Below are positions 1 through 64,000 of a DNA stretch of 64,000 nucleotides, in pieces. The notes under the pieces were generated by a model that ran no database searches, was not told the DNA's origin, and saw only the letters and a program-made list of their open reading frames with translations. Source of the stretch: Gemmatimonadota bacterium (GTDB lineage: Bacteria; Gemmatimonadota; Gemmatimonadetes; Gemmatimonadales; Gemmatimonadaceae); the NCBI GenBank assembly GCA_021299375.1, contig JAJTGR010000018.1, forward strand, positions 1 through 64,000. Direction: 5' to 3'. The position numbers and the translations under genes are program-made. The stretch's first letter is position 1; each line of letters opens with the position of its first letter.

Positions 1-1
1 G

Positions 2-28
2 AAGCCGGCCTCCGGGACCAAGTCATGA
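2..28 (+). CDS. C-terminal end of an upstream gene (partial)
   Basis: Frame 2 is open from the window edge to a TGA at 26-28 and reads KPASGTKS. That stop overlaps the ATG of the ABC ATPase in an ATGA junction, the pattern expected for translational coupling. In MacAB-type operons the gene before the ATPase is usually a periplasmic adaptor of the HlyD/MacA family. That identity is only an inference from context, because just eight codons are visible. Confidence 0.4.
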
Positions 29-828
29 GCGCGGTCGACATCGGGCTGAGTACGGCGGCCGAGCGCCTCGCCGTCACCAGCGCGCCAGGCACCGCGCCGA
101 GCCAGGATTGGGTCATCGTCACCCGTCAGCTCAAGCGGCAGTACGACATGGGCGGGGAGATCGTGCGCGCATTGCGCGGGGTCGACGTCGCCATCCGGCG
201 CAACGAGTACGTGGCCATCATGGGGCCATCGGGCTCGGGCAAATCCACGCTCATGAACCTCATCGGCTGTCTCGACACGCCCAATGAGGGCGAGTACTGG
301 TTGAGTGGCCAGCTGGTGAGCGAGATGAGCGACGACCAGCTGGCCCGGGTGCGCAACCGGGAAATCGGTTTCGTGTTCCAGACATTCAACCTGCTGCCGC
401 GCGCGTCGGCGCTGCAGAACGTGGAGTTGCCGCTCGTGTACGCCGGCATTTCGGCCGACGAGCGGAAGAAGCGGGCCAGTGAGGCGCTCCAGCGGGTGCA
501 GCTTGGCGAACGCATGCATCACCGTCCCAACGAGCTGTCCGGTGGTCAACGCCAGCGCGTGGCCATCGCGCGGGCGCTGGTGAACCGCCCGTCCATTCTG
601 CTCGCCGACGAACCCACCGGCAATCTCGACTCGACGACCTCCGAGGAAATCATGAAGGTCTTCGAGGAGCTCGCGCAGCAGGGTCAGACGGTGGTGATGG
701 TCACGCACGAACCCGACATCGCGGCCCATGCCCGCCGCGTGGTGGTGCTGCGCGATGGCGTCATCGCCAGCGACGAGACGCGCGAGCAGTTCATCGAGCG
801 CGTCGGCCTCACCCACGCCGCGCACTGA
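25..828 (+). CDS. ABC transporter ATP-binding protein, MacB/LolD type
   Basis: This is a 267-aa ATPase subunit that would energise the permeases encoded downstream. It has Walker [10 protein letters not shown] (about residues 68-76), signature [15 protein letters not shown] (about 171) and Walker [13 protein letters not shown] (about 193-204), followed by the VTHEPDIA switch. The order and the short length match the MacB/LolD/FtsE-like family that couples to FtsX-fold permeases. An N-terminal extension of about 30 residues precedes the conserved [16 protein letters not shown] start of the domain. The ATG overlaps the preceding stop codon. It is the only ATPase visible for six permease genes. 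The exported substrate cannot be told from sequence; antibiotics, peptides or lipoproteins are all known for the family. Confidence 0.93.
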
Positions 829-883
829 AACCAGCGCGGGGGCGGCACGTACGGCACGGGGTCACCGCTTTCCGCGAGGCCCC

Positions 884-2131
884 GTGCCGTTTTTCGATGC
901 CATTGGATTGGCGCTCCGCACCATCCGCACCCAGAAGCTCAAGAGTGCGTTCACGCTGCTCGGTGTCTGCATCGGGGTGATGTTCCTCATCTCCGTCGTG
1001 TCCATCGTGGAAGGCATGGGCCGGTACATGGAGGAGGATCTCATCGGCAAGCTCATCGCGGTGAACACGTTCGAGCTGCGGTCCCGCCCCAACATCATCA
1101 TGGGCGATGTGGACGAGGCCACCTGGGAGGCGTACCGCAAGCGCCCGCGCCTCGACATCACCGACGTGCCGCCCGCCACCGCCACCCTGCCCGCCGATAC
1201 GCGCTGGTATCTCTACAGTGAGGATCAGGTCCTGGCGACCAGCAGTACGAGCGGCAAACCACGCCGGGTTCGCGGCATCGCCGTTCAGGGCGACTTCTTC
1301 GAGATCAAGAACATGAGTGTCACCCGCGGACGCCTGCTCTCGGCGCAGGAGCTCGACCGCGGGGAGAAGTCCGTCGTGATCGGCCCCGACGCCGCCGAGC
1401 GCCTCTTCCCCGGTCTCGATCCCATTGGCCGCGAGCTCAAGATGGGCGGCGTCCCGTACCGCGTCGTGGGGCTGGCGGAGGCCCAGGGCAAGGCCATGGG
1501 CATGTCGTTCGACAACTTCGTCGTGGCGTCCTTCCGCTCGCCGGCGCGACGCCTGCTCAATTCGCGGCCCAACATCGTGGATGCCGTGGTGATCCAGTCG
1601 CCGAACGTGCCGGCGATGACCGAGAACATGGAGCTGGTACGCGCGGCCATGCGCGCCCAGCGAAAGCTGCGACCCGCCCAGCAGGATGATTTCTCGCTGC
1701 AGACGGCCGACTCGGCGCTCGAGTTCTGGAACAAGATCAAGGGGTACCTCGTGCTGGCCGGTGTGGCGCTTCCCGCCATCGGGCTTGTGGTGGGCGCCAT
1801 CGTGATCATGAACATCATGCTGGTGGCCGTGGCGGAGCGCACGCGGGAGATCGGCATTCGCAAGGCGCTTGGCGCCAAGCGGCGGGATATCCTGCTGCAG
1901 TTTCTCATCGAGGCGTCCACGCTGGGCACCATCGGCTCGGCGATCGGCGTAGGGCTTGGCATCGGGCTCGCGCAGCTCATTGCGGCGGTCTCGCCGTTGC
2001 CGGCCAGCGTGGCCCCCTGGTCCATCGTCGTCGGCATCGCGCTCGGCGCCGGCGTGGGCATCATCTCCGGTGTGTATCCCGCCAGCCGCGCCTCGCGGCT
2101 CGATCCCATCGCTGCCCTGCGGCAGGAGTAA
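884..2131 (+). CDS. MacB-like FtsX-domain permease, pair 1 A-type
   Basis: This 415-aa inner-membrane permease has an N-terminal membrane segment (SAFTLLGVCIGVMFLISVVSIV), a large extracytoplasmic MacB periplasmic-core-like region, and three C-terminal helices containing the FtsX signature (AERTREIGIRKALGAKRRDILLQFLIEA). The ORF track starts at 728, inside the ATPase gene. I place the start at GTG 884 because the family-like sequence begins with PFFDAIGLALRTIRTQKLKSAF and the earlier part overlaps the ATPase. It is followed after 3 nt by a B-type permease, so the two probably form a heterodimer driven by the shared ATPase. Confidence 0.85.
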   Translation: MPFFDAIGLALRTIRTQKLKSAFTLLGVCIGVMFLISVVSIVEGMGRYMEEDLIGKLIAVNTFELRSRPNIIMGDVDEATWEAYRKRPRLDITDVPPATATLPADTRWYLYSEDQVLATSSTSGKPRRVRGIAVQGDFFEIKNMSVTRGRLLSAQELDRGEKSVVIGPDAAERLFPGLDPIGRELKMGGVPYRVVGLAEAQGKAMGMSFDNFVVASFRSPARRLLNSRPNIVDAVVIQSPNVPAMTENMELVRAAMRAQRKLRPAQQDDFSLQTADSALEFWNKIKGYLVLAGVALPAIGLVVGAIVIMNIMLVAVAERTREIGIRKALGAKRRDILLQFLIEASTLGTIGSAIGVGLGIGLAQLIAAVSPLPASVAPWSIVVGIALGAGVGIISGVYPASRASRLDPIAALRQE

Positions 2132-2134
2132 GCC

Positions 2135-3400
2135 ATGAGTGCATTCCCCACGGGGCTGTTGGCCGTGAGCGAGGGGGTCCGTATCGCCATCGAGGCGGTG
2201 CGCGCCAACAAGGTGCGGGCGGGGCTCACCATCCTCGGCATCGCCGTGGGCGTGTTCGTGGTGGTGGCCATCGCAGCGGCGGTACACGGCATCAACCAGG
2301 CCGTGGCCAGGGACTTTGCCAGCATGGGGCCCACCACGTTCTTCGTCGCGCGCTACCCCATCAGTTTCGAAAGCTGTGACGGGAGCGAGAACAGTTGCCG
2401 GTGGTTGCGCAACCCGCCGCTGCGCCCCAACGAAGTGGACGCCCTGCGGCGGCTCTCCTCGGTGGACGCGGTGGGCGAGCGGCTCGAGTGGGGGGCCAAG
2501 GTGGCCTACCGCTCCACCGAGCTGGCATCCACCAGCGTGGAGGGGTACTCGGCGGAGTGGACGCTGATCAACGCGCCGGAGGTGTATCCGGGGCGGGCCT
2601 TCACCCCGTCGGAGGTCCGCACCGGGGCGCGCGTCGCGGTCATCAGTACGCTCATGGCCGAGCGGCTGTTCGCCGACAGTGACCCCATTGGCAAGACCAT
2701 TGCCATGAACGATGTGCCCTTCGAGGTGATCGGCGTGTTCAAGGACAACGTCAGCTTCCTGAACGGTGGCGACCGCCCCAAGGCGGTGGTGCCCATCACC
2801 GCGCTCATCCGCTCGATCGGGGCCCGGGAAAGCGGCGTGGCGTTGGCGGTGAAGCCGCGGGAGGAGCTGGCACCGGCCCTCGCCCGGGACCTGGCCATCG
2901 ACGACGTCACGGCCACGCTGCGCGGCCTGCGAGGTGCGCGGCCGGCCGAGGAATCGACCTTTGCGATCATCACACAGGACCGCCTGTTCGAGACCTACGA
3001 CAAGATCGTCGGGATGTTCTTCCTGGTCATGCTCGCGCTGTCGGGGGTGGGGCTCATCGTGGGCGGGGTGGGCGTGGTGGCCATCATGATGATTTCGGTG
3101 ACCGAGCGGACCCGGGAAATCGGGGTGCGCAAGGCGCTGGGGGCCACGAAGGCCACCATTCTCTGGCAGTTCCTGGTGGAAGCGGCGACCCTCACCGGCA
3201 TCGGCGGGGCGATCGGCCTGTTTGTGGGGTGGCTGGGCACGTTGCTCATCCGCAACCTCACCCCCATCGAAGCGAGCATCCCCCCGCTCGCGGTGGTGGC
3301 GGCCCTCGGCGCCAGTGCCATTACCGGGATCCTGTTCGGCATGCTCCCGGCGAGCCGGGCCGCCCGGCTGGACCCGGTGGAGTCGCTCCGGTACGAGTAG
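2135..3400 (+). CDS. MacB-like FtsX-domain permease, pair 1 B-type
   Basis: This 421-aa permease has the same architecture as its neighbour: one N-terminal helix (RAGLTILGIAVGVFVVVAIAAAV), a roughly 230-residue extracytoplasmic domain, and three C-terminal helices with TERTREIGVRKALGATKATILWQFLVEAATL. It differs from the A-type partner at the N-terminus (EGVRIAIEAVRANKVRAGL versus LRTIRTQKLKSAF) and in carrying a Cys pair in the periplasmic domain (SCDGSENSCRW). The pair 2 B protein also has this Cys pair (GCDGTDEKCPD), so a disulfide is plausible. The start is the ATG 3 nt after the previous stop. Confidence 0.87.
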   Translation: MSAFPTGLLAVSEGVRIAIEAVRANKVRAGLTILGIAVGVFVVVAIAAAVHGINQAVARDFASMGPTTFFVARYPISFESCDGSENSCRWLRNPPLRPNEVDALRRLSSVDAVGERLEWGAKVAYRSTELASTSVEGYSAEWTLINAPEVYPGRAFTPSEVRTGARVAVISTLMAERLFADSDPIGKTIAMNDVPFEVIGVFKDNVSFLNGGDRPKAVVPITALIRSIGARESGVALAVKPREELAPALARDLAIDDVTATLRGLRGARPAEESTFAIITQDRLFETYDKIVGMFFLVMLALSGVGLIVGGVGVVAIMMISVTERTREIGVRKALGATKATILWQFLVEAATLTGIGGAIGLFVGWLGTLLIRNLTPIEASIPPLAVVAALGASAITGILFGMLPASRAARLDPVESLRYE

Positions 3401-3462
3401 TCGCGTGGCACCACGCCCCCGGGGGGCGGAACAACGCTTGGGGTCGGCGTTATTGTACTCGG

Positions 3463-4704
3463 GTGAAAACCCGTGACGCGGTTCTGCTTGCGCTGGCCCA
3501 ACTTCGGGTCCAGAAGCTCAAGAGTGCCTTCACCCTGCTCGGGGTGACCATCGGGGTGATGTTCCTCATCGCCGTCGTGTCCATCGTCGAAGGGATGGGC
3601 AAGTACGTCGAGGAGGACTTCGCCTCGCGGCTGATCGGCACCAACACATTCACGCTGCGCCGCTTCGACAACATTGGTCCGGGCGGCAATCGCGGCATGG
3701 ATGCGCGCGTTGCCCAGCGCCGGCCCCTCCTCCGAATGACGGACATCGAGGCCGTGCGGGCGGCGCTGCCGTCTACCATGCGGTCCTCCATTTCCAGTGA
3801 GACCTTCCGGTACGCCTCCGCCCCCGGTGCCCGTCCGCGGCAGGTGCAGGCGGTCGCGACCGATGCAGAGTACTTCGCCATCAAGAAGTTCTCGGTGACG
3901 CAGGGTCGGGCATTCACCGAACAGGAAGTGCGCGCCGGCACACCGGTGGTGGTGATCGGGGTCGAGGTGGCCGAACACTTCTTCCCGGGGCTCAATCCCG
4001 AGGGACGGCCGCTGCGGTTGGCGGGGGTCCCTTTCACGGTGATCGGGGTGATCGAGAAGCAGGGGTCGGTGTTCGGCTTCTCACTCGACCGCCTGGCCAT
4101 CGCGCCGTACACCTCGCCGATGGGACGCATCATCCGCCCCCAGCGGGACATTTCCTCGCTGATCGTTCAGGCACCCACGCAGGCTGACCTCGCCGAGGGT
4201 ATCGAGGCGGCCCGCAGCGCGTTGCGCGCGTTTCGCGGCTTGCGCGCGGGCGAACCCGACAACTTCGGTCTGGTCACGCAGGACGCGGCGTTCGGCTTCA
4301 TCAAGCAGCTCAAGGGCCGGCTGGTGCTGTTCGGCACTGCGCTGCCCGCCATCAGCCTGGTGGTCGGGGCCATGGTCATCATGAACATCATGCTGGTGGC
4401 TGTCGCCGAGCGGACGCGCGAGATCGGCGTACGCAAGGCGCTGGGGGCACGGCGCGGGGACATTCTCTCGCAGTTCCTCGTCGAGGCCGCCACCCTGAGC
4501 ACCCTCGGGGCCGCGATCGGTATCGGGCTCGGCATCGGGCTGGCCAAGCTCATCGCCCTGTTGACGCCCCTTCCCGCTGCCGTGGCGCCCTGGTCCATCG
4601 CTGCGGCCCTGGTCACCGGCGCGGGCGTCGGCATCGCGGCCGGCCTCTACCCCGCGAGTCGGGCGTCGCAGCTCGATCCCATCGCCGCCCTGCGCTCGGA
4701 GTAA
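3463..4704 (+). CDS. MacB-like FtsX-domain permease, pair 2 A-type
   Basis: This 413-aa A-type permease is strongly similar to the 884-2131 product (VQKLKSAFTLLGVTIGVMFLIAVVSIVEGMGKYVEEDF; C-terminal AERTREIGVRKALGARRGDILSQFLVEAATLS). The ORF track extends back into the preceding gene. GTG 3463 is the first in-frame start after that stop and fits the family N-terminus (VKTRDAVLLALAQLRVQ). A TATTGT hexamer ends 6 nt before this GTG and no Shine-Dalgarno sequence is apparent, so the transcript may start at or near the start codon. Confidence 0.84.
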   Translation: MKTRDAVLLALAQLRVQKLKSAFTLLGVTIGVMFLIAVVSIVEGMGKYVEEDFASRLIGTNTFTLRRFDNIGPGGNRGMDARVAQRRPLLRMTDIEAVRAALPSTMRSSISSETFRYASAPGARPRQVQAVATDAEYFAIKKFSVTQGRAFTEQEVRAGTPVVVIGVEVAEHFFPGLNPEGRPLRLAGVPFTVIGVIEKQGSVFGFSLDRLAIAPYTSPMGRIIRPQRDISSLIVQAPTQADLAEGIEAARSALRAFRGLRAGEPDNFGLVTQDAAFGFIKQLKGRLVLFGTALPAISLVVGAMVIMNIMLVAVAERTREIGVRKALGARRGDILSQFLVEAATLSTLGAAIGIGLGIGLAKLIALLTPLPAAVAPWSIAAALVTGAGVGIAAGLYPASRASQLDPIAALRSE

Positions 4705-4710
4705 CTCACG

Positions 4711-5967
4711 GTGAACAAGCTGCTGTTGGCCCTGGAAGGCGTGGGCATGGCGATCGAGGCGATCCGGGGCAACAAGGTCCGCGCCGGCCTGACCATCGCC
4801 GGGGTGGCCATCGGGGTGTTCGTCGTGGTCGCGATGGGCGCGGTCGTGACCGGCATCCGGACCTCGTTCGAGCAGGATCTGGAGGAGATCGGCGCCACGA
4901 CGTTCCTCGTCCAGCGGCGCAGCAGCGGCCTCAGCGGCTGCGACGGGACCGACGAAAAGTGCCCCGACCGGCGCAATCCGCCGGTTTCCTTCGCCGAGTG
5001 GGACATGATCCGGCGTCTCCCCGGCGTGCAGGAAGCCATCGGCTCTCTGGCGGGACAGGCCAACTTCGCCTACCGCAACAGTCGCGTCGACAATGTCGGC
5101 TACGATGCGTACAGCGTCGAGTGGCCGGCGGTGAACGCTTCGGACATTGCGCCCGGCCGCAACTTTACCCGCGCCGAGTATGATGCCGGGCAGCCGGTCG
5201 TGCTGGTCAACGACACGCTCAAGGCCCAGCTGTTCGGCGACTCCGAGCCCATCGGCAAGCAGGTCGTGATCAACGGGCGGCAGTTCACCGTGATCGGCGT
5301 GTACCAGCCACGGGCCGGTTTCCTGCGCTCGCTCGAGGGACGGGGGCCGGACACGCCCCGGGCCATCATCCCGCTGCAGACGGCCGTCCGGTCGCTGGAC
5401 GCGTTCCGGGGCAGCCTCACGCTGCTCGTGCGCCCGCTGTCCACGTTCGCACAGGACGAGGTCATGGACGAGGTCATGGCGTCCATGCGCGCCCGTCGCG
5501 GCCTGCGCCCCGGGGACCGGAATACGTTCTATCTCGTCGAGCAGGACCGCATCATGGATACTTTCAACCAGCTCTTTGGCGCGATCTTCGCCGTGGGACT
5601 GGCGCTGTCGGCGGTGGCGCTGCTCGTTGGCGGCGTGGGCGTCGTCGCGATCATGATGATCTCGGTGACCGAGCGCACCCGCGAGATCGGGGTGCGCAAG
5701 GCGCTCGGAGCCACCGCCGGCACCATCCGCTGGCAGTTCCTGGTCGAGGCGGCCACCCTCACGAGTATCGGCGCCATCATTGGGCTTGCCATCGGCGCGC
5801 TGCTGGCCTGGGTGATTCGCACCAACAGCTCCATTCCGGCCACGCTCCCCGCGAGCATCGTGGTTACCGCGCTCGCCGCCAGTGCGCTCACGGGGGTGGC
5901 GTTCGGCATGCTCCCGGCGGTCAAGGCGTCACAACTCGACCCGGTCGAGGCGCTGCGCTACGAATAA
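4711..5967 (+). CDS. MacB-like FtsX-domain permease, pair 2 B-type
   Basis: This 418-aa B-type permease starts at GTG 4711, 6 nt after the stop of its A-type partner. Its N-terminus (LEGVGMAIEAIRGNKVRAGLTIAGVAIGVFVVVAMGAV) and FtsX block (TERTREIGVRKALGATAGTIRWQFLVEAATLTSIG) closely follow the pair 1 B protein. The periplasmic Cys pair (SGCDGTDEKCPDRRNPP) is also conserved. The duplicated A-B arrangement indicates that the whole pair, not a single gene, was copied. Confidence 0.87.
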   Translation: MNKLLLALEGVGMAIEAIRGNKVRAGLTIAGVAIGVFVVVAMGAVVTGIRTSFEQDLEEIGATTFLVQRRSSGLSGCDGTDEKCPDRRNPPVSFAEWDMIRRLPGVQEAIGSLAGQANFAYRNSRVDNVGYDAYSVEWPAVNASDIAPGRNFTRAEYDAGQPVVLVNDTLKAQLFGDSEPIGKQVVINGRQFTVIGVYQPRAGFLRSLEGRGPDTPRAIIPLQTAVRSLDAFRGSLTLLVRPLSTFAQDEVMDEVMASMRARRGLRPGDRNTFYLVEQDRIMDTFNQLFGAIFAVGLALSAVALLVGGVGVVAIMMISVTERTREIGVRKALGATAGTIRWQFLVEAATLTSIGAIIGLAIGALLAWVIRTNSSIPATLPASIVVTALAASALTGVAFGMLPAVKASQLDPVEALRYE

Positions 5968-6000
5968 CCGGTGACGGCCGGCGCCGAGTAGCTTTCCAGC

Positions 6001-7245
6001 ATGCGCTTTTCTGATGTGCTGCGGCTTGCCTTCGGCCAGCTGCGGGTGAACCCGCTGCGAACGGCTTTCACCCTGCTCGGCATCGTGGTCTCCGTGGGGT
6101 TCCTGGTGGCCGTGGTGGCCATCATCCAGGGCATGAACGCGTACGTGAAGGAGAACATCGCCGACGCCATGATCGGCATGAATACCTTCCAGGTGCGTCG
6201 GCTCCCCATCAGCCTCGGCCTCTTCACCGACGACCAGTTTCGCCTCCTGCAGCGGCGTCCGCGCATCGACGAGCGTGATGCCGCCGCGGTACAGGAGGCA
6301 CTCCCCGACGCGCTGGCCATCAGCCTCACGTCGGGGTGGCCCACCCCGCGCGCCGACATCGTCTGGCGCAACCGTACGCTCGGCAGCGTCCTCATTTTCG
6401 GCGTCACGCCTGGCTACCAGCAGGTGCAGGACTATCGCTTCACCGCCGGGCGGCCGCTGAACGAGCTCGACCTGCGGGAGCGCCGACCGGTGATCGTTCT
6501 GGGCGCCGACGTGGCCCGCGATCTGTTCGACGGCGGCAATGCGGTCGACCAGGAAGTGCGGCTCATGGGTACGCGCTTCACCGTCGTCGGTGTGGTGGCG
6601 CCCAAGGGTCGTGTGCTCGGGCAATCGTTCGATGCCTTCGCCCTCATCCCGATCGGTGCGTTCGAGGCCATCTATGGCCGCCGGCAATCCACCACCGTGT
6701 CCGTGAAGATGCGGGAGGCCGACGAGGTGGCGCCAGCGATGGCGCGCGCCCAGGAGGCGATGCGACTCGCCCGCCGCCTGCGCCCGTCGGAGGCCGACAA
6801 CTTCGACATCGGTACCGGGGAGGCCTTCGTGGCCTTCTGGAAGCAACTCACTCGTGTGCTGTTCGCGGTGGTGCCGGCGGTGGTGGCCATCGGGATTCTC
6901 GTGGGCGGCATCGTGATCATGAACATCATGCTCATGGCCGTCACCGAGCGCACCCACGAGATCGGGCTGCGCAAGGCGGTCGGGGCAAGCGCCGCCGATG
7001 TGCGACGGCAGTTCCTCGCCGAGTCCATCGCGCTCGCCGTCTTCGGCGGCATGCTGGGGGTGTTGGCCGGCTGGGGGCTGGCGCTGCTCGTGACCACCGT
7101 GTCGCCGTTGCCGGCGCGGGTAACGCCCTGGAGCGTGGTGCTGGCGCTCACCCTGGGGGCCGGAATCGGCGTGCTGTTTGGTGTATACCCTGCCTCGCGT
7201 GCCGCCCGCCTCGACCCGATCACGGCCATGCGAGCCGAGACATGA
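6001..7245 (+). CDS. MacB-like FtsX-domain permease, pair 3 A-type
   Basis: This 414-aa permease is the most divergent A-type copy (LRVNPLRTAFTLLGIVVSVGFLVAVVAIIQGMNAYVKENI; TERTHEIGLRKAVGASAADVRRQFLAESIAL). The membrane layout is that of the other copies. ATG 6001 lies 6 nt after a TAGCTT hexamer with no recognisable Shine-Dalgarno sequence. Its stop overlaps the next gene's start (ATGA). Confidence 0.87.
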   Translation: MRFSDVLRLAFGQLRVNPLRTAFTLLGIVVSVGFLVAVVAIIQGMNAYVKENIADAMIGMNTFQVRRLPISLGLFTDDQFRLLQRRPRIDERDAAAVQEALPDALAISLTSGWPTPRADIVWRNRTLGSVLIFGVTPGYQQVQDYRFTAGRPLNELDLRERRPVIVLGADVARDLFDGGNAVDQEVRLMGTRFTVVGVVAPKGRVLGQSFDAFALIPIGAFEAIYGRRQSTTVSVKMREADEVAPAMARAQEAMRLARRLRPSEADNFDIGTGEAFVAFWKQLTRVLFAVVPAVVAIGILVGGIVIMNIMLMAVTERTHEIGLRKAVGASAADVRRQFLAESIALAVFGGMLGVLAGWGLALLVTTVSPLPARVTPWSVVLALTLGAGIGVLFGVYPASRAARLDPITAMRAET

Positions 7246-8495
7246 GTGCCCGGCTTGCCCCCAACGCCCTCAGCGAGAACGTGCGCATGGCGCTCGAGAC
7301 GCTGCGGGTGAACAAGCTGCGGTCGTCGCTCACCATCCTCGGCGTGGTCATCGGTGTCGCCACCGTCATGGCCATGGCGGCGATCGTGCAGGGCATCCGG
7401 GACCAGATCGTCGCCAAGATCGAAGTGGCTGGCCCGACGACGTTCTATGTCCTCAAGAAGTTCTCGCAGACGCCACTCAACCCGGACAACCTGCCCAAGG
7501 ACGTGCGTATTCGGCCGGATCTTTCGGAAGCCGAAGCGGAGCGCATCCGGCGGTTGCCGGAGATCGGCTATGCCTCGCTGTGGGCGCAGACACTCTCGCG
7601 TATCGAGGCCGGCGCCGTACGCTCCCAGGGAATGGCGATCTTCGGCGCCGACGACGGCTTCACCCGCATCCAGGGGGGCGAACTCGTCGAGGGGCGCTGG
7701 TTCACCCGATCGGAACTGGTGGCTGGCTCGCCCGTCGCCGTGCTCCAGGAGGAGACGGCGCGCCGGCTCTTCGGGCAGGAGCAGTTGCTCGGCCGCATGG
7801 TGCAGATCGGCGGTCGGCCGCTCGTCGTCATCGGACTCTGGGAAGAGCCGGGCAACATCTTCGCCCCGCCGGGGCAGGCCGTGGGTGCCATTGTGCCCTA
7901 CCGATTCATGGACCGGTCCTACCCCATCGACCGCACCAACGCGCTCTTCATTCCGGTCAAGCCGCGCGCCGGGGTGCGGGTGGCCGACGCGCAGAGCGCC
8001 ACCGAGATGACGCTGCGCGAAGCGCGCCACCTGCGGCCGGGCGACGGCAACACCTTCGACCTCGTGACGCAGGACCAGATCCTCGACACGTTCAACAACA
8101 TCACCGGCGTGTTCTTCCTGGTGATGATCGTGCTCTCCGGCGTCGCCCTGCTCGTCGGCGGCATCGGCGTGATGGCCATCATGACCGTGTCGGTCACCAG
8201 CCGCACCCGCGAGATTGGTGTACGCAAGGCGCTCGGGGCCACCCGACGGGACATCCTGGTGCAGTTCCTCGTCGAGTCGGCAACGCTGACCGGCATCGGC
8301 GGCGCCATCGGCATCGTGGTGGGCCTCGCCTTCGGCCGAATCGCATCGCTGGCGCTCGACATCGATGCCCCGGTGCCCATCGCGCTCACCATGGTGGCGG
8401 TGGTGGTGTCGGTCGGAATCGGGATCGTCTTCGGCATGGTCCCGGCGCAACGCGCCGCGCGACTGGATCCGATCGAGGCACTGCGCTACGAGTAG
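7242..8495 (+). CDS. MacB-like FtsX-domain permease, pair 3 B-type
   Basis: This 417-aa B-type permease starts at ATG 7242, overlapping the TGA of the A-type gene. It has N-terminal SENVRMALETLRVNKLRSSLTILGVVIGVATVMAMAAIV and C-terminal TSRTREIGVRKALGATRRDILVQFLVESATLTGIGG. The ORF track entry beginning at 6336 runs through the preceding gene in another frame, so its first 300 codons are rejected. It lacks the Cys pair seen in the pair 1 and pair 2 B proteins. It is the last gene before the strand change at the photosynthesis cluster. Confidence 0.86.
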   Translation: MSARLAPNALSENVRMALETLRVNKLRSSLTILGVVIGVATVMAMAAIVQGIRDQIVAKIEVAGPTTFYVLKKFSQTPLNPDNLPKDVRIRPDLSEAEAERIRRLPEIGYASLWAQTLSRIEAGAVRSQGMAIFGADDGFTRIQGGELVEGRWFTRSELVAGSPVAVLQEETARRLFGQEQLLGRMVQIGGRPLVVIGLWEEPGNIFAPPGQAVGAIVPYRFMDRSYPIDRTNALFIPVKPRAGVRVADAQSATEMTLREARHLRPGDGNTFDLVTQDQILDTFNNITGVFFLVMIVLSGVALLVGGIGVMAIMTVSVTSRTREIGVRKALGATRRDILVQFLVESATLTGIGGAIGIVVGLAFGRIASLALDIDAPVPIALTMVAVVVSVGIGIVFGMVPAQRAARLDPIEALRYE

Positions 8496-8523
8496 GCGCC
8501 CCGCGAGTGATGCGGGCCGCGGC

Positions 8524-9447
8524 TCAGTAGCCGCGCACGGCGAGGAACGCTTCCCACAGTGGCAAGTGGATCGGGGCGCCCAGCACCGCGAGTTCCAGCA
8601 CGCTCAAGGCGCCGATGACGGTGAGCAGCATCATGCGCTGCCGATGGCCCGGGGTGCGGCCACGAATGGCGAAGATCGCCGTGTACAGCGTATAGGCGAT
8701 GACGCAGGCGATCGTGAACGGCAGGAACCAGCTGTTCGTCGGCGGCCCGAAGTAGCTCTCGAGGAACACCAGCGCCTGGGGGAAGAACCCGCGTCCGCTG
8801 TTCTCGACGCCGAGAAAGATGTTGATGCTCGCCACCTGATGCACGCACCAGAAGAGGGCGGCCGTCCACCAGCCGGTACGGTTCACGCGCCGGTGGGTCA
8901 TGACCGCCGTGGCCGCGAGCACGGCCAACATGACCAGTTGGTACCAGAACATCGACCAGACCGCTCGCACGGCGAAGCCCCACGACGGCGGCTCGGCCGG
9001 GATGTGCAGCCGCATCGACTCGGGCCCGATGATCCAGGCGCCGTAGAACGCGACCTGCGCCCACGTCCAGAGGAACGCGCCGCCCAGGAAACTGCGCCGC
9101 ACCGCCGATGGCGTGTCCCGGTCGCGCTCGAGGAACACCAGCGACGCGCCCCACAGGGCGAGCGCCGACGCCACCACGAACCCGAGCAGGCGGGTAGACG
9201 GCGATCGCTCGAGCGCGAACACGATGCCCGTGGTACTCCACCAGAACAGCACCACCACGGCAAAGGAGCGCAGCGCCACGCGGAGTGTCGTCTCCCGCGT
9301 GGCGATATCGGTCACCTGCACCATGTCGGGATGTCGCGCGCGCAGCAGCACGTGCAGGCGCTGTCGCCACCCGGTGAGCGGCGCGACCGCCACCGGGGGC
9401 ACGCCGACCGTTGGCACCCGCGCGGTTTCCGTGGCGGCCCCACTCAT
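8524..9447 (-). CDS. puhE: Photosynthetic complex assembly protein PuhE (DUF3623-like)
   Basis: This is a 307-aa polytopic membrane protein with about eight hydrophobic segments. The central block CVHQVASINIFLGVENSGRGFFPQALVFLESYFGPPTNSWFLPFT resembles the conserved A-K-L-N-I-F-L-G-V...L.YF...P.N motif of PuhE (putative photosynthetic complex assembly protein 2). PuhE is known to influence reaction-centre and bacteriochlorophyll assembly in Rhodobacter. Its ATG overlaps the bchD stop (ATGA), so it is translated with bchI-bchD rather than with puhABC. The N-terminal 50 residues are poorly hydrophobic and look like an extension. The assignment is from remembered family sequence and is fairly firm given the PGC context. 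Confidence 0.78.
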   Translation of the reverse strand: MSGAATETARVPTVGVPPVAVAPLTGWRQRLHVLLRARHPDMVQVTDIATRETTLRVALRSFAVVVLFWWSTTGIVFALERSPSTRLLGFVVASALALWGASLVFLERDRDTPSAVRRSFLGGAFLWTWAQVAFYGAWIIGPESMRLHIPAEPPSWGFAVRAVWSMFWYQLVMLAVLAATAVMTHRRVNRTGWWTAALFWCVHQVASINIFLGVENSGRGFFPQALVFLESYFGPPTNSWFLPFTIACVIAYTLYTAIFAIRGRTPGHRQRMMLLTVIGALSVLELAVLGAPIHLPLWEAFLAVRGY

Positions 9448-11303
9448 GGGCGGCCCTCCGCCATCTGCATCGCCGTTCGCACCAATCCGCCCAGCGCCTT
9501 GGCATCAGCCGCCGGCAACACGACGTATCGCGCCTTCATCGATTCGGCAATGCGCCGCGCCACCGCTTCGCCTCGCGGCGAGGTGTCCACGAACAGCGCC
9601 GGAATGTGCTGCGAGGCAAATCGCCCGCCCGCCGCCAGCGCGTCCCGCTCGGCCTGCTGCCGTCCGGGAGAGCCGTCGCGGGCAATGTTCGCCCGGCCGT
9701 CGGTGAGCATCACCACCAACGGCGCGCTGCCGCCCCGGCGAATGCCGATGGCCTGCTCCAGCGCCGTGTCGATGGCAAGGGCCATCGGTGTGCCACCACC
9801 ACCGGGCAGCGCCGCGAGCACCTTCTTCGCGCGGGCCAGTGCGCGCGTGGGCGGCAGCAGCACATCGGTGCCCTGGCCGCGAAATGCCAGGAGGCTCACA
9901 CGATCGCGACGGGCATAGCTCTCGGCCAGCAGCAGCTCCACCGCGCCCTTCGCCTCGGCGAGGCGATAAAGGGCCGAGGACCCCGAGGCATCGACCACAA
10001 AGAGCACCGTGGTGCCGGTCTTCTCGATGAAGCGACGAATCCGGAAATCCTCACGGCGTACGGCCACCTGCGGACGTGTGCCGCGGGCGACGGTCGCCGC
10101 CCGTGGCGGAGTCGAACGGACACGTTGCCACGGGGCCGCGGCCCGCAGCGTCTCCAGCAGGTGCAGGCGCGCTCCCCCCCGCGGCAGGCCACTGCGCGCT
10201 CCGCGGGGACGGCCACGCAGCAGGTTCGGCGTTTCCTCACCAACGCGCCCCTGCATGACGCCGGCCACGCGGTTCTGCGCCAGCAACTGCGCGAGCAGTC
10301 CTGGCGGCAACGCCGCCTGCACCGCGGCGCGCAGCAGGTCCCCGCTGTCGGGCGTGGGCTGGGCGCTGTCATCGTCGCGGTCACGTCGCTCCTCCGGCCT
10401 CTCCGGCTCGTCGGGCTGCTCCAACGGCGGCGGCGGGGGCTCCGGCTCCTCGCCCGGCTCATGCTGCTCGGGCGACGTGTCGTCGGACGCCTCCTCGGGG
10501 GGCGGGGGCAGGCGGGTCGCCCGCGGGGCAAACACCAGCGCCGCCGCCTGCTCGGCATCGCTCTCCGTCACCACCAGCCGTCCGTCCAGCGCCGCCAGCG
10601 CCCGCGCGCCGCGCAGCGCAAAGAGCATCGCCCGTACGGAGTCCACACCGAACGCCTCCGCTGTTTCGCACAGCGCCACCGACCAGGCGTCATCGACAGT
10701 CACCTGCGGCAGCCGATGCCGGGCTTCGCGCACCAGCGTCCCAAACGGATGCGCCTCCGATTCGTCGGCCAGCCGCGCGAGCTCCTCGCTCGTGCGGCCA
10801 TCGAAGCGCACTCGGAACGCGAGGCGGTCGGAGAGCGCCGGATGCACAACTTCGTCGTCCACCGATTCGTCGAGCAGCAGCGCACAGACCCGCGCGGCGT
10901 GGCGCTCGCCGATGCCGTCGCGCGCGACCTGCACCTCGCCATGATCGAGCACTTCGCACACCGCCGTCCGTCCAGCGACCGCGAGGCGTTCGGCCATCGG
11001 GATCACGATCACGCCGCCGTCGGCCCCGGCAAGCACCCCGCGATCCGCCACCAGCCTGCCTGCCGCCAGCGTGGCCGCAAGGTCGACGCCGCCGTAGAGC
11101 CGGTCCGCGGTGATGCTCGACGGGACCCGTCGCAACGGCGCGCCGGCCGGCAGCCACGCCCGCACCAGCGACGCGAACGTCCGCGCCTGCTCGTGCAGCG
11201 GGTGATCGAGCACGGCGCCACCGAGGCCGCGCGGGTCGACCGCCAGCAGGAGCGCCGTCAGCGCGCCACCGCTCGACGGCAGGTCAGGGCGCGACGGCGC
11301 CAT
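9444..11303 (-). CDS. bchD: Magnesium chelatase subunit D
   Basis: BchD is the 619-aa scaffold that links BchI ATPase rings to BchH during Mg insertion into protoporphyrin IX. It has a degenerate AAA-like N-terminal half, a Pro/Glu-rich acidic linker (EEASDDTSPEQHEPGEEPEPPPPP) and a C-terminal vWA domain. The vWA MIDAS residues are visible: VVDASGSSA, GGGTPMALAI and LTDGRANIARDG. The ORF track starts at 11402, but that region is bchI coding sequence. ATG 11303, giving MAPSRPDLPSSGGAL, overlaps the end of bchI by 20 nt and fits the family N-terminus. The linker separating AAA and vWA parts is typical of ChlD/BchD. Confidence 0.93.
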   Translation of the reverse strand: MAPSRPDLPSSGGALTALLLAVDPRGLGGAVLDHPLHEQARTFASLVRAWLPAGAPLRRVPSSITADRLYGGVDLAATLAAGRLVADRGVLAGADGGVIVIPMAERLAVAGRTAVCEVLDHGEVQVARDGIGERHAARVCALLLDESVDDEVVHPALSDRLAFRVRFDGRTSEELARLADESEAHPFGTLVREARHRLPQVTVDDAWSVALCETAEAFGVDSVRAMLFALRGARALAALDGRLVVTESDAEQAAALVFAPRATRLPPPPEEASDDTSPEQHEPGEEPEPPPPPLEQPDEPERPEERRDRDDDSAQPTPDSGDLLRAAVQAALPPGLLAQLLAQNRVAGVMQGRVGEETPNLLRGRPRGARSGLPRGGARLHLLETLRAAAPWQRVRSTPPRAATVARGTRPQVAVRREDFRIRRFIEKTGTTVLFVVDASGSSALYRLAEAKGAVELLLAESYARRDRVSLLAFRGQGTDVLLPPTRALARAKKVLAALPGGGGTPMALAIDTALEQAIGIRRGGSAPLVVMLTDGRANIARDGSPGRQQAERDALAAGGRFASQHIPALFVDTSPRGEAVARRIAESMKARYVVLPAADAKALGGLVRTAMQMAEGRP

Positions 11304-12327
11304 CGGTCCACAGGTCCTCGATCGCCCGCGCCACGCGGGTGGTCGACCCCGCGTCGTCAAGCACATTGCGGCGCAGCCGGTGCCGCAGCGCCATGGGCGC
11401 AATGCGGCGCAGGTGATCGAGCGTCACCGCGTCGGCGCCTTCATACGCAGCCAGCGCGCGCGTGGTCCGCAGCAGGGTGAGTTCGCCGCGTAGCCCGTCG
11501 GTGCCCAGCGCCGAGCAGAGCGCCGCCGCCCGCTCGAGGATGGCATCGGGCACGGTGAGCGTTTCCAGCCGGGTGCGAGCCTTCTCCAAGGAGCGGCGCA
11601 CCTTGGCGTCCGCTTTCTGCCAGTGCGTCAGGAATGCCTCGGGGTCCCGGTCGTACGCATCGCGGCGCTTGATCACCTCGATGCGCGACCCGATCGCCGC
11701 AGGCGTTTTCACGTCGACGGCGAGCCCGAACCGGTCCAGCAGCTGCGGCCGCAGCTCGCCTTCCTCCGGGTTGCCGCTGCCCACCAGGACGAAGCGTGAC
11801 GGGTGCCGCACGCTGACCCCCTCCCGCTCGACGACATTCTCTCCCGTGGCCGCGGCATCGAGCAGCAGGTCGACCAGATGATCCTCGAGCAGGTTCACCT
11901 CGTCGACGTAGAGAAAGCCGCGGTGGGCGCGCGCCAGCAGTCCGGGCTCGAACGCCTTCTCGCCGGTGGTCAGCGCCCGCTCGAGGTCGAGGGCGCCCAC
12001 GACGCGGTCTTCGGTGGCGCCCAGCGGCAGGTCGACCACCGGCACGGGCGCAAGCACGGCGCGGGGATGTTGGCCGGCCGCCAGCCGGTCACGGCAGTCG
12101 TCGCAGCGGGCCCCCTTGTCGGCGGGGTCGCAGCCGTACTTGCACCCCTGCACCACCTTCATGGGCGGGAGGAGCCCGGCGAGAGCGCGTACGGCGGTGC
12201 TCTTGCCCGTACCACGGTCGCCGAACACCATGACCCCGCCGATGGTGGGGTCGATGGCCACCAGCAGGAGGGCCAGCTTCATCTCCTCCTGGCCGACGAT
12301 GGCACTGAACGGATACACAGGTCGCAT
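11284..12327 (-). CDS. bchI: Magnesium chelatase ATPase subunit I
   Basis: BchI is a 347-aa AAA+ ATPase forming the hexameric motor of Mg chelatase. The N-terminus YPFSAIVGQEEMKLALLLVAIDPTIGGVMVFGDRGTGKST contains Walker A at about residues 36-44. Walker B is GFLYVDEVNLLEDHLVD. The conserved Cys-containing insertion (GCKYGCDPADKGARCDDC) follows Walker A as in other BchI/ChlI proteins. It heads a bchI-bchD-puhE operon with overlapping genes and faces crtF divergently across a 168-nt region carrying two PpsR-type palindromes. Confidence 0.96.
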   Translation of the reverse strand: MRPVYPFSAIVGQEEMKLALLLVAIDPTIGGVMVFGDRGTGKSTAVRALAGLLPPMKVVQGCKYGCDPADKGARCDDCRDRLAAGQHPRAVLAPVPVVDLPLGATEDRVVGALDLERALTTGEKAFEPGLLARAHRGFLYVDEVNLLEDHLVDLLLDAAATGENVVEREGVSVRHPSRFVLVGSGNPEEGELRPQLLDRFGLAVDVKTPAAIGSRIEVIKRRDAYDRDPEAFLTHWQKADAKVRRSLEKARTRLETLTVPDAILERAAALCSALGTDGLRGELTLLRTTRALAAYEGADAVTLDHLRRIAPMALRHRLRRNVLDDAGSTTRVARAIEDLWTDGAVAP

Positions 12328-12350
12328 CGAGGTTCCGAAAGAATCCCGCA

Positions 12351-12367
12351 GCAGCCCCGGGGGCTGC
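12351..12367 (-). other. Perfect GC-rich palindrome in the bchI leader
   Basis: GCAGCCCCGGGGGCTGC is a near-perfect self-complementary 17-mer in the predicted 5' leader of bchI (start at 12327). No U-tract follows it in the bchI direction, so it is not an ordinary terminator. It could stabilise the leader or affect ribosome access. Confidence 0.4.
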
Positions 12368-12392
12368 CGGTAAGGTCTGAGACGCTGGGTGG

Positions 12393-12421
12393 ACGTTAGG
12401 AGCGGGAATCGGCTGTCGCAA
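12393..12421 (-). promoter_or_regulatory. Predicted sigma-70-like promoter of bchI-bchD-puhE
   Basis: On the minus strand, TTGCGA (12421-12416) and TAACGT (12398-12393) are separated by exactly 17 nt. The -35 hexamer lies within the first TGT-N12-ACA box, which would allow PpsR to block polymerase. Predicted start is about 12386, giving a leader of roughly 60 nt. Confidence 0.5.
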
Positions 12422-12431
12422 TGTCCTGACA
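12414..12431. promoter_or_regulatory. PpsR/CrtJ-type operator, box 1 (bchI side)
   Basis: TGTCGCAATGTCCTGACA matches the TGT-N12-ACA recognition pattern established for PpsR/CrtJ. It overlaps the predicted bchI -35 element. A second box lies 17 nt downstream on the crtF side. Confidence 0.7.
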
Positions 12432-12448
12432 GTCACAACATCAACGGG

Positions 12449-12466
12449 TGTACACTTTTCTTGACA
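12449..12466. promoter_or_regulatory. PpsR/CrtJ-type operator, box 2 (crtF side)
   Basis: TGTACACTTTTCTTGACA matches TGT-N12-ACA exactly, and its right end TTGACA is also the consensus -35 hexamer of crtF. Operator and -35 therefore share six bases. A closely similar 18-mer (CGTACACCTTTCTTGACA) lies upstream of aerR. Confidence 0.75.
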
Positions 12467-12489
12467 CCATTCCCGCCATTCGCTATCCT
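12461..12489 (+). promoter_or_regulatory. Predicted sigma-70-like promoter of crtF
   Basis: TTGACA (12461-12466), 17 nt, then TATCCT (12484-12489). The expected start point, about 7 nt after the -10, falls on the GTG at 12496 that I take as the crtF start, implying a leaderless message. Confidence 0.65.
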
Positions 12490-12495
12490 CGGCCT

Positions 12496-13722
12496 GTGAA
12501 TCCCCCCGAACAGGCGCTCCCCGCGCCACCGGTTCCGGCGGCTGAACGCCTGCGTACGCCCGCCGCCATTGACGCTGTTCCCGCTGCCCCAGCGACCGTG
12601 ACGCCCGCGCCGACATGGCTCGAGCGGATGCGCGATCGTTGGAACGCCTTGGTCGCCACCGACGACTTCCAGCGGTGGAGCGCCCGCTTCCCGCTCACGC
12701 GGCCGATCACGATGTACCGGTCGCGCAAGCTGTTCGACATCGTCTCGGGATTCGTCTACACGCAGACCCTGCTGGCCTGCGTCGAGCTCGACCTCTTCGA
12801 GTTCCTTGCCGACGGGGCGAGAACCGCGGACGAAATCGCCACCCACACCGGGCTGTCGCGTGCCAGCACCGAGCGCCTCGTCAACGCCGCCGTGTCGCTG
12901 CGCTTGCTCGTGAGGCGCCGCCACGGCCGCTTTGCCGTAGGGCCGCTCGGTGCACCGCTGGTGCGCAACACGGGCGTGCTGGCCCTCATCCGGCACCACC
13001 GGATGGCCTATCACGATCTCTCCGATCCGGTGTCGCTGCTCCGCCAGGGCGCCGATTACCGCACCGAACTGTCCCGCTACTGGTCCTACGCCGATGCGCC
13101 ACGCCCGCAGGCCATCGACGACACCCGGGTCGCGGCCTATTCGGAGATCATGGCCGCCACACTCCCCCCGGTCGCGCACGATGTGCTCGATGCCTACGAC
13201 CTGTCGAAGCACGAAAGCCTGCTCGACGTGGGCGGCGGCGAGGGCGCGTTCCTGTCGCTCGTCGGCGCGCGGCACCCCCGGCTGCAGCTCCAGCTGTTCG
13301 ACCTGCCGGCCGTGGCCGCGCGGGCCCGGACCCGTCTGGAACAGGCAGGACTCGGCGACCGGGTGACGTGCCACGGCGGCAACTTCCACGCCGATTCACT
13401 GCCCGGCGGTGCCGACGTCTGCTCCCTCGTCCGTGTCCTCCTGGATCATGACGACGCGTCGGTGCTCCGTCTCCTGCAGCGGGTGCGCGCGGCGCTGCCG
13501 CGTGGCGGGGTGCTGCTGATCGCCGAAGCGCTTGCCGGCGCCAAAGGGGCCGAGACGGTGGGCGACGCCTACTTCTCGTTCTACCTCATGGCCATGGGCA
13601 AGGGACGAGCGCGCCGGGCGTCGGAGCTGCACCAGCTGCTGCAGTCGGCCGGGTTCCGCCGCAGCCGAGAACTGCCGACCCGCTTCCCTATCCAGACCGG
13701 GCTGATCGTCGCCGAGGTCTGA
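12496..13722 (+). CDS. crtF: O-methyltransferase CrtF (hydroxyneurosporene/demethylspheroidene type)
   Basis: This is a 408-aa SAM-dependent methyltransferase with an N-terminal winged-helix/dimerisation region (LLACVELDLFEFLADGARTADEIATHTGLSRASTERLVNAAVSL) and a C-terminal Rossmann domain (ESLLDVGGGEGAFLSLVGARHP; GADVCSLVRVLLDHDDASVLRLLQRV). This is the family of CrtF and BchU. Its place just ahead of bchCXYZ is the classical crtF position, which favours carotenoid 1-hydroxyl methylation over BchU-like C-20 methylation. The ORF track starts at GTG 12448, but that codon lies inside a PpsR box and upstream of the -10. GTG 12496 is preferred, although it still leaves a Pro/Ala-rich N-terminal stretch of about 45 residues. 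No other crt gene is in the window. Confidence 0.83.
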   Translation: MNPPEQALPAPPVPAAERLRTPAAIDAVPAAPATVTPAPTWLERMRDRWNALVATDDFQRWSARFPLTRPITMYRSRKLFDIVSGFVYTQTLLACVELDLFEFLADGARTADEIATHTGLSRASTERLVNAAVSLRLLVRRRHGRFAVGPLGAPLVRNTGVLALIRHHRMAYHDLSDPVSLLRQGADYRTELSRYWSYADAPRPQAIDDTRVAAYSEIMAATLPPVAHDVLDAYDLSKHESLLDVGGGEGAFLSLVGARHPRLQLQLFDLPAVAARARTRLEQAGLGDRVTCHGGNFHADSLPGGADVCSLVRVLLDHDDASVLRLLQRVRAALPRGGVLLIAEALAGAKGAETVGDAYFSFYLMAMGKGRARRASELHQLLQSAGFRRSRELPTRFPIQTGLIVAEV

Positions 13723-13861
13723 AGGCGCGCCGGGTCCCCGCCGTCGAGGAAGACCGGGAGGCGCGCCGCCACCGCGGCCCACCGGTCGACCGCCGAGGGC
13801 CGTGGCCGATGCGTCACGGCGCGCCGCCGAGGTGGAGGCCGTGGGCGAATTCCCGACAGGA

Positions 13862-13905
13862 ACGCTCTGGATGTTGACAGCTTCTGGTGTCAACCTCACT
13901 GTACA
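13862..13905. promoter_or_regulatory. bchC promoter with a PpsR-type box pair at 8-bp spacing
   Basis: A perfect TGT-N12-ACA box, TGTCAACCTCACTGTACA, occupies 13888-13905. Exactly 8 bp upstream is the end of a weaker box finishing in TTGACA (13874-13879). TTGACA and TGTCAA form an inverted repeat across the 8-bp gap. Two boxes 8 bp apart is the known arrangement at Rhodobacter bchC. TTGACA can also serve as the -35, with CACTGT (13897-13902) 17 nt later as a poor -10 just upstream of the GTG start. Confidence 0.65.
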
Positions 13906-13909
13906 CGCC

Positions 13910-14863
13910 GTGAACACTCTCGCCGTCGTTTTCGAAGCGCCCACACAGCTGTCCGTTCGCGAACTCACGCTCGTCGCCCCCACGCCGCAGGATGTGGTGG
14001 TGGCGATGCGCTGGTCTGGCATCAGCACCGGCACGGAGAAGCTGCTGTTCACGGGGCGTATGCCTCCCTTTCCCGGCCTCGGGTATCCCCTCGTGCCCGG
14101 CTACGAGGGGGTCGGAGAGATCATCGAGGCCGGTGTCGAGTCCGGCCGTCGGGTCGGCCAGCTGGTGTATGTGCCTGGCTCCAAGGGCTTCACCGAGGCC
14201 CGCGGCTTGTTCGGGGGGCAGGCCTCGCGCGTCGTGGTGCCCGGGGCCAAGACCATCCCCCTCGCGGATCAGCTGGGCGAACAGGGTGCGCTCTTTGCCT
14301 TGGCGGCCACCGCGCACCACTGTCTCGAGGCGGATCCGGCCAACCATCTCGACACGCTGCCCACCCTGATCGTCGGCCACGGGGCGCTGGGGCGACTCAT
14401 TGCCCGGCTGTGCATGTTGTACGGCGCGCCGGCCCCGACGGTATGGGAGACGAACCCGATCCGCATGGACGGCGCCCGCGGCTACACGGTCATCCATCCG
14501 AACGACGACACGACCCGCGGCTACCGGACGATCTGCGATGTGAGCGGCGCCAATGGCATCCTCGATTCGCTGGTGGACAAGCTCGTGCCGGGGGGCGAAA
14601 TCATTCTCGGTGGCTTCTACAGCGAGCCGGTATCGTTCACCTTCCCGCCCGCGTTCCTGCGCGAAGCACGGCTGCGCATCGCGGCGCAATGGAAGGAACA
14701 GGACCTCATGGCCATCGCCGGGTTCGCCAACAGCGGCCGACTCGACCTCGATGGCCTCATCACGCACCGCGAGCCGGCGGCGCGTGCGGCCGACGCCTAC
14801 GCCACGGCGTTCGGTGATCCCCACTGCGTCAAGATGATCCTCGACTGGAGATCTGCTGCATGA
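13910..14863 (+). CDS. bchC: 3-hydroxyethyl bacteriochlorophyllide a dehydrogenase
   Basis: BchC oxidises the C3 1-hydroxyethyl group to the acetyl group of bacteriochlorophyllide a. This 317-aa protein is of the zinc-free MDR (alcohol dehydrogenase-like) family. It has GISTGTEKLLFTGRMPPFPGLGYPLVPGYEGVG near the N-terminus and a nucleotide-binding segment LPTLIVGHGALGRLIARLC. The longer ORF from 13802 includes the operator and promoter. GTG 13910 gives VNTLAVVFEAPTQLSVREL and the usual family length. The 3' end overlaps bchX (ATGA). Confidence 0.93.
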   Translation: MNTLAVVFEAPTQLSVRELTLVAPTPQDVVVAMRWSGISTGTEKLLFTGRMPPFPGLGYPLVPGYEGVGEIIEAGVESGRRVGQLVYVPGSKGFTEARGLFGGQASRVVVPGAKTIPLADQLGEQGALFALAATAHHCLEADPANHLDTLPTLIVGHGALGRLIARLCMLYGAPAPTVWETNPIRMDGARGYTVIHPNDDTTRGYRTICDVSGANGILDSLVDKLVPGGEIILGGFYSEPVSFTFPPAFLREARLRIAAQWKEQDLMAIAGFANSGRLDLDGLITHREPAARAADAYATAFGDPHCVKMILDWRSAA

Positions 14864-15855
14864 GCGAGAACGGACTGCACCAGCTGCACAAGAACGTGCG
14901 CGACGAGGCCGCCGAGGCCCAGGATACCGTGCATACCGGTCCGGTGACCAAGGAGACGCAGATCATCGCGATCTACGGCAAGGGCGGCATCGGCAAGAGC
15001 TTCACGCTTGCCAATCTCTCGTACATGATGGCGCAGCAGGGCAAGAAGGTGCTCCTCATCGGCTGCGACCCCAAGTCGGACACGACGTCGCTGCTCTTCG
15101 GTGGCAAGGCGTGCCCCACCATCATCGAGACATCGAGCCGCAAGAAGCTGGCCGGCGAAGCGGTCAGCATCAGCGACGTCTGCTTCAAGCGCGACGGCGT
15201 GTATGCCATGGAACTCGGCGGCCCTGAAGTGGGGCGCGGCTGCGGCGGCCGCGGTATCATCCATGGCTTCGAGACGCTCGAGAAGCTCGGGTTCCACGAG
15301 TGGGGCTTCGACTATGTCCTGCTCGACTTCCTGGGCGACGTGGTGTGCGGCGGCTTCGGATTGCCCATCGCGCGCGACATGTGCCAGAAGGTCATCGTCG
15401 TTGGCTCCAACGACCTGCAGTCCCTCTACGTGGCCAACAACGTGTGCAGCGCCGTGGAGTACTTCCGCAAGCTTGGCGGCAACGTGGGCGTCGCCGGCAT
15501 GGTCATCAACAAGGACGACGCCACCGGCCAGGCGCAGGCCTTCGCGCGGAACGCCGGCATTCCGGTGCTCGCGGCCATCCCTGCCCACGACGACATCCGT
15601 CGCAAGAGCGCCAGCTACGAGATCATCGGCAAGCCCGAGGGCGAATGGGGCCCGCTGTTCGCCGAGCTGGCGCAGAACGTGGCCGATGCGCCGCCGGTGC
15701 GTCCCAAGCCGCAGACGCAGGACCAGCTGCTCAGCCTCTTCAGCGCCGAATCCACCGGGCGCGACTTCGTGATGGAGCCGGCCACCATGTTCGACATGGT
15801 GGGCAAGGAAGCGGTCGTGAAGCCGTCGCTCGAAATCGTCTACGACACCGTCTGA
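14860..15855 (+). CDS. bchX: Chlorophyllide a reductase iron protein subunit X
   Basis: BchX is the NifH-like ATP-dependent electron donor of chlorophyllide a oxidoreductase, which reduces the C7=C8 bond. This 331-aa protein has P-loop [16 protein letters not shown] (about residues 40-47), switch region GCDPKSDTTS, and the two [4Fe-4S]-ligating Cys in GRGCGGRG and GDVVCGGFG. The FT after GKS and the LGGPEVGRGCGGRG block distinguish it from BchL. It overlaps bchC by 4 nt and is 9 nt from bchY. Confidence 0.97.
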   Translation: MSENGLHQLHKNVRDEAAEAQDTVHTGPVTKETQIIAIYGKGGIGKSFTLANLSYMMAQQGKKVLLIGCDPKSDTTSLLFGGKACPTIIETSSRKKLAGEAVSISDVCFKRDGVYAMELGGPEVGRGCGGRGIIHGFETLEKLGFHEWGFDYVLLDFLGDVVCGGFGLPIARDMCQKVIVVGSNDLQSLYVANNVCSAVEYFRKLGGNVGVAGMVINKDDATGQAQAFARNAGIPVLAAIPAHDDIRRKSASYEIIGKPEGEWGPLFAELAQNVADAPPVRPKPQTQDQLLSLFSAESTGRDFVMEPATMFDMVGKEAVVKPSLEIVYDTV

Positions 15856-15864
15856 GGCCCCCCG

Positions 15865-17502
15865 ATGTCGACCGAGAAGGAAGTGGTGTACGACGACGTG
15901 GGCACCGTACCCATGCTCAACGACGCCGACGCACCGGGCGGCATGGGCTGCGCCCCGGGAACGCCCACCGGCAAGGCCCTGCCGGTCATCGACGGCACAC
16001 CGGTGAACCTGGCGGCCACGCAGGAGGACGGTCTCGGCTGCCACTCGGGCACGGCGCAGATGCGCGAGGCGGCCCGCGCGGCCGGCAAGAGCGAGGTGCT
16101 CGATCGCTATGCGGCCGACTATCCCAAGGGGCCGCACGACCAACCGCAGAGCATGTGCCCGGCCTTCGGGTCACTGCGGGTGGGGCTGCGCATGCGCCGG
16201 ACAGCCACCATCCTCAGCGGCTCGGCGTGCTGCGTGTACGGGCTCACGTTCACGAGCCACTTCTACGGGGCGCGTCGCACGGTGGGCTACGTGCCCTTCA
16301 ACTCGGAGACGCTCGTCACCGGGCAGCTCTTCGAGGACATTCGCGACGCCGTGTTCAAGATGGCCGATCCCGCGCAGTACGACGCGATTGTCATCACCAA
16401 TCTGTGCGTCCCCACGGCGTCGGGCGTCCCGCTGCAGATTCTCCCCAAGGAGATCAACGGCGTGCGGATCATCGGCATCGACGTGCCGGGCTTCGGGGTC
16501 CCCACACACGCGGAAGCGAAAGATGTGCTGGCTGGCGCCATGCTCAGGTACGCGCGCCTGGAGGCCGAACAGGGGCCGGTACAGGCACCGCGGGGCGGGC
16601 GCGCCGCCCGGCCCACGGTCACGCTGATCGGCGAGATGTTCCCCGCCGATCCCGTCGGCATCGGCATGATGCTCGACCCCATGGGCCTCGCGGCGGGGCC
16701 GGTCGTCCCGACGCGCGAGTGGCGTGAGCTGTACGCCGCCCTCGACGGTGCCGTCGCCGCCGCCATCCATCCGTTCTACGTCGCGAGCTACCGCGAGTTC
16801 GCGGCCGCCGGGCGCCCCATCGTGGGCTCGGCGCCCGTGGGGTACGACGGGACGGAAGCCTGGCTCGAGTCCGTCGGCCAGGCGGCTGGCGTGGCCCGTG
16901 CGCAGATCGACACGGCCAAGAACCGCGTCCTCCCTGCCATCAAGGGCGCCCTGTCGGCCATGCCGGTGACGGGGCGCATCACGCTCTCCGGCTACGAAGG
17001 CTCGGAGCTGCTCGTGGCGCGCCTGCTGGTCGAGTCGGGCGCCGATGTGCGCTACGTGGGAACCGCTTGTCCGCGCACGCCGTACTCCGAGGCGGATCGC
17101 GAGTGGCTCGAGGCCAAGGGCGTGCACATCCAGTATCGCGCGTCGCTCGAGCAGGACTGTGCCGCCATGGAGGAGTTCCGGCCGGACCTCGCCATCGGTA
17201 CCACCCCCGTGGTGCAGAAGGCCAAGGAGCTGACGATACCGGCGCTGTACTTCACGAACCTCATCTCCGCCCGTCCGCTCATGGGTCCCGCCGGCGCCGG
17301 CTCGCTGGCCACGGTCGTCAATGCCGCCATCGCCAACAAGGCGCGCTTCGACGAGATGCAGGCGTTCTTCGGCGACGTGGGCCGCGGCTACAAGGCGGGC
17401 GTGTGGGAAGCGGTCCCGGAGGACCGCCCCGAGTTCCGCGAGCACTACAAGCGGCACCTCGCGAAGCTCCACCGGCAGCGCAAGGCCGAGGAAATGGTCT
17501 GA
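15865..17502 (+). CDS. bchY: Chlorophyllide a reductase subunit Y
   Basis: BchY is the NifD-like subunit of the BchYZ catalytic component. This 545-aa protein carries conserved cysteines in [35 protein letters not shown] and [13 protein letters not shown] that probably hold the [4Fe-4S] cluster shared with BchZ. The N-terminal 50 or so residues ([18 protein letters not shown]...GCHSG) also contain cysteines, as in other BchY proteins. Its stop overlaps the bchZ start by one base (TGATG). Confidence 0.96.
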
Positions 17503-18959
17503 TGTCGCTCATTCTCGACCTCGATCGCGCCGGCGGCTACTGGGGCGCCGTGTACGTGTTCACGGCCATCAAAGGCATGCAGGTCGTCATCGATGGCCCG
17601 GTGGGCTGCGAGAACCTGCCGGTCACCTCGGTGCTGCACTATACCGACGCGCTGCCGCCTCACGAGCTGCCGATCGTCGTGACCGGGCTCGCCGAGGAGG
17701 AACTCGGCCAGCACGGCACCGAAGGCGCCATGAAGCGCGCGCACGCGACGCTCGACCCGGAGCTGCCCAGCGTGGTGGTGACCGGCTCGATCGCCGAGAT
17801 GATCGGCGGCGGCGTCACGCCCGAAGGCACGAACATTCAGCGTTTCCTGCCCCGTACGATCGACGAAGACCAGTGGCAGGCGGCCAACCGGGCCATGTAC
17901 TGGCTGTGGACCGAATATGGCCTCAAGAAGGGCGTGCGCCCGAAGAAACGGGAGCGCCAGCCGGGTGACAAGCCGCGGGTCAACATCATCGGCCCGATCT
18001 ACGGGTACTTCAACACCGCCAGCGACCTGCATGAGATCCGGCGCCTGATCGAGGGAATCGGCGCCGAGGTCAACATGGTGTTCCCGCTCGGCAGTCACAT
18101 GCAGGACATTCCGCGGCTGGTCGATGCCGACGTGAACATCTGCATGTATCGCGAGTTCGGCCGCATGCTCTGCGAGGACCTCGAGGTGCCGTACCTGCAG
18201 GCCCCCATCGGCCTGCACAGCACCACCCGCTTCCTTCGCACGCTCGGCGAGTTGCTGGACCTCGACCCCGAACCGTTCATCGAGAAGGAGAAGCACACCA
18301 CGATCAAGCCGCTGTGGGACCTGTGGCGGTCGGTGACCCAGGACTTCTTCGGCACGGCCAACTTTGCCATCGTGGCGAACGAGACCTACGCCCGTGGGGT
18401 GCGGCACTTCCTCGAAACCGAGATGGGAATGCCCTGCTCGTTCAGCTTTGCGCGCCGGCCCGGTGTGAAGCCCGACAATCAGGCCGTGAAGGACGCGATC
18501 AAGAGCAAGCCGCCGCTCATCATGTTCGGCAGCTACAACGAGCGCATGTACCTCGCGGAACTGGGCGCGCGGTCCATGTACATCCCGGCGTCGTTCCCGG
18601 GAGCGCTGATCCGTCGGCATACGGGCACGCCGTACATGGGCTACAGCGGCGCCACGTACATCGTGCAGGAGGTGTGCAACCAGCTGTTCGATGCGCTGTT
18701 CCACATCCTCCCGCTGGGGACGGAGATGGACAAGATCGATGCCACGCCGGCGCGGCTGCACCAGGAACTGCCATGGGACGACGACGCCAAGGCGACGTTC
18801 GACGAGTTGTGCGAGGGCTTCCCGATCCTCATCCGCATCTCGGCGGCCAAGCGCCTGCGCGATGCGGCCGAGAAGGATGCCCGGGAGTTGGGCGACACAG
18901 TCGTGACGCGCGACCACGTGCTGGCGAGCCGGCGGACGCTGGCAGGCGCGACATCGTGA
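17502..18959 (+). CDS. bchZ: Chlorophyllide a reductase subunit Z
   Basis: BchZ is the 485-aa NifK-like partner of BchY. The N-terminus is typical ([69 protein letters not shown]), with the cluster Cys in GPVGCEN. The ORF track start at 17067 runs through bchY in another frame. ATG 17502, coupled to the bchY stop, is clearly right. It is the last gene of the bchCXYZ run and is followed by a long hairpin with a T-run. Confidence 0.97.
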
Positions 18960-19030
18960 CACGTGCAGCGCTCTTGAGGCCGTCGGAACAGCGACAGCGC
19001 TGACGGCGGCACCGGGACGACATCACGTCG

Positions 19031-19084
19031 AACGGCGTGATCTGGACTGCGGACAAGGACGTCCTCACCGATCACGCCGTTTTT
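19031..19084 (+). terminator. Hairpin terminator after bchZ
   Basis: AACGGCGTGATC (19031-19042) and GATCACGCCGTT (19070-19081) are perfect 12-bp inverted repeats with a 27-nt loop. The downstream arm runs into TTTTT. It sits between convergent bchZ and bchO. A T-run is present only in the plus direction. If it works, puf transcription is uncoupled from bchCXYZ, unlike the Rhodobacter superoperon. Confidence 0.7.
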
Positions 19085-19114
19085 CATGACGCCGTTGTGG
19101 GGCCGCGGCTGTCG

Positions 19115-20014
19115 CTACCGCCGTTCCTGCAACTGCCGTTCGATATCCACGAGGGTCTGCGTGACGACCTCCGGCCGTTCCTCCGGCAGCAGGTGCCCGC
19201 CGTCTTCCACCTGCCACGTCATCCCGGGCATCCCACGGGCGGCCCGCTCCAGCGGCCCGACGGGGATCCAGCGGTCGCCGCGGGCGGCTACGAGGTGCAC
19301 TGACGCCCGGAGGGAGCCGAGGTCGCGCCGCAGCGCGGGCAGGTCCCATCGCGACATCATGGTGAGGGCGGCGTGGACGTGTTCGGGGGTGGCGCACAAG
19401 GCGCGGTAGCGCGCGCGTTGCGCCTCGGTGAGGCGACTGCCGGTGCTGGCCAGCATCTGTTCGACAAGGCGGGTGCCGGACGCGAGGCGGGCCGCCCCGT
19501 CGGCAACGGGGCCGGACTCGACGAGGAACCCAAGCAGCGGCGCCACGAAGGCGACGTACCAGGCCGGCGGGGCGATGAGGGCCGGACAGAAGCCGACGAG
19601 GCGCTGCGGCGTCATGAGTCCGTCAACCGTCATGCGCAGCAGCACGGACAAGCCGGCCGAGTGGCCCGCCGCAACCACCGGCCGCTCTCCGAGTGCGGTC
19701 AGCACCTCCCCCACCGCGCGCGCCATGCCCGAGAGCGCATACGGGTTGCGGCGGCGCTCCACGTCGGCGGGCACGTGCGTGTAGCCGTGTCCCGGCAGAT
19801 CGAGGCTCACGATGTGGAAGTGAGGCGCCAGAGCAGCGGTGCACCCGGCCCAGGAATGGGTGCTTCCTCCCGCGCCATGCACCAGCAGCAGGGTTGGACC
19901 GTCCCCCTGACGCTGCACATGCCACCGGATACCTCCGACTTCGTGGAACGCGGAGGCGTGGGCATCCGGCCAGTCCGGCGGCGGCGTGCGGAGCGAAACA
20001 GGATGGGAAAGCAT
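19115..20014 (-). CDS. bchO: BchO, alpha/beta-fold hydrolase of bacteriochlorophyll synthesis
   Basis: This is a 299-aa alpha/beta hydrolase with oxyanion segment LLLVHGAGGSTHSW, a nucleophile elbow GHSAGLSVLLRM, and a C-terminal acid/His region ARGDRWIP...DGGHLLPEERPEVV. This matches BchO, a conserved PGC gene linked to Mg-chelatase function whose exact reaction is not settled. The long ORF from 20182 includes the promoter region. ATG 20014 gives MLSHPVSLRTPPPDWP and normal length. It lies on the opposite strand between bchZ and pufB, separating two blocks that are contiguous in many purple bacteria. Confidence 0.85.
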   Translation of the reverse strand: MLSHPVSLRTPPPDWPDAHASAFHEVGGIRWHVQRQGDGPTLLLVHGAGGSTHSWAGCTAALAPHFHIVSLDLPGHGYTHVPADVERRRNPYALSGMARAVGEVLTALGERPVVAAGHSAGLSVLLRMTVDGLMTPQRLVGFCPALIAPPAWYVAFVAPLLGFLVESGPVADGAARLASGTRLVEQMLASTGSRLTEAQRARYRALCATPEHVHAALTMMSRWDLPALRRDLGSLRASVHLVAARGDRWIPVGPLERAARGMPGMTWQVEDGGHLLPEERPEVVTQTLVDIERQLQERR

Positions 20015-20064
20015 GAGATTTTTGGGCCGAGACGCGCCGGGAGGGCGAAAACGTGTGGATGTAC

Positions 20065-20108
20065 CGTAAATTCTTCTTGACGCATCGAACCGTAAGGTCC
20101 AGTTTACA
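20065..20108. promoter_or_regulatory. Candidate degenerate PpsR box pair in the bchO/puf divergent region
   Basis: CGTAAATTCTTCTTGACG (20065-20082) and CGTAAGGTCCAGTTTACA (20091-20108) both fit the 18-bp box layout, with C/G substitutions at the outer bases, and are exactly 8 bp apart. TTGACG at 20077-20082 could be the puf -35, but the -10 (CAGTTT at 17 nt) is weak. The spacing is the main argument; the core match is imperfect. Confidence 0.4.
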
Positions 20109-20202
20109 CCCGAGTCCGAGAAGCATCGCCGCCCGTTACTTGGGCGGCATCCCAGCCGCGCGGGACGAGCGCGGTAGTCCAATCAGTTCCCCGGAGGCAG
20201 AG

Positions 20203-20337
20203 ATGTCGGAAAAGGGCGGAATGACCGAGGAAGAGGCGCGCCGCTTCCACGGCTACATGGTGACCGGCACCATGGGCTACATCGTCGTCGCCGCGGTCGC
20301 GCATTTTCTTGCGTGGTCGTGGCGTCCGTGGTTCTAA
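20203..20337 (+). CDS. pufB: Light-harvesting 1 beta polypeptide
   Basis: PufB is a 44-aa single-helix antenna apoprotein (MSEKGGMTEEEARRFHGYMVTGTMGYIVVAAVAHFLAWSWRPWF). The His in VAAVAHFLAW is the expected bacteriochlorophyll ligand, and FHGYM is the conserved cytoplasmic-side motif of LH beta chains. GGAGG lies about 6 nt upstream of the ATG. The ORF track begins at 20053 because the frame is open upstream. It is the only beta gene in the window, although two alpha genes follow. Confidence 0.95.
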   Translation: MSEKGGMTEEEARRFHGYMVTGTMGYIVVAAVAHFLAWSWRPWF

Positions 20338-20363
20338 CCCTCTGAGTTCTATCGGGAGACATC

Positions 20364-20528
20364 ATGCATAGGATTTGGATGGGCACGGACCCCCACCTGA
20401 TCATGAGCGCGCTTGGCACGTTCCTGGTTGGGTGCGTTCTCGTGCTGCACATCTGGGCATTCGGTCAGTTCAACTGGCCGGGCACTCTCAAGGCCAAGTA
20501 CGCGACGCCTGCTGCCGCCACCCGCTGA
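20364..20528 (+). CDS. LH1-type alpha polypeptide, divergent copy 1
   Basis: This 54-aa ORF is missing from the supplied track because of its length. It reads MHRIWMGTDPHLIMSALGTFLVGCVLVLHIWAFGQFNWPG and then an Ala/Thr-rich tail. It keeps the alpha-chain start (MHRIW) and one hydrophobic helix with a His (VLVLHIWAF) suited to bind bacteriochlorophyll. It lacks the DPRR and HFILLS blocks of canonical LH1 alpha. GGGAG precedes the ATG. It lies 26 nt after pufB and 9 nt before the second alpha gene. It could be the alpha chain of a second antenna ring, which is an inference. Confidence 0.85.
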   Translation: MHRIWMGTDPHLIMSALGTFLVGCVLVLHIWAFGQFNWPGTLKAKYATPAAATR

Positions 20529-20537
20529 GGAGCACAT

Positions 20538-20753
20538 ATGCACCGCATTTGGCTGATGTTTGACCCGCGGCGCGTCATGGTGGCCCTGGTGGGCTTCCTC
20601 GCCGTGCTTGCGCTGGTCATTCACTTCATCCTGCTCAGTTCGCAGCGTTACTCGTGGATCGAGAACGGTACGCTCGGTGCTGATCAGGCCCCCGTCGGGG
20701 CGTCGGCTCCGGCGGCGGCGGCAGAAATGTCGCCGCTCCCGCCCGGCCGGTAA
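20538..20753 (+). CDS. pufA: Light-harvesting 1 alpha polypeptide (canonical)
   Basis: This 71-aa protein is a clear LH1 alpha chain: [44 protein letters not shown], with the His in VIHFILLS as chlorophyll ligand. The C-terminal 25 residues are Ala/Pro-rich and extend beyond the usual length of about 55. GAGGAG lies 5-11 nt upstream of the ATG. It shares the MHRIW start with the preceding 54-aa alpha gene, which suggests duplication. Confidence 0.93.
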
Positions 20754-20769
20754 CACGTCGAGCGTCGTT

Positions 20770-20814
20770 GCCGGGCTGGCGTTTCGCACGTGTCGGTGCG
20801 ACGCCAGCCCCGGC
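20770..20814 (+). other. Intercistronic RNA hairpin between pufA and pufL
   Basis: An 18-bp GC-rich hairpin (GCCGGGCTGGCG ... CGCCAGCCCCGGC, inner stem TCGCAC/GTGCGA, hexaloop GTGTCG) lies in the 180-nt pufA-pufL gap. No T-run follows. In Rhodobacter a hairpin at this position protects the pufBA message and raises antenna over reaction-centre expression. The same role is likely here. Confidence 0.75.
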
Positions 20815-20933
20815 CGACGCCAAACGTCCGGCTGGTTGGTGGTAGTGCGTTGGCAGTCGTTGGCCGTCTTCTGGTGAGTTGCAGCCGTTCCCCCCCCCGC
20901 TGCCTTTTCTCTGCGCGTCCGGAGATATCGCCC

Positions 20934-21758
20934 ATGGCGATGCTGAGCTTCGAAAAGAAGTACCGTGTCCGCGGTGGTACGCTGATCGGCGGAGATCTCT
21001 TCGATTTCTGGTTCGGTCCGTTCTACGTGGGCTTCTTTGGTGTCACGACGATTTTCTTCGTCACGCTCGGCACGCTGCTCTGCGTGTGGGGGGCGGCGAT
21101 GGGACCGACGTGGAACCTCTGGCAGATCAACATTGCGCCACCCGACCTCAAGTACGGTCTGGGCCTCGCGCCACTCCGCGAAGGCGGGCTGTGGCAGATC
21201 ATCACCTTGTGCGCCGTCGGAGCCTTCGGTTCGTGGGCGCTGCGCCAAGCCGAGATTGCGCGCAAACTCGGCATGGGGATGCACGTGCCCTGGGCGTATG
21301 GCGGCGCGATTCTCGCCTACGTCACACTGGTCGTCATCCGCCCGCTGCTGCTCGGCGCGTGGGGCCACGGCTTTCCGTACGGCATCTTCTCGCACCTGGA
21401 CTGGGTGTCGAACGTGGGGTACCAGTACCTCCACTTCCACTACAATCCGGCGCACATGATCGCCGTGACGTTCTTCTTCACGAACTGCCTCGCTCTGGCG
21501 ATGCACGGTTCGCTCATCCTCTCGGTGACCAACCCGCCGAAGGGGACGCCGACCGGGACGAGTGAGCAGGAGAACGTCTTCTTCCGCGACCTGCTTGGCT
21601 ACTCGATCGGCGCAATCGGCATTCACCGGCTCGGCCTGTTCCTCGCGGTCGGCGCGGCGGTGTGGAGTGCCATCTGCATCGTGATTTCCGGCCCCTTCTG
21701 GAGCAAGGGCTGGCCCGAGTGGTGGAGCTGGTGGCTCAACCTTCCGATCTGGCGCTGA
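20934..21758 (+). CDS. pufL: Reaction centre L subunit
   Basis: PufL is a 274-aa, five-helix core subunit of the type II reaction centre, which with PufM binds the special pair, bacteriopheophytins and quinones. The N-terminus [33 protein letters not shown] is diagnostic. Histidines in [30 protein letters not shown] and GIHRLGLF are the expected bacteriochlorophyll and iron ligands. The ORF track starts at 20790. ATG 20934, about 10 nt after GGAG, gives the conserved start. Confidence 0.98.
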
Positions 21759-21773
21759 GGTCACAGGGCTCAC

Positions 21774-22901
21774 ATGCTCGAATACCAGAACCTCTTCACG
21801 CGCGTACAGGTCCGCACCGTACCCGAACCGGGCCTGCCGATCGACGAGTCGACCGGCACCCGGTATGGCAAGGGCACCTTCTCGTACCTCGCCGGCAAGT
21901 TCGGCGACGCACAGATCGGACCGATCTACCTCGGCTGGGCCGGCGTCCTGTCGTTGATCTTCGGCTTCATGGCCTTCGAGATCATCGGGCTCAACATGTG
22001 GGCGTCGGTGGGATGGGATCCGGTGGAGTTCATCCGCCAGCTCCCGTGGCTTGCCCTCGAGCCACCGCCACCGCAGTACGGCCTGCGCATTCCGCCGCTC
22101 AACCAGGGCGGGTGGTACCTGATGGCCGGGTTCTTCCTCACCGTCAGCATCATCCTCTGGTGGATCCGCATCTACCGCCGGGCTCGCGCCCTGCAGATGG
22201 GGACGCACCTGCCCTGGGCCTTCGCCAGCGCGATCTTCCTGTACTCGACGTTCTTCTTCCAGCCGCTGCTCGTCGGCAGCTGGAGCGAGATGGTGCCGTT
22301 CGGCATCTTCCCGCACCTCGACTGGACGTCGGCGTTCTCGATCCGCTACGGCAATCTGTACTACAACCCGTTCCATGCCCTCTCGATCGCGTTCCTGTAC
22401 GGATCGGCCGTGCTCTTCGCGATGCACGGGGCCACCATCCTGGCCGTCGCCCGCATGGGAGGGCAGAACGAAATCGAGCAGATCACCGACCGCGGTACCG
22501 CGGCCGAACGCTCGATGCTCTTCTGGCGCTGGTGCATGGGGTTCAACGCCACGATGGAGTCCATCCATCGCTGGGCGTGGTGGTTCGCGGTGTTGACCAC
22601 CTTCACCGGGGGGATCGGCATCCTGCTGACGGGCACCGTGGTCGACAACTGGTACCTCTGGGGCGTGAAGCACGGCCTCGTGGCCCCGTACCCGGCCCAG
22701 AACGTGCTGACGCCGGAGCAGCAGGAACTGCTGCGCGGCCGCTACCAGGGCACGGCGCCGGACACGTTCCCGACTTTTGTGGTGCCGCAGTCGGCAACCA
22801 TCCCTGATACCGCGGCCATGCTGGTGCCTGCGGACTCGGTGAAGGCGGACTCCACCGCGGCCAAGGACTCGACCGTGGCCCCTGCGGGAGGCAAGCAATG
22901 A
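21774..22901 (+). CDS. pufM: Reaction centre M subunit with C-terminal extension
   Basis: This 375-aa M subunit starts [14 protein letters not shown] and has the [21 protein letters not shown] helix, the special-pair His in [24 protein letters not shown], and [18 protein letters not shown] with Glu and His iron ligands. Typical M subunits have about 305-325 residues. Here roughly 50 extra residues follow the last helix ([15 protein letters not shown]...[14 protein letters not shown]). M-subunit C-termini are periplasmic, so the tail would face PufC. The stop overlaps pufC (ATGA). Confidence 0.98.
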
Positions 22902-24025
22902 GCAGCCGACGTCGTTTCCGTGCCCTGATCGGTGCCCCGATCGCCCTGCTGCTGCTGGGTGCCTGCGGCGATGCGGCGACCGACAGTGTGCAGGTGGGCT
23001 ATCGCGGTACCGCACTCGAGCAGAACTACGATCATGGCGACCTCAAGGCCAAGTTCGCCCAGGTCAAGATCCCGGCCCCGCCGCCGCCGGCGGGGGAGTC
23101 GCCCCCGGGACCGCTGCCGTGGCAGAACGTGCAGGTACTCAACGACATCAGCGTGGCGGAGTTCAACCGCACCATGATCGCCATGAGTACCTGGGTGGCG
23201 GGCACGGGCAACTGCGCCTACTGCCACAACATTGCGAATCTGGCCGCGGACACGCTTCCCAACGGCAAGCCGTTGTATGCGAAGATCGTCGCTCGACGCA
23301 TGCTGCAGATGACCCGCAACATCAACGGGAACTACGCGCAGCACGTGAAGAACACCGGCGTGACCTGCTACACGTGCCACATGGGCAAGCCGTTGCCGAA
23401 CGGGCTCTGGTTCTACTCGAGCCAGACCGACTACCTGCGGCACTACCTCGACCGTGACGGCGCCCGTGTCATCACTCAGGGCGTGACCCCGACGAACGAC
23501 AACCGCAGTTCGGTCAAGGCCGCGGAGTGGACCCACGCCCTCATGATCTCGCAGTCGCGGTCGCTGGGCGTGAACTGCACCTACTGCCACAACACGCGGC
23601 AGTTCGCCAGCTGGCAGGAAGCCCCGCCGGCCCGCGTCACGGCCTATCACGGCATCCTGATGCTGCGGGACGTCAACCGGAACTACCTCGCGCCGTTGCA
23701 GCCGGTGTATCCGGCGGTACGGCTCGGGGCGATGGGAGACGCGCCCAAGGCGCAGTGTGTGACCTGCCACAACGGTGCCTACAAGCCGCTGTATGGGGCC
23801 CAGATGGCCAAGGACTTCCCGGCCCTCTGGGGACGAGCCGACTGGAACGGTGTCCCGTTCCCGGGGCTGGGTGCGCCTCGGGGAGGGGCGGCGGATAGTG
23901 CGGCTGCCATGCCGGCTCCGGCCACTCCGGCCACTCCGGCCCCTGCACCAGTGGCACCGAAGCGCAGTAGTGCCCGCCCGGTGCCCCCCAACAGTGCGGT
24001 TGGGGCCGCGGGCGGCACGAACTAG
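22898..24025 (+). CDS. pufC: Reaction centre tetrahaem cytochrome c subunit
   Basis: PufC is a 375-aa periplasmic lipoprotein that re-reduces the oxidised special pair. A signal peptide ends in a lipobox (LLLLGAC, Cys about residue 25). Four c-type haem motifs are present: CAYCH (about 106), CYTCH (157), CTYCH (227) and CVTCH (287). Conserved Met-containing helices ([26 protein letters not shown]) supply axial ligands. A Pro/Ala-rich tail of about 50 residues follows the last haem. It overlaps pufM by 4 nt and is closed by a strong terminator. Confidence 0.97.
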
Positions 24026-24044
24026 GCCGGACACGTTCTCGAGT

Positions 24045-24083
24045 GCCCCGCGGCGCCCCGGCGTCGCGGGGCTTTTCGCTTTT
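24045..24083 (+). terminator. Rho-independent terminator of the puf operon
   Basis: GCCCCGCG (24045-24052) pairs with CGCGGGGC (24065-24072) and is followed by TTTTCGCTTTT. It lies 20 nt after the pufC stop. Confidence 0.88.
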
Positions 24084-24135
24084 CCGGTCGAAACCCGATT
24101 CGTTAGCTTGGCATTGATCGAGTGGCGATGCCGCC

Positions 24136-24819
24136 ATGACGGCGCCCGTTCCGTCTTCCCCTCCACCGAGTCCTCTTGTGTCTACCCGACGCCTTCCCGT
24201 CTACATCCTTGCCGACGTGTCCGGTTCGATGCAGGGCACTCCCATCGAATCGGTGAAGTCGGGCATCCGCCAGCTGCACCGCGACCTGCTGGGCGATCCG
24301 CAGGCCATCGAGAGCGCCTACCTCTCGGTCCTCACCTTCTCGAACAGCGCGCAGCAGCTTGTGCCGCTTACCGAGGTGGCGATGTTCAACCCGCCCGAGC
24401 TCGTCGCCAGCGGCTCGACCAACTTCGGCGACGGCCTGCGCCTGCTGCTGGAATCGTTCGATCGCGAGATCGTGCGCACCACGGCCGAGCAGAAAGGCGA
24501 CTGGCGCCCCCTGGTGTTCATTCTCTCCGATGGCGCGCCGACGGATGTCGAGTGGCCGGTGTACGCGCAGCAGCTGCGCGAGCGGCGCCCGGCCAACATC
24601 ATCGCCGTGGCCTGCGGTGACCAGGCGGATGTCGAGGTGCTCAAGCAGGTCACGGAAATCGTGATCCAGATGCAGGACATGTCGCCGGACGCCTTCAAGG
24701 CGTTCTTCCGCTTCGTCTCGGCCTCGGTCAAGCAGACAAGTGCCAAGGTCGGCGCCCTCGCTGACGGTCAGGGGATCACGCTTCCCCCGCCGCCGCCGGG
24801 CATCACGATCGTTCCGTAA
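24136..24819 (+). CDS. TerY-like von Willebrand A domain protein
   Basis: This 227-aa protein is essentially one vWA domain with an intact MIDAS: LADVSGSMQGTPIESV (DxSGS, about residue 27), ASGSTNFGDGL (Thr) and LSDGAPTDVEW (Asp). The block GIRQLHRDLLGDPQAIESAYLSVLTFSN is characteristic of TerY-type proteins. A short Pro-rich tail (GITLPPPPPGITIVP) ends it. It is the first gene of a run with a PP2C phosphatase and a kinase, the TerY-P triad described from comparative genomics as a phosphorylation-dependent signalling unit. No tellurite-resistance genes are nearby. A TAGCTT hexamer lies about 26 nt upstream of the ATG. Confidence 0.85.
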   Translation: MTAPVPSSPPPSPLVSTRRLPVYILADVSGSMQGTPIESVKSGIRQLHRDLLGDPQAIESAYLSVLTFSNSAQQLVPLTEVAMFNPPELVASGSTNFGDGLRLLLESFDREIVRTTAEQKGDWRPLVFILSDGAPTDVEWPVYAQQLRERRPANIIAVACGDQADVEVLKQVTEIVIQMQDMSPDAFKAFFRFVSASVKQTSAKVGALADGQGITLPPPPPGITIVP

Positions 24820-24827
24820 CGCCTCGC

Positions 24828-25913
24828 GTGCACTCCGAACTCCCCACCGCCCCCGGCGCCGCGGACGCGCCAACGGGGGACGCGGGGCGCCCGGCCACCG
24901 AGGCGGTGTCGGCGTCCACCACCCCGGAGGCCGTGGCCCCGCTGGCGCCGTTGGAAGCCCCACCGCGCGCCGTCTGGACGTCTCTCGCCCCCGCCGTGCC
25001 GTGGTGTCCTGCCGAGTGGATCGGTCACCTCGAGGCCGTCGCCCCCGGACTGGCCACGGCGGTCGCCACCACCGAGGCGGGTGAGGCCGTCGGCGATCGC
25101 CTCGCCGCGCACGGCTGGACGCTCGTGATGGCGTCGCGCCGTGGACGCCTGCACGCGCATCGTGGTGATCACCGGGAGGACGCCGGCGCCATTTCGGGCA
25201 TGCCGAGCGGATGGTGCGCCGCCGTTGCCGACGGCGCCGGGTCCGCCGCGTGGAGCCGCCTCGGCGCGGCGATGGCCACCCACGTGTTCACCCACGCCGT
25301 GCGTGCAGAGCTGGCGACGGGTGGCCGCGCCGGCGACACGCTGGCCACGGCCATGCAGCGCGCCGCAGACGCCACCAACCGGGCCCTGCGCGACTTTGCC
25401 TCCCGCTCCGGGCTGGCCCTGCGCGACTTGCGCACGACGTTGCTGTCCGTGGCGCTGCACCAGGGCTCGCTGGCCGTCATGCAGGTGGGCGATGGGGCCA
25501 TGGCGCTCCTGCACACCGGGCGCGTCGTCATTCATCCGCACGCCGCGGCCACCGGCGACTACTCCGGCGAGGTTACGCACTTTCTCCCCGATGACGGCGC
25601 CGTGGAGCACTTGCGGCAATCGCTGGCCGTACGCGACGCCGACGACTGCGTGGGGGTCGTGCTCGCCACCGACGGTGTGGACGATCCGTACTATCCGTTC
25701 ACGCGACACGTGGGCTCGCTGTACGCGCAGCTCCTGCATGGCACCACCGCCGAGACGCCGTTGCCAGCGGGCCTTGTGCCGGTGCGGCAGGCGCCGGTGT
25801 TCGATGCGCCGGATCCCGTGCGCGCGCTCAGTGAATGGCTGGCGTTCGAGAAGCGCGGGGAGAACGACGACCGGACGCTGTGCGTCATCCGGCGGGACGG
25901 CACGTCATGGTGA
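24828..25913 (+). CDS. PP2C-family serine/threonine phosphatase
   Basis: This is a 361-aa metal-dependent phosphatase. Recognisable motifs are WCAAVADGAGSAAWSRLGAAMA (DGxG metal-binding motif plus SR..A), LAVMQVGDGAMALLHTG, VVLATDGVDDPYYP and the final ENDDRTLCVIR (DN/DD metal ligand). About 95 Ala/Pro-rich residues precede the domain. It starts at GTG 24828, only 8 nt after the vWA gene, and is followed 31 nt later by the kinase gene. It presumably reverses that kinase's phosphorylation. Confidence 0.85.
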   Translation: MHSELPTAPGAADAPTGDAGRPATEAVSASTTPEAVAPLAPLEAPPRAVWTSLAPAVPWCPAEWIGHLEAVAPGLATAVATTEAGEAVGDRLAAHGWTLVMASRRGRLHAHRGDHREDAGAISGMPSGWCAAVADGAGSAAWSRLGAAMATHVFTHAVRAELATGGRAGDTLATAMQRAADATNRALRDFASRSGLALRDLRTTLLSVALHQGSLAVMQVGDGAMALLHTGRVVIHPHAAATGDYSGEVTHFLPDDGAVEHLRQSLAVRDADDCVGVVLATDGVDDPYYPFTRHVGSLYAQLLHGTTAETPLPAGLVPVRQAPVFDAPDPVRALSEWLAFEKRGENDDRTLCVIRRDGTSW

Positions 25914-25944
25914 CCGGCCTCGCCACCACGATCGGTCGCTGACC

Positions 25945-27366
25945 ATGGGTGTGGTGCATGTCCGCCTCACCGACGGGCGCGTCCTGCAGATCGACGACGA
26001 GCCGGTGGGCACTGGTGCCGAGAAGCGGGTGTTCCTCACCCGAGATCGGCAGTACGCCGTCGGGTTCTATTACGGCGCGCTGAGTGATCGGCGGGAACGC
26101 GTGGACCGACTCACCCGCATCCTCACCAACTACAACCCCACGCTCGCCGCCAACGGCACCTACTGGTCGCCGTATTTCTGCTGGCCGGTGGGCGTCGTCG
26201 ATGGGGTGAACGCCATCCCGCTGGCGTTTGCGCAGCGGCAGCAGCTGGTGTGGCCCCCCCTCGCCGTGGTCACGCCAACCTACCGCGGCAACTTCTACTT
26301 CAGCGACCGGTTCGGCTCGAAGCAGGAGAAGGAGGTGCGGTGGTTCACCGGTGGCAAGGCGTCCAGGTTCGTGCCTCAGGCCGAGACTGGGTCGCTGCTC
26401 ACGCGCCTTCAGGTGGCCGTGCGCCTCGCGCGGGCAGTGCGCCGGCTGCACATGGCGGGACTCGCGCATGCCGACCTGTCCAACAAGAACGTACTCGTCG
26501 ATCCCAAGGGCGGGGATGCCTGCATCATCGACATCGACTCGCTCGTCGTGCCAGGCGTGGCGCCGCCGTCTGTGCTGGGTACGCCGGGGTACATCGCGCC
26601 GGAGGTGCTCGCCAACAAGGCCCAGCCCAGCATCGCCACCGACAAGCATGCGTTGGCCGTGCTGCTCTACGAGCTGCTGCTCCAGCGGCACCCGCTGCAG
26701 GGCAAGCGCGTGAACAGTACGCGCTCCGCCGAGGAAGACGAACAACTGTCGATGGGGGCGCGCGCCCTGTTCATCGAGCATCCCACCGACCAACGCAATC
26801 CGCCGCACACGCCGATCAGCGTGCCCTTCACGCGGCTCGGGCCGGCGCTGGCCCAGTGTTTCACCCGCACGTTCGTGGACGGATTGCACACGCCAAACCG
26901 GCGCGCGGACGCCGCTGAATGGGAGGTGGCCCTCTACCGAACGATGCAGCGCGTCCATCCCCTCCCTTCGGGCAAGTGGACCGTGGTGGGCCCTGGCCTC
27001 CCCCTGGCGTCGCTGGCGGGCGATGAGCGCCTCTCCGGGCCGGTGCTGGTGGCCCATGTGCTCCGCGAGACGCCGGAGGGCGTGGTCGACGAGCAGGATC
27101 TGTTGGTCCTGTTCCATCACCTCGCCCTGCACGACTGGCACCTGCGCATCGGCTCGCTGCCGAACGAGAAGGCCGATCGGACTCCGCGTGGCTATGTGGC
27201 GCAGCACGGCGGCAAGTGGTGGCTCGTGAACACCAGCGACACCCCCTGGGACGTGATCGACGGCCCGCGCATCGGACGCAACGCCTCGGTGGAGTGCGTG
27301 AGCGGCCTCACGCTGCGGATCGGCGAAGCGTTGCCGGCCCGTGTGCTGCGGATCGGAACCCTGTAG
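25945..27366 (+). CDS. Atypical Ser/Thr protein kinase of a TerY-P triad
   Basis: This 473-aa protein has a kinase fold. It shows a glycine-rich loop GTGAEKRVF, catalytic loop HADLSNKNVLVD (HxD...N), IIDIDSL in the DFG position, and GTPGYIAPEVL in the activation segment, followed by ATDKHALAVLLYELLLQRHPLQG. The usual VAIK Lys is not evident (QYAVGFYYG stands there), so ATP binding may use a Lys elsewhere or be altered. The C-terminal 120 residues (KWWLVNTSDTPWDVIDGPRIG...GLTLRIGE) look like an FHA-like beta-sandwich; this is tentative. ATG 25945 is chosen because the earlier part of the ORF overlaps the phosphatase gene. Confidence 0.8.
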   Translation: MGVVHVRLTDGRVLQIDDEPVGTGAEKRVFLTRDRQYAVGFYYGALSDRRERVDRLTRILTNYNPTLAANGTYWSPYFCWPVGVVDGVNAIPLAFAQRQQLVWPPLAVVTPTYRGNFYFSDRFGSKQEKEVRWFTGGKASRFVPQAETGSLLTRLQVAVRLARAVRRLHMAGLAHADLSNKNVLVDPKGGDACIIDIDSLVVPGVAPPSVLGTPGYIAPEVLANKAQPSIATDKHALAVLLYELLLQRHPLQGKRVNSTRSAEEDEQLSMGARALFIEHPTDQRNPPHTPISVPFTRLGPALAQCFTRTFVDGLHTPNRRADAAEWEVALYRTMQRVHPLPSGKWTVVGPGLPLASLAGDERLSGPVLVAHVLRETPEGVVDEQDLLVLFHHLALHDWHLRIGSLPNEKADRTPRGYVAQHGGKWWLVNTSDTPWDVIDGPRIGRNASVECVSGLTLRIGEALPARVLRIGTL

Positions 27367-27397
27367 CCGCCACCCATCAGCGCGGTATCGTTCGGCC

Positions 27398-28657
27398 ATG
27401 GCTTCCGTTCCTCGGCACGACCCTCCGAACGACGCGTTCGCGCGTGTGAGCGCGGCGCTGCTGGCCGTGTGGCCAACAGTGCAGGATCAGGCGGCGGGGC
27501 TCTCGGCGGCAGAACGGAGTCTCGTACTGGACGAGTGCGGTAGCGACTACCGCCCCCTCGTGGAGCTGCTGCTCGACATCGGGCGGCAGCTTCGCCCGAC
27601 ACTCCTGGCGTTTGGCACCGCGCCGCAGTCCATTGCCGTCTGGGCGACCATGCGGGCCCCGCTGGTGCATCGCCTCGTGGCCACGCGCTACCTGCAACCG
27701 GATGTGGCGCGCTGGGCCGTGGATGTCTGGGGGCGCGTCCACGGCGTGGCGCCACCGCCGGAATCACCAGTCGCGGTGCCGCCCGGCAGGGTACCGGCAC
27801 CGGGTGGCCTGTCGACGCCGGCTGTCACTGTCTCCGGCGGTGCCGCGCGGCGCCCACCGACGCGGCCGGTCGTGGTCAGCCCGGCGAGTATCGCGCCGGC
27901 CGCCCTCGGCAACGTCCCGTCCTGGGCGGGGGGCCCGGTGTCGCCCCGCGTTGGCGTCAGGGCGACAGCGCTGGCGGCGAGCGGCCGGCTGGTGGTGAGT
28001 GGCACGACATCGACCGGCCCGCGGTACCAGCCGGCCGAGCGTCGCGCCGCAGTCGTCTTGGCCATACTGTTGGGGGCGATCGCGACCGGCCTGTTCCACA
28101 CGTTTCGCGAACGCGCCGGGGAGTCGGCACGACCTGCCGAGCGTGAGGATCGGACGCGCCGGGGCGATTCCCTGGTGGCGGGGGTCAGCGACAGCGTGGC
28201 ACCCGTGATGTCGGTACGCGACGATTCAACGCCAGCCCCGACGCGAGTGGCCGGGGCAATCACGGGCTCCTTCGTCGACACCGGCGTCGGGGGGCGCTAC
28301 GTCGTCACGCCACACGTGCGGGACGTCAGCGGAACCGAGACCTGCGCGGCCGTGGCGCGCGCGTTGGGCGCCGGCCGGGAGACGCTGGAACTCGTGAAGC
28401 ATCAGCCAGGCGTCCGCACCTTCGAGCTGACGACCCGTGCGGTGACGGGAACGCTGGATCCCGACGGCTGGTTTACCGCACATCCGCGATCCGGGACCAC
28501 CAACAACGTCAACTGGCAGTTCCGCATGCGTGGCCGATTCGGTCCCAATGGATTCAGCGCCGTGAGCGAGACGTACACCGAGGCCATCCTTCGCTGGGGG
28601 CGCACCCAGCAGTGCGTGGTGACTGCCGAGCTCACGGGCCGTCGCCTTCCCGGCTGA
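27398..28657 (+). CDS. Single-pass membrane protein of unknown function, triad-associated
   Basis: I do not recognise this 419-aa protein. Residues 1-115 are mainly helical and end in a PLVELLLDIGRQ...ARWAVDVWGRVHG pattern. This resembles a short helical module found next to kinase or FHA domains in bacterial signalling proteins (from memory). A Pro/Val-rich linker follows, then one membrane helix (AAVVLAILLGAIATGLFHTF, about 217-236). The last 140 residues form an extracytoplasmic domain with a Cys pair and DPDGWFTAHP...RGRFGPNGFSAVSE. The next gene has the same three-part layout and is a paralogue. A TATCGT hexamer lies 6 nt before ATG 27398 and no Shine-Dalgarno sequence is seen. Confidence 0.7.
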   Translation: MASVPRHDPPNDAFARVSAALLAVWPTVQDQAAGLSAAERSLVLDECGSDYRPLVELLLDIGRQLRPTLLAFGTAPQSIAVWATMRAPLVHRLVATRYLQPDVARWAVDVWGRVHGVAPPPESPVAVPPGRVPAPGGLSTPAVTVSGGAARRPPTRPVVVSPASIAPAALGNVPSWAGGPVSPRVGVRATALAASGRLVVSGTTSTGPRYQPAERRAAVVLAILLGAIATGLFHTFRERAGESARPAEREDRTRRGDSLVAGVSDSVAPVMSVRDDSTPAPTRVAGAITGSFVDTGVGGRYVVTPHVRDVSGTETCAAVARALGAGRETLELVKHQPGVRTFELTTRAVTGTLDPDGWFTAHPRSGTTNNVNWQFRMRGRFGPNGFSAVSETYTEAILRWGRTQQCVVTAELTGRRLPG

Positions 28658-28667
28658 GACGTCGCCC

Positions 28668-30515
28668 GTGACGTCCTTTCTCGACCCGCGCATCCGCATG
28701 CGCGACGCCTTGCGCGAGCTGATCGACGAGACCCCGGTCGGCTGGGAGCGCCCGTCATTGTTCGTACTCCGCAACCGGCTGCTCGACCGGACGGGCAGCG
28801 ATGCCCGTCCCCTCGCCGAGTTGCTGCTCGAGGCGTTGCGTCGCGGTTGGGGTGATCGATTGCCGTCCGGGCGGCTCGACACGCCGCGCTTCGATGGCCT
28901 GGTGTCCCCGTTCGTCATGCAATGGTCGGCGGAGCGGTTCGTGCAGCCGGAGATGGCGCGATGGGCGGTGGAGTCGTGGGCCTACGCGCTGCGGCGCATT
29001 GACGAACAGCAGCTCCGGATTGCGCCGCCCCCCAAGCGGGAATCGATGGCGGCCATGGCGGCCCGCCTCAACGCTCAGGCCGCGGCATCAGGTGTGCAGG
29101 CGGCCCGGGCGGCGCGGGCGCTGGCGGCAACAGCGGCACCGGCGGCCGGAGCCGCTCGCGTAGCCGGCACCGCCACGTCACCCGCGGCGAGCCCTGGCCG
29201 GCCCCTCCTGCCCCGCAACACCGCGCGGTCGACCACGGCGGCCCCGTCGCGTTACCCGCCGGCCTATTCCCCGCGCAGCCGGGTGGCGGGCCCATCGGTC
29301 GCACCATGGATCCCGCGCGCCATGTTCGGCACGTTGGTGGCCATGGGGCTGGCCGTCGTCGTTCGGGTCGTGGTCGCCAACGGGCAAGGGCCATCGGCGA
29401 CGGAGGTGCGCGCGGCCACCACGGCGGTGACGCCATCAGCGCCGGCTGACCGCGCGCGGCCGGACGGTTCGTCCACTCCGTCCGGCACCGTTTCACCTCT
29501 GGTCTCCGCGGCAAACGTACCGGGCGAGGCCGTCACGGCGGCCGCGGCCGAGCGGCCGAACGGCAACACACCGAACGGCAACACGCCGAACGGCAACACA
29601 CCGAACGGCAGCACACCGAACGGCAGTACGCCGAGCGGCCGCGTGACGGTTGCCGAGCCGCCGGGAGGGGTTGGCACCGACGGGTCCCGCGGGTTGGTGT
29701 CGCCAGCGCTCACCGGCGGTATCGCGATTGTCGCCCCGGAGCGCCCCGGCGTACCCTCGATCACGCGAGGCCTGCTCTCCGCCGGTGCCGACTCCGCGCG
29801 CATGTTGTTTGTGCAGCCAGCGCGCCGAGCAGCCGGTGAGTCGCGCCGCATCGCGACGACCACCTCAGCCACCCCGATCACCTTTGATGAACTCCATCTC
29901 GCCGACGGCACCATCCTCCGTGGGCGGGTAGAAGTCGTGCGCGCCGGCACGGTGATCTTCCGCGACATGAAGTCGGGGCTCCGTGTGGAATACCGAAAGG
30001 ACGACATCGACGAAGTCATCACCGAGTTCGGCACTATCGTGCGCTTCCGTGCCGAGCCAGCCGTCCGGAATGCGTCTGGGGGGGCGGGCGGGCGGCCAGG
30101 CACGGCCGAGCGCGGCGTCCGTGCCAAGGGGGTGAACGGCAGCTATCGCATCCGTTACGCGGCGGCGACGGCGGTTGGCTCACCGGAATGCACCCAGGTG
30201 TGGACCCGGGCGCCGAATGCAGAGGACATCGCCGACGTGCGCCACCGTGCTGGCGACGACACCCTGAGCGTGGCGTTCCGTGGCGGCGATGTCTTTCCCA
30301 GCAACGTCGATCCCGATGGCTATTTCGCCAGCACGTTTCGCATCGTGCCGGACCAGGCCCGAACCATGACGGCGCTCACGACACGTCTGAATGGCCGCTT
30401 CACCGCCGATGGTGGCCTTGCCCTGACCGTGAACATCGTGTTCTACCGCCGACTGCGGAGCGGTGAGGTCACATGCAATGTGACCGTCAAGGCGAACGGC
30501 ACGCGGGACCGGTAA
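28668..30515 (+). CDS. Large paralogous membrane protein with PNGNT repeats
   Basis: This 615-aa protein of unknown function starts at GTG 28668, 10 nt after its shorter paralogue. The N-terminal helical module (SDARPLAELLLEALRRGW...ARWAVESWAYAL) and C-terminal domain (DPDGYFASTF...LNGRFTADGGLAL...CNVTVKANGTR) align with the previous protein. Between them are an Ala-rich linker, one membrane helix (AMFGTLVAMGLAVVVRVVVANG), a low-complexity stretch with five PNG(N/S)T repeats, and a small beta-rich segment (LADGTILRGRVEVVRAGTVIFRDMKSGLRVEYRKDDIDEVI) resembling SH3-like barrels. It is the last gene of the inserted block. Confidence 0.7.
   Translation: MTSFLDPRIRMRDALRELIDETPVGWERPSLFVLRNRLLDRTGSDARPLAELLLEALRRGWGDRLPSGRLDTPRFDGLVSPFVMQWSAERFVQPEMARWAVESWAYALRRIDEQQLRIAPPPKRESMAAMAARLNAQAAASGVQAARAARALAATAAPAAGAARVAGTATSPAASPGRPLLPRNTARSTTAAPSRYPPAYSPRSRVAGPSVAPWIPRAMFGTLVAMGLAVVVRVVVANGQGPSATEVRAATTAVTPSAPADRARPDGSSTPSGTVSPLVSAANVPGEAVTAAAAERPNGNTPNGNTPNGNTPNGSTPNGSTPSGRVTVAEPPGGVGTDGSRGLVSPALTGGIAIVAPERPGVPSITRGLLSAGADSARMLFVQPARRAAGESRRIATTTSATPITFDELHLADGTILRGRVEVVRAGTVIFRDMKSGLRVEYRKDDIDEVITEFGTIVRFRAEPAVRNASGGAGGRPGTAERGVRAKGVNGSYRIRYAAATAVGSPECTQVWTRAPNAEDIADVRHRAGDDTLSVAFRGGDVFPSNVDPDGYFASTFRIVPDQARTMTALTTRLNGRFTADGGLALTVNIVFYRRLRSGEVTCNVTVKANGTRDR
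29556..29640 (+). repeat. 15-bp tandem repeats encoding PNGNT/PNGST
   Basis: Five units of CCGAACGGCAACACA (with AAC/AGC and ACA/ACG changes) run from 29556 to 29630, and a sixth, decayed unit (CCGAGCGGC) follows. The period preserves the reading frame and yields PNGNT x3, PNGST x2, PSG. The encoded segment lies in the extracytoplasmic linker. Confidence 0.9.
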
Positions 30516-30553
30516 CGGCGAACTGCGGCATCGAGACCGGCGAAACCGACGAC

Positions 30554-30618
30554 GGCGTCCTGTAGCACAACGTGATCGGTGAACGGGGTCGCCTCATCGA
30601 TCACGTCGTCCCCCACGA
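30554..30618. terminator. Nested hairpin between convergent genes
   Basis: ACGTGATCG (30570-30578) and CGATCACGT (30598-30606) form a perfect 9-bp stem with a 19-nt loop, enclosed by GGCGTC/GACGCC. A second short hairpin, GACCGCGCCCCGCGGTC, lies at 30660-30676. Neither has a T-run. They occupy the 185-nt convergent gap between the 615-aa gene and puhC and may act as a bidirectional transcript end. Nothing else is seen in this gap. Confidence 0.45.
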
Positions 30619-30700
30619 CGCCGGTGGCGGTGCCGTCGTTGCGATGACGGCGTTCCATTGACCGCGCCCCGCGGTCAGAGATCCGACAGCGAACGCGTAC

Positions 30701-31240
30701 CTACTGAATTGGCACGAACGGTGGCGCCACCGTGGGCCCGGGGCCAGGTTTGGTCTTCAGCAGGTTGTCGAAACTCTCGATCTGCGTCGGCCCGAAGCTG
30801 GTGATGGTCACCTGTTGCCTGGTCGCATCGTCGTGCAGCACGAGCCGGCCATCCGTGTAGCGAACGAGCCGGAAGGGCTCGGCATGACCGATACCGGCGG
30901 CCATGCGACTGCGGGTGAGCGCGCGCAAGGCGCCGCGCAGAAAGCCATTGCTGCCGGGAGCCAGCACGACCGCCACCGTGTTCGTGGTGGCATCGATGAC
31001 GGTGATCCCCTGATTGGGCGCATCCTCGAAGCGCAGGGCGCGCTCGACGAGAATGGTGGTGGGGACCTCACGGAACGCACCAAAACCGAGGAAGCGCGCT
31101 GATGCGGCGAGGATGAACACCGTCAGCACGAGCAAGCCGGCCATGATGAGCGCCGGCTTGGGGACCGTGAGCGGCGGGGCGCCAGGCCGTTCGCCCGGTT
31201 CCGGCTCGAAGATGATGCCGGGTTGTGGGGGCTGCGTCAT
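30701..31240 (-). CDS. puhC: Photosynthetic complex assembly protein PuhC
   Basis: PuhC is a 179-aa protein with one N-terminal membrane helix (ALIMAGLLVLTVFILAASARFLGF) and a periplasmic domain. The sequence ALRFEDAPNQGITVIDA...VVLAPGSNGFLRGALRALTRSRMAAGIGHAEPFRLVRYTDGRLVLHD follows the PuhC family pattern. In Rhodobacter PuhC is needed for normal reaction-centre/LH1 assembly and cluster reorganisation. It is the last gene of the 13-gene bchF-puhC run and starts 2 nt after puhB. Confidence 0.88.
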   Translation of the reverse strand: MTQPPQPGIIFEPEPGERPGAPPLTVPKPALIMAGLLVLTVFILAASARFLGFGAFREVPTTILVERALRFEDAPNQGITVIDATTNTVAVVLAPGSNGFLRGALRALTRSRMAAGIGHAEPFRLVRYTDGRLVLHDDATRQQVTITSFGPTQIESFDNLLKTKPGPGPTVAPPFVPIQ

Positions 31241-31242
31241 GG

Positions 31243-31902
31243 TCAGGCTCCGGCGTGCGCGGGCATGGCCATGGCCCCGCCACGCGCGCCGCTCAGCCGC
31301 TCGATGCGCGTGTCAGCGTCCGCGGCGTCGGCCACGGCCTTGGAGAGGATCTCCGCCACCCGGCGCGGCTCGTCGAGCCCGCGAAGCACCGGCTCCGGCT
31401 GGGTGAACCGGAAGACACGGCAGTGCGGCCAGAGCGCGATGTACGCGATGCGGTTGCCCTTGCTGAGGGAGAGCAGCACCTGCCCCGAACCGTCCCGGAA
31501 CGTCCGGAGGCCCGCCGACTCGATGAGCCGGAACGGAATGTTGATCGACATGGGGAACACCATGCCGATGCGCAGCACCACCCGCTGCGTCGTGATGGCG
31601 TACCAGGTCGTGACCGATACGACCCGCGAGAGGCCCAGCACGATGAGCATCGTGAAGACGGCGAGCGACACACGCACGACCGCGCTTGCCACGTAGGTCT
31701 CGCTTCCGGGCGCGTGCTCGGTCGACACGGCCCAGATCGCGAGCATGGCTGCGAAGTAGGCCACGAAGAGTCGCCAGTGAAACACGTGGGTCGCCACGGC
31801 CCGCATGGACGGAGCCCCCTCCCACAGCAACCGCTCACCAGCCGGCAGCGGGTGCGGTACGCCGCGAATGAACTGCGGCGTACCGTCGACCACGTCACTC
31901 AT
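31243..31902 (-). CDS. puhB: Photosynthetic complex assembly protein PuhB
   Basis: PuhB is a 219-aa protein with the family opening GVPHPLPAGERLLWEGAPSMRAVATHVFHWRLFVAYFAAML and two to three membrane helices. A PH-like beta domain follows (WYAITTQRVVLRIGMVFPMSINIPFRLIESAGLRTFRDGSGQVLLSL). PuhB is a dimeric reaction-centre assembly factor in Rhodobacter. Its start overlaps the stop of the downstream puhA part by 4 nt (ATGA). Confidence 0.92.
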   Translation of the reverse strand: MSDVVDGTPQFIRGVPHPLPAGERLLWEGAPSMRAVATHVFHWRLFVAYFAAMLAIWAVSTEHAPGSETYVASAVVRVSLAVFTMLIVLGLSRVVSVTTWYAITTQRVVLRIGMVFPMSINIPFRLIESAGLRTFRDGSGQVLLSLSKGNRIAYIALWPHCRVFRFTQPEPVLRGLDEPRRVAEILSKAVADAADADTRIERLSGARGGAMAMPAHAGA

Positions 31903-32444
31903 ATGATCGGCTCGCCCCGACCCGGCATGGCGTACAGGTGACCACCCGCGTAGTAGGCGCAGATCCGATCCTCCTCGAGGAGCGTGATCTGGTCGTCGCG
32001 CCTGGTCACCGGCACGTTCGCGAACTGCGCCGCCGTGATGGACTTCACCAGGAGCTTGTCATTGCCCCAGAGTCCGAAGTTCGGCCACTGCACATACCCG
32101 GCGGGCAGCAGGACGCGGCGTTCGCTGCCCACCAACTGCACTTCGTAGTAGCTCACCTGCGGCTCCGAGCGATTCACCCACAGGTCGACGACGATGCCCG
32201 CCGTTTCCTTGTCGGCGGCCACCACCGGCAGGCCCCGCGGATCGGGGTCGCCCTTGGCGATCGAGAACGCCGGATCGAGCCGCATGGGGACGATCTTGTT
32301 CGCACCGTGGTAGGTGAGATCGGGCTCGTCGCGGCGATCGGTGGCCCACGCGGCGGGACCGACGCCGTCGATCATGGGGTCGCCGGTCGGGATGATCGGC
32401 GAGCCATTGTAGTTGTCAGCCGGGACGAACGTGACGTCGGACAT
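31899..32444 (-). CDS. puhA: Reaction centre H subunit, cytoplasmic part (split puhA)
   Basis: This 181-aa soluble protein matches the cytoplasmic domain of PuhA. It has DGVGPAAWATDRRDEPDLTYHGANKIVPMRLDPAFSIAKGDPDPRGLPVVAADKETAGIVVDLWVNRSEPQVSYYEVQLV, followed by the beta-barrel core and LLEEDRICAYYAGGHLYAMPGRGEP. It has no membrane helix. The missing helix is encoded just upstream as a separate ORF whose TGA overlaps this ATG by one base (TGATG). Together the two products are 248 aa, close to the roughly 255 aa of an intact PuhA. This part caps the cytoplasmic face of L/M and would tune QB protonation. Confidence 0.93.
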   Translation of the reverse strand: MSDVTFVPADNYNGSPIIPTGDPMIDGVGPAAWATDRRDEPDLTYHGANKIVPMRLDPAFSIAKGDPDPRGLPVVAADKETAGIVVDLWVNRSEPQVSYYEVQLVGSERRVLLPAGYVQWPNFGLWGNDKLLVKSITAAQFANVPVTRRDDQITLLEEDRICAYYAGGHLYAMPGRGEPII

Positions 32445-32647
32445 CAGTGAGCCCCCTCGCCGCCGTGCGGCCGATGCAGATAGGTCTTCTTTTCCCCCGG
32501 CTTCGGCCAGCCTTCGCGCGGGCCCTGCGGGGATTCGAGCGGATACCCTTCACGCTTGTCTTCGCGGCGGAGATAGATGATCAGGCCGAAGAAGAACAGC
32601 CAGAATGCGTAGAGCGCGATCTGGGCACCATCGATGTACTCCATCAT
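32444..32647 (-). CDS. Reaction centre H subunit, transmembrane part (split puhA)
   Basis: This 67-aa ORF encodes only the N-terminal membrane anchor normally fused to PuhA. It reads [47 protein letters not shown], which is the canonical PuhA start ([27 protein letters not shown]), and ends after [15 protein letters not shown]. It has its own start and a stop overlapping the next ATG. A stop/restart rather than a plain frameshift error is therefore plausible. The product would insert as a single-helix subunit and pair with the soluble domain. Confidence 0.92.
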
Positions 32648-32676
32648 GAGACGACTCCGGTGCGGAGGGTAACCGG

Positions 32677-34122
32677 TCAGGCCGGGATATCAGCAAGACC
32701 GAACGGACGAGAAGAATCTACTGCTTCCGGCGCGATCGTGCGGCGCCCCAGTGTGCCGAGGGCGACAAGCGTCGCGAACAACACCACGATCTCCAGCACG
32801 TACACCACGGTGTAGGGGGCCGCTGCGCTAGTGATCGCGCCCCCGAAGCTCTGGGTGGCGACCAGATGCGACATCCAGTCCTTGGCGACTCCGCTGACCG
32901 CGAACGACAGCCCCTCGGCCGTGGCGAAGACCGCCCCCCACGCCCCGAGCGCGATGCCGTGCTGGGACGCGTCGCGAATGCCCATGGCATACGACAAGGT
33001 GCCCACGCCGAAGAGCCCCTCGCCAAAGCCGATCATCATGACGCCGACCCGGAACAGGAATGCCGAGGTCAACACGCTCGCGGTCGCGATCAGCCCAAAC
33101 CCCACAATACCGACGATCGCCCCCTGAATGGCGAGCTTCACCGGGTCGTTCACGGTGCGCATCACGTTCGCCGACCATGCGAAGGCGATCACCGCACCGA
33201 ACGCCATGATGGCGGTGAGCGCCGTGGTCTCCGCGACCGTGAACTTCAGGATCTCTCCCCCATACGGTTCGAGCAGCACGTCCTGCAGGTTGAAGGCGAA
33301 GAACCCGAGCCCGGAGGCCACCAGCAGGCGTACCGCCTGGCCGCCCTCGGCGAAGGTTCGCCAGGCATCCCGGAAGAGGGGACGGCGCTCGCCCTTCTTG
33401 TACTCCACCACGCCGCGCACCCGCGCTTCCTGCTTCCACAGCGAGAACGCGTTGCACACCACGGTGAACACCGCCGTGCCCTGAATGACCTGGATGAGCC
33501 GGAGCGGCGTGAAGTCCTGCAGCAACCGCTCCAGGACCAGTGCGCTCATGAGGGTCCCGGTGAGCATCATGAGGTACATGAGGGCAATCACGCGCGGGCG
33601 CTTCTCCTCATCCACGATGTCCGTGGCGAGGGCGAGCCCCGCCGTCTGCGTGGTGTGCGCCCCGGCACCGACGAGCAGGAACGCGAGCCCCGTCCCGGCA
33701 TAGGCGACCCAGAGCGGCGCCCGCCCCCCACCCTCCGAAAGGACCAGCAGGGCGAACGGCATGATGGCCAACCCGCCGAACTGCATCTGGGTGCCAAGCC
33801 AGAGATAGGGCACCCGCTTCCAGCCGAGAATGCTCTTGTGCGTGTCCGACTTGAATCCGACCAGCGCGCGGAACGGAGCAACGAGCAGCGGGATCGCCAG
33901 CATGATCGCCACGAGCGACGCCGGCACCTTGAGCTCCAGAATCATTACGCGGTTAAGGGTGCCGACAAACAGCGTCTGCACCATCCCCACCGACAGCTGG
34001 AAGAGCGCCAGCCGCATCAGGCGGGACAGCGGGACGTCGGTGGTGGAGACGTCCGAGAACGGCAACCACTGCGTGTTGACGTTGCGCCACACGTTGATCA
34101 ACCGCTCGGAGGAAGAGGCCAT
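32677..34122 (-). CDS. lhaA: LhaA, BCH-family (PucC-like) LH1 assembly carrier
   Basis: LhaA is a 481-aa protein with twelve predicted helices of the PucC/LhaA/BCH branch of the major facilitator superfamily. It is thought to deliver bacteriochlorophyll or shield nascent LH1 chains. Diagnostic stretches are [45 protein letters not shown] and [34 protein letters not shown]. The ORF track starts at 34317, within acsF. ATG 34122 gives [14 protein letters not shown]. It lies directly upstream of the split puhA, as in proteobacterial lhaA-puhABC. Confidence 0.94.
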
Positions 34123-34145
34123 CGGGGCTCCGGGGCGGGCCGGGG

Positions 34146-35231
34146 TTACCAGACCGGCTGCATGCGCACATCCGCCGGCAGGGGCTGCCGGTGGGGGCGC
34201 CGCAGGAACAGCCGCACAAACGTCAGGCCATTCGCGACCTTGAGGCCGGTGACCGTGACCTTGGCGAGGAAACCGCCCTTCGCCTCCGCCTTCCGCATCG
34301 CGTCGGTGTTGCGCCACATGGTGTCCATCAACTCCCAGAATGCCTCGCTCTCGGTGTCAATCGTATCCGGGAAAACCTGACGGCTGATATGGTTGGTCAG
34401 CTTGATCACCTGCCGGTCGTATTCGTCGACGTTCATGCCCATGAAGTCGAAGAAGGGCTTCCGGGCGTGGTCACGCACGTACATGGTGCAGAACACGGCG
34501 AGCAGGAAGAAGCGGATCCAGAGCTTGTTCACGCCTTCGAGGAACTCCGGGTTGGAGCGCATCAGCACCGCGAACGCCTCGCCGTGGCGGAACTCGTCGA
34601 GACACCAGTTCTCGAACCATTTGAAGATCGGGTGGAAGCGCCGGTCCGGCTGCTTCTCGAAGTTCCGGTAGATCGTGACGTAGCGCGCGTAGCCGATCTT
34701 CTCCGACAGGTACGTGGCGTAGTAGATGAACTTGGGCTGGAAGTACGTGTACTTCTTGGCCTTGGTGAGAAAGCTGAGGTCGACCGCCACGTTGAAGTCA
34801 TTCAGCGTGTGGTTGATGAACCCGGCGTGACGCCCCTCGTCGCGGCTCATGAAGCCGAACAGTTCGCGAACCTCGGGGTTCTTGATGCGCTTCTTGATCT
34901 CGGCGTAGAGAATGCAGCCGGAAAACTCGGCCGTCACGGACGATGTGAGGAACTCGACGAACTGCTCGCGCAGCGCCGGGTCCATGGTCGAGAAGTCGGC
35001 GTCGAACTCCGCATTCCGCTTGAAGTGATCCTTGTTCGGATCGCGCCGGAACTCGGCCAGGATGTCGTCCCACATCTGCCGATTCTCCGGCGTGATGCGG
35101 AGCGCGTCGATCTCGGCAAAGTTCGTGGTATAGAAGCGCGGGTTCAGGATCGCATCCTGCTGCGCCGCCTTCGTGGTCTCGTTCACCGGCTTCATCGCCC
35201 GGACCGGGACGCTCGTTTCAGTCGAATACAT
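34146..35231 (-). CDS. acsF: Aerobic Mg-protoporphyrin IX monomethyl ester cyclase
   Basis: AcsF is a 361-aa di-iron enzyme that forms ring E with O2. Iron-ligand motifs are FLTSSVTAEFSGCILYAEI, FGFMSRDEGRHAGFINH (ExxH) and NWCLDEFRHGEAFAVLM (ExxH). The N-terminal NPRFYTTNFAEIDAL is typical. No oxygen-independent bchE occurs in the window, so bacteriochlorophyll synthesis here appears oxygen-dependent unless bchE lies elsewhere. In many proteobacteria acsF follows puhC; here it precedes lhaA. Confidence 0.96.
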   Translation of the reverse strand: MYSTETSVPVRAMKPVNETTKAAQQDAILNPRFYTTNFAEIDALRITPENRQMWDDILAEFRRDPNKDHFKRNAEFDADFSTMDPALREQFVEFLTSSVTAEFSGCILYAEIKKRIKNPEVRELFGFMSRDEGRHAGFINHTLNDFNVAVDLSFLTKAKKYTYFQPKFIYYATYLSEKIGYARYVTIYRNFEKQPDRRFHPIFKWFENWCLDEFRHGEAFAVLMRSNPEFLEGVNKLWIRFFLLAVFCTMYVRDHARKPFFDFMGMNVDEYDRQVIKLTNHISRQVFPDTIDTESEAFWELMDTMWRNTDAMRKAEAKGGFLAKVTVTGLKVANGLTFVRLFLRRPHRQPLPADVRMQPVW

Positions 35232-35241
35232 GTGCGTGCTC

Positions 35242-35574
35242 TCAGCCTTCGAAGCCGACTTCGTAGAGTTCGTGGATCTCAGTGCCGCCGGTCAGCTTGA
35301 CGATCTGGCGCTTGAGCCAGCTCGCGCGCTTCACTTCGGCGCTTGACTCGAACGTGGTGGTGGTGCCAAAGGCGATCCGACTCGGCGCGTTGCGCACCAG
35401 CACCTCGTCACCCGGATCGACCTCGACTCCCTTGAGGTCCACGTGGGCGTGGAAGTGGTCGTGCGTCATCTCCAGGTCCACCGTGCAGGGGACCTCGCTG
35501 CGCCGCGACCTCACGTACCACGCTCCGACCCCGACCACCACGAGGCCGGCCACGCTCCAACCCATCCCATCCAT
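35242..35574 (-). CDS. Small membrane-anchored protein of unknown function in the PGC
   Basis: This 110-aa protein has one N-terminal hydrophobic helix (MDGMGWSVAGLVVVGVGAWYVRSRR). An approximately 85-residue polar domain follows, beginning VPCTVDLEMTHDHFHAHVDLKGVEVDPGDEVLVRNAPSRIAFG and ending in GGTEIHELYEVGFEG. The ORF track uses a TTG at 35595. I choose ATG 35574 because AGGAGG lies 7 nt upstream of it. I cannot name it. Its place between bchM and acsF suggests a role in the cyclase step or as an extra photosystem subunit. Both are guesses. Confidence 0.75.
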   Translation of the reverse strand: MDGMGWSVAGLVVVGVGAWYVRSRRSEVPCTVDLEMTHDHFHAHVDLKGVEVDPGDEVLVRNAPSRIAFGTTTTFESSAEVKRASWLKRQIVKLTGGTEIHELYEVGFEG

Positions 35575-35595
35575 GCTGCGTCCTCCTGAGGGCAA

Positions 35596-36401
35596 TCAGC
35601 GGCGCGGGGCGCCCGTCGCGCCCAGCGATGCATTCTGCAACGTGATGGCCAGCGAGCGATAGAACCCGGACTCGATCAGCCGAGTGCCGACCATTCCCCA
35701 CGTGTCAAGCTGCGGGGCGGCCCCGAACGCTTTCCGGAACGCCCGCGTCGACACCGGGACGATCGACGGTGCGCGGTCCGACCGCGGGAACAGCTTGCCG
35801 ACCGCCCGCATCAACGCCAGCAGGGGTGTCCGCGGCGCCACCGTGATGACCATGCGCTCCCGCACGCGGGGGGCCAGGGTCGAGAGGGCCGCGATCATCT
35901 CCGGCAACTCGTAGTGGATGATCGAGTCCATCGCAATGACGTAGTCGAAGGTGCCCAGCGACGGATCGAGCATGTCCCCCGAGCGAAAATCGATGTCGTA
36001 AACGCCTGCCTGCTCGGCGCGCTCCCGGGCGTGCTCTACCAGCGTCGGTGACAGGTCGATGGCCACGACCTCGGCGCCCCGCAACGCCAACTCGATCGAC
36101 GCCGTACCCGTTCCGCAGCCGGCGTCGAGGACGCGCTTGCCATGCAATTCCGGGGGGAGCCACGACAGCAGCGTCTCGCGCATGCGGTCGCGCCCCGCGC
36201 GTACCGACGCGCGCACCCTGGATACCGGCGCATCGGACGTCAGGGCCTTCCAGGCATCGGCCGCCGTCCGGTCGAAGTACTCCCCGATCCAGGCCCGCCG
36301 CTCGCGGTACGACACCGATGCGGCGTGCGAACCCCCAAGCGGCGTTCCCTCGAACGACGGACCTGGAATCGGGGAGTGTTCCTGTGTGGTCGTGGCGGCC
36401 A

Positions 36402-36402
<1 letters not shown>
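35596..36402 (-). CDS. bchM: Mg-protoporphyrin IX O-methyltransferase
   Basis: BchM transfers a methyl group from SAM to the C13 propionate of Mg-protoporphyrin IX. This 268-aa protein has SYRERRAWIGEYFDRTAADAWKALTSDAPVSRVRASVRAGRDRMRETLLSWLP, SAM motif I VLDAGCGTGTASIELALRGAEVVAIDLS and DYVIAMDSIIHYE. It starts at ATG 36402, overlapping the bchL stop by one base. The upstream part of the long ORF is bchL in another frame. Confidence 0.95.
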
Positions 36403-41134
<4,732 letters not shown>

Positions 41135-41145
<11 letters not shown>

Positions 41146-42820
41146 AGTACGCCTTGGCATCGTACAAGGTGTCCACGGTGATCTCGGTGATCCCGTGTTC
41201 GAGCGCGTACTTCTCCGTGTTGCGGCGCGCCTTGCCTCGCACGAAGAAGGGGATCTTCTTGAGTTCCGCCTCGGCGAGTGGGAGCCAACGCGACACGACG
41301 GGCTCCGCCAGCGACGACACCACGGCGACCAGCTCCTCGCCTTCCTCCTCGGCGAGCCCCACCGCGCTGGCGGCCTCCGGAACCGCCTCACTGGCGAGCG
41401 CAGCGTGGTTGCTCGCCGCCTTCGGCGCGGTGCTGTGGAGGTGCGACGGGGCCGCGCCATCGCCGAACTCGAAGTCGTCACGGAACATGTGCAGCAGGTG
41501 TTCCTCGAGCCCCATCATCAACGGATGCACCCACGTGTCGAAGATCACGTTGGCGCCTTCGAAGCCCATCTGCGGCGAATGCCGCGCCGGTACGTCCTGC
41601 ACATGGATGGGCGCCGAAATCACGGCGCACGGCACCCCGAGTCGCTTGGCGATGTGCCGCTCCATCTGCGTGCCGAGCACGAGTTCCGGCGCCAACTCGC
41701 CGACCCGTTGTTCCACCGCCAGGTAATCGTCGCTGATCAGCGCCTCAACGCCGATCTGCGCGGCGTATTCGCGGACCGGCTTCGCGAGCTCCCGCGAGTA
41801 GGTGCCGATGCCCACGACCGTAAAGCCGAGTTCGTCCTTCGCGATGCGCGCCGCGGCAAGCACGTGTGTGGCATCGCCGAAGACGAACACCCGCTTGCCG
41901 GTGAGGTACGTCGAGTCGACCGAGCGCGAATACCAGGGGAGCAGCGACCGGCTGGCATCGACCTGCGCCGTGCCGGCCCGTTCGTGCTCGAGCAGCGGCT
42001 GCACGTCGAGCCCCGTCACCCGCCCCACCTCTTCGACGAACTCGCGCGTGGCCAGTACGCCGATCGGCACCGTCCGCACGATGGGCATGCGAAAGGTCTT
42101 CTCGAGCCAGCGGGCCGTGGTGTCGGCGACTTCGGGGTAGAGGCAGATGGTGAAGTCCGCCTCGGGGATGCGCCGGAGGTCCGCCACGGTGGCGTGAAGC
42201 GGCGCACACACGTGCACATCGACGCCGAGGTCGTGCAGCAGCCTGGTGACTTCCCGCACATCATCGCGATTGCGGAAGCCGAGCGCCGTGGCGCCCAGCA
42301 GGTTCGCCCGTGGTCGCCGCCCTTCTCGCGCACACCGCTCGCCCACCGGCTCGCGGGTGGTGCCCGGCGGCGGCGCCTGAGGCAGCAGCAGCGTACGCAC
42401 GAGGTGATAGAACGTTTCGCTGGCGCCCCAGTTCTCCTTCTTGCTGTACGCGGGCAATTCGAGCGGCACCACCGGCACCGGCAGCGACATGCCCTGCGCC
42501 AGCGACCCGGGCTGATCCTGAATCAGCTCGGCGGTGCACGACTCCCCCACGAGGAGGGCGTCGGGCTGGAAGCGTTCGTAGGCATCACGTACCGACTGTT
42601 TCACCAGCTCCGCGGTGTCACCACCGAGGTCGCGCGCCTGGAAGGTGGTATAGGTGACCGGCGGGCGGCGGTCCCGCCGCTCGATCATGGTGAACAGCAG
42701 ATCGGCGTACGTGTCGCCCTGTGGGGCGTGCAGCACGTAGTGCACCCCCTTCATGGATGTCGCGATACGCATGGCCCCGACATGCGGCGGGCCTTCGTAG
42801 GTCCAGAGCGTCAGTTCCAT
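41135..42820 (-). CDS. bchB: Light-independent protochlorophyllide reductase subunit B
   Basis: BchB is the 561-aa NifK-like catalytic subunit with BchN. The N-terminus [49 protein letters not shown] is diagnostic, and [18 protein letters not shown] contributes a cluster residue. The C-terminal region [19 protein letters not shown] precedes an Ala-rich linker and the [31 protein letters not shown] cap typical of BchB/ChlB. Confidence 0.96.
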
Positions 42821-42827
42821 GGTCGCC

Positions 42828-44650
<1,823 letters not shown>

Positions 44651-44691
44651 CTCGCCTTCTCTTCCGGGGGTTCGCTGCCCAGATGTGTTCG

Positions 44692-44720
44692 ATGCTACGG
44701 GTGGGACCCGAGGTTGTCAA
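44692..44720 (-). promoter_or_regulatory. Predicted sigma-70-like promoter of the bchF-puhC run
   Basis: On the minus strand TTGACA (44720-44715) and TAGCAT (44697-44692) are 17 nt apart. The -35 is part of the outer arm of a shared inverted repeat. The predicted start lies about 35 nt upstream of bchF. Confidence 0.6.
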
Positions 44721-44748
44721 GAACAGTTGACGTACACCTTTCTTGACA
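44715..44748. promoter_or_regulatory. Shared PpsR-type operator between bchF and aerR
   Basis: TGTCAAGAA (44715-44723) and TTCTTGACA (44740-44748) are a perfect 9-bp inverted repeat. The region can be read as two overlapping 18-bp boxes, TGTCAAGAACAGTTGACG and CGTACACCTTTCTTGACA, each with one outer-base mismatch to TGT-N12-ACA. Each outer arm contains the -35 hexamer of one of the divergent promoters. Confidence 0.6.
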
Positions 44749-44771
44749 ACGGGACCCGACCGGGTCATACT
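44743..44771 (+). promoter_or_regulatory. Predicted sigma-70-like promoter of aerR-ppsR
   Basis: TTGACA (44743-44748), 17 nt, CATACT (44766-44771). The predicted start near 44778 gives a leader of about 70 nt before the aerR ATG, which has its own AAGGAG. Confidence 0.6.
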
Positions 44772-44849
44772 CGCCGAGGTGCCGCCGGCGGGCGTCCCTG
44801 CCCCGCGCCATCTCATCACTTGCCATTGCGCCAAGGAGACCCCGCGGCC

Positions 44850-45803
44850 ATGTTCGGCGCGTCTTTCCAGCCCGTCGCTTCCGGCTCCACTTCGGTGTCC
44901 AAGGGCGCGGGCCTCTCGCCTGACGTCATGGATCACGTGCCTCCATCGCGCCACAGTGAGCGTCTCGCGCGCCTCGAACGGACCATCCAGCACGAGCTTG
45001 TTCCACGGCTGATGACGAGTCATCGCGTCGGCCCCGTGTCGCCGGCCATGTTGTCGGCCGCGACGCGGGTGTTGTCGGAGCGCGATGTGGCGGCCTTCGT
45101 GGCGGCCGTGCGGAGCCAGCACGAGGGCCACAGTGCCGAGTTCATCCGCGCCGTGCTCGACGAGGGCGCCACGGTCGAAGCCGTCTATCTGGATCTCCTC
45201 GCGCCATCGGCGCGACGACTGGGGGCCCTGTGGGATGCCGACGAGTGCGACTTCGTCGAGGTGACCGTCGCGCTCGGGCGCATGCAGCGCCTGCTCCGTG
45301 ATTTGTCGCAGGTGTTCCTCGCGGAAGCTGGGCAGTCGGAGCCGGTGGGCAACGTCCTGCTCACCTGCGTCCCGGGCGAGCAGCACACGCTCGGGATCAT
45401 CATGGTGGGCGAGTTCCTGCTTCGTGACGGGTGGCGAGTGCTCGTCGGCGCCCCGTGGTCCGACAGCGACCTGCCGTCCATGGTGGCTGCAGACTGGTAC
45501 GACGTGATCGGGTTTTCCGTGGGCACGGAGAATCGCCTTGCCGTGCTGCGCCGTGACATCCGGCGTCTCAAGTCGGCCTCGAAGAATCCCAACGTGCAGG
45601 TCATGGTCGGCGGCCAGCTCTTCGCCGACCATCCGGAGCTGGCCGACCAGGTCGGGGCCCAGGCCATTGCGGCCGACGCCCGATCGGCGCCGGTCGTTGC
45701 GCGTTCACTCCTTGCCGCGGCGCGCGTCTCTACCGCGGGTCGCCTTCCGCCAGAGGGGCTCGCCGAGCATGGCCAGTTCCGTGAAGCCCTTCGACGGGAC
45801 TAA
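44850..45803 (+). CDS. aerR: Cobalamin-binding antirepressor AerR/PpaA
   Basis: This 317-aa protein has a helical region (FIRAVLDEGATVEAVYLDLLAPSARRLGALWDADECDFVEVTVALGRMQRLLRDLS) followed by a B12-binding-like Rossmann domain. That domain has PGEQHTLGIIMVGEFLLRDGWRV, where QHTLG stands for the DxHxxG motif with Asp replaced by Glu. This is the PpaA/AerR type (SCHIC-like domain) that modulates PpsR/CrtJ using cobalamin as light sensor in Rhodobacter. AAGGAG lies 9 nt upstream of ATG 44850, so the longer ORF is rejected. It overlaps ppsR by 35 nt. Confidence 0.86.
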   Translation: MFGASFQPVASGSTSVSKGAGLSPDVMDHVPPSRHSERLARLERTIQHELVPRLMTSHRVGPVSPAMLSAATRVLSERDVAAFVAAVRSQHEGHSAEFIRAVLDEGATVEAVYLDLLAPSARRLGALWDADECDFVEVTVALGRMQRLLRDLSQVFLAEAGQSEPVGNVLLTCVPGEQHTLGIIMVGEFLLRDGWRVLVGAPWSDSDLPSMVAADWYDVIGFSVGTENRLAVLRRDIRRLKSASKNPNVQVMVGGQLFADHPELADQVGAQAIAADARSAPVVARSLLAAARVSTAGRLPPEGLAEHGQFREALRRD

Positions 45804-47211
45804 CCCCGTCTTGGGCGAGCTGGATGCCAAGTCCGCGGCGGCGCTGCTGGCCGTCGCGGGCGACATCGCGCTGGTCATGGACGCGGCGGGCGTCATCCGT
45901 GACGTGACGCTGGTCAGCGGCGGCGATTCGCAGTTCGACGCGGCCACCCAGTGGGTGGGCCGGCCATGGAATGAGACGGTCACCAGCGAGTCGCGCGGAA
46001 AGATCGACACTCTGGTCAAGGAAGCAGCCCATCAGGGCATCTCCAAGCGTCGTCAGGTCAATCACGTCCTCGGCGACGTCAGTGAGGTGCCCATCGCCTA
46101 CACCACCATCAAGCTGGGCCGCGAGGGCGGCCTGGTGGCGGTCGGCCGCGACATGCGACACGTGTCGGCGTTGCAGCAGCGCCTCGTCGAGGCCCAGCAG
46201 GCCATGGAGCGCGATTACTGGCGGCTCCGCCATGTGGAGACGCGCTACCGTCTGCTCTTCCAGCTCGCCAGCGACGGCATTCTGGTCCTCGATGCGGCCA
46301 ACCTCAAAGTGCTCGACGCGAACTCGGCCGCAGGACAGATCTTCGGCGAGCCGGCCGATCGCCTGCTCGGCAAGACGTTCCCGTTCGGGATGGACGCGGC
46401 CACCAGCCGCCAACTCGACGACCTGCTCTCCTCGGCGCGGAGCGCGGGTCGGGCGGGCGAGGTCACGATGCCCCTGCTCGGGGGGCGGAACTATCATGCC
46501 TCGGCGTCCTGCTTCCGGCAGGAGTCGTCGACGTTGATGCTGCTCCGCTTCTCCCCGGCCGACGCGTCGGTGGCCGAAGCGACCGGGGCCAGTTCGCCCT
46601 CCAGGCTGCTCGACCTCCTCGAACGCTCGCCCGACGCCTTTGTCGTCACCGACCTCGACGGCGACATCCTGACCGCCAATCGCGCCTTCCTCGACATCGC
46701 CGAGCTGGCCAGTGAGGAGCAGGTACGGGGGACGCCGCTGGCCACGTACATCGGTCGCCCGGGCGCGGATTTCGGTGTGTTCACCGGCATGCTGCGACGC
46801 AACGGCGTGGTGCGCCTGATGGCAACCACGGCCCGCGGGACGCATGGCCATCAATCGGAAGTCGAGGTGTCGGCCGTGTGGGCGCCGGAGGGGGAGGAGC
46901 CGTGCATCGGCTTCACCATCCGGGACATCGGCCGGCGGCTCGCCAGCGGCCCGCAGGGTGCGCGGGACCTGACGCGTGCCGTCGAGGAACTCACGTCGCT
47001 GGTTGGCCGGGTGTCGCTCCGCGACCTCGTGCGGGACACGGTGGACCTTGTCGAGCGCCACTTCATCGAGGCCGCCCTCGAGCTCACGCATGACAACCGG
47101 ACCTCAGCGGCCGAGGTGCTGGGGGTGAGCCGGCAGAGCCTGTACGTGAAGCTGAGACGCCATCGACTGGTGACGCCGGGCGCCGATCGGGACGACGACG
47201 TCAGCCGCTGA
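45769..47211 (+). CDS. ppsR: Transcriptional repressor PpsR/CrtJ
   Basis: This 480-aa regulator has an N-terminal PAS-like domain, a Q-linker helix (ALQQRLVEAQQAMERDYWRLRHVETRYRLLF), two further PAS domains and a C-terminal Fis-type helix-turn-helix (FIEAALELTHDNRTSAAEVLGVSRQSLYVKLRRHRL). This is the PpsR/CrtJ layout, and the HTH is nearly identical to the family. Only two Cys are present: Cys248 (SASCFRQ) and Cys379 (EEPCIGF). The HTH-associated Cys of Rhodobacter PpsR/CrtJ appears to be Phe432 here. It starts at ATG 45769 inside aerR. Its likely targets are the TGT-N12-ACA sites in this window. Confidence 0.92.
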   Translation: MASSVKPFDGTNPVLGELDAKSAAALLAVAGDIALVMDAAGVIRDVTLVSGGDSQFDAATQWVGRPWNETVTSESRGKIDTLVKEAAHQGISKRRQVNHVLGDVSEVPIAYTTIKLGREGGLVAVGRDMRHVSALQQRLVEAQQAMERDYWRLRHVETRYRLLFQLASDGILVLDAANLKVLDANSAAGQIFGEPADRLLGKTFPFGMDAATSRQLDDLLSSARSAGRAGEVTMPLLGGRNYHASASCFRQESSTLMLLRFSPADASVAEATGASSPSRLLDLLERSPDAFVVTDLDGDILTANRAFLDIAELASEEQVRGTPLATYIGRPGADFGVFTGMLRRNGVVRLMATTARGTHGHQSEVEVSAVWAPEGEEPCIGFTIRDIGRRLASGPQGARDLTRAVEELTSLVGRVSLRDLVRDTVDLVERHFIEAALELTHDNRTSAAEVLGVSRQSLYVKLRRHRLVTPGADRDDDVSR

Positions 47212-47270
47212 CGCAGCTCGTCCCCGTGGCGGTGCACCGACCTCAACCAGACTCTGTCGCATTTGCGGAC

Positions 47271-47288
47271 TGTAAACTAGACTAGACA
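47271..47288. promoter_or_regulatory. PpsR/CrtJ-type operator upstream of bchG
   Basis: TGTAAACTAGACTAGACA is a perfect TGT-N12-ACA match ending 3 nt before the bchG ATG. It covers the probable start site, so binding would block initiation of the bchG-bchP-hem run. The 80-nt gap holds no other clear element. Confidence 0.7.
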
Positions 47289-47291
47289 CAT

Positions 47292-48224
47292 ATGGGCGTC
47301 AGTTATACAGAACAAGCAGCCCCATCCCGGCTGGATCCGCGTGCGGTTCTGACGCTGCTCAAGCCGGTGACTTGGTTTCCGCCGATGTGGGCGTTCACCT
47401 GTGGCGCGATTTCGGCGGGGGTGCCCCTGTCGTCGGAGCGCCTCTGGACGCTGGCATTGGGGATTGGCCTGACCGGCCCGCTGGTCTGTGCGTCGAGCCA
47501 GGCTGTCAATGATTGGTTCGACCGGCACGTTGACGCCATCAACGAGCCGAATCGCCCCATTCCCTCGGGGCGTATCCCCGGGCAGTGGGGGCTGATCATC
47601 GCGGTGTTCTGGAGTGTGCTCTGCGTGGTGTGGGCCCTGCCACTTGGCGCCTTCGGCCTCGCCGCGGTCGCCGTGGCGCTGGCGTTCTCCTGGGGCTACA
47701 GCGCGCCGCCGTTCCGCTTCAAGCGCAATGGCTGGGTTGGCAACGCGGCCGTGGGCTTCACCTACGAAGGGCTGGCCTGGACGACGGGGGCCGGCATCAT
47801 GCTGGGGAATGTGCTACCGCCGGCGCCGCTGTTGCTGCTGGCCGTGCTCTACAGCATCGGTGCGCACGGCATCATGACGCTCAATGACTTCAAGTCCATC
47901 GAGGGTGACCGGACGATGGGCGTCAACTCGCTCCCGGTGCTGCTTGGGCCCCACGGGGCCGCGCGCGTCGCGGCGGGCGTGATGCTGGCGGCGCAAGTCG
48001 TGGTGATCGGGTTGCTGGTCGCGTGGGGACGTCCCGGCTATGCCACCGCCATCGGCGTGTTGGCGGCGATCCAGGCGGGCCTCATGGGGTGGTTTCTCGG
48101 GCAGCCGGTGGAGCGCGCGCTCTACCTCAGCGCGTTTGGTGTGCCGTTCTATGTGAGTGGGATGATGGTGTCGGCGTTCGCGGTGCGGACGCTCCCCCTC
48201 CTGGACACGGTGGTCCGCGGATGA
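47292..48224 (+). CDS. bchG: Bacteriochlorophyll a synthase (geranylgeranyl/phytyl transferase)
   Basis: BchG esterifies bacteriochlorophyllide a with a prenyl diphosphate. This 310-aa polytopic protein of the UbiA family has the Mg-diphosphate motif QAVNDWFDRHVDAINEPNRPIPSGRI and the second motif GIMTLNDFKSIEGDRTMGVNSLPVLLG, both diagnostic of BchG/ChlG. It overlaps the next gene by 4 nt (ATGA). Confidence 0.96.
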   Translation: MGVSYTEQAAPSRLDPRAVLTLLKPVTWFPPMWAFTCGAISAGVPLSSERLWTLALGIGLTGPLVCASSQAVNDWFDRHVDAINEPNRPIPSGRIPGQWGLIIAVFWSVLCVVWALPLGAFGLAAVAVALAFSWGYSAPPFRFKRNGWVGNAAVGFTYEGLAWTTGAGIMLGNVLPPAPLLLLAVLYSIGAHGIMTLNDFKSIEGDRTMGVNSLPVLLGPHGAARVAAGVMLAAQVVVIGLLVAWGRPGYATAIGVLAAIQAGLMGWFLGQPVERALYLSAFGVPFYVSGMMVSAFAVRTLPLLDTVVRG

Positions 48225-49588
48225 GTGCGGCCGTGGCGCCGGTGCCCGTGACGACCGTCGCTGCCCCAGCGACCATGAGCTGGCTGCAACTGACGCGACT
48301 CGGTTTCGTGCAGGCGGCGATTGGCGCAGTGGTGGTGTTGCTGACCACGACCATCAATCGCGTGATCGTGGTCGAATTGTCGCTGCCGGCGCTGATTCCC
48401 GGCCTGCTGGTGGCGCTGCACTTCGGTGTGCAGCTCTACCTGCGTCCGCGCCTCGGACACGACAGCGACCGGCAGAGCCGCCGCACCCCGTGGATCGTGG
48501 GTGGCCTCGCCGTCTGTGCCGTGGGTGGTGTGGCGGTGGCGGCGAGCATTCCGGTGATGGCGCGCAACACGGCGCTCGGCGTGGGCGTCGCGGCCATCGC
48601 CAGCATGGTGCTCGGCGCCGGGGTGAGCGCCGCCGGCACACCGTTGCTGGCCCTCATGAGCGAGCGCGCGAAACCCTCGCAGCGCGCCGGCGCGGCCGCC
48701 ATCACGTGGATCCTGATGATCGTCGGCATCATCATCACGGCGGCGGTGTCCGGCGCCCTGCTCGATCCCTTCTCGCATTCCCGTCTCATTGCGATCGCCG
48801 GCGGCATCGGCGGGGCGGGCGTCCTCGTGGCGTGGATCGCCACGCTCGGCGTGGAACGCGGGCCGCGGCCGGTCATGCCTGCCGATCTCGACGGCACCGC
48901 CACCGGCTCGTTCGCGGTGTCATTCCGCACCGTGTGGCAGGAGCCGGCGGCGCGCCTGTTCGCCGGATTCATCTTCGTGGCGATGTTCGCCTACAGCGCC
49001 CAGGATCTGATCCTCGAGCCGTTCGCCGGCCTCGCTTTCGGCATGACCCCCGGGGAGAGCACGGCCCTGTCGGGCATGCACCACGGAGGGGTGCTCGTGG
49101 GGATGATACTCGCGGCCCTGATCGCGACCCGCCGCGGGCAGTTGCGCCATTGGGCCGCGGCCGGCTGCCTCGCCTCGGCGGTCACGTACCTCGCGCTGGT
49201 CGCCTCGCCGGCCGTTGATCAGGTGGGTGTGTTCCGCATCATCGTGGTGTGCCTTGGCTTGTCCAACGGTGTGTTCGCCATTGGCGCCATCGGGTCGATG
49301 ATGGCCCTGACCGGCGACAAGACCGACGGTCGGGCGGGGCTGCGCCTGGGCGTGTTCGGTGCGGCGCAGGCGCTGGCCTACGCCGTGGGTACCATGTCGG
49401 GCGCGGCGGGGGTCGACTTCGCGCGCACGATCTTCGCGGCGCCGGTGCGTGGCTACCTCGCGGTGTTCGGTGTGCAGGCGGTGCTGTTCGCCGGGTCGGC
49501 GTGGATGGCGCTGCGCAGCGCCTCCAGCGACCGGGCCACCGAGGTATTCCGTCAGCGCGGCGACATGCTGTCGGCGGTGATGCCGTGA
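48221..49588 (+). CDS. BCH-family MFS carrier between bchG and bchP
   Basis: This 455-aa protein has about twelve helices of the PucC/LhaA branch (LTRLGFVQAAIGAVVVLLTTTINRVIVVELSLPALIPGLLVALHFGVQLYLRPRLGHDSD; LILEPFAGLAFGMTPGESTALSG). A member of this family between bchG and bchP is a standard PGC feature (orf428/bch2 in purple bacteria). It may hand pigment on for assembly. It is clearly distinct from lhaA in this window. The start at ATG 48221 is coupled to the bchG stop. Confidence 0.9.
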   Translation: MSAAVAPVPVTTVAAPATMSWLQLTRLGFVQAAIGAVVVLLTTTINRVIVVELSLPALIPGLLVALHFGVQLYLRPRLGHDSDRQSRRTPWIVGGLAVCAVGGVAVAASIPVMARNTALGVGVAAIASMVLGAGVSAAGTPLLALMSERAKPSQRAGAAAITWILMIVGIIITAAVSGALLDPFSHSRLIAIAGGIGGAGVLVAWIATLGVERGPRPVMPADLDGTATGSFAVSFRTVWQEPAARLFAGFIFVAMFAYSAQDLILEPFAGLAFGMTPGESTALSGMHHGGVLVGMILAALIATRRGQLRHWAAAGCLASAVTYLALVASPAVDQVGVFRIIVVCLGLSNGVFAIGAIGSMMALTGDKTDGRAGLRLGVFGAAQALAYAVGTMSGAAGVDFARTIFAAPVRGYLAVFGVQAVLFAGSAWMALRSASSDRATEVFRQRGDMLSAVMP

Positions 49589-49658
49589 GGAGTGTGAAGC
49601 GGGCAGGAGTCCATCGGGTGTTCTGGATGCGCGGCGAACCACGCAGGGAGGAGATCGC

Positions 49659-50912
49659 ATGATTGCCAAGCCGGAGCAGGACCAGCCGTTGACGTCGCTG
49701 GAGCGCGCGACGCCACGGGAAGACGGGGAGCTGTTCGACGTCGTGGTGGTCGGCGGCGGCCCCGCTGGGGCAACGGCGGCCCATGAACTGGCCTGCGCCG
49801 GGCGCAAGGTGCTGCTGCTCGATCGGGCGTGGCGCACGAAGCCGTGCGGTGGTGCCGTGCCGCCGCAGTTGCTGCGGGACTTCAAGATCCCCCAGTCGTT
49901 GCTCGTCGCGCGGGTCAACACGGCGCGCGTGATCTCTCCGACGGCGAAGAAAGTGGACATCCCGGTGGGCGACGGCTTTGTCGGGATGGTCGACCGGGAT
50001 GTCTTCGACGAATGGCTGCGCCAGCGCGCCGCGTCGGCGGGCGCGGAGCGCCGGACCGGGGCCTTCACGCAGTTTTCGCGCGACCACGACGGCACCGCGG
50101 TCCTGACGTACACCGAGGGACGGTCGCGCCATGGGGCCACGCGGACCGTGCGCGCCCGCTACGTGATCGGGGCCGACGGGGCGCTGTCACCGATTGCGAA
50201 ACAGTGCATTCCGGGCTCGCACAAGGCGAAGCACGTGTTTGCCTATCATGAGATCGTCAAGTCGCCGAGCATGGACAGCGAGCAGTTCGGGCACGACCGT
50301 GTGGACGTGTACTACAACGCACCGCTCTCCCCCGACTTCTACGCGTGGGTGTTTCCCCACGGCCCGACGACGTCGATCGGCACGGGGACTTTCCAGAAAG
50401 GGTTCGGCCTGAAGGAAGCCGTGGCCAAGCTGCGGGCGGACACCGGGATGGACGGACTGGAGACCATCCGTCGCGAAGGCGCGCCGATTCCCCTCAAGCC
50501 GCTGCCCCGCTGGGACAACGGGCGGGATGTGGTGGTAGCCGGCGACGCCGCCGGCGTGGTGGCGCCAGCGAGCGGCGAAGGCATCTTCTACGCCATGACG
50601 GGGGGGCGCCTGGCGGCCGATGCGGTCGAAGAGGCGCTCCAGACCGGGAACGCCAAGGCGCTGCGACAGGCCCGGCGCCGGTTCATGCGACTGCACGGCC
50701 CGGTCTTCTTCGTGCTCGACGTGATGCAAAGCTTCTGGTACACCACGGACAACCGGCGTGAACGATTCGTGGCGATCTGCCGCGACCGCGATGTCCAGCA
50801 GCTGACGTTCGATGGCTACATGCGCAAGCAGCTCGTGAAGGCGAAGCCGCTGTCTCACATGCGGATCTTCTTCAAGAACCTCGCCCATCTCGCTGGTTTC
50901 GCCACCGCGTGA
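49659..50912 (+). CDS. bchP: Geranylgeranyl diphosphate/bacteriochlorophyll reductase
   Basis: BchP reduces the geranylgeranyl tail to phytyl. This 417-aa flavoprotein has FAD motif DVVVVGGGPAGATAAHELACAGRKVLLLDRAWRTKPCGGAVPP. The later FAD-contact block is DVVVAGDAAGVVAPASGEGIFYAMTGGRLAADAV. GGGAGGAGAT precedes the ATG. It is separated from the MFS carrier by 70 nt with no feature seen. Confidence 0.95.
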   Translation: MIAKPEQDQPLTSLERATPREDGELFDVVVVGGGPAGATAAHELACAGRKVLLLDRAWRTKPCGGAVPPQLLRDFKIPQSLLVARVNTARVISPTAKKVDIPVGDGFVGMVDRDVFDEWLRQRAASAGAERRTGAFTQFSRDHDGTAVLTYTEGRSRHGATRTVRARYVIGADGALSPIAKQCIPGSHKAKHVFAYHEIVKSPSMDSEQFGHDRVDVYYNAPLSPDFYAWVFPHGPTTSIGTGTFQKGFGLKEAVAKLRADTGMDGLETIRREGAPIPLKPLPRWDNGRDVVVAGDAAGVVAPASGEGIFYAMTGGRLAADAVEEALQTGNAKALRQARRRFMRLHGPVFFVLDVMQSFWYTTDNRRERFVAICRDRDVQQLTFDGYMRKQLVKAKPLSHMRIFFKNLAHLAGFATA

Positions 50913-50937
50913 GTTCCGACTTCGCATCCCCTGCCCG

Positions 50938-52350
50938 ATGCTGATCTCGATCGCCATCGACTTCCGCCATGCCGACGTGGCCACGCGTGAACGCTTTCAC
51001 CTCTCCGAGGAGCGTCTCACGCAGCTGTATCGCACGGCACGCACCGACGTGATCACCGAGTCGGCCCTGATTGCGACGTGCAACCGCACGGAACTCTACG
51101 CCTGGGTGGACAGTGACGATCCCGTCGTCCTCGAACGCGCCGTGCAGACGCTGGCCCGACGCTGGATGCGGACCCGTTCCGAAGGCGATCAGCTGCTGCT
51201 CACGGCGACCCGCCGCGTCGGCCTCGAGGCCGCCGAGCATGTGGTGCGCATCGCCTCGGGACTCGAGTCGCAGGTCCTGGGCGACGGGCAGATTCTCGGC
51301 CAGCTCAAGGCCGCCTACAAGCGCGCCTCGCGCGGTCAGGCGGCCGGCCCGGTGCTGCACCGCCTGTTCGAGACCGCTCTGCGTGCCGGCAAGCGGGTGC
51401 AGACCGAAACCTCGCTGACGGCCGGGCGCAACTCGGTGGGTGCGGAAGCGGCCCTGACGGCGGCGCAGCGCTTCGGCCAGCTCGAGAACGCCCGCTGCGT
51501 CCTCATCGGCGCGGGCAAGACCGGTGCCCGGGCGGCGAAGCAGTTGCACAAGCTTGGGGCCCGCGATCTCGTCATCGTCAATCGCACCCCCGAGAACGCG
51601 CAGGCGCTGGCGGGCATGGTGGGGGGCCGTGCGGCGCCGTGGGACACGTTGCACGTCGAGGCGGCCATGGCCGATGTGGTCATTGTGGCCACCGGGAGCG
51701 AGGTGCCCGTGGTCACCGGCGACGCCCTGATGCGTGCACGGGAAGCGTGTGCGGCCAGCGGGTACGCCCTGCTGCTGATGGACCTCAGTGTCCCACGCAA
51801 CATCGACCCGACCGTGACGCTCGAGCCGGGGGTCACCCTCATCGACCTCGACACCCTGCACCAGCCGGTGCTGTCCGCCGAGGTCATGCGCCGCGACGCG
51901 GTACCGCATGCCGAGTCGATCTGCGCCGAAGAAACCCGGGCGTTCATGGAGTGGCTGGCCACGATGCCGGCCCGTGATGCCATCAAGCCGCTGCGGGAGG
52001 CGCTGGAAGACGTGGCGCGCCGGGAAGTGGCGTTCCATGCCAAGGACGCCCACGTGGCCGAAAAGGCGGCATCGCGCATCGTCGCGAAGCTGCTTGCCGG
52101 CCCCATGGCCGCGCTGCGCCGCACGCTGCAGCGCGGCGAGCCGCTCGACCAGCAGGCGATGATGCTGCTGGAGATGTTCTCCCCGCAGGGTGCGGCGCCC
52201 CACCCGTCGCCAACGTCATCACCGACGGCACCGCGTCCCTCCGACGCGGTGCCGCCCAAGACGGTGCCGCGCCGGCCCGCGCTGACTTCCGTCGACAGTC
52301 CGGCCGACCGACACCGTCCGCTGGCCATCTCGAACGAGCAGTACACCTGA
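50938..52350 (+). CDS. hemA: Glutamyl-tRNA reductase
   Basis: HemA performs the first committed step of C5-pathway tetrapyrrole synthesis. This 470-aa protein has the active-site Cys in ESALIATCNRTELYAWV, LESQVLGDGQILGQLKAAYKRA, an NADPH-binding region ARCVLIGAGKTGARAAKQLHKLGARDLVIVNRTPENA, and a C-terminal dimerisation part. The last 60 or so residues are Pro/Thr/Ala-rich and extend the normal end. The presence of GluTR rather than ALA synthase indicates the C5 route. It is 25 nt after bchP. Confidence 0.95.
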   Translation: MLISIAIDFRHADVATRERFHLSEERLTQLYRTARTDVITESALIATCNRTELYAWVDSDDPVVLERAVQTLARRWMRTRSEGDQLLLTATRRVGLEAAEHVVRIASGLESQVLGDGQILGQLKAAYKRASRGQAAGPVLHRLFETALRAGKRVQTETSLTAGRNSVGAEAALTAAQRFGQLENARCVLIGAGKTGARAAKQLHKLGARDLVIVNRTPENAQALAGMVGGRAAPWDTLHVEAAMADVVIVATGSEVPVVTGDALMRAREACAASGYALLLMDLSVPRNIDPTVTLEPGVTLIDLDTLHQPVLSAEVMRRDAVPHAESICAEETRAFMEWLATMPARDAIKPLREALEDVARREVAFHAKDAHVAEKAASRIVAKLLAGPMAALRRTLQRGEPLDQQAMMLLEMFSPQGAAPHPSPTSSPTAPRPSDAVPPKTVPRRPALTSVDSPADRHRPLAISNEQYT

Positions 52351-52372
52351 GTTCGTCCTCCATCCGTCCGTT

Positions 52373-53470
52373 ATGAACGACCTGCTGTTGCGCGCGCTGC
52401 GCCGAGAAGCCGTCGACCGTCCCCCCGTGTGGATGATGCGGCAAGCCGGACGCTATCTCCCCGAGTACCGGGCCGTGCGCGCCAAGTCCGACTTCCTCAC
52501 CATGTGCCGCACGCCCGAGCTCGCGGTTGAGGTCACGCTGCAGCCGATCGATCTCGTCGGCGTGGATGCGGCAATCATTTTCAGCGACATCCTGGTCGTG
52601 CCCGAGGCCATGGGCATGCATCTCACCCTCGACGAGGGCGTCGGGCCGCAATTCTCGTCACCGATTCGGTCGCGGGCGGACCTGACACGGCTCACTCCGG
52701 TGGAGCCGCGGGAGCAGCTCGCCTACATGCTCGACGCCCTGCGCATGGCGCGCCGCGCACTGAATGGTCGGGTGCCGCTCATCGGGTTCGCCGGTGCACC
52801 GTGGACGCTCGCGGCGTACATGGTCGAGGGCAAAGGCACCAAGCAGTTCGCCGTGGCCAAGAAGATGCTTTTTGAACAGCCGGCGCTGGCGCATGCGTTG
52901 CTCGACCAGCTGGCCACGGCGGTCGGCGACTTCCTGGTGGCGCAGGTCGAGGCGGGCGCGCAGGTGGTCCAGCTCTTCGAGTCGTGGGCAGGGGCACTCG
53001 GTCCCGAGGAGTTCCGTACCTTTGCGCTGCCGTACCTTGCGAAAGCGGCCCAGCGGGCCCGTGAAGCGGGCGTGCCGGTGATCGTCTTCGCTCCCGGCGG
53101 TGGCTGGGCCCTGAGCGAGATCGCGGCCGCCACACATGCCGATGCCATCGGGGTGGACTGGCATACGACACCGCAGGAGGCCCGCCGCCTCACCGATCCG
53201 TTCCGTGTGGCGTTGCAGGGCAACCTCGATCCGTGCACGCTCTACGCCCCGGTCGAGGAGATCCGCCGCCGCACGCACACCATGATCGAGGCGTTCGGAC
53301 CAGTGGGCCACGTGGCCAACCTCGGCCACGGTATCCTGCCCGACATGAAGCCGGATCATGCCCGTGCCTTCATTGATGCGGTGAAGGAGTGGCAGTGGAC
53401 GGACGAACGCCTCGCCGCCGCGCACGGGACGGCGGCCCCGGCTGGTCCGCAACTCGCGGGGGTGCCGTGA
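52373..53470 (+). CDS. hemE: Uroporphyrinogen decarboxylase
   Basis: HemE converts uroporphyrinogen III to coproporphyrinogen III. This 365-aa TIM-barrel protein has DRPPVWMMRQAGRYLPEYRAVRAKSDF and IGFAGAPWTLAAYMVEGKGTKQF. The active-site region IFSDILVVPEAMGM and GNLDPCTLYAP are also typical. Its stop overlaps the hemF GTG (GTGA). Confidence 0.96.
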   Translation: MNDLLLRALRREAVDRPPVWMMRQAGRYLPEYRAVRAKSDFLTMCRTPELAVEVTLQPIDLVGVDAAIIFSDILVVPEAMGMHLTLDEGVGPQFSSPIRSRADLTRLTPVEPREQLAYMLDALRMARRALNGRVPLIGFAGAPWTLAAYMVEGKGTKQFAVAKKMLFEQPALAHALLDQLATAVGDFLVAQVEAGAQVVQLFESWAGALGPEEFRTFALPYLAKAAQRAREAGVPVIVFAPGGGWALSEIAAATHADAIGVDWHTTPQEARRLTDPFRVALQGNLDPCTLYAPVEEIRRRTHTMIEAFGPVGHVANLGHGILPDMKPDHARAFIDAVKEWQWTDERLAAAHGTAAPAGPQLAGVP

Positions 53471-54465
53471 GCGTGGCCGTGCATTCGCCTGAGCCCGTCC
53501 CGGTGGCCGCCGTTGCGTCACGGCGGGCGGAGGCCACGCGCTGGATCGCGGGGCTGCACGATGAACTGACGTCGTTCTTCGGACGGCTCGATCGTGGGGG
53601 CACCTTCATCGAGGACCGGTGGGAGCGCCCCGGCGGCGGCGGTGGGGTGGCCCGCGTGATGACGGATGGTGTGACCTTCGAGAAGGCCGGCATCAATCGG
53701 TCGGCTGTGATGGGCGAACTGCCGGAACTCGCCGCGCGCCGGCTGGGTGGCCGCGGCGCGGCCGTGGGGGCGACGCACTTCTTCGCGACCGGCGTGAGCC
53801 TCGTGGTACACCCCCGCAGCCCAAAGCTGCCAACGGTGCATCTGAACGTGCGCTACTTCGAGCTGACCGACGACGCCGGGCACCTTACCGACAGCTGGTT
53901 CGGCGGCGGCACCGACGTGACGCCGTTCTACCCGCACGAGGAGGACCCACGCACCTTTCACCTTGCCCTCAAGGCGATGTGCGACCGGCACCATACCGGC
54001 TTCTATCCCACGTTCAAGACCTGGTGCGACGAGTACTTCGTCAATGCGCACCGGGACAACGAGGCGCGCGGCTGCGGCGGCATCTTTTTCGACCACCTGC
54101 GGGCGGACGACCCGGCCTACGGCCTCGACTACGACGCGACCAAGGCCTTCGTGTCCGACGTGGCGCGGGTGCTGCGCCACGCCTACGAGCCGATTGTCGA
54201 TCGCCGCCGAGACGAGCGCTTCAGCGAGGCGGAGCGCGAGTTCCAGCTGGTGCGCCGGGGCCGGTATGTGGAGTTCAACCTCGTGCATGATCGCGGCACC
54301 ACCTTCGGGCTGCAGACGAATGCCCGGGTCGAAAGTGTGCTCATGAGCCTGCCCCCGCTGGCGATGTGGCAGTATGCCCCACGCTATTCCCCTGAATCCT
54401 TCGAGGCTCGGCTGCTGCGCCTGCTCGAGCCGCGCGACTGGGCCACGGACGTCGCGGGAGCGTGA
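53467..54465 (+). CDS. hemF: Oxygen-dependent coproporphyrinogen III oxidase
   Basis: This 332-aa HemF has FFATGVSLVVHPRSPKLPTVHLNVRYFE, DSWFGGGTDVTPFYPHEED, GCGGIFFDHLRADD and YVEFNLVHDRGTTFGLQTNARVESVLMSLPP, all strongly conserved. GTG 53467 overlaps the hemE stop. An oxygen-dependent enzyme here matches the oxygen-dependent AcsF. Confidence 0.96.
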   Translation: MSVAVHSPEPVPVAAVASRRAEATRWIAGLHDELTSFFGRLDRGGTFIEDRWERPGGGGGVARVMTDGVTFEKAGINRSAVMGELPELAARRLGGRGAAVGATHFFATGVSLVVHPRSPKLPTVHLNVRYFELTDDAGHLTDSWFGGGTDVTPFYPHEEDPRTFHLALKAMCDRHHTGFYPTFKTWCDEYFVNAHRDNEARGCGGIFFDHLRADDPAYGLDYDATKAFVSDVARVLRHAYEPIVDRRRDERFSEAEREFQLVRRGRYVEFNLVHDRGTTFGLQTNARVESVLMSLPPLAMWQYAPRYSPESFEARLLRLLEPRDWATDVAGA

Positions 54466-54468
54466 ATC

Positions 54469-55941
54469 ATGCGCGCGCTGGCTGACCACCTGGGCAACAT
54501 GCCGTCCATCGACGCAGACTCCGGGGCGTCGCGTTCCGTCGCCGTGGTGGGCGCGGGCATCACCGGCCTCGTGGCCGCCTACGAACTGCGGCGCCGCGGG
54601 GTGAACGTCACGCTGTATGAAGCCAGTGGTCATGCGGGCGGTGCCATTCGCACCACCCACGCTGACGGCTTCCTGGCGGAGCATGGGCCCAATTCGTTCG
54701 TGACGTCGGCGCCGGTCGATGCGCTGCTGCAGCGGCTTGACCTGCAGGACGATGTGGTCGAGGCCAATCCCGGCGCGAACCGGCGTTATGTCGTCCGTCA
54801 TGGGATGCCCCTGCCGTTTCCGCTGACACCGCTCGCCATGCTCGGCACGAAGCTGCTGTCGTTCCGAGCCAAGGTGCGGGTGCTGATGGAGCCGCTCATT
54901 CGTGCGCGCCGGACACCGGACGACGAGTCGGTGGCGTCGTTCGTGCGACGCCGGCTCGGCCACGAGGTGCTCGACTACGCCGTGGACCCGTTCATCTCGG
55001 GGATCTTCGCCGGCGATGCGGAGACGCTGAGCATGGCCCACGCCTTTCCGCGCGTGGCGGAGCTGGAGCGCGAATGTGGCTCGCTGTCCAAGGGGCTCAT
55101 GGCGCAGCGCAGACAGCGCGCAAGCGACGACCCGCCCCCCACCGCGCATCAGGGTGCGATGACGGCCTCACCGCCTGCCCGGGCGCGGCTCATCTCGTTC
55201 GTCGATGGCATGCAGACGCTCCCCGCGGCACTCGAAGCGTCGCTCACCGGTACCCTGCGCCTCGGCTGCCCGGTACGTCTGGTGCACCGCCACGAATCGC
55301 GCTGGACGGTCGAGGCCGGCCCCGATGGCGCGGCGCGCTCGCGGACGGTCGATGCGGTGGTCATGGCAACACCGGCGCACGTGCTGGCGGCGATGGAGTT
55401 GCCAGCGGCGCTGCGCAAGTTCGCCGCGCCGATCGAGCGGGTGGAGTATCCGCCCGTGAGCACCCTGACACTTGGTTTCCGCCGCGTCGACGTGGCGCAT
55501 CCACTGGACGGCTTCGGGATGCTGATCCCGCACACCGAGAAGCGGAGCCTGCTGGGCGCGCTGTTCAGTTCCTCGCTGTTTCCCGGGCGCGCGCCGGACG
55601 GGTACGTGGCCCTCACCTGTTTCGTGGGCGGCGCCCGTCAGCCGGAGCGCGCCCGCGAGGACACCGACCTGCTGGTCGAGCGCGTGCTCAGTGACTTGCG
55701 CCAGCTGCTGGGCGTGCGCGGCGAACCAGAGTTCGCCCAGCACGTGTACTGGTCGCGGGCGATTCCGCAGTACACGGTCGGCTACCAAGCGGTCAAGGAT
55801 GCGGCCGACATCACGGAATGGCAGAACCCCGGGCTGTATCTGGCCGGCAACTACCGCCATGGCGTGTCGGTGGGTGACTGCGTGGCGAGTGGGATACAGG
55901 TGGCGGACCAGGTGGCGGCGTACCTGGCGCGGGCGGGGTGA
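54469..55941 (+). CDS. hemY: Protoporphyrinogen oxidase
   Basis: This is a 490-aa FAD-dependent HemY/HemG-type oxidase making protoporphyrin IX, the branch point to Mg chelatase. It has FAD motif VAVVGAGITGLVAAYELRRRGVNVTLYEASGHAGGAIRTTHADGFLAEHGPNSF and the C-terminal FAD contact NPGLYLAGNYRHGVSVGDCVASG. It begins 3 nt after hemF. About 10 nt beyond its stop begins a repeat array that may end the transcript. Confidence 0.94.
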   Translation: MRALADHLGNMPSIDADSGASRSVAVVGAGITGLVAAYELRRRGVNVTLYEASGHAGGAIRTTHADGFLAEHGPNSFVTSAPVDALLQRLDLQDDVVEANPGANRRYVVRHGMPLPFPLTPLAMLGTKLLSFRAKVRVLMEPLIRARRTPDDESVASFVRRRLGHEVLDYAVDPFISGIFAGDAETLSMAHAFPRVAELERECGSLSKGLMAQRRQRASDDPPPTAHQGAMTASPPARARLISFVDGMQTLPAALEASLTGTLRLGCPVRLVHRHESRWTVEAGPDGAARSRTVDAVVMATPAHVLAAMELPAALRKFAAPIERVEYPPVSTLTLGFRRVDVAHPLDGFGMLIPHTEKRSLLGALFSSSLFPGRAPDGYVALTCFVGGARQPERAREDTDLLVERVLSDLRQLLGVRGEPEFAQHVYWSRAIPQYTVGYQAVKDAADITEWQNPGLYLAGNYRHGVSVGDCVASGIQVADQVAAYLARAG

Positions 55942-55950
55942 GGCAACGGC

Positions 55951-56218
55951 GGGACGGCGCGAGCGGGACGGCGCGAGCGGGACGGCGCATGCGGGACGGC
56001 GCGAGCGGGACGGCGCGAGCGGGAAGGCGCGAGCTAGAAGGCGCGAGCTAGAAGGCGCGAGCTGGAAGGCGCGAGCTGGAAGGCGCGAGCCAAGCAGCGC
56101 CCCTCAGCTCGCGCCCCTCAGCTCGCGCCCCCAAGCTCGCGCCCCTCAGCTCGCGCCCCTTAGCTCGCGCCGTTTCGCTCGCGCCGTTTCGCTCGCGCCG
56201 TTTCGCTCGCGCCGCCCT
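55951..56218. repeat. 14-bp repeat array in two opposed arms (giant hairpin)
   Basis: The left arm (55951-56090) is ten head-to-tail 14-bp units ending in GGCGCGAGC: GGGACGGCGCGAGC (five, one carrying CATGC), GGGAAGGCGCGAGC, TAGAAGGCGCGAGC x2 and TGGAAGGCGCGAGC x2. After about 16 nt, the right arm (56107-56218) is eight units starting GCTCGCGCC, the reverse complement of the same core: GCTCGCGCCCCTCA-like x4, GCTCGCGCCGTTTC x3, then a decayed unit. The 14-bp period is not divisible by three, so it is not coding. It fills the 320-nt gap between hemY and the deacetylase gene. Confidence 0.93.
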
Positions 56219-56261
56219 TGCTTGCGCTTCCCGCCCACGCCGCCGCACCCTAGCTTCCGGC

Positions 56262-56987
56262 ATGTCCGACGCTCTCGACCTGCTGTGCATCGCTCCCCAC
56301 CGCGACGACGCCGAACTCACCTGCGGCGGCACCCTCATCAAGGCTGTGGACCAGGGCAAGCGCGTCGGCATCCTCGACTTGACGCAGGGCGAGATGGGAA
56401 CGCGCGGGTCGGCAGCATTGCGCGCGGCGGAGGCCGACGCGGGGCAGCGCGTGATGGGCGTCCAGGTGCGCGAGAATCTGGGGCTGCCGGACGCCGGGGT
56501 GCGCAACGACGACGAGACGCGCGCCCTGCTGGTGCAGGTGCTGCGCCGGTTGCGGCCGCGGGTGGTGATCGCGCCGGCCCTGCGCGGCCGGCACCCGGAT
56601 CATCGGCGTACGACCGAGCTCGCGCGTGACGCCTGCTTCCTGAGCGGATTGGCAAGGTACGCGCCGGGCGACCATCCGGCGTTTCGCCCGTTCAAGCTGC
56701 TGCACACCATCGCCTACCGCGAGGATCATGTGAAGCCGACGTTCGTGGTCGACATCACGGCGCAGTTCGCGCGCAAGCTCGAGGCGATTCGCTGTTATGC
56801 CTCGCAGTTCGACGGCACGACGCAGGCCGGCGAGGTGTATCCCAACGGCGAACCGCTGTACGATATCGTGCGGCACCACGCGGCGCACTACGGATCGCTC
56901 CTTCGCGTACAGTATGGCGAGCCCTTCTACACCGACGAGACGATGCACGTCGACGACGTGACCACGCTCGGTGTGTCCACGTTCTGA
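56262..56987 (+). CDS. bshB1: LmbE/PIG-L family deacetylase, BshB1-like
   Basis: This 241-aa zinc-dependent deacetylase has the metal motif IAPHRDDAELTCGGTLIK (PHxDDxE) near the N-terminus and RGRHPDHRRTTELARDACF. GILDLTQGEMGTRGSAALRAAEA and HYGSLLRVQYGEPFYTDETM match BshB1, which deacetylates GlcNAc-malate in bacillithiol synthesis. Other LmbE substrates remain possible. A TAGCTT hexamer ends 5 nt before ATG 56262. Confidence 0.82.
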   Translation: MSDALDLLCIAPHRDDAELTCGGTLIKAVDQGKRVGILDLTQGEMGTRGSAALRAAEADAGQRVMGVQVRENLGLPDAGVRNDDETRALLVQVLRRLRPRVVIAPALRGRHPDHRRTTELARDACFLSGLARYAPGDHPAFRPFKLLHTIAYREDHVKPTFVVDITAQFARKLEAIRCYASQFDGTTQAGEVYPNGEPLYDIVRHHAAHYGSLLRVQYGEPFYTDETMHVDDVTTLGVSTF

Positions 56988-56997
56988 CCCCCTCATC

Positions 56998-57762
56998 ATG
57001 AGCGACCACGGCACCGAAGGGCGCGCGGCCAGCGGCATCGATTACGGCTCATATCTGCGCCTCGAGGAATTGCTCGCGCTGCAGACGCCACAGTCGGTCC
57101 CTGAGCATCCGGACGAACTGCTGTTCATTGTGGTGCACCAGGCGAGCGAGCTGTGGTTCAAGGTGTTGCGCCATGAGATGGACACCCTCATCACGGCACT
57201 CGAAGGCTTCGACACGATGCGCGCACTGCTCGCGGTGCAACGGGTCAATGTGCTCACCGAGATCGTCGCCCAGCAGCTCACCGCACTGGATACCCTGCCG
57301 CCGCAGCGATTCGCGCAGTTTCGCGGCTATCTCGGGTCCAGCAGCGGCTCGCAGAGTGTCCAGTTCCGCGCCATCGAGGCCACGGCGGGGCTGCGCGATC
57401 CACACTTCCTGCAGGCCATCAGCGAGCACGGTGAGCCGCCCGCCGAGGTGCAGGCGGCGTTACAGCGGCCGACGCTGCAGTCGCTGGTACTGGCGCTACT
57501 GGAGCACGAGCAGGTCGCGCTGGAGGAGCTCTACATGGGGCCCGGCCCCACGCCGCTCTTCCTGCTGGTGGAGGGGCTGCTGGAATTCGAGCAGCGCTTC
57601 GCCCGCTGGCGCTTTCTCCACGTGCAGCTGGTGGAGCGCATCATCGGGCCAGGGACCGGCGGCACCGGCGGGACGTTGGGTGCCAAGTACCTGTCACGCA
57701 CGGTCAGCCACAAGTTCTTCCCGGAACTGTGGGCGGTGCGCGCCAGGTTCTACGGGCGGTAA
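56998..57762 (+). CDS. kynA: Tryptophan 2,3-dioxygenase
   Basis: This 254-aa haem dioxygenase opens the indole ring of tryptophan. Conserved blocks are DYGSYLRLEELLALQTPQS, DELLFIVVHQASELWFKVLRHEMDTL, QFRGYLGSSSGSQSVQFRAIE and GTGGTLGAKYLSRTVSHKFFPELWAVR (haem-side and substrate residues). ATG 56998 gives the usual start; the ORF track begins upstream within the deacetylase gene. It is followed 6 nt later by the formamidase gene. Confidence 0.95.
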   Translation: MSDHGTEGRAASGIDYGSYLRLEELLALQTPQSVPEHPDELLFIVVHQASELWFKVLRHEMDTLITALEGFDTMRALLAVQRVNVLTEIVAQQLTALDTLPPQRFAQFRGYLGSSSGSQSVQFRAIEATAGLRDPHFLQAISEHGEPPAEVQAALQRPTLQSLVLALLEHEQVALEELYMGPGPTPLFLLVEGLLEFEQRFARWRFLHVQLVERIIGPGTGGTGGTLGAKYLSRTVSHKFFPELWAVRARFYGR

Positions 57763-57768
57763 CGCGGC

Positions 57769-58416
57769 ATGCTGTTCGACATCTCGACGCCCCTCGCGGC
57801 CACCACGCCGGAGTGGCCGGGCGACCACGCCTTCGCCTGCGGCTGGACCTGTCGCCGCGAGCGGAACGACAGTGTGAACCTCGCCGCCGTCACCACCAGC
57901 TTTCACGTGGGGACGCACGCCGATGCGCCGCTGCACGTGCACAGCGCATGGCCGGCATCGGAGGCGCTCGAACTCGACGCCTTTGTGGGTCCGACCCGCG
58001 TCATCACGTTGCCCGCGTATCACGACCGGTCGCAGGATCTCGATGTCGAGCACGTGGTGGAGCTGCTGGGTGGGATTGTTCCGCCGCGGGTGCTGCTCCG
58101 CACGGGGGTGAGTGTCGCCGACGGGGCGTTTCCTGCCGACTGGCCCTGCCTCACGCCCACCGCCGCAGCGTGGCTGGTCCATCAGGGACTCCGCCTGTGG
58201 GGGGTGGACGCGCCGAGCGTGGACCGGCGGGAGAGCAAGGAGCTTCCGGTGCATCACGCGCTGCTGGGGCACAACGCCTTCGTGCTCGAGAACCTCGACC
58301 TGCGCCATGTGCCAGCGGGGCTCTACGAGCTCATCGCGCCACCGCTGGCGGTGGTGGGGGCCGATGCGGCGCCGGTGCGGGCGTTGCTTCGCGCGGTGGT
58401 CACGCCTGGGCGATGA
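57769..58416 (+). CDS. kynB: Kynurenine formamidase
   Basis: This 215-aa cyclase-family formamidase hydrolyses N-formylkynurenine, the product of KynA. The N-terminus LFDISTPLAATTPEWPGD and the metal motif SFHVGTHADAPLHV (HxGTHxDxPxH) identify it. LRTGVSVADG...DWPCLTPTAAAWLVHQGLRLWGVDAPSVDRRESKELPVHHALL is also typical. No kynureninase gene follows in this window. Confidence 0.93.
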   Translation: MLFDISTPLAATTPEWPGDHAFACGWTCRRERNDSVNLAAVTTSFHVGTHADAPLHVHSAWPASEALELDAFVGPTRVITLPAYHDRSQDLDVEHVVELLGGIVPPRVLLRTGVSVADGAFPADWPCLTPTAAAWLVHQGLRLWGVDAPSVDRRESKELPVHHALLGHNAFVLENLDLRHVPAGLYELIAPPLAVVGADAAPVRALLRAVVTPGR

Positions 58417-58699
58417 GCCCGGTACGCGTGCGTGGTCGATGCCCGCGAGGGCGTGTGTCTCACGCCGGGATCGCACGGCGGGTGTCCCGTTGATTCGGAG
58501 CTCTTCGGATTCCCCGGATCAGCACCCGTGAAACCCGGAGGTACGCAGATCGCGCGGGTTCCACCGATCGTCTTCGCCTTTGGGGCTCCGTGCGCTCCGC
58601 GCCATCGCCGTGCCAATCCGTGGTTTGCTGGTGTTGATCCGTGCGCTTCCGTGCCACTCGACGATGCGTCATGGCGGCGCGGTATGCACTCCCACCACC
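58417..58699. other. Gene-free stretch between kynB and the Cys-pair gene
   Basis: I see no convincing gene here. The plus-strand 97-aa ORF at 58432 has no family-like features. Part of the stretch (CCGTGCCAATCCGTGGTTTGCTGGTGTTGATCCGTGCGCTTCCGTGCC) has a loosely repeated CCGTG rhythm that may be a decayed dispersed repeat. Confidence 0.4.
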
Positions 58700-59797
58700 T
58701 CATTCCGGCGACGTTGGCGACTTGAGCGCCGCGAGTTGCTGGTCGATGCGTGCCGGCACGATCAGGCTGTCGGCGATGGCTGCGATGCCTTCCGCCTCGG
58801 CCCACGCGCGTTCGAGTGCTGCCAGCTCGCCCTCCATGGCCCGACGCTCGGCGTCTTCATGCAGCGCCATCTCGAAGGCCAGTCGGGCCGCGGCCGGGAT
58901 GTATTGCAGGTCGCCGGTGTCCCCGAGCGTCTGCCTTGCCCCCCACGCGCGTCGCTGCGTGGCCGCCCAGCGGCCGAAGTGTTCGGGGCCACCGGCGTGT
59001 TCGATGAGCTGCACCCCATCGGCGATGAGGGCCCGGGTTGCCCCGGCCCTGTTCACCCTGGGCAGCATCTGACGAAGCAGCGGCAGTGCCTCTGCGCCGT
59101 GCAACTGCGTGCGGCCGATCTCTCCGTTCGACTTGTGATTCCAATCCGGCATGAAGCGGTCATGCGACACGCGGCGACCGTCGACCACGTCGTAACGCTC
59201 ACTGAACCCGACCTCGACCCCCCACCCCGCGGCGGTCGGGCTCTCGATCAGACGCGGCATGCCGTAGGCCACGAACAGTCCCCCGTCGGGGTGCGGTAAC
59301 GGCCGCGTGGGCACGAGGTGCTGGCTGACGATGGCCCCGCTCAGCGTGAGCACCTGAAAGAGCGGCAACAACGCCAGAACGCCGGCACCGCTCGCAATCG
59401 CTCCACCGGCCAGCAGGCCGATACCGCCGACGGCACCGACCGCGGTCACCGCGTTGCGAAGACGCCGCCGCCCGAACTGGTCCCCATAGCGCCACGCCGC
59501 GAACTCGGGCCGCTGCGGTTCGCCGATGCGCACCAGCTCCGTGCCATCGCGCAACCGCGCCAGACCGATGTGGTCGGTGCTTACCCGCACACGCGTGCCG
59601 CGGAAGGCGCGCTCACCCTGCTCGATGGCCTCCCAGCGCGTCTCGAACGGCGTGAGGTTCCATCGTTCGCAGCGCCGGCACACCACCCACAACCGGCCGC
59701 GCTTCGCGTCGAACGCGATGCGGCGGCCGACCGGGAGCGCCTCGATCGACTCGTTGCTCCCGAGAAACTTCGTGCAGTGGATGCAGGTGGCGTACAT
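58700..59797 (-). CDS. Cys-pair protein with central membrane segment, copy 2
   Basis: This 365-aa protein of unknown function begins MYATCIHCTKFLGSNESIEALPVGRRIAFDAKRGRLWVVCRRCERWNLTPFETRWEAIE. CIHC and CRRC about 35 residues apart look like a zinc ribbon. A central Gly/Ala-rich hydrophobic stretch (AVTAVGAVGGIGLLAGGAIASGAGVLALLPLF) is probably one or two membrane helices. The C-terminus is helical (RLAFEMALHEDAERRAMEGELAALERAWAEAEGIAAIADSL). The next minus-strand gene is a clear paralogue. Confidence 0.78.
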   Translation of the reverse strand: MYATCIHCTKFLGSNESIEALPVGRRIAFDAKRGRLWVVCRRCERWNLTPFETRWEAIEQGERAFRGTRVRVSTDHIGLARLRDGTELVRIGEPQRPEFAAWRYGDQFGRRRLRNAVTAVGAVGGIGLLAGGAIASGAGVLALLPLFQVLTLSGAIVSQHLVPTRPLPHPDGGLFVAYGMPRLIESPTAAGWGVEVGFSERYDVVDGRRVSHDRFMPDWNHKSNGEIGRTQLHGAEALPLLRQMLPRVNRAGATRALIADGVQLIEHAGGPEHFGRWAATQRRAWGARQTLGDTGDLQYIPAAARLAFEMALHEDAERRAMEGELAALERAWAEAEGIAAIADSLIVPARIDQQLAALKSPTSPE

Positions 59798-59832
59798 GAT
59801 GAGTGGCTATCAGCCGAGTGAACGGAAACGAA

Positions 59833-60924
59833 TCAGGCGCGAGCCGATGGCGCGGTGCCCGTTTCGCGCAGCTGCCGTAGCCGCTCCTCCACCGCGGCCG
59901 GCGTGAACATGTCATCGGCGATCTTCGCGATCACCTCGGCGTCCTCCCACGCGCGCTCGAGCGCGGACAGCTCGCCTTCCAAGGCGAGCCGCTCCTGCTC
60001 CTCGTGCAACGCCATCTCGATGGCGAGGCGTTCGCGCGGAGCCAACGTGTGCAGTGTGCCAGGCAACTTGTGCACCATCTTCCGCTTGTTCTTTCCCTCC
60101 CAGACGCTGCCAGTTCCCCACCTCTCGTGGCCTGGCACCCAGCCACTCTGCCGCTGCACGGTGAGCAGCACGGCATAAGGATCGCCCGCTGTCTCGAGCA
60201 ATTCCACGGCCTCCTGTACCTGCTTCGCCGAGCCGCCAAAGCGGTTGACCGTAGGCATGAGCCGCGCGGCAATGCGCATGGCGTCGTCACCCGTGACGAG
60301 ACTCGAGCCCGCCGTGTGCTCGACCCGCAACTGAAGCGGCGCACGGCTGCTGTCGCGCACGAAGGCGCTCATGCGGGCGTGCCGGCGCTGCAGCTCCACC
60401 ACGCGACCGTCGGGCAACGCCACGTGGCCAATGGACGCACTCTGCCGGCCGTGAACGAGGCTGTCCCAGAACTGGCCATTGGCATAGATCCCGGCGAAGC
60501 TACCCACGCTGGCGCCCAAGGCGATGACCCCGCCGATGATGGCCGCAGCACTGCCGACCACCGCCCCGGTGACGAGCAGCTGCCGCCTGCGGCGCGTCCC
60601 GAATTGATCCCCATACCGCCACGCCGCCATCTCGGGACGCTGCGGCGCGCCGATGCGAATGAGGTCCACGCCCTCGCGCAGCCGCGCCAGCCCGATCTGA
60701 TCGGTGCTGACCCGCAGCCGGGTGTCTCGGAACCGACCTTCCATGGCCTCGATGGCTTCCCAGCGCTCATCGAGCGGTGAGAGGTTCCACCGACCGCAGC
60801 CGTGGCAGATCACCCACAGGCGCCCGCGCGCGCTGTCGAAGGCCAGCCTGCTGCCGACCGGGAAGACCTCGAACGCCTCGTTCGTGCCAAGCGATTGGGT
60901 GCAGTGGATGCAGGTCGTGAACAT
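59833..60924 (-). CDS. Cys-pair protein with central membrane segment, copy 1
   Basis: This 363-aa paralogue of the adjacent gene starts MFTTCIHCTQSLGTNEAFEVFPVGSRLAFDSARGRLWVICHGCGRWNLSPLDERWEAIE. The shared layout is CIHC/CHGC, RVSTDQIGLARLREG, RPEMAAWRYGDQFG, a hydrophobic middle (LLVTGAVVGSAAAIIGGVIALGASVG) and a helical C-terminus (RLAIEMALHEEQERLALEGELSALERAWEDAEVIAKIADDM). The ORF track starts nine codons earlier. ATG 60924 has GAGG about 5 nt upstream and aligns with the paralogue. Function is not recognised. Confidence 0.78.
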   Translation of the reverse strand: MFTTCIHCTQSLGTNEAFEVFPVGSRLAFDSARGRLWVICHGCGRWNLSPLDERWEAIEAMEGRFRDTRLRVSTDQIGLARLREGVDLIRIGAPQRPEMAAWRYGDQFGTRRRRQLLVTGAVVGSAAAIIGGVIALGASVGSFAGIYANGQFWDSLVHGRQSASIGHVALPDGRVVELQRRHARMSAFVRDSSRAPLQLRVEHTAGSSLVTGDDAMRIAARLMPTVNRFGGSAKQVQEAVELLETAGDPYAVLLTVQRQSGWVPGHERWGTGSVWEGKNKRKMVHKLPGTLHTLAPRERLAIEMALHEEQERLALEGELSALERAWEDAEVIAKIADDMFTPAAVEERLRQLRETGTAPSARA

Positions 60925-61066
60925 GGCTACCTCGAGGAGCCTCCGACGCACAGTCGCACCGACTCCCTCCGTTGCCGCATATCCCTCGGTGAGCCTCCCG
61001 TGCCCCCCATACGGCGCAGGGCATCCGTAAGTTCCGCCATCGGCACGGGTTAGCTAGCTTTTCCGG

Positions 61067-62251
61067 ATGTCCCAGTCGCCCGTGTACCTGGACCACGCCG
61101 CCACCACGCCGGTGCGCGACGAGGTCATGGCCGCCATGGCCCCGTTTTTCGGCCCGCGTTTCGGCAACCCCAGCAGTGTGCACCGCTGGGGGCGCGACGC
61201 GCGTGTCGCGCTCGACGAGGCCCGCGAGCGGCTTGCGATGTGTCTCGGCGCCCACCCCGACGAGGTCTGCTTCACCTCAGGTGGTACGGAGGGCGACAAC
61301 TTCGCCATCCTCGGCGTGTTCCGCACACTGCGGGCACGGGGACGGCGCGCCGCGATCACGACGCCCATCGAGCACAAGGCGGTGCTGGCGGCGGTGCATC
61401 ACGTCGTGCACGAGGGAGGCGAGGAACGCCTGGTGCGCGTGCACGGCAACGGGCAGGTGGACACGGCGCATTTCGCCGAGTTGCTCGATGCGCAGGTGGC
61501 CATCGCGAGCGCGATGTGGGTGAACAATGAGGTCGGGGTCATTCAGGACGTGCCCGCCCTCGCCGACCAGGCCAAGGCGGCGGGCGCCGTGTTCCACACC
61601 GATGCCGTGCAGGCGTTCGGCAAGGTCGCCATCGACGCCCGTACGCAGCCCTTCGACCTGCTCACGCTGTCCGGGCACAAGATCGGCGCCCCCAAGGGCA
61701 TCGGCGCGCTCTACATCCGTCGCGACACGCCGCTCGAGCCGATGTTGCACGGTGGCTCGCAGGATCGTGGGCGACGGCCGGGCACGGAGAACGTGGCCTT
61801 TGCCGTGGGGCTCGCCACCGCGGCGGAACTGGTGCTCGCCGAGCACGACGCCGAGCAGGCGCGACTCCTCGCGCTGCGCGAGGCGCTCGAACAGGGGCTG
61901 CGCACCCGCATTCCCGATGCGGTCATCCACGGGGCCGGCGCACCGCGCGCGGCGCACATCGTCAACGTGTCCATTCCCGGCACCAACAGCGAGTCGATGC
62001 TGATGGCGCTCGACCTGCGCGGCATCGCCTGCAGCGCCGGTTCGGCGTGCCAGAGCGGCAGCGTCTCGGCGTCGCATGTGCTGAGCGCGATGGGTGTGTC
62101 GCCGGACCTGGCGAACGCCGCCCTGCGCCTCTCCCTCGGCTGCCTCAGTACGCCCGACGATGTCACCCGCACCGTGGACGTGCTGGCGACGCTCGCCGAG
62201 AAGGCGCGCGCCCCGAAGGCCGCGACCGTGTTCGAGATGGTGGAGTTCTGA
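61067..62251 (+). CDS. Cysteine desulfurase, NifS/IscS type
   Basis: This 394-aa PLP enzyme releases sulfur from cysteine as a protein persulfide. PLP Lys lies in LLTLSGHKIGAPKGIGALYIRR and the catalytic Cys in RGIACSAGSACQSGSVSASHVLSAMGV. YLDHAATTPVRDEVMAAM and GTEGDNFAILG are typical. It directly precedes mnmA, so it likely feeds sulfur to tRNA thiolation and perhaps Fe-S assembly. A TAGCTT hexamer lies 6 nt before ATG 61067. Confidence 0.93.
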   Translation: MSQSPVYLDHAATTPVRDEVMAAMAPFFGPRFGNPSSVHRWGRDARVALDEARERLAMCLGAHPDEVCFTSGGTEGDNFAILGVFRTLRARGRRAAITTPIEHKAVLAAVHHVVHEGGEERLVRVHGNGQVDTAHFAELLDAQVAIASAMWVNNEVGVIQDVPALADQAKAAGAVFHTDAVQAFGKVAIDARTQPFDLLTLSGHKIGAPKGIGALYIRRDTPLEPMLHGGSQDRGRRPGTENVAFAVGLATAAELVLAEHDAEQARLLALREALEQGLRTRIPDAVIHGAGAPRAAHIVNVSIPGTNSESMLMALDLRGIACSAGSACQSGSVSASHVLSAMGVSPDLANAALRLSLGCLSTPDDVTRTVDVLATLAEKARAPKAATVFEMVEF

Positions 62252-62255
62252 GCGC

Positions 62256-63404
62256 ATGACGCACGACGCCGCGCTCCAGCCGCAGCCAGGAGACCGCGTG
62301 CTCGTGGCGATGAGTGGCGGCGTGGATTCGAGCGTGGCCGCCGCGTTGCTCGTGGAATCGGGGTGCGACGTGGTCGGCGTGACGATGAAGCTGCACGGCG
62401 ACGGCGCCGACGTGCCTGACCGGCCCTGCTGCTCGCTCGATGCCACCAGCGACGCGCGGCGCGTGTGCGAGACGCTCGGCATTCCGCACTATGTCACCAA
62501 CCTCGTCGACCACTTCGGACACGATGTGCTCGACGACTTCGTGCAGGAGTACGCCCGCGGCCGCACACCCATTCCCTGCGTCCGCTGCAACACGTTCACG
62601 AAGTTCCGCGACCTGCTCGACAAGGCCGACGCCATCGACGCCCGCTGGCTCGCCACGGGGCACTACGCGCGCATGGGTCGTGTGGACGACCACGCGGTGA
62701 TGCGGCGCGGACTCGACCCGGCCAAGGACCAGAGTTACTTCCTGTGGGGCGTCGACCGGTCGGTGCTCGATCGGCTCGTACTGCCCATCGGCGGGCAGAC
62801 CAAGGCCGAGACGCGGGAGATCGCGCGGCGCTTCGGCCTGCGCACGGCGGAGAAGCGCGAGAGCCAGGACATCTGCTTCGTGCCCGACGGCGACCATGTG
62901 CGCGTCATCGCTGAACACCTCGGTGCCGATGCGCCGGCGCTGCAGCCCGGGCCGCTGCGCCTCACGAACGGCGAAGTCGTCGGCGAGCATCAGGGCTTCG
63001 CGCGCTACACGATCGGCCAGCGCAAGGGACTGCCGGGCGGGTTCAGCGAGCCGATGTTCGTGGTGGAGATCGTGCCGAGTGAGCGCGCGGTGGTGATCGG
63101 GCCGCGCGAGGCGCTGCTCGGGCGCGGCCTCGAGGCGCGTGCACTCAACTGGCTCGTCGCGAGAACGCCCGCCGTCGGGGCGACAGTGCAGGTGCAGGTG
63201 CGCAATCGCGCCAAGCCATCGCCGGCCACTCTCGTCCGCCTCGATCAGACGGGCCTCGAACTCGCGCTTGATGAGCCCATTCAGGCCATTGCGCCGGGCC
63301 AGTCGCTGGTGGTCTACGACGGTGACATCGTGCTGGGCGGCGGCGTGATCGAGCGCGGCCTGCACACGTCGCCCACGCGACGACTGCCGATTCTCGCGGC
63401 GTAG
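62256..63404 (+). CDS. mnmA: tRNA-specific 2-thiouridylase
   Basis: MnmA makes 2-thiouridine at the wobble position of Lys, Glu and Gln tRNAs. This 382-aa protein has PP-loop VAMSGGVDSSVAAALLVESG, the first active Cys in RGRTPIPCVRCNTFTKF, ATGHYAR, KDQSYFLWGV and the second Cys in AEKRESQDICFVPDGD. ATG 62256 lies 4 nt after the cysteine desulfurase stop. Glu-tRNA modification is noted because HemA uses Glu-tRNA, but no link is shown. Confidence 0.95.
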   Translation: MTHDAALQPQPGDRVLVAMSGGVDSSVAAALLVESGCDVVGVTMKLHGDGADVPDRPCCSLDATSDARRVCETLGIPHYVTNLVDHFGHDVLDDFVQEYARGRTPIPCVRCNTFTKFRDLLDKADAIDARWLATGHYARMGRVDDHAVMRRGLDPAKDQSYFLWGVDRSVLDRLVLPIGGQTKAETREIARRFGLRTAEKRESQDICFVPDGDHVRVIAEHLGADAPALQPGPLRLTNGEVVGEHQGFARYTIGQRKGLPGGFSEPMFVVEIVPSERAVVIGPREALLGRGLEARALNWLVARTPAVGATVQVQVRNRAKPSPATLVRLDQTGLELALDEPIQAIAPGQSLVVYDGDIVLGGGVIERGLHTSPTRRLPILAA

Positions 63405-63492
63405 CGGGTTTGCCGATCCGCCCTGCGACCGGCGGCTCGATGGCGTGCAGACGCCCCCCACACTCGCCTTCCCTCACCGCAGACGGGTTGCG

Positions 63493-64000
63493 TCAGCAGA
63501 CCAACTCGTCACGCGGCGCCGTAGGCGCCGTCACGACCGCCACGAGCATGTCGCTCGTCACGTTGAGCAGGGTCTTGAACATGTCCGGCAGCGTGTCCAG
63601 CGCAATCATGATGCCCACCGCTTCCACGGGCAGTCCGATGGCCGTGTACACCGGCACCTGCAGCAGTTGCCCGCCGCTGGGGATGCCCGGCGTGCTGAAG
63701 CTGAGCACCACGCCGGCCAGCGCCACGACGGCGAGCTGGCTGTCGGTGAGCGGCAGTCCGTAGAGCTTCGCGGTGAAGAATGCGCCCACCGCCCAGTAGA
63801 TCCCGCTGTTCAGCTTGAACACCGACGCGCACAGCGGCAGCACGAAACCCGTGGCGGTGGTGGGCAGCGTGAGCACGTCGGTGGCGCCCTTCACCATGGC
63901 CGGTAACGACGCCAGGGAACTCCGCGAGCCGATGCCGACCACCTGCGCCGGCAGCGCCGCCCGCGCGAAGTCGCGCACCGACACGCGCCGCGTAAGGGCG
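63493..64000 (-). CDS. Dicarboxylate/amino acid:cation symporter, C-terminal part (runs off window)
   Basis: The frame is open from the window's right edge to a stop at 63493. It reads IGSRSSLASLPAMVKGATDVLTLPTTATGFVLPLCASVFKLNSGIYWAVGAFFTAKLYG, then GVVLSFSTPGIPSGGQLLQVPVY and GIMIALDTLPDMFKTLLNVTSDMLVAVV. These match the substrate-binding core of the DAACS (GltP/DctA) family: SRSS, the M-x-G/T region before the GIP hairpin, and LDxxPDMxxTxxNVxxD. The GTG at 63984 in the ORF track is internal, since codons continue upstream. Substrate is unknown. Confidence 0.85.
   Translation of the reverse strand, partial: ALTRRVSVRDFARAALPAQVVGIGSRSSLASLPAMVKGATDVLTLPTTATGFVLPLCASVFKLNSGIYWAVGAFFTAKLYGLPLTDSQLAVVALAGVVLSFSTPGIPSGGQLLQVPVYTAIGLPVEAVGIMIALDTLPDMFKTLLNVTSDMLVAVVTAPTAPRDELVC

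Follow-up and report, generated by a model that had tools for sequence, protein, structure and literature searches.

The DNA between bchI and crtF raises the question whether one PpsR operator could control two divergent photosynthesis promoters at once. For Gemmatimonas phototrophica, almost no regulation of the photosynthesis genes after their horizontal transfer has been described, with a single PpsR site reported, at bchID-puhE (PMC11406998). The stretch of DNA analysed here (64,000 nt, hereafter the window) comes from a Gemmatimonas species and consists of a photosynthesis gene cluster. In it, bchI (11284–12327, minus strand), encoding the Mg-chelatase ATPase subunit (TIGR02030, 517.7 bits), heads the operon bchI-bchD-puhE, and crtF (12496–13722, plus strand), encoding a carotenoid O-methyltransferase, heads crtF-bchC-bchX-bchY-bchZ. 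As the crtF product scores below the cut-off of the NCBIfam CrtF/BchU model, this gene was named by its context, crtF-bchCXYZ; AP64 produces a 1'-methoxy carotenoid that has been ascribed to crtF (PMC8342508). Both gene assignments had been made in an earlier note on this DNA and stand on these grounds.

Two exact TGT-N12-ACA palindromes, the motif of PpsR/CrtJ operators, lie between the two genes at precisely the positions that the earlier note had given: box 1, TGTCGCAATGTCCTGACA (12414–12431; 18.3 bits), and box 2, TGTACACTTTTCTTGACA (12449–12466; 22.3 bits), both scored with a matrix trained on genomes other than the present one (see below). As in other operators of this family, the boxes lie on promoter elements of photosynthesis genes, here with one -35 element under each box. 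The bchI -35 hexamer TTGCGA (12416–12421, minus strand) is contained in box 1 and is followed by the -10 element TAACGT (12393–12398, minus strand); the crtF -35 hexamer TTGACA (12461–12466, plus strand), identified by a sigma-70-like scan and by conservation, forms the right end of box 2 and is followed by TATCCT (12484–12489, plus strand). The crtF promoter is the sole sigma-70-like site found by a generic scan of positions 12000–14000, and the bchI promoter is too weak for that scan, yet conserved. The close second box that is usual in these operators, typically 8 bp away, is replaced here by one at 17 bp (linker 12432–12448); the 8-bp gap is typical but not obligatory, as far-apart PpsR/CrtJ pairs are known too (PMC9144470). 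A third TGT-N12-ACA at 12495–12512 is unconserved and below the matrix cut-off and was rejected as a chance match.

The loose motif TGT-N12-ACA is not enriched in the window (8 matches against 6.6 expected), and because this count is close to chance, significance was judged by conservation. A search for CrtF over 395 genomes of the phylum returned matches in 42, and crtF is divergent from bchI in nearly all CrtF-positive genomes of the Gemmatimonadaceae. Both boxes could be aligned in 31 Gemmatimonadaceae loci with divergent bchI/crtF; these loci are related, so that the counts below are not independent, and they represent several genera with CrtF identities of 52–89%. One genome (G331, locus L114) encodes PpsR and gave no CrtF match; it may photosynthesise without crtF, or its assembly may be incomplete.

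The promoter register proposed in the earlier note, one -35 under each box and 17-nt spacers in both promoters, proved right and is conserved among these relatives. On the bchI side a -10 element of the form TANNNT follows the -35 after exactly 17 nt in all loci but one (30 of 31), the remaining one having TATAAT at 16, and its middle bases differ among loci (TAACGT, TATCGT, TACTAT, TAAACT and others). The hexamer TTGCGA is kept in nearly all loci, including those that have lost the outer base of box 1. On the crtF side TANNNT is found at exactly 17 nt in 25 loci, and at no other spacer length from 8 to 29 nt in any of the 31. The six exceptions (GAAGTT, GAATTT, GAGCTT) come from closely related genomes that form a single group, the presumed AP64 among them. 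In these loci (L003–L007 and L050) the -10 element lacks its TA in spite of an intact box 2 and TTGACA, and the crtF promoter, including that of the presumed G. phototrophica AP64, may be weak. In genus g21 (L019–L021, L072), box 1 with its TTGCGA is lost or altered and box 2 lies near bchI, and the bchI promoter there has therefore been rebuilt.

The distance between the boxes falls into two classes. Measured from start to start it is 24–27 bp in 21 loci, which corresponds to gaps of 6–9 bp, and 35 bp in the other ten, with nothing between; the presumed AP64 has 35, and G. groenlandica TET16 has 24. The 35-bp spacing belongs to one clade within Gemmatimonas, for which the support of 0.85 speaks only moderately for a single origin, and it is derived, since the short spacing is found in every other genus and in the remaining members of Gemmatimonas. 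The departure from the usual 8 bp that the earlier note had pointed out is hence real, fixed in this clade and derived. Within the clade the linker measures 17 bp in 10 of 10 loci although its mean pairwise identity is only 0.42, against 0.92 for box 1 and 0.98 for box 2; the gap thus stays constant, whereas the leader separating box 1 and bchI ranges between 86 and 109 bp. The inner half-sites of the boxes, which are part of no promoter element, are conserved, and both boxes are conserved more strongly than box 1 of the short-gap sister lineages. Conservation of this kind points to an operator, yet it would not by itself reveal the identity of the protein that binds it.

PpsR is encoded in the window. 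The stretch 45844–47166 (plus strand) matches TIGR02040 with 480.9 bits against a cut-off of 275.4, and its product contains Pfam PAS domains and a C-terminal Fis-type helix-turn-helix (HTH_8), matching the PpsR structure 4hh2. PpsR scored above the cut-off in 38 of the 44 genomes examined. Beside it, ppaA (44850–45803, plus strand) encodes a PpaA/AerR-like co-regulator with a Pfam B12-binding domain.

To locate further sites, a scoring matrix was built from boxes that lie at bchI/crtF and bchG in other genomes, a site of at least 14 bits being called strong. Seven such sites were found in the window against 0.75 expected in first-order Markov sequences, and all seven lie at photosynthesis promoters, namely bchI/crtF, bchC, puf-bchO, bchF/ppaA and bchG. 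Recovery of the bchI/crtF and bchG boxes is partly circular because their orthologues trained the matrix; the sites at bchC, puf/bchO and bchF/ppaA are independent of the training. The box at bchC, TGTCAACCTCACTGTACA (13888–13905; 18.1 bits), lies 8 bp past a conserved TTGACA, upstream of a gene (13910–14863, plus strand; TIGR01202, 413 bits) whose GTG start is conserved; it is present in most relatives and also upstream of proteobacterial bchC. The puf/bchO promoter region carries a pair (20065–20082, 15.1 bits; 20091–20108, 11.8 bits) with the classic 8-bp gap, and this 26-bp spacing recurs in four relatives. At the divergent bchF and ppaA promoters one box overlaps the bchF -35 (44715–44732; 21.4 bits) and another the ppaA -35 (44731–44748; 16.7 bits); the two share 2 bp, a conserved arrangement that Gemmatimonadota have in common with Thiodictyon and Novosphingobium. 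The box at bchG (47271–47288; 19.4 bits) ends 3 bp before the ATG of the bacteriochlorophyll synthase gene (47292–48224, plus strand; TIGR01476, 291.9 bits) and starts 21 bp upstream of this codon; nearly all relatives, in different genera and families, have it at the same distance. The presumed AP64 genome has matrix-detected boxes at all these promoters (loci L135–L137). In the sister genus g2 (L127, L129, L131, L132) a further strong box is found either late within ppaA or in the interval separating ppaA from ppsR, some 1460 bp upstream of the codons for the HTH, and could perhaps serve ppsR autoregulation.

The GTG start of crtF (12496) is only 6 nt beyond the -10 hexamer, and throughout the genus this distance is 5–7 nt wherever the -10 element is recognisable and the CrtF start can be aligned. 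The GTG and the N-terminus VNPPEQAL are conserved in the genus. A start at the upstream GTG 12448 was rejected, as this codon falls within box 2 and conservation of the protein begins only at 12496. Transcription of crtF therefore likely begins on the GTG itself, which would give a leaderless mRNA. At bchG (window 47271–47294) the PpsR box encloses a -10 element, TAGACT/TAAACT, and the bchG mRNA may be nearly leaderless too.

Taken from the sequence comparisons, the region very probably contains a two-box PpsR operator common to the divergent bchI and crtF promoters and repressing both, and PpsR most likely represses the cluster with these two genes included. Since one -35 sits under each box, bound PpsR should block both promoters; with both boxes occupied, RNA polymerase would be excluded from the bchI-bchD-puhE operon and from crtF, and the dimer pair would couple Mg-chelatase supply to crtF. 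The bchI/crtF pair would then be one among several PpsR operators of the cluster, next to those at bchC, puf/bchO, bchF/ppaA and bchG. Its ancestral gap was 6–9 bp, the classic length, and in one Gemmatimonas clade it grew once by about 10 bp. Such a step amounts to roughly one helical turn, so that the relative faces of the boxes are roughly kept, and the subsequent maintenance of exactly 17 bp suggests a continued interaction of two PpsR dimers over this distance. Binding, repression and cooperativity at bchI/crtF are predicted from these features.

A close precedent is the Rhodobacter capsulatus bchC operator, which also has two TGT-N12-ACA palindromes on promoter elements and is bound by a regulator of the same family, CrtJ/PpsR. 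There, however, both boxes (-30 to -47 and -4 to -21) lie on one promoter with an 8-bp gap, covering its -35 and -10 elements and leading to repression (PMC5362033), whereas at bchI/crtF each of two divergent -35 elements has its own box and the gap is 17 bp. The pucB and crtI operators of Rubrivivax gelatinosus are likewise paired, and their gap length matters: with 9 instead of 8 bp, cooperativity, the shape of binding and the redox response were all altered (PMC4452267), and a 17-bp gap may therefore alter the response as well. The natural gaps are 9 bp at pucB and 8 bp at crtI, and the tested set excluded 17 bp (PMC4452267). In Congregibacter litoralis many tandem PpsR boxes occur at photosynthesis promoters, with gaps of 7 or 8 nt rather than 17 bp (PMC2654016). 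A similar layout is seen in the operator at bchF/ppaA of the Gemmatimonadota, where boxes also face each other with one per divergent -35; shared in its spacing of 16 bp by Acidiphilium, Novosphingobium and Thiodictyon, it differs from bchI/crtF in that its boxes overlap by 2 bp.

This spacing of 16 is constant in most readable Gemmatimonadota loci; one Acetobacteraceae genome has 25. Proteobacterial pairs are mostly at 16 or 24–27, with candidates, some of them weak, at 30, 31 and 47, and none was seen at 35 among the pairs sampled. Two to three of these candidates (30, 31, 47) break a strict quantisation of spacing by helical turns, which was rejected; steps of one turn (16, 24–27 and 35 in Gemmatimonadota) are a suggestive tendency in the sequences compared. 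Published PpsR gaps are 7–9 bp or very distant (PMC2654016, PMC4452267, PMC9144470), and a gap of 17 bp was not found in the published work that could be searched. What is new is thus the one-turn-longer, 17-bp divergent pair, the PpsR operator itself being already known.

As for the signal, purple-bacterial PpsR requires a cysteine in the HTH (C420/C424 in Rhodobacter) for redox control (PMC4452267). The corresponding position is Phe in every one of the 30 PpsR proteins of Gemmatimonadota that were inspected (window 45844–47166 and L105–L134), the correspondence being drawn from its place in the HTH with the Rhodobacter sequence outside the alignment. The aligned residue is Cys in Thiodictyon, Novosphingobium, Roseobacter, Roseinatronobacter and Granulosicoccaceae, and Ser in Acetobacteraceae and one Rubrivivax MAG. 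Rubrivivax gelatinosus PpsR, in which the residue is Cys436, still represses as the C436A mutant; the Rhodobacter-type redox-active Cys, absent here, is not required for membership of the PpsR/CrtJ family. Its absence would fit the G. phototrophica cluster, which shows no repression in response to oxygen and only a transient decrease in response to light, with ppsR unchanged (PMC11406998). Oxygen is therefore a doubtful input signal for PpsR here, and with the HTH Cys missing, light acting through the B12-binding PpaA/AerR-like partner is the likelier input than direct oxygen sensing.

Three other explanations have to be weighed against the common repressor operator. A repressor-free reading, in which TGT and ACA arise incidentally where the -35 elements of two divergent promoters happen to face each other, would agree with TTGACA including the right half-site and with the chance-level count of the motif in the window; it would leave unaccounted for the inner half-sites conserved outside any promoter element, the same motif in other contexts at bchG and bchC and the presence of ppsR within the cluster, and we regard it as extremely improbable. 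A greater, yet still small, likelihood attaches to PpsR being an activator, or a light-dependent switch together with PpaA/AerR, instead of a repressor. An activating role has been proposed for CrtJ with LAerR in Rhodobacter capsulatus (PMC9144470), a B12-binding partner gene adjoins ppsR, and expression of the G. phototrophica cluster is high under both oxygen regimes (PMC11406998); the position of the boxes over -35 elements nevertheless favours repression by occlusion.

The remaining alternative accepts the sites as real and as coming from a purple-bacterial donor, and holds that in the 17-bp clade the dimers no longer cooperate, so that the boxes act singly and exert weak, largely vestigial control. 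G. phototrophica, which has the 17-bp state, accords with this through its lack of oxygen control and merely transient decrease (PMC11406998), as do the sensitivity of the Rubrivivax redox response and binding shape to a single base pair of gap (PMC4452267), the Phe in place of the redox Cys and the missing TA of the crtF -10 in six relatives of the clade, the presumed G. phototrophica among them. A vestigial pair should drift, however, and the gap is exactly 17 bp in 10 genomes despite a diverged linker and a bchI leader of 86 to 109 bp, with both boxes better conserved than box 1 of the short-gap sisters. We therefore consider the loss of cooperation rather unlikely, though it carries appreciable weight.

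The conservation of boxes at every one of these promoters argues for a PpsR network that outlived the transfer and is under selection, and the missing oxygen response must therefore be explained in some other way. Two specific and testable candidate causes are the loss of the HTH cysteine and the altered box spacing, and the natural series of spacings (16, 24–27 and 35) offers a ready-made experiment on the interaction of PpsR dimers. Tentatively, and as a possibility to which we give well under even odds, loss of the HTH Cys after transfer together with a one-turn reset of the bchI/crtF operator in one Gemmatimonas clade may have replaced an oxygen-responsive repressor by a redox-blind brake tuned by B12 and light. 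If this is true, such a brake would coordinate the first committed step of bacteriochlorophyll synthesis with a leaderless carotenoid gene.
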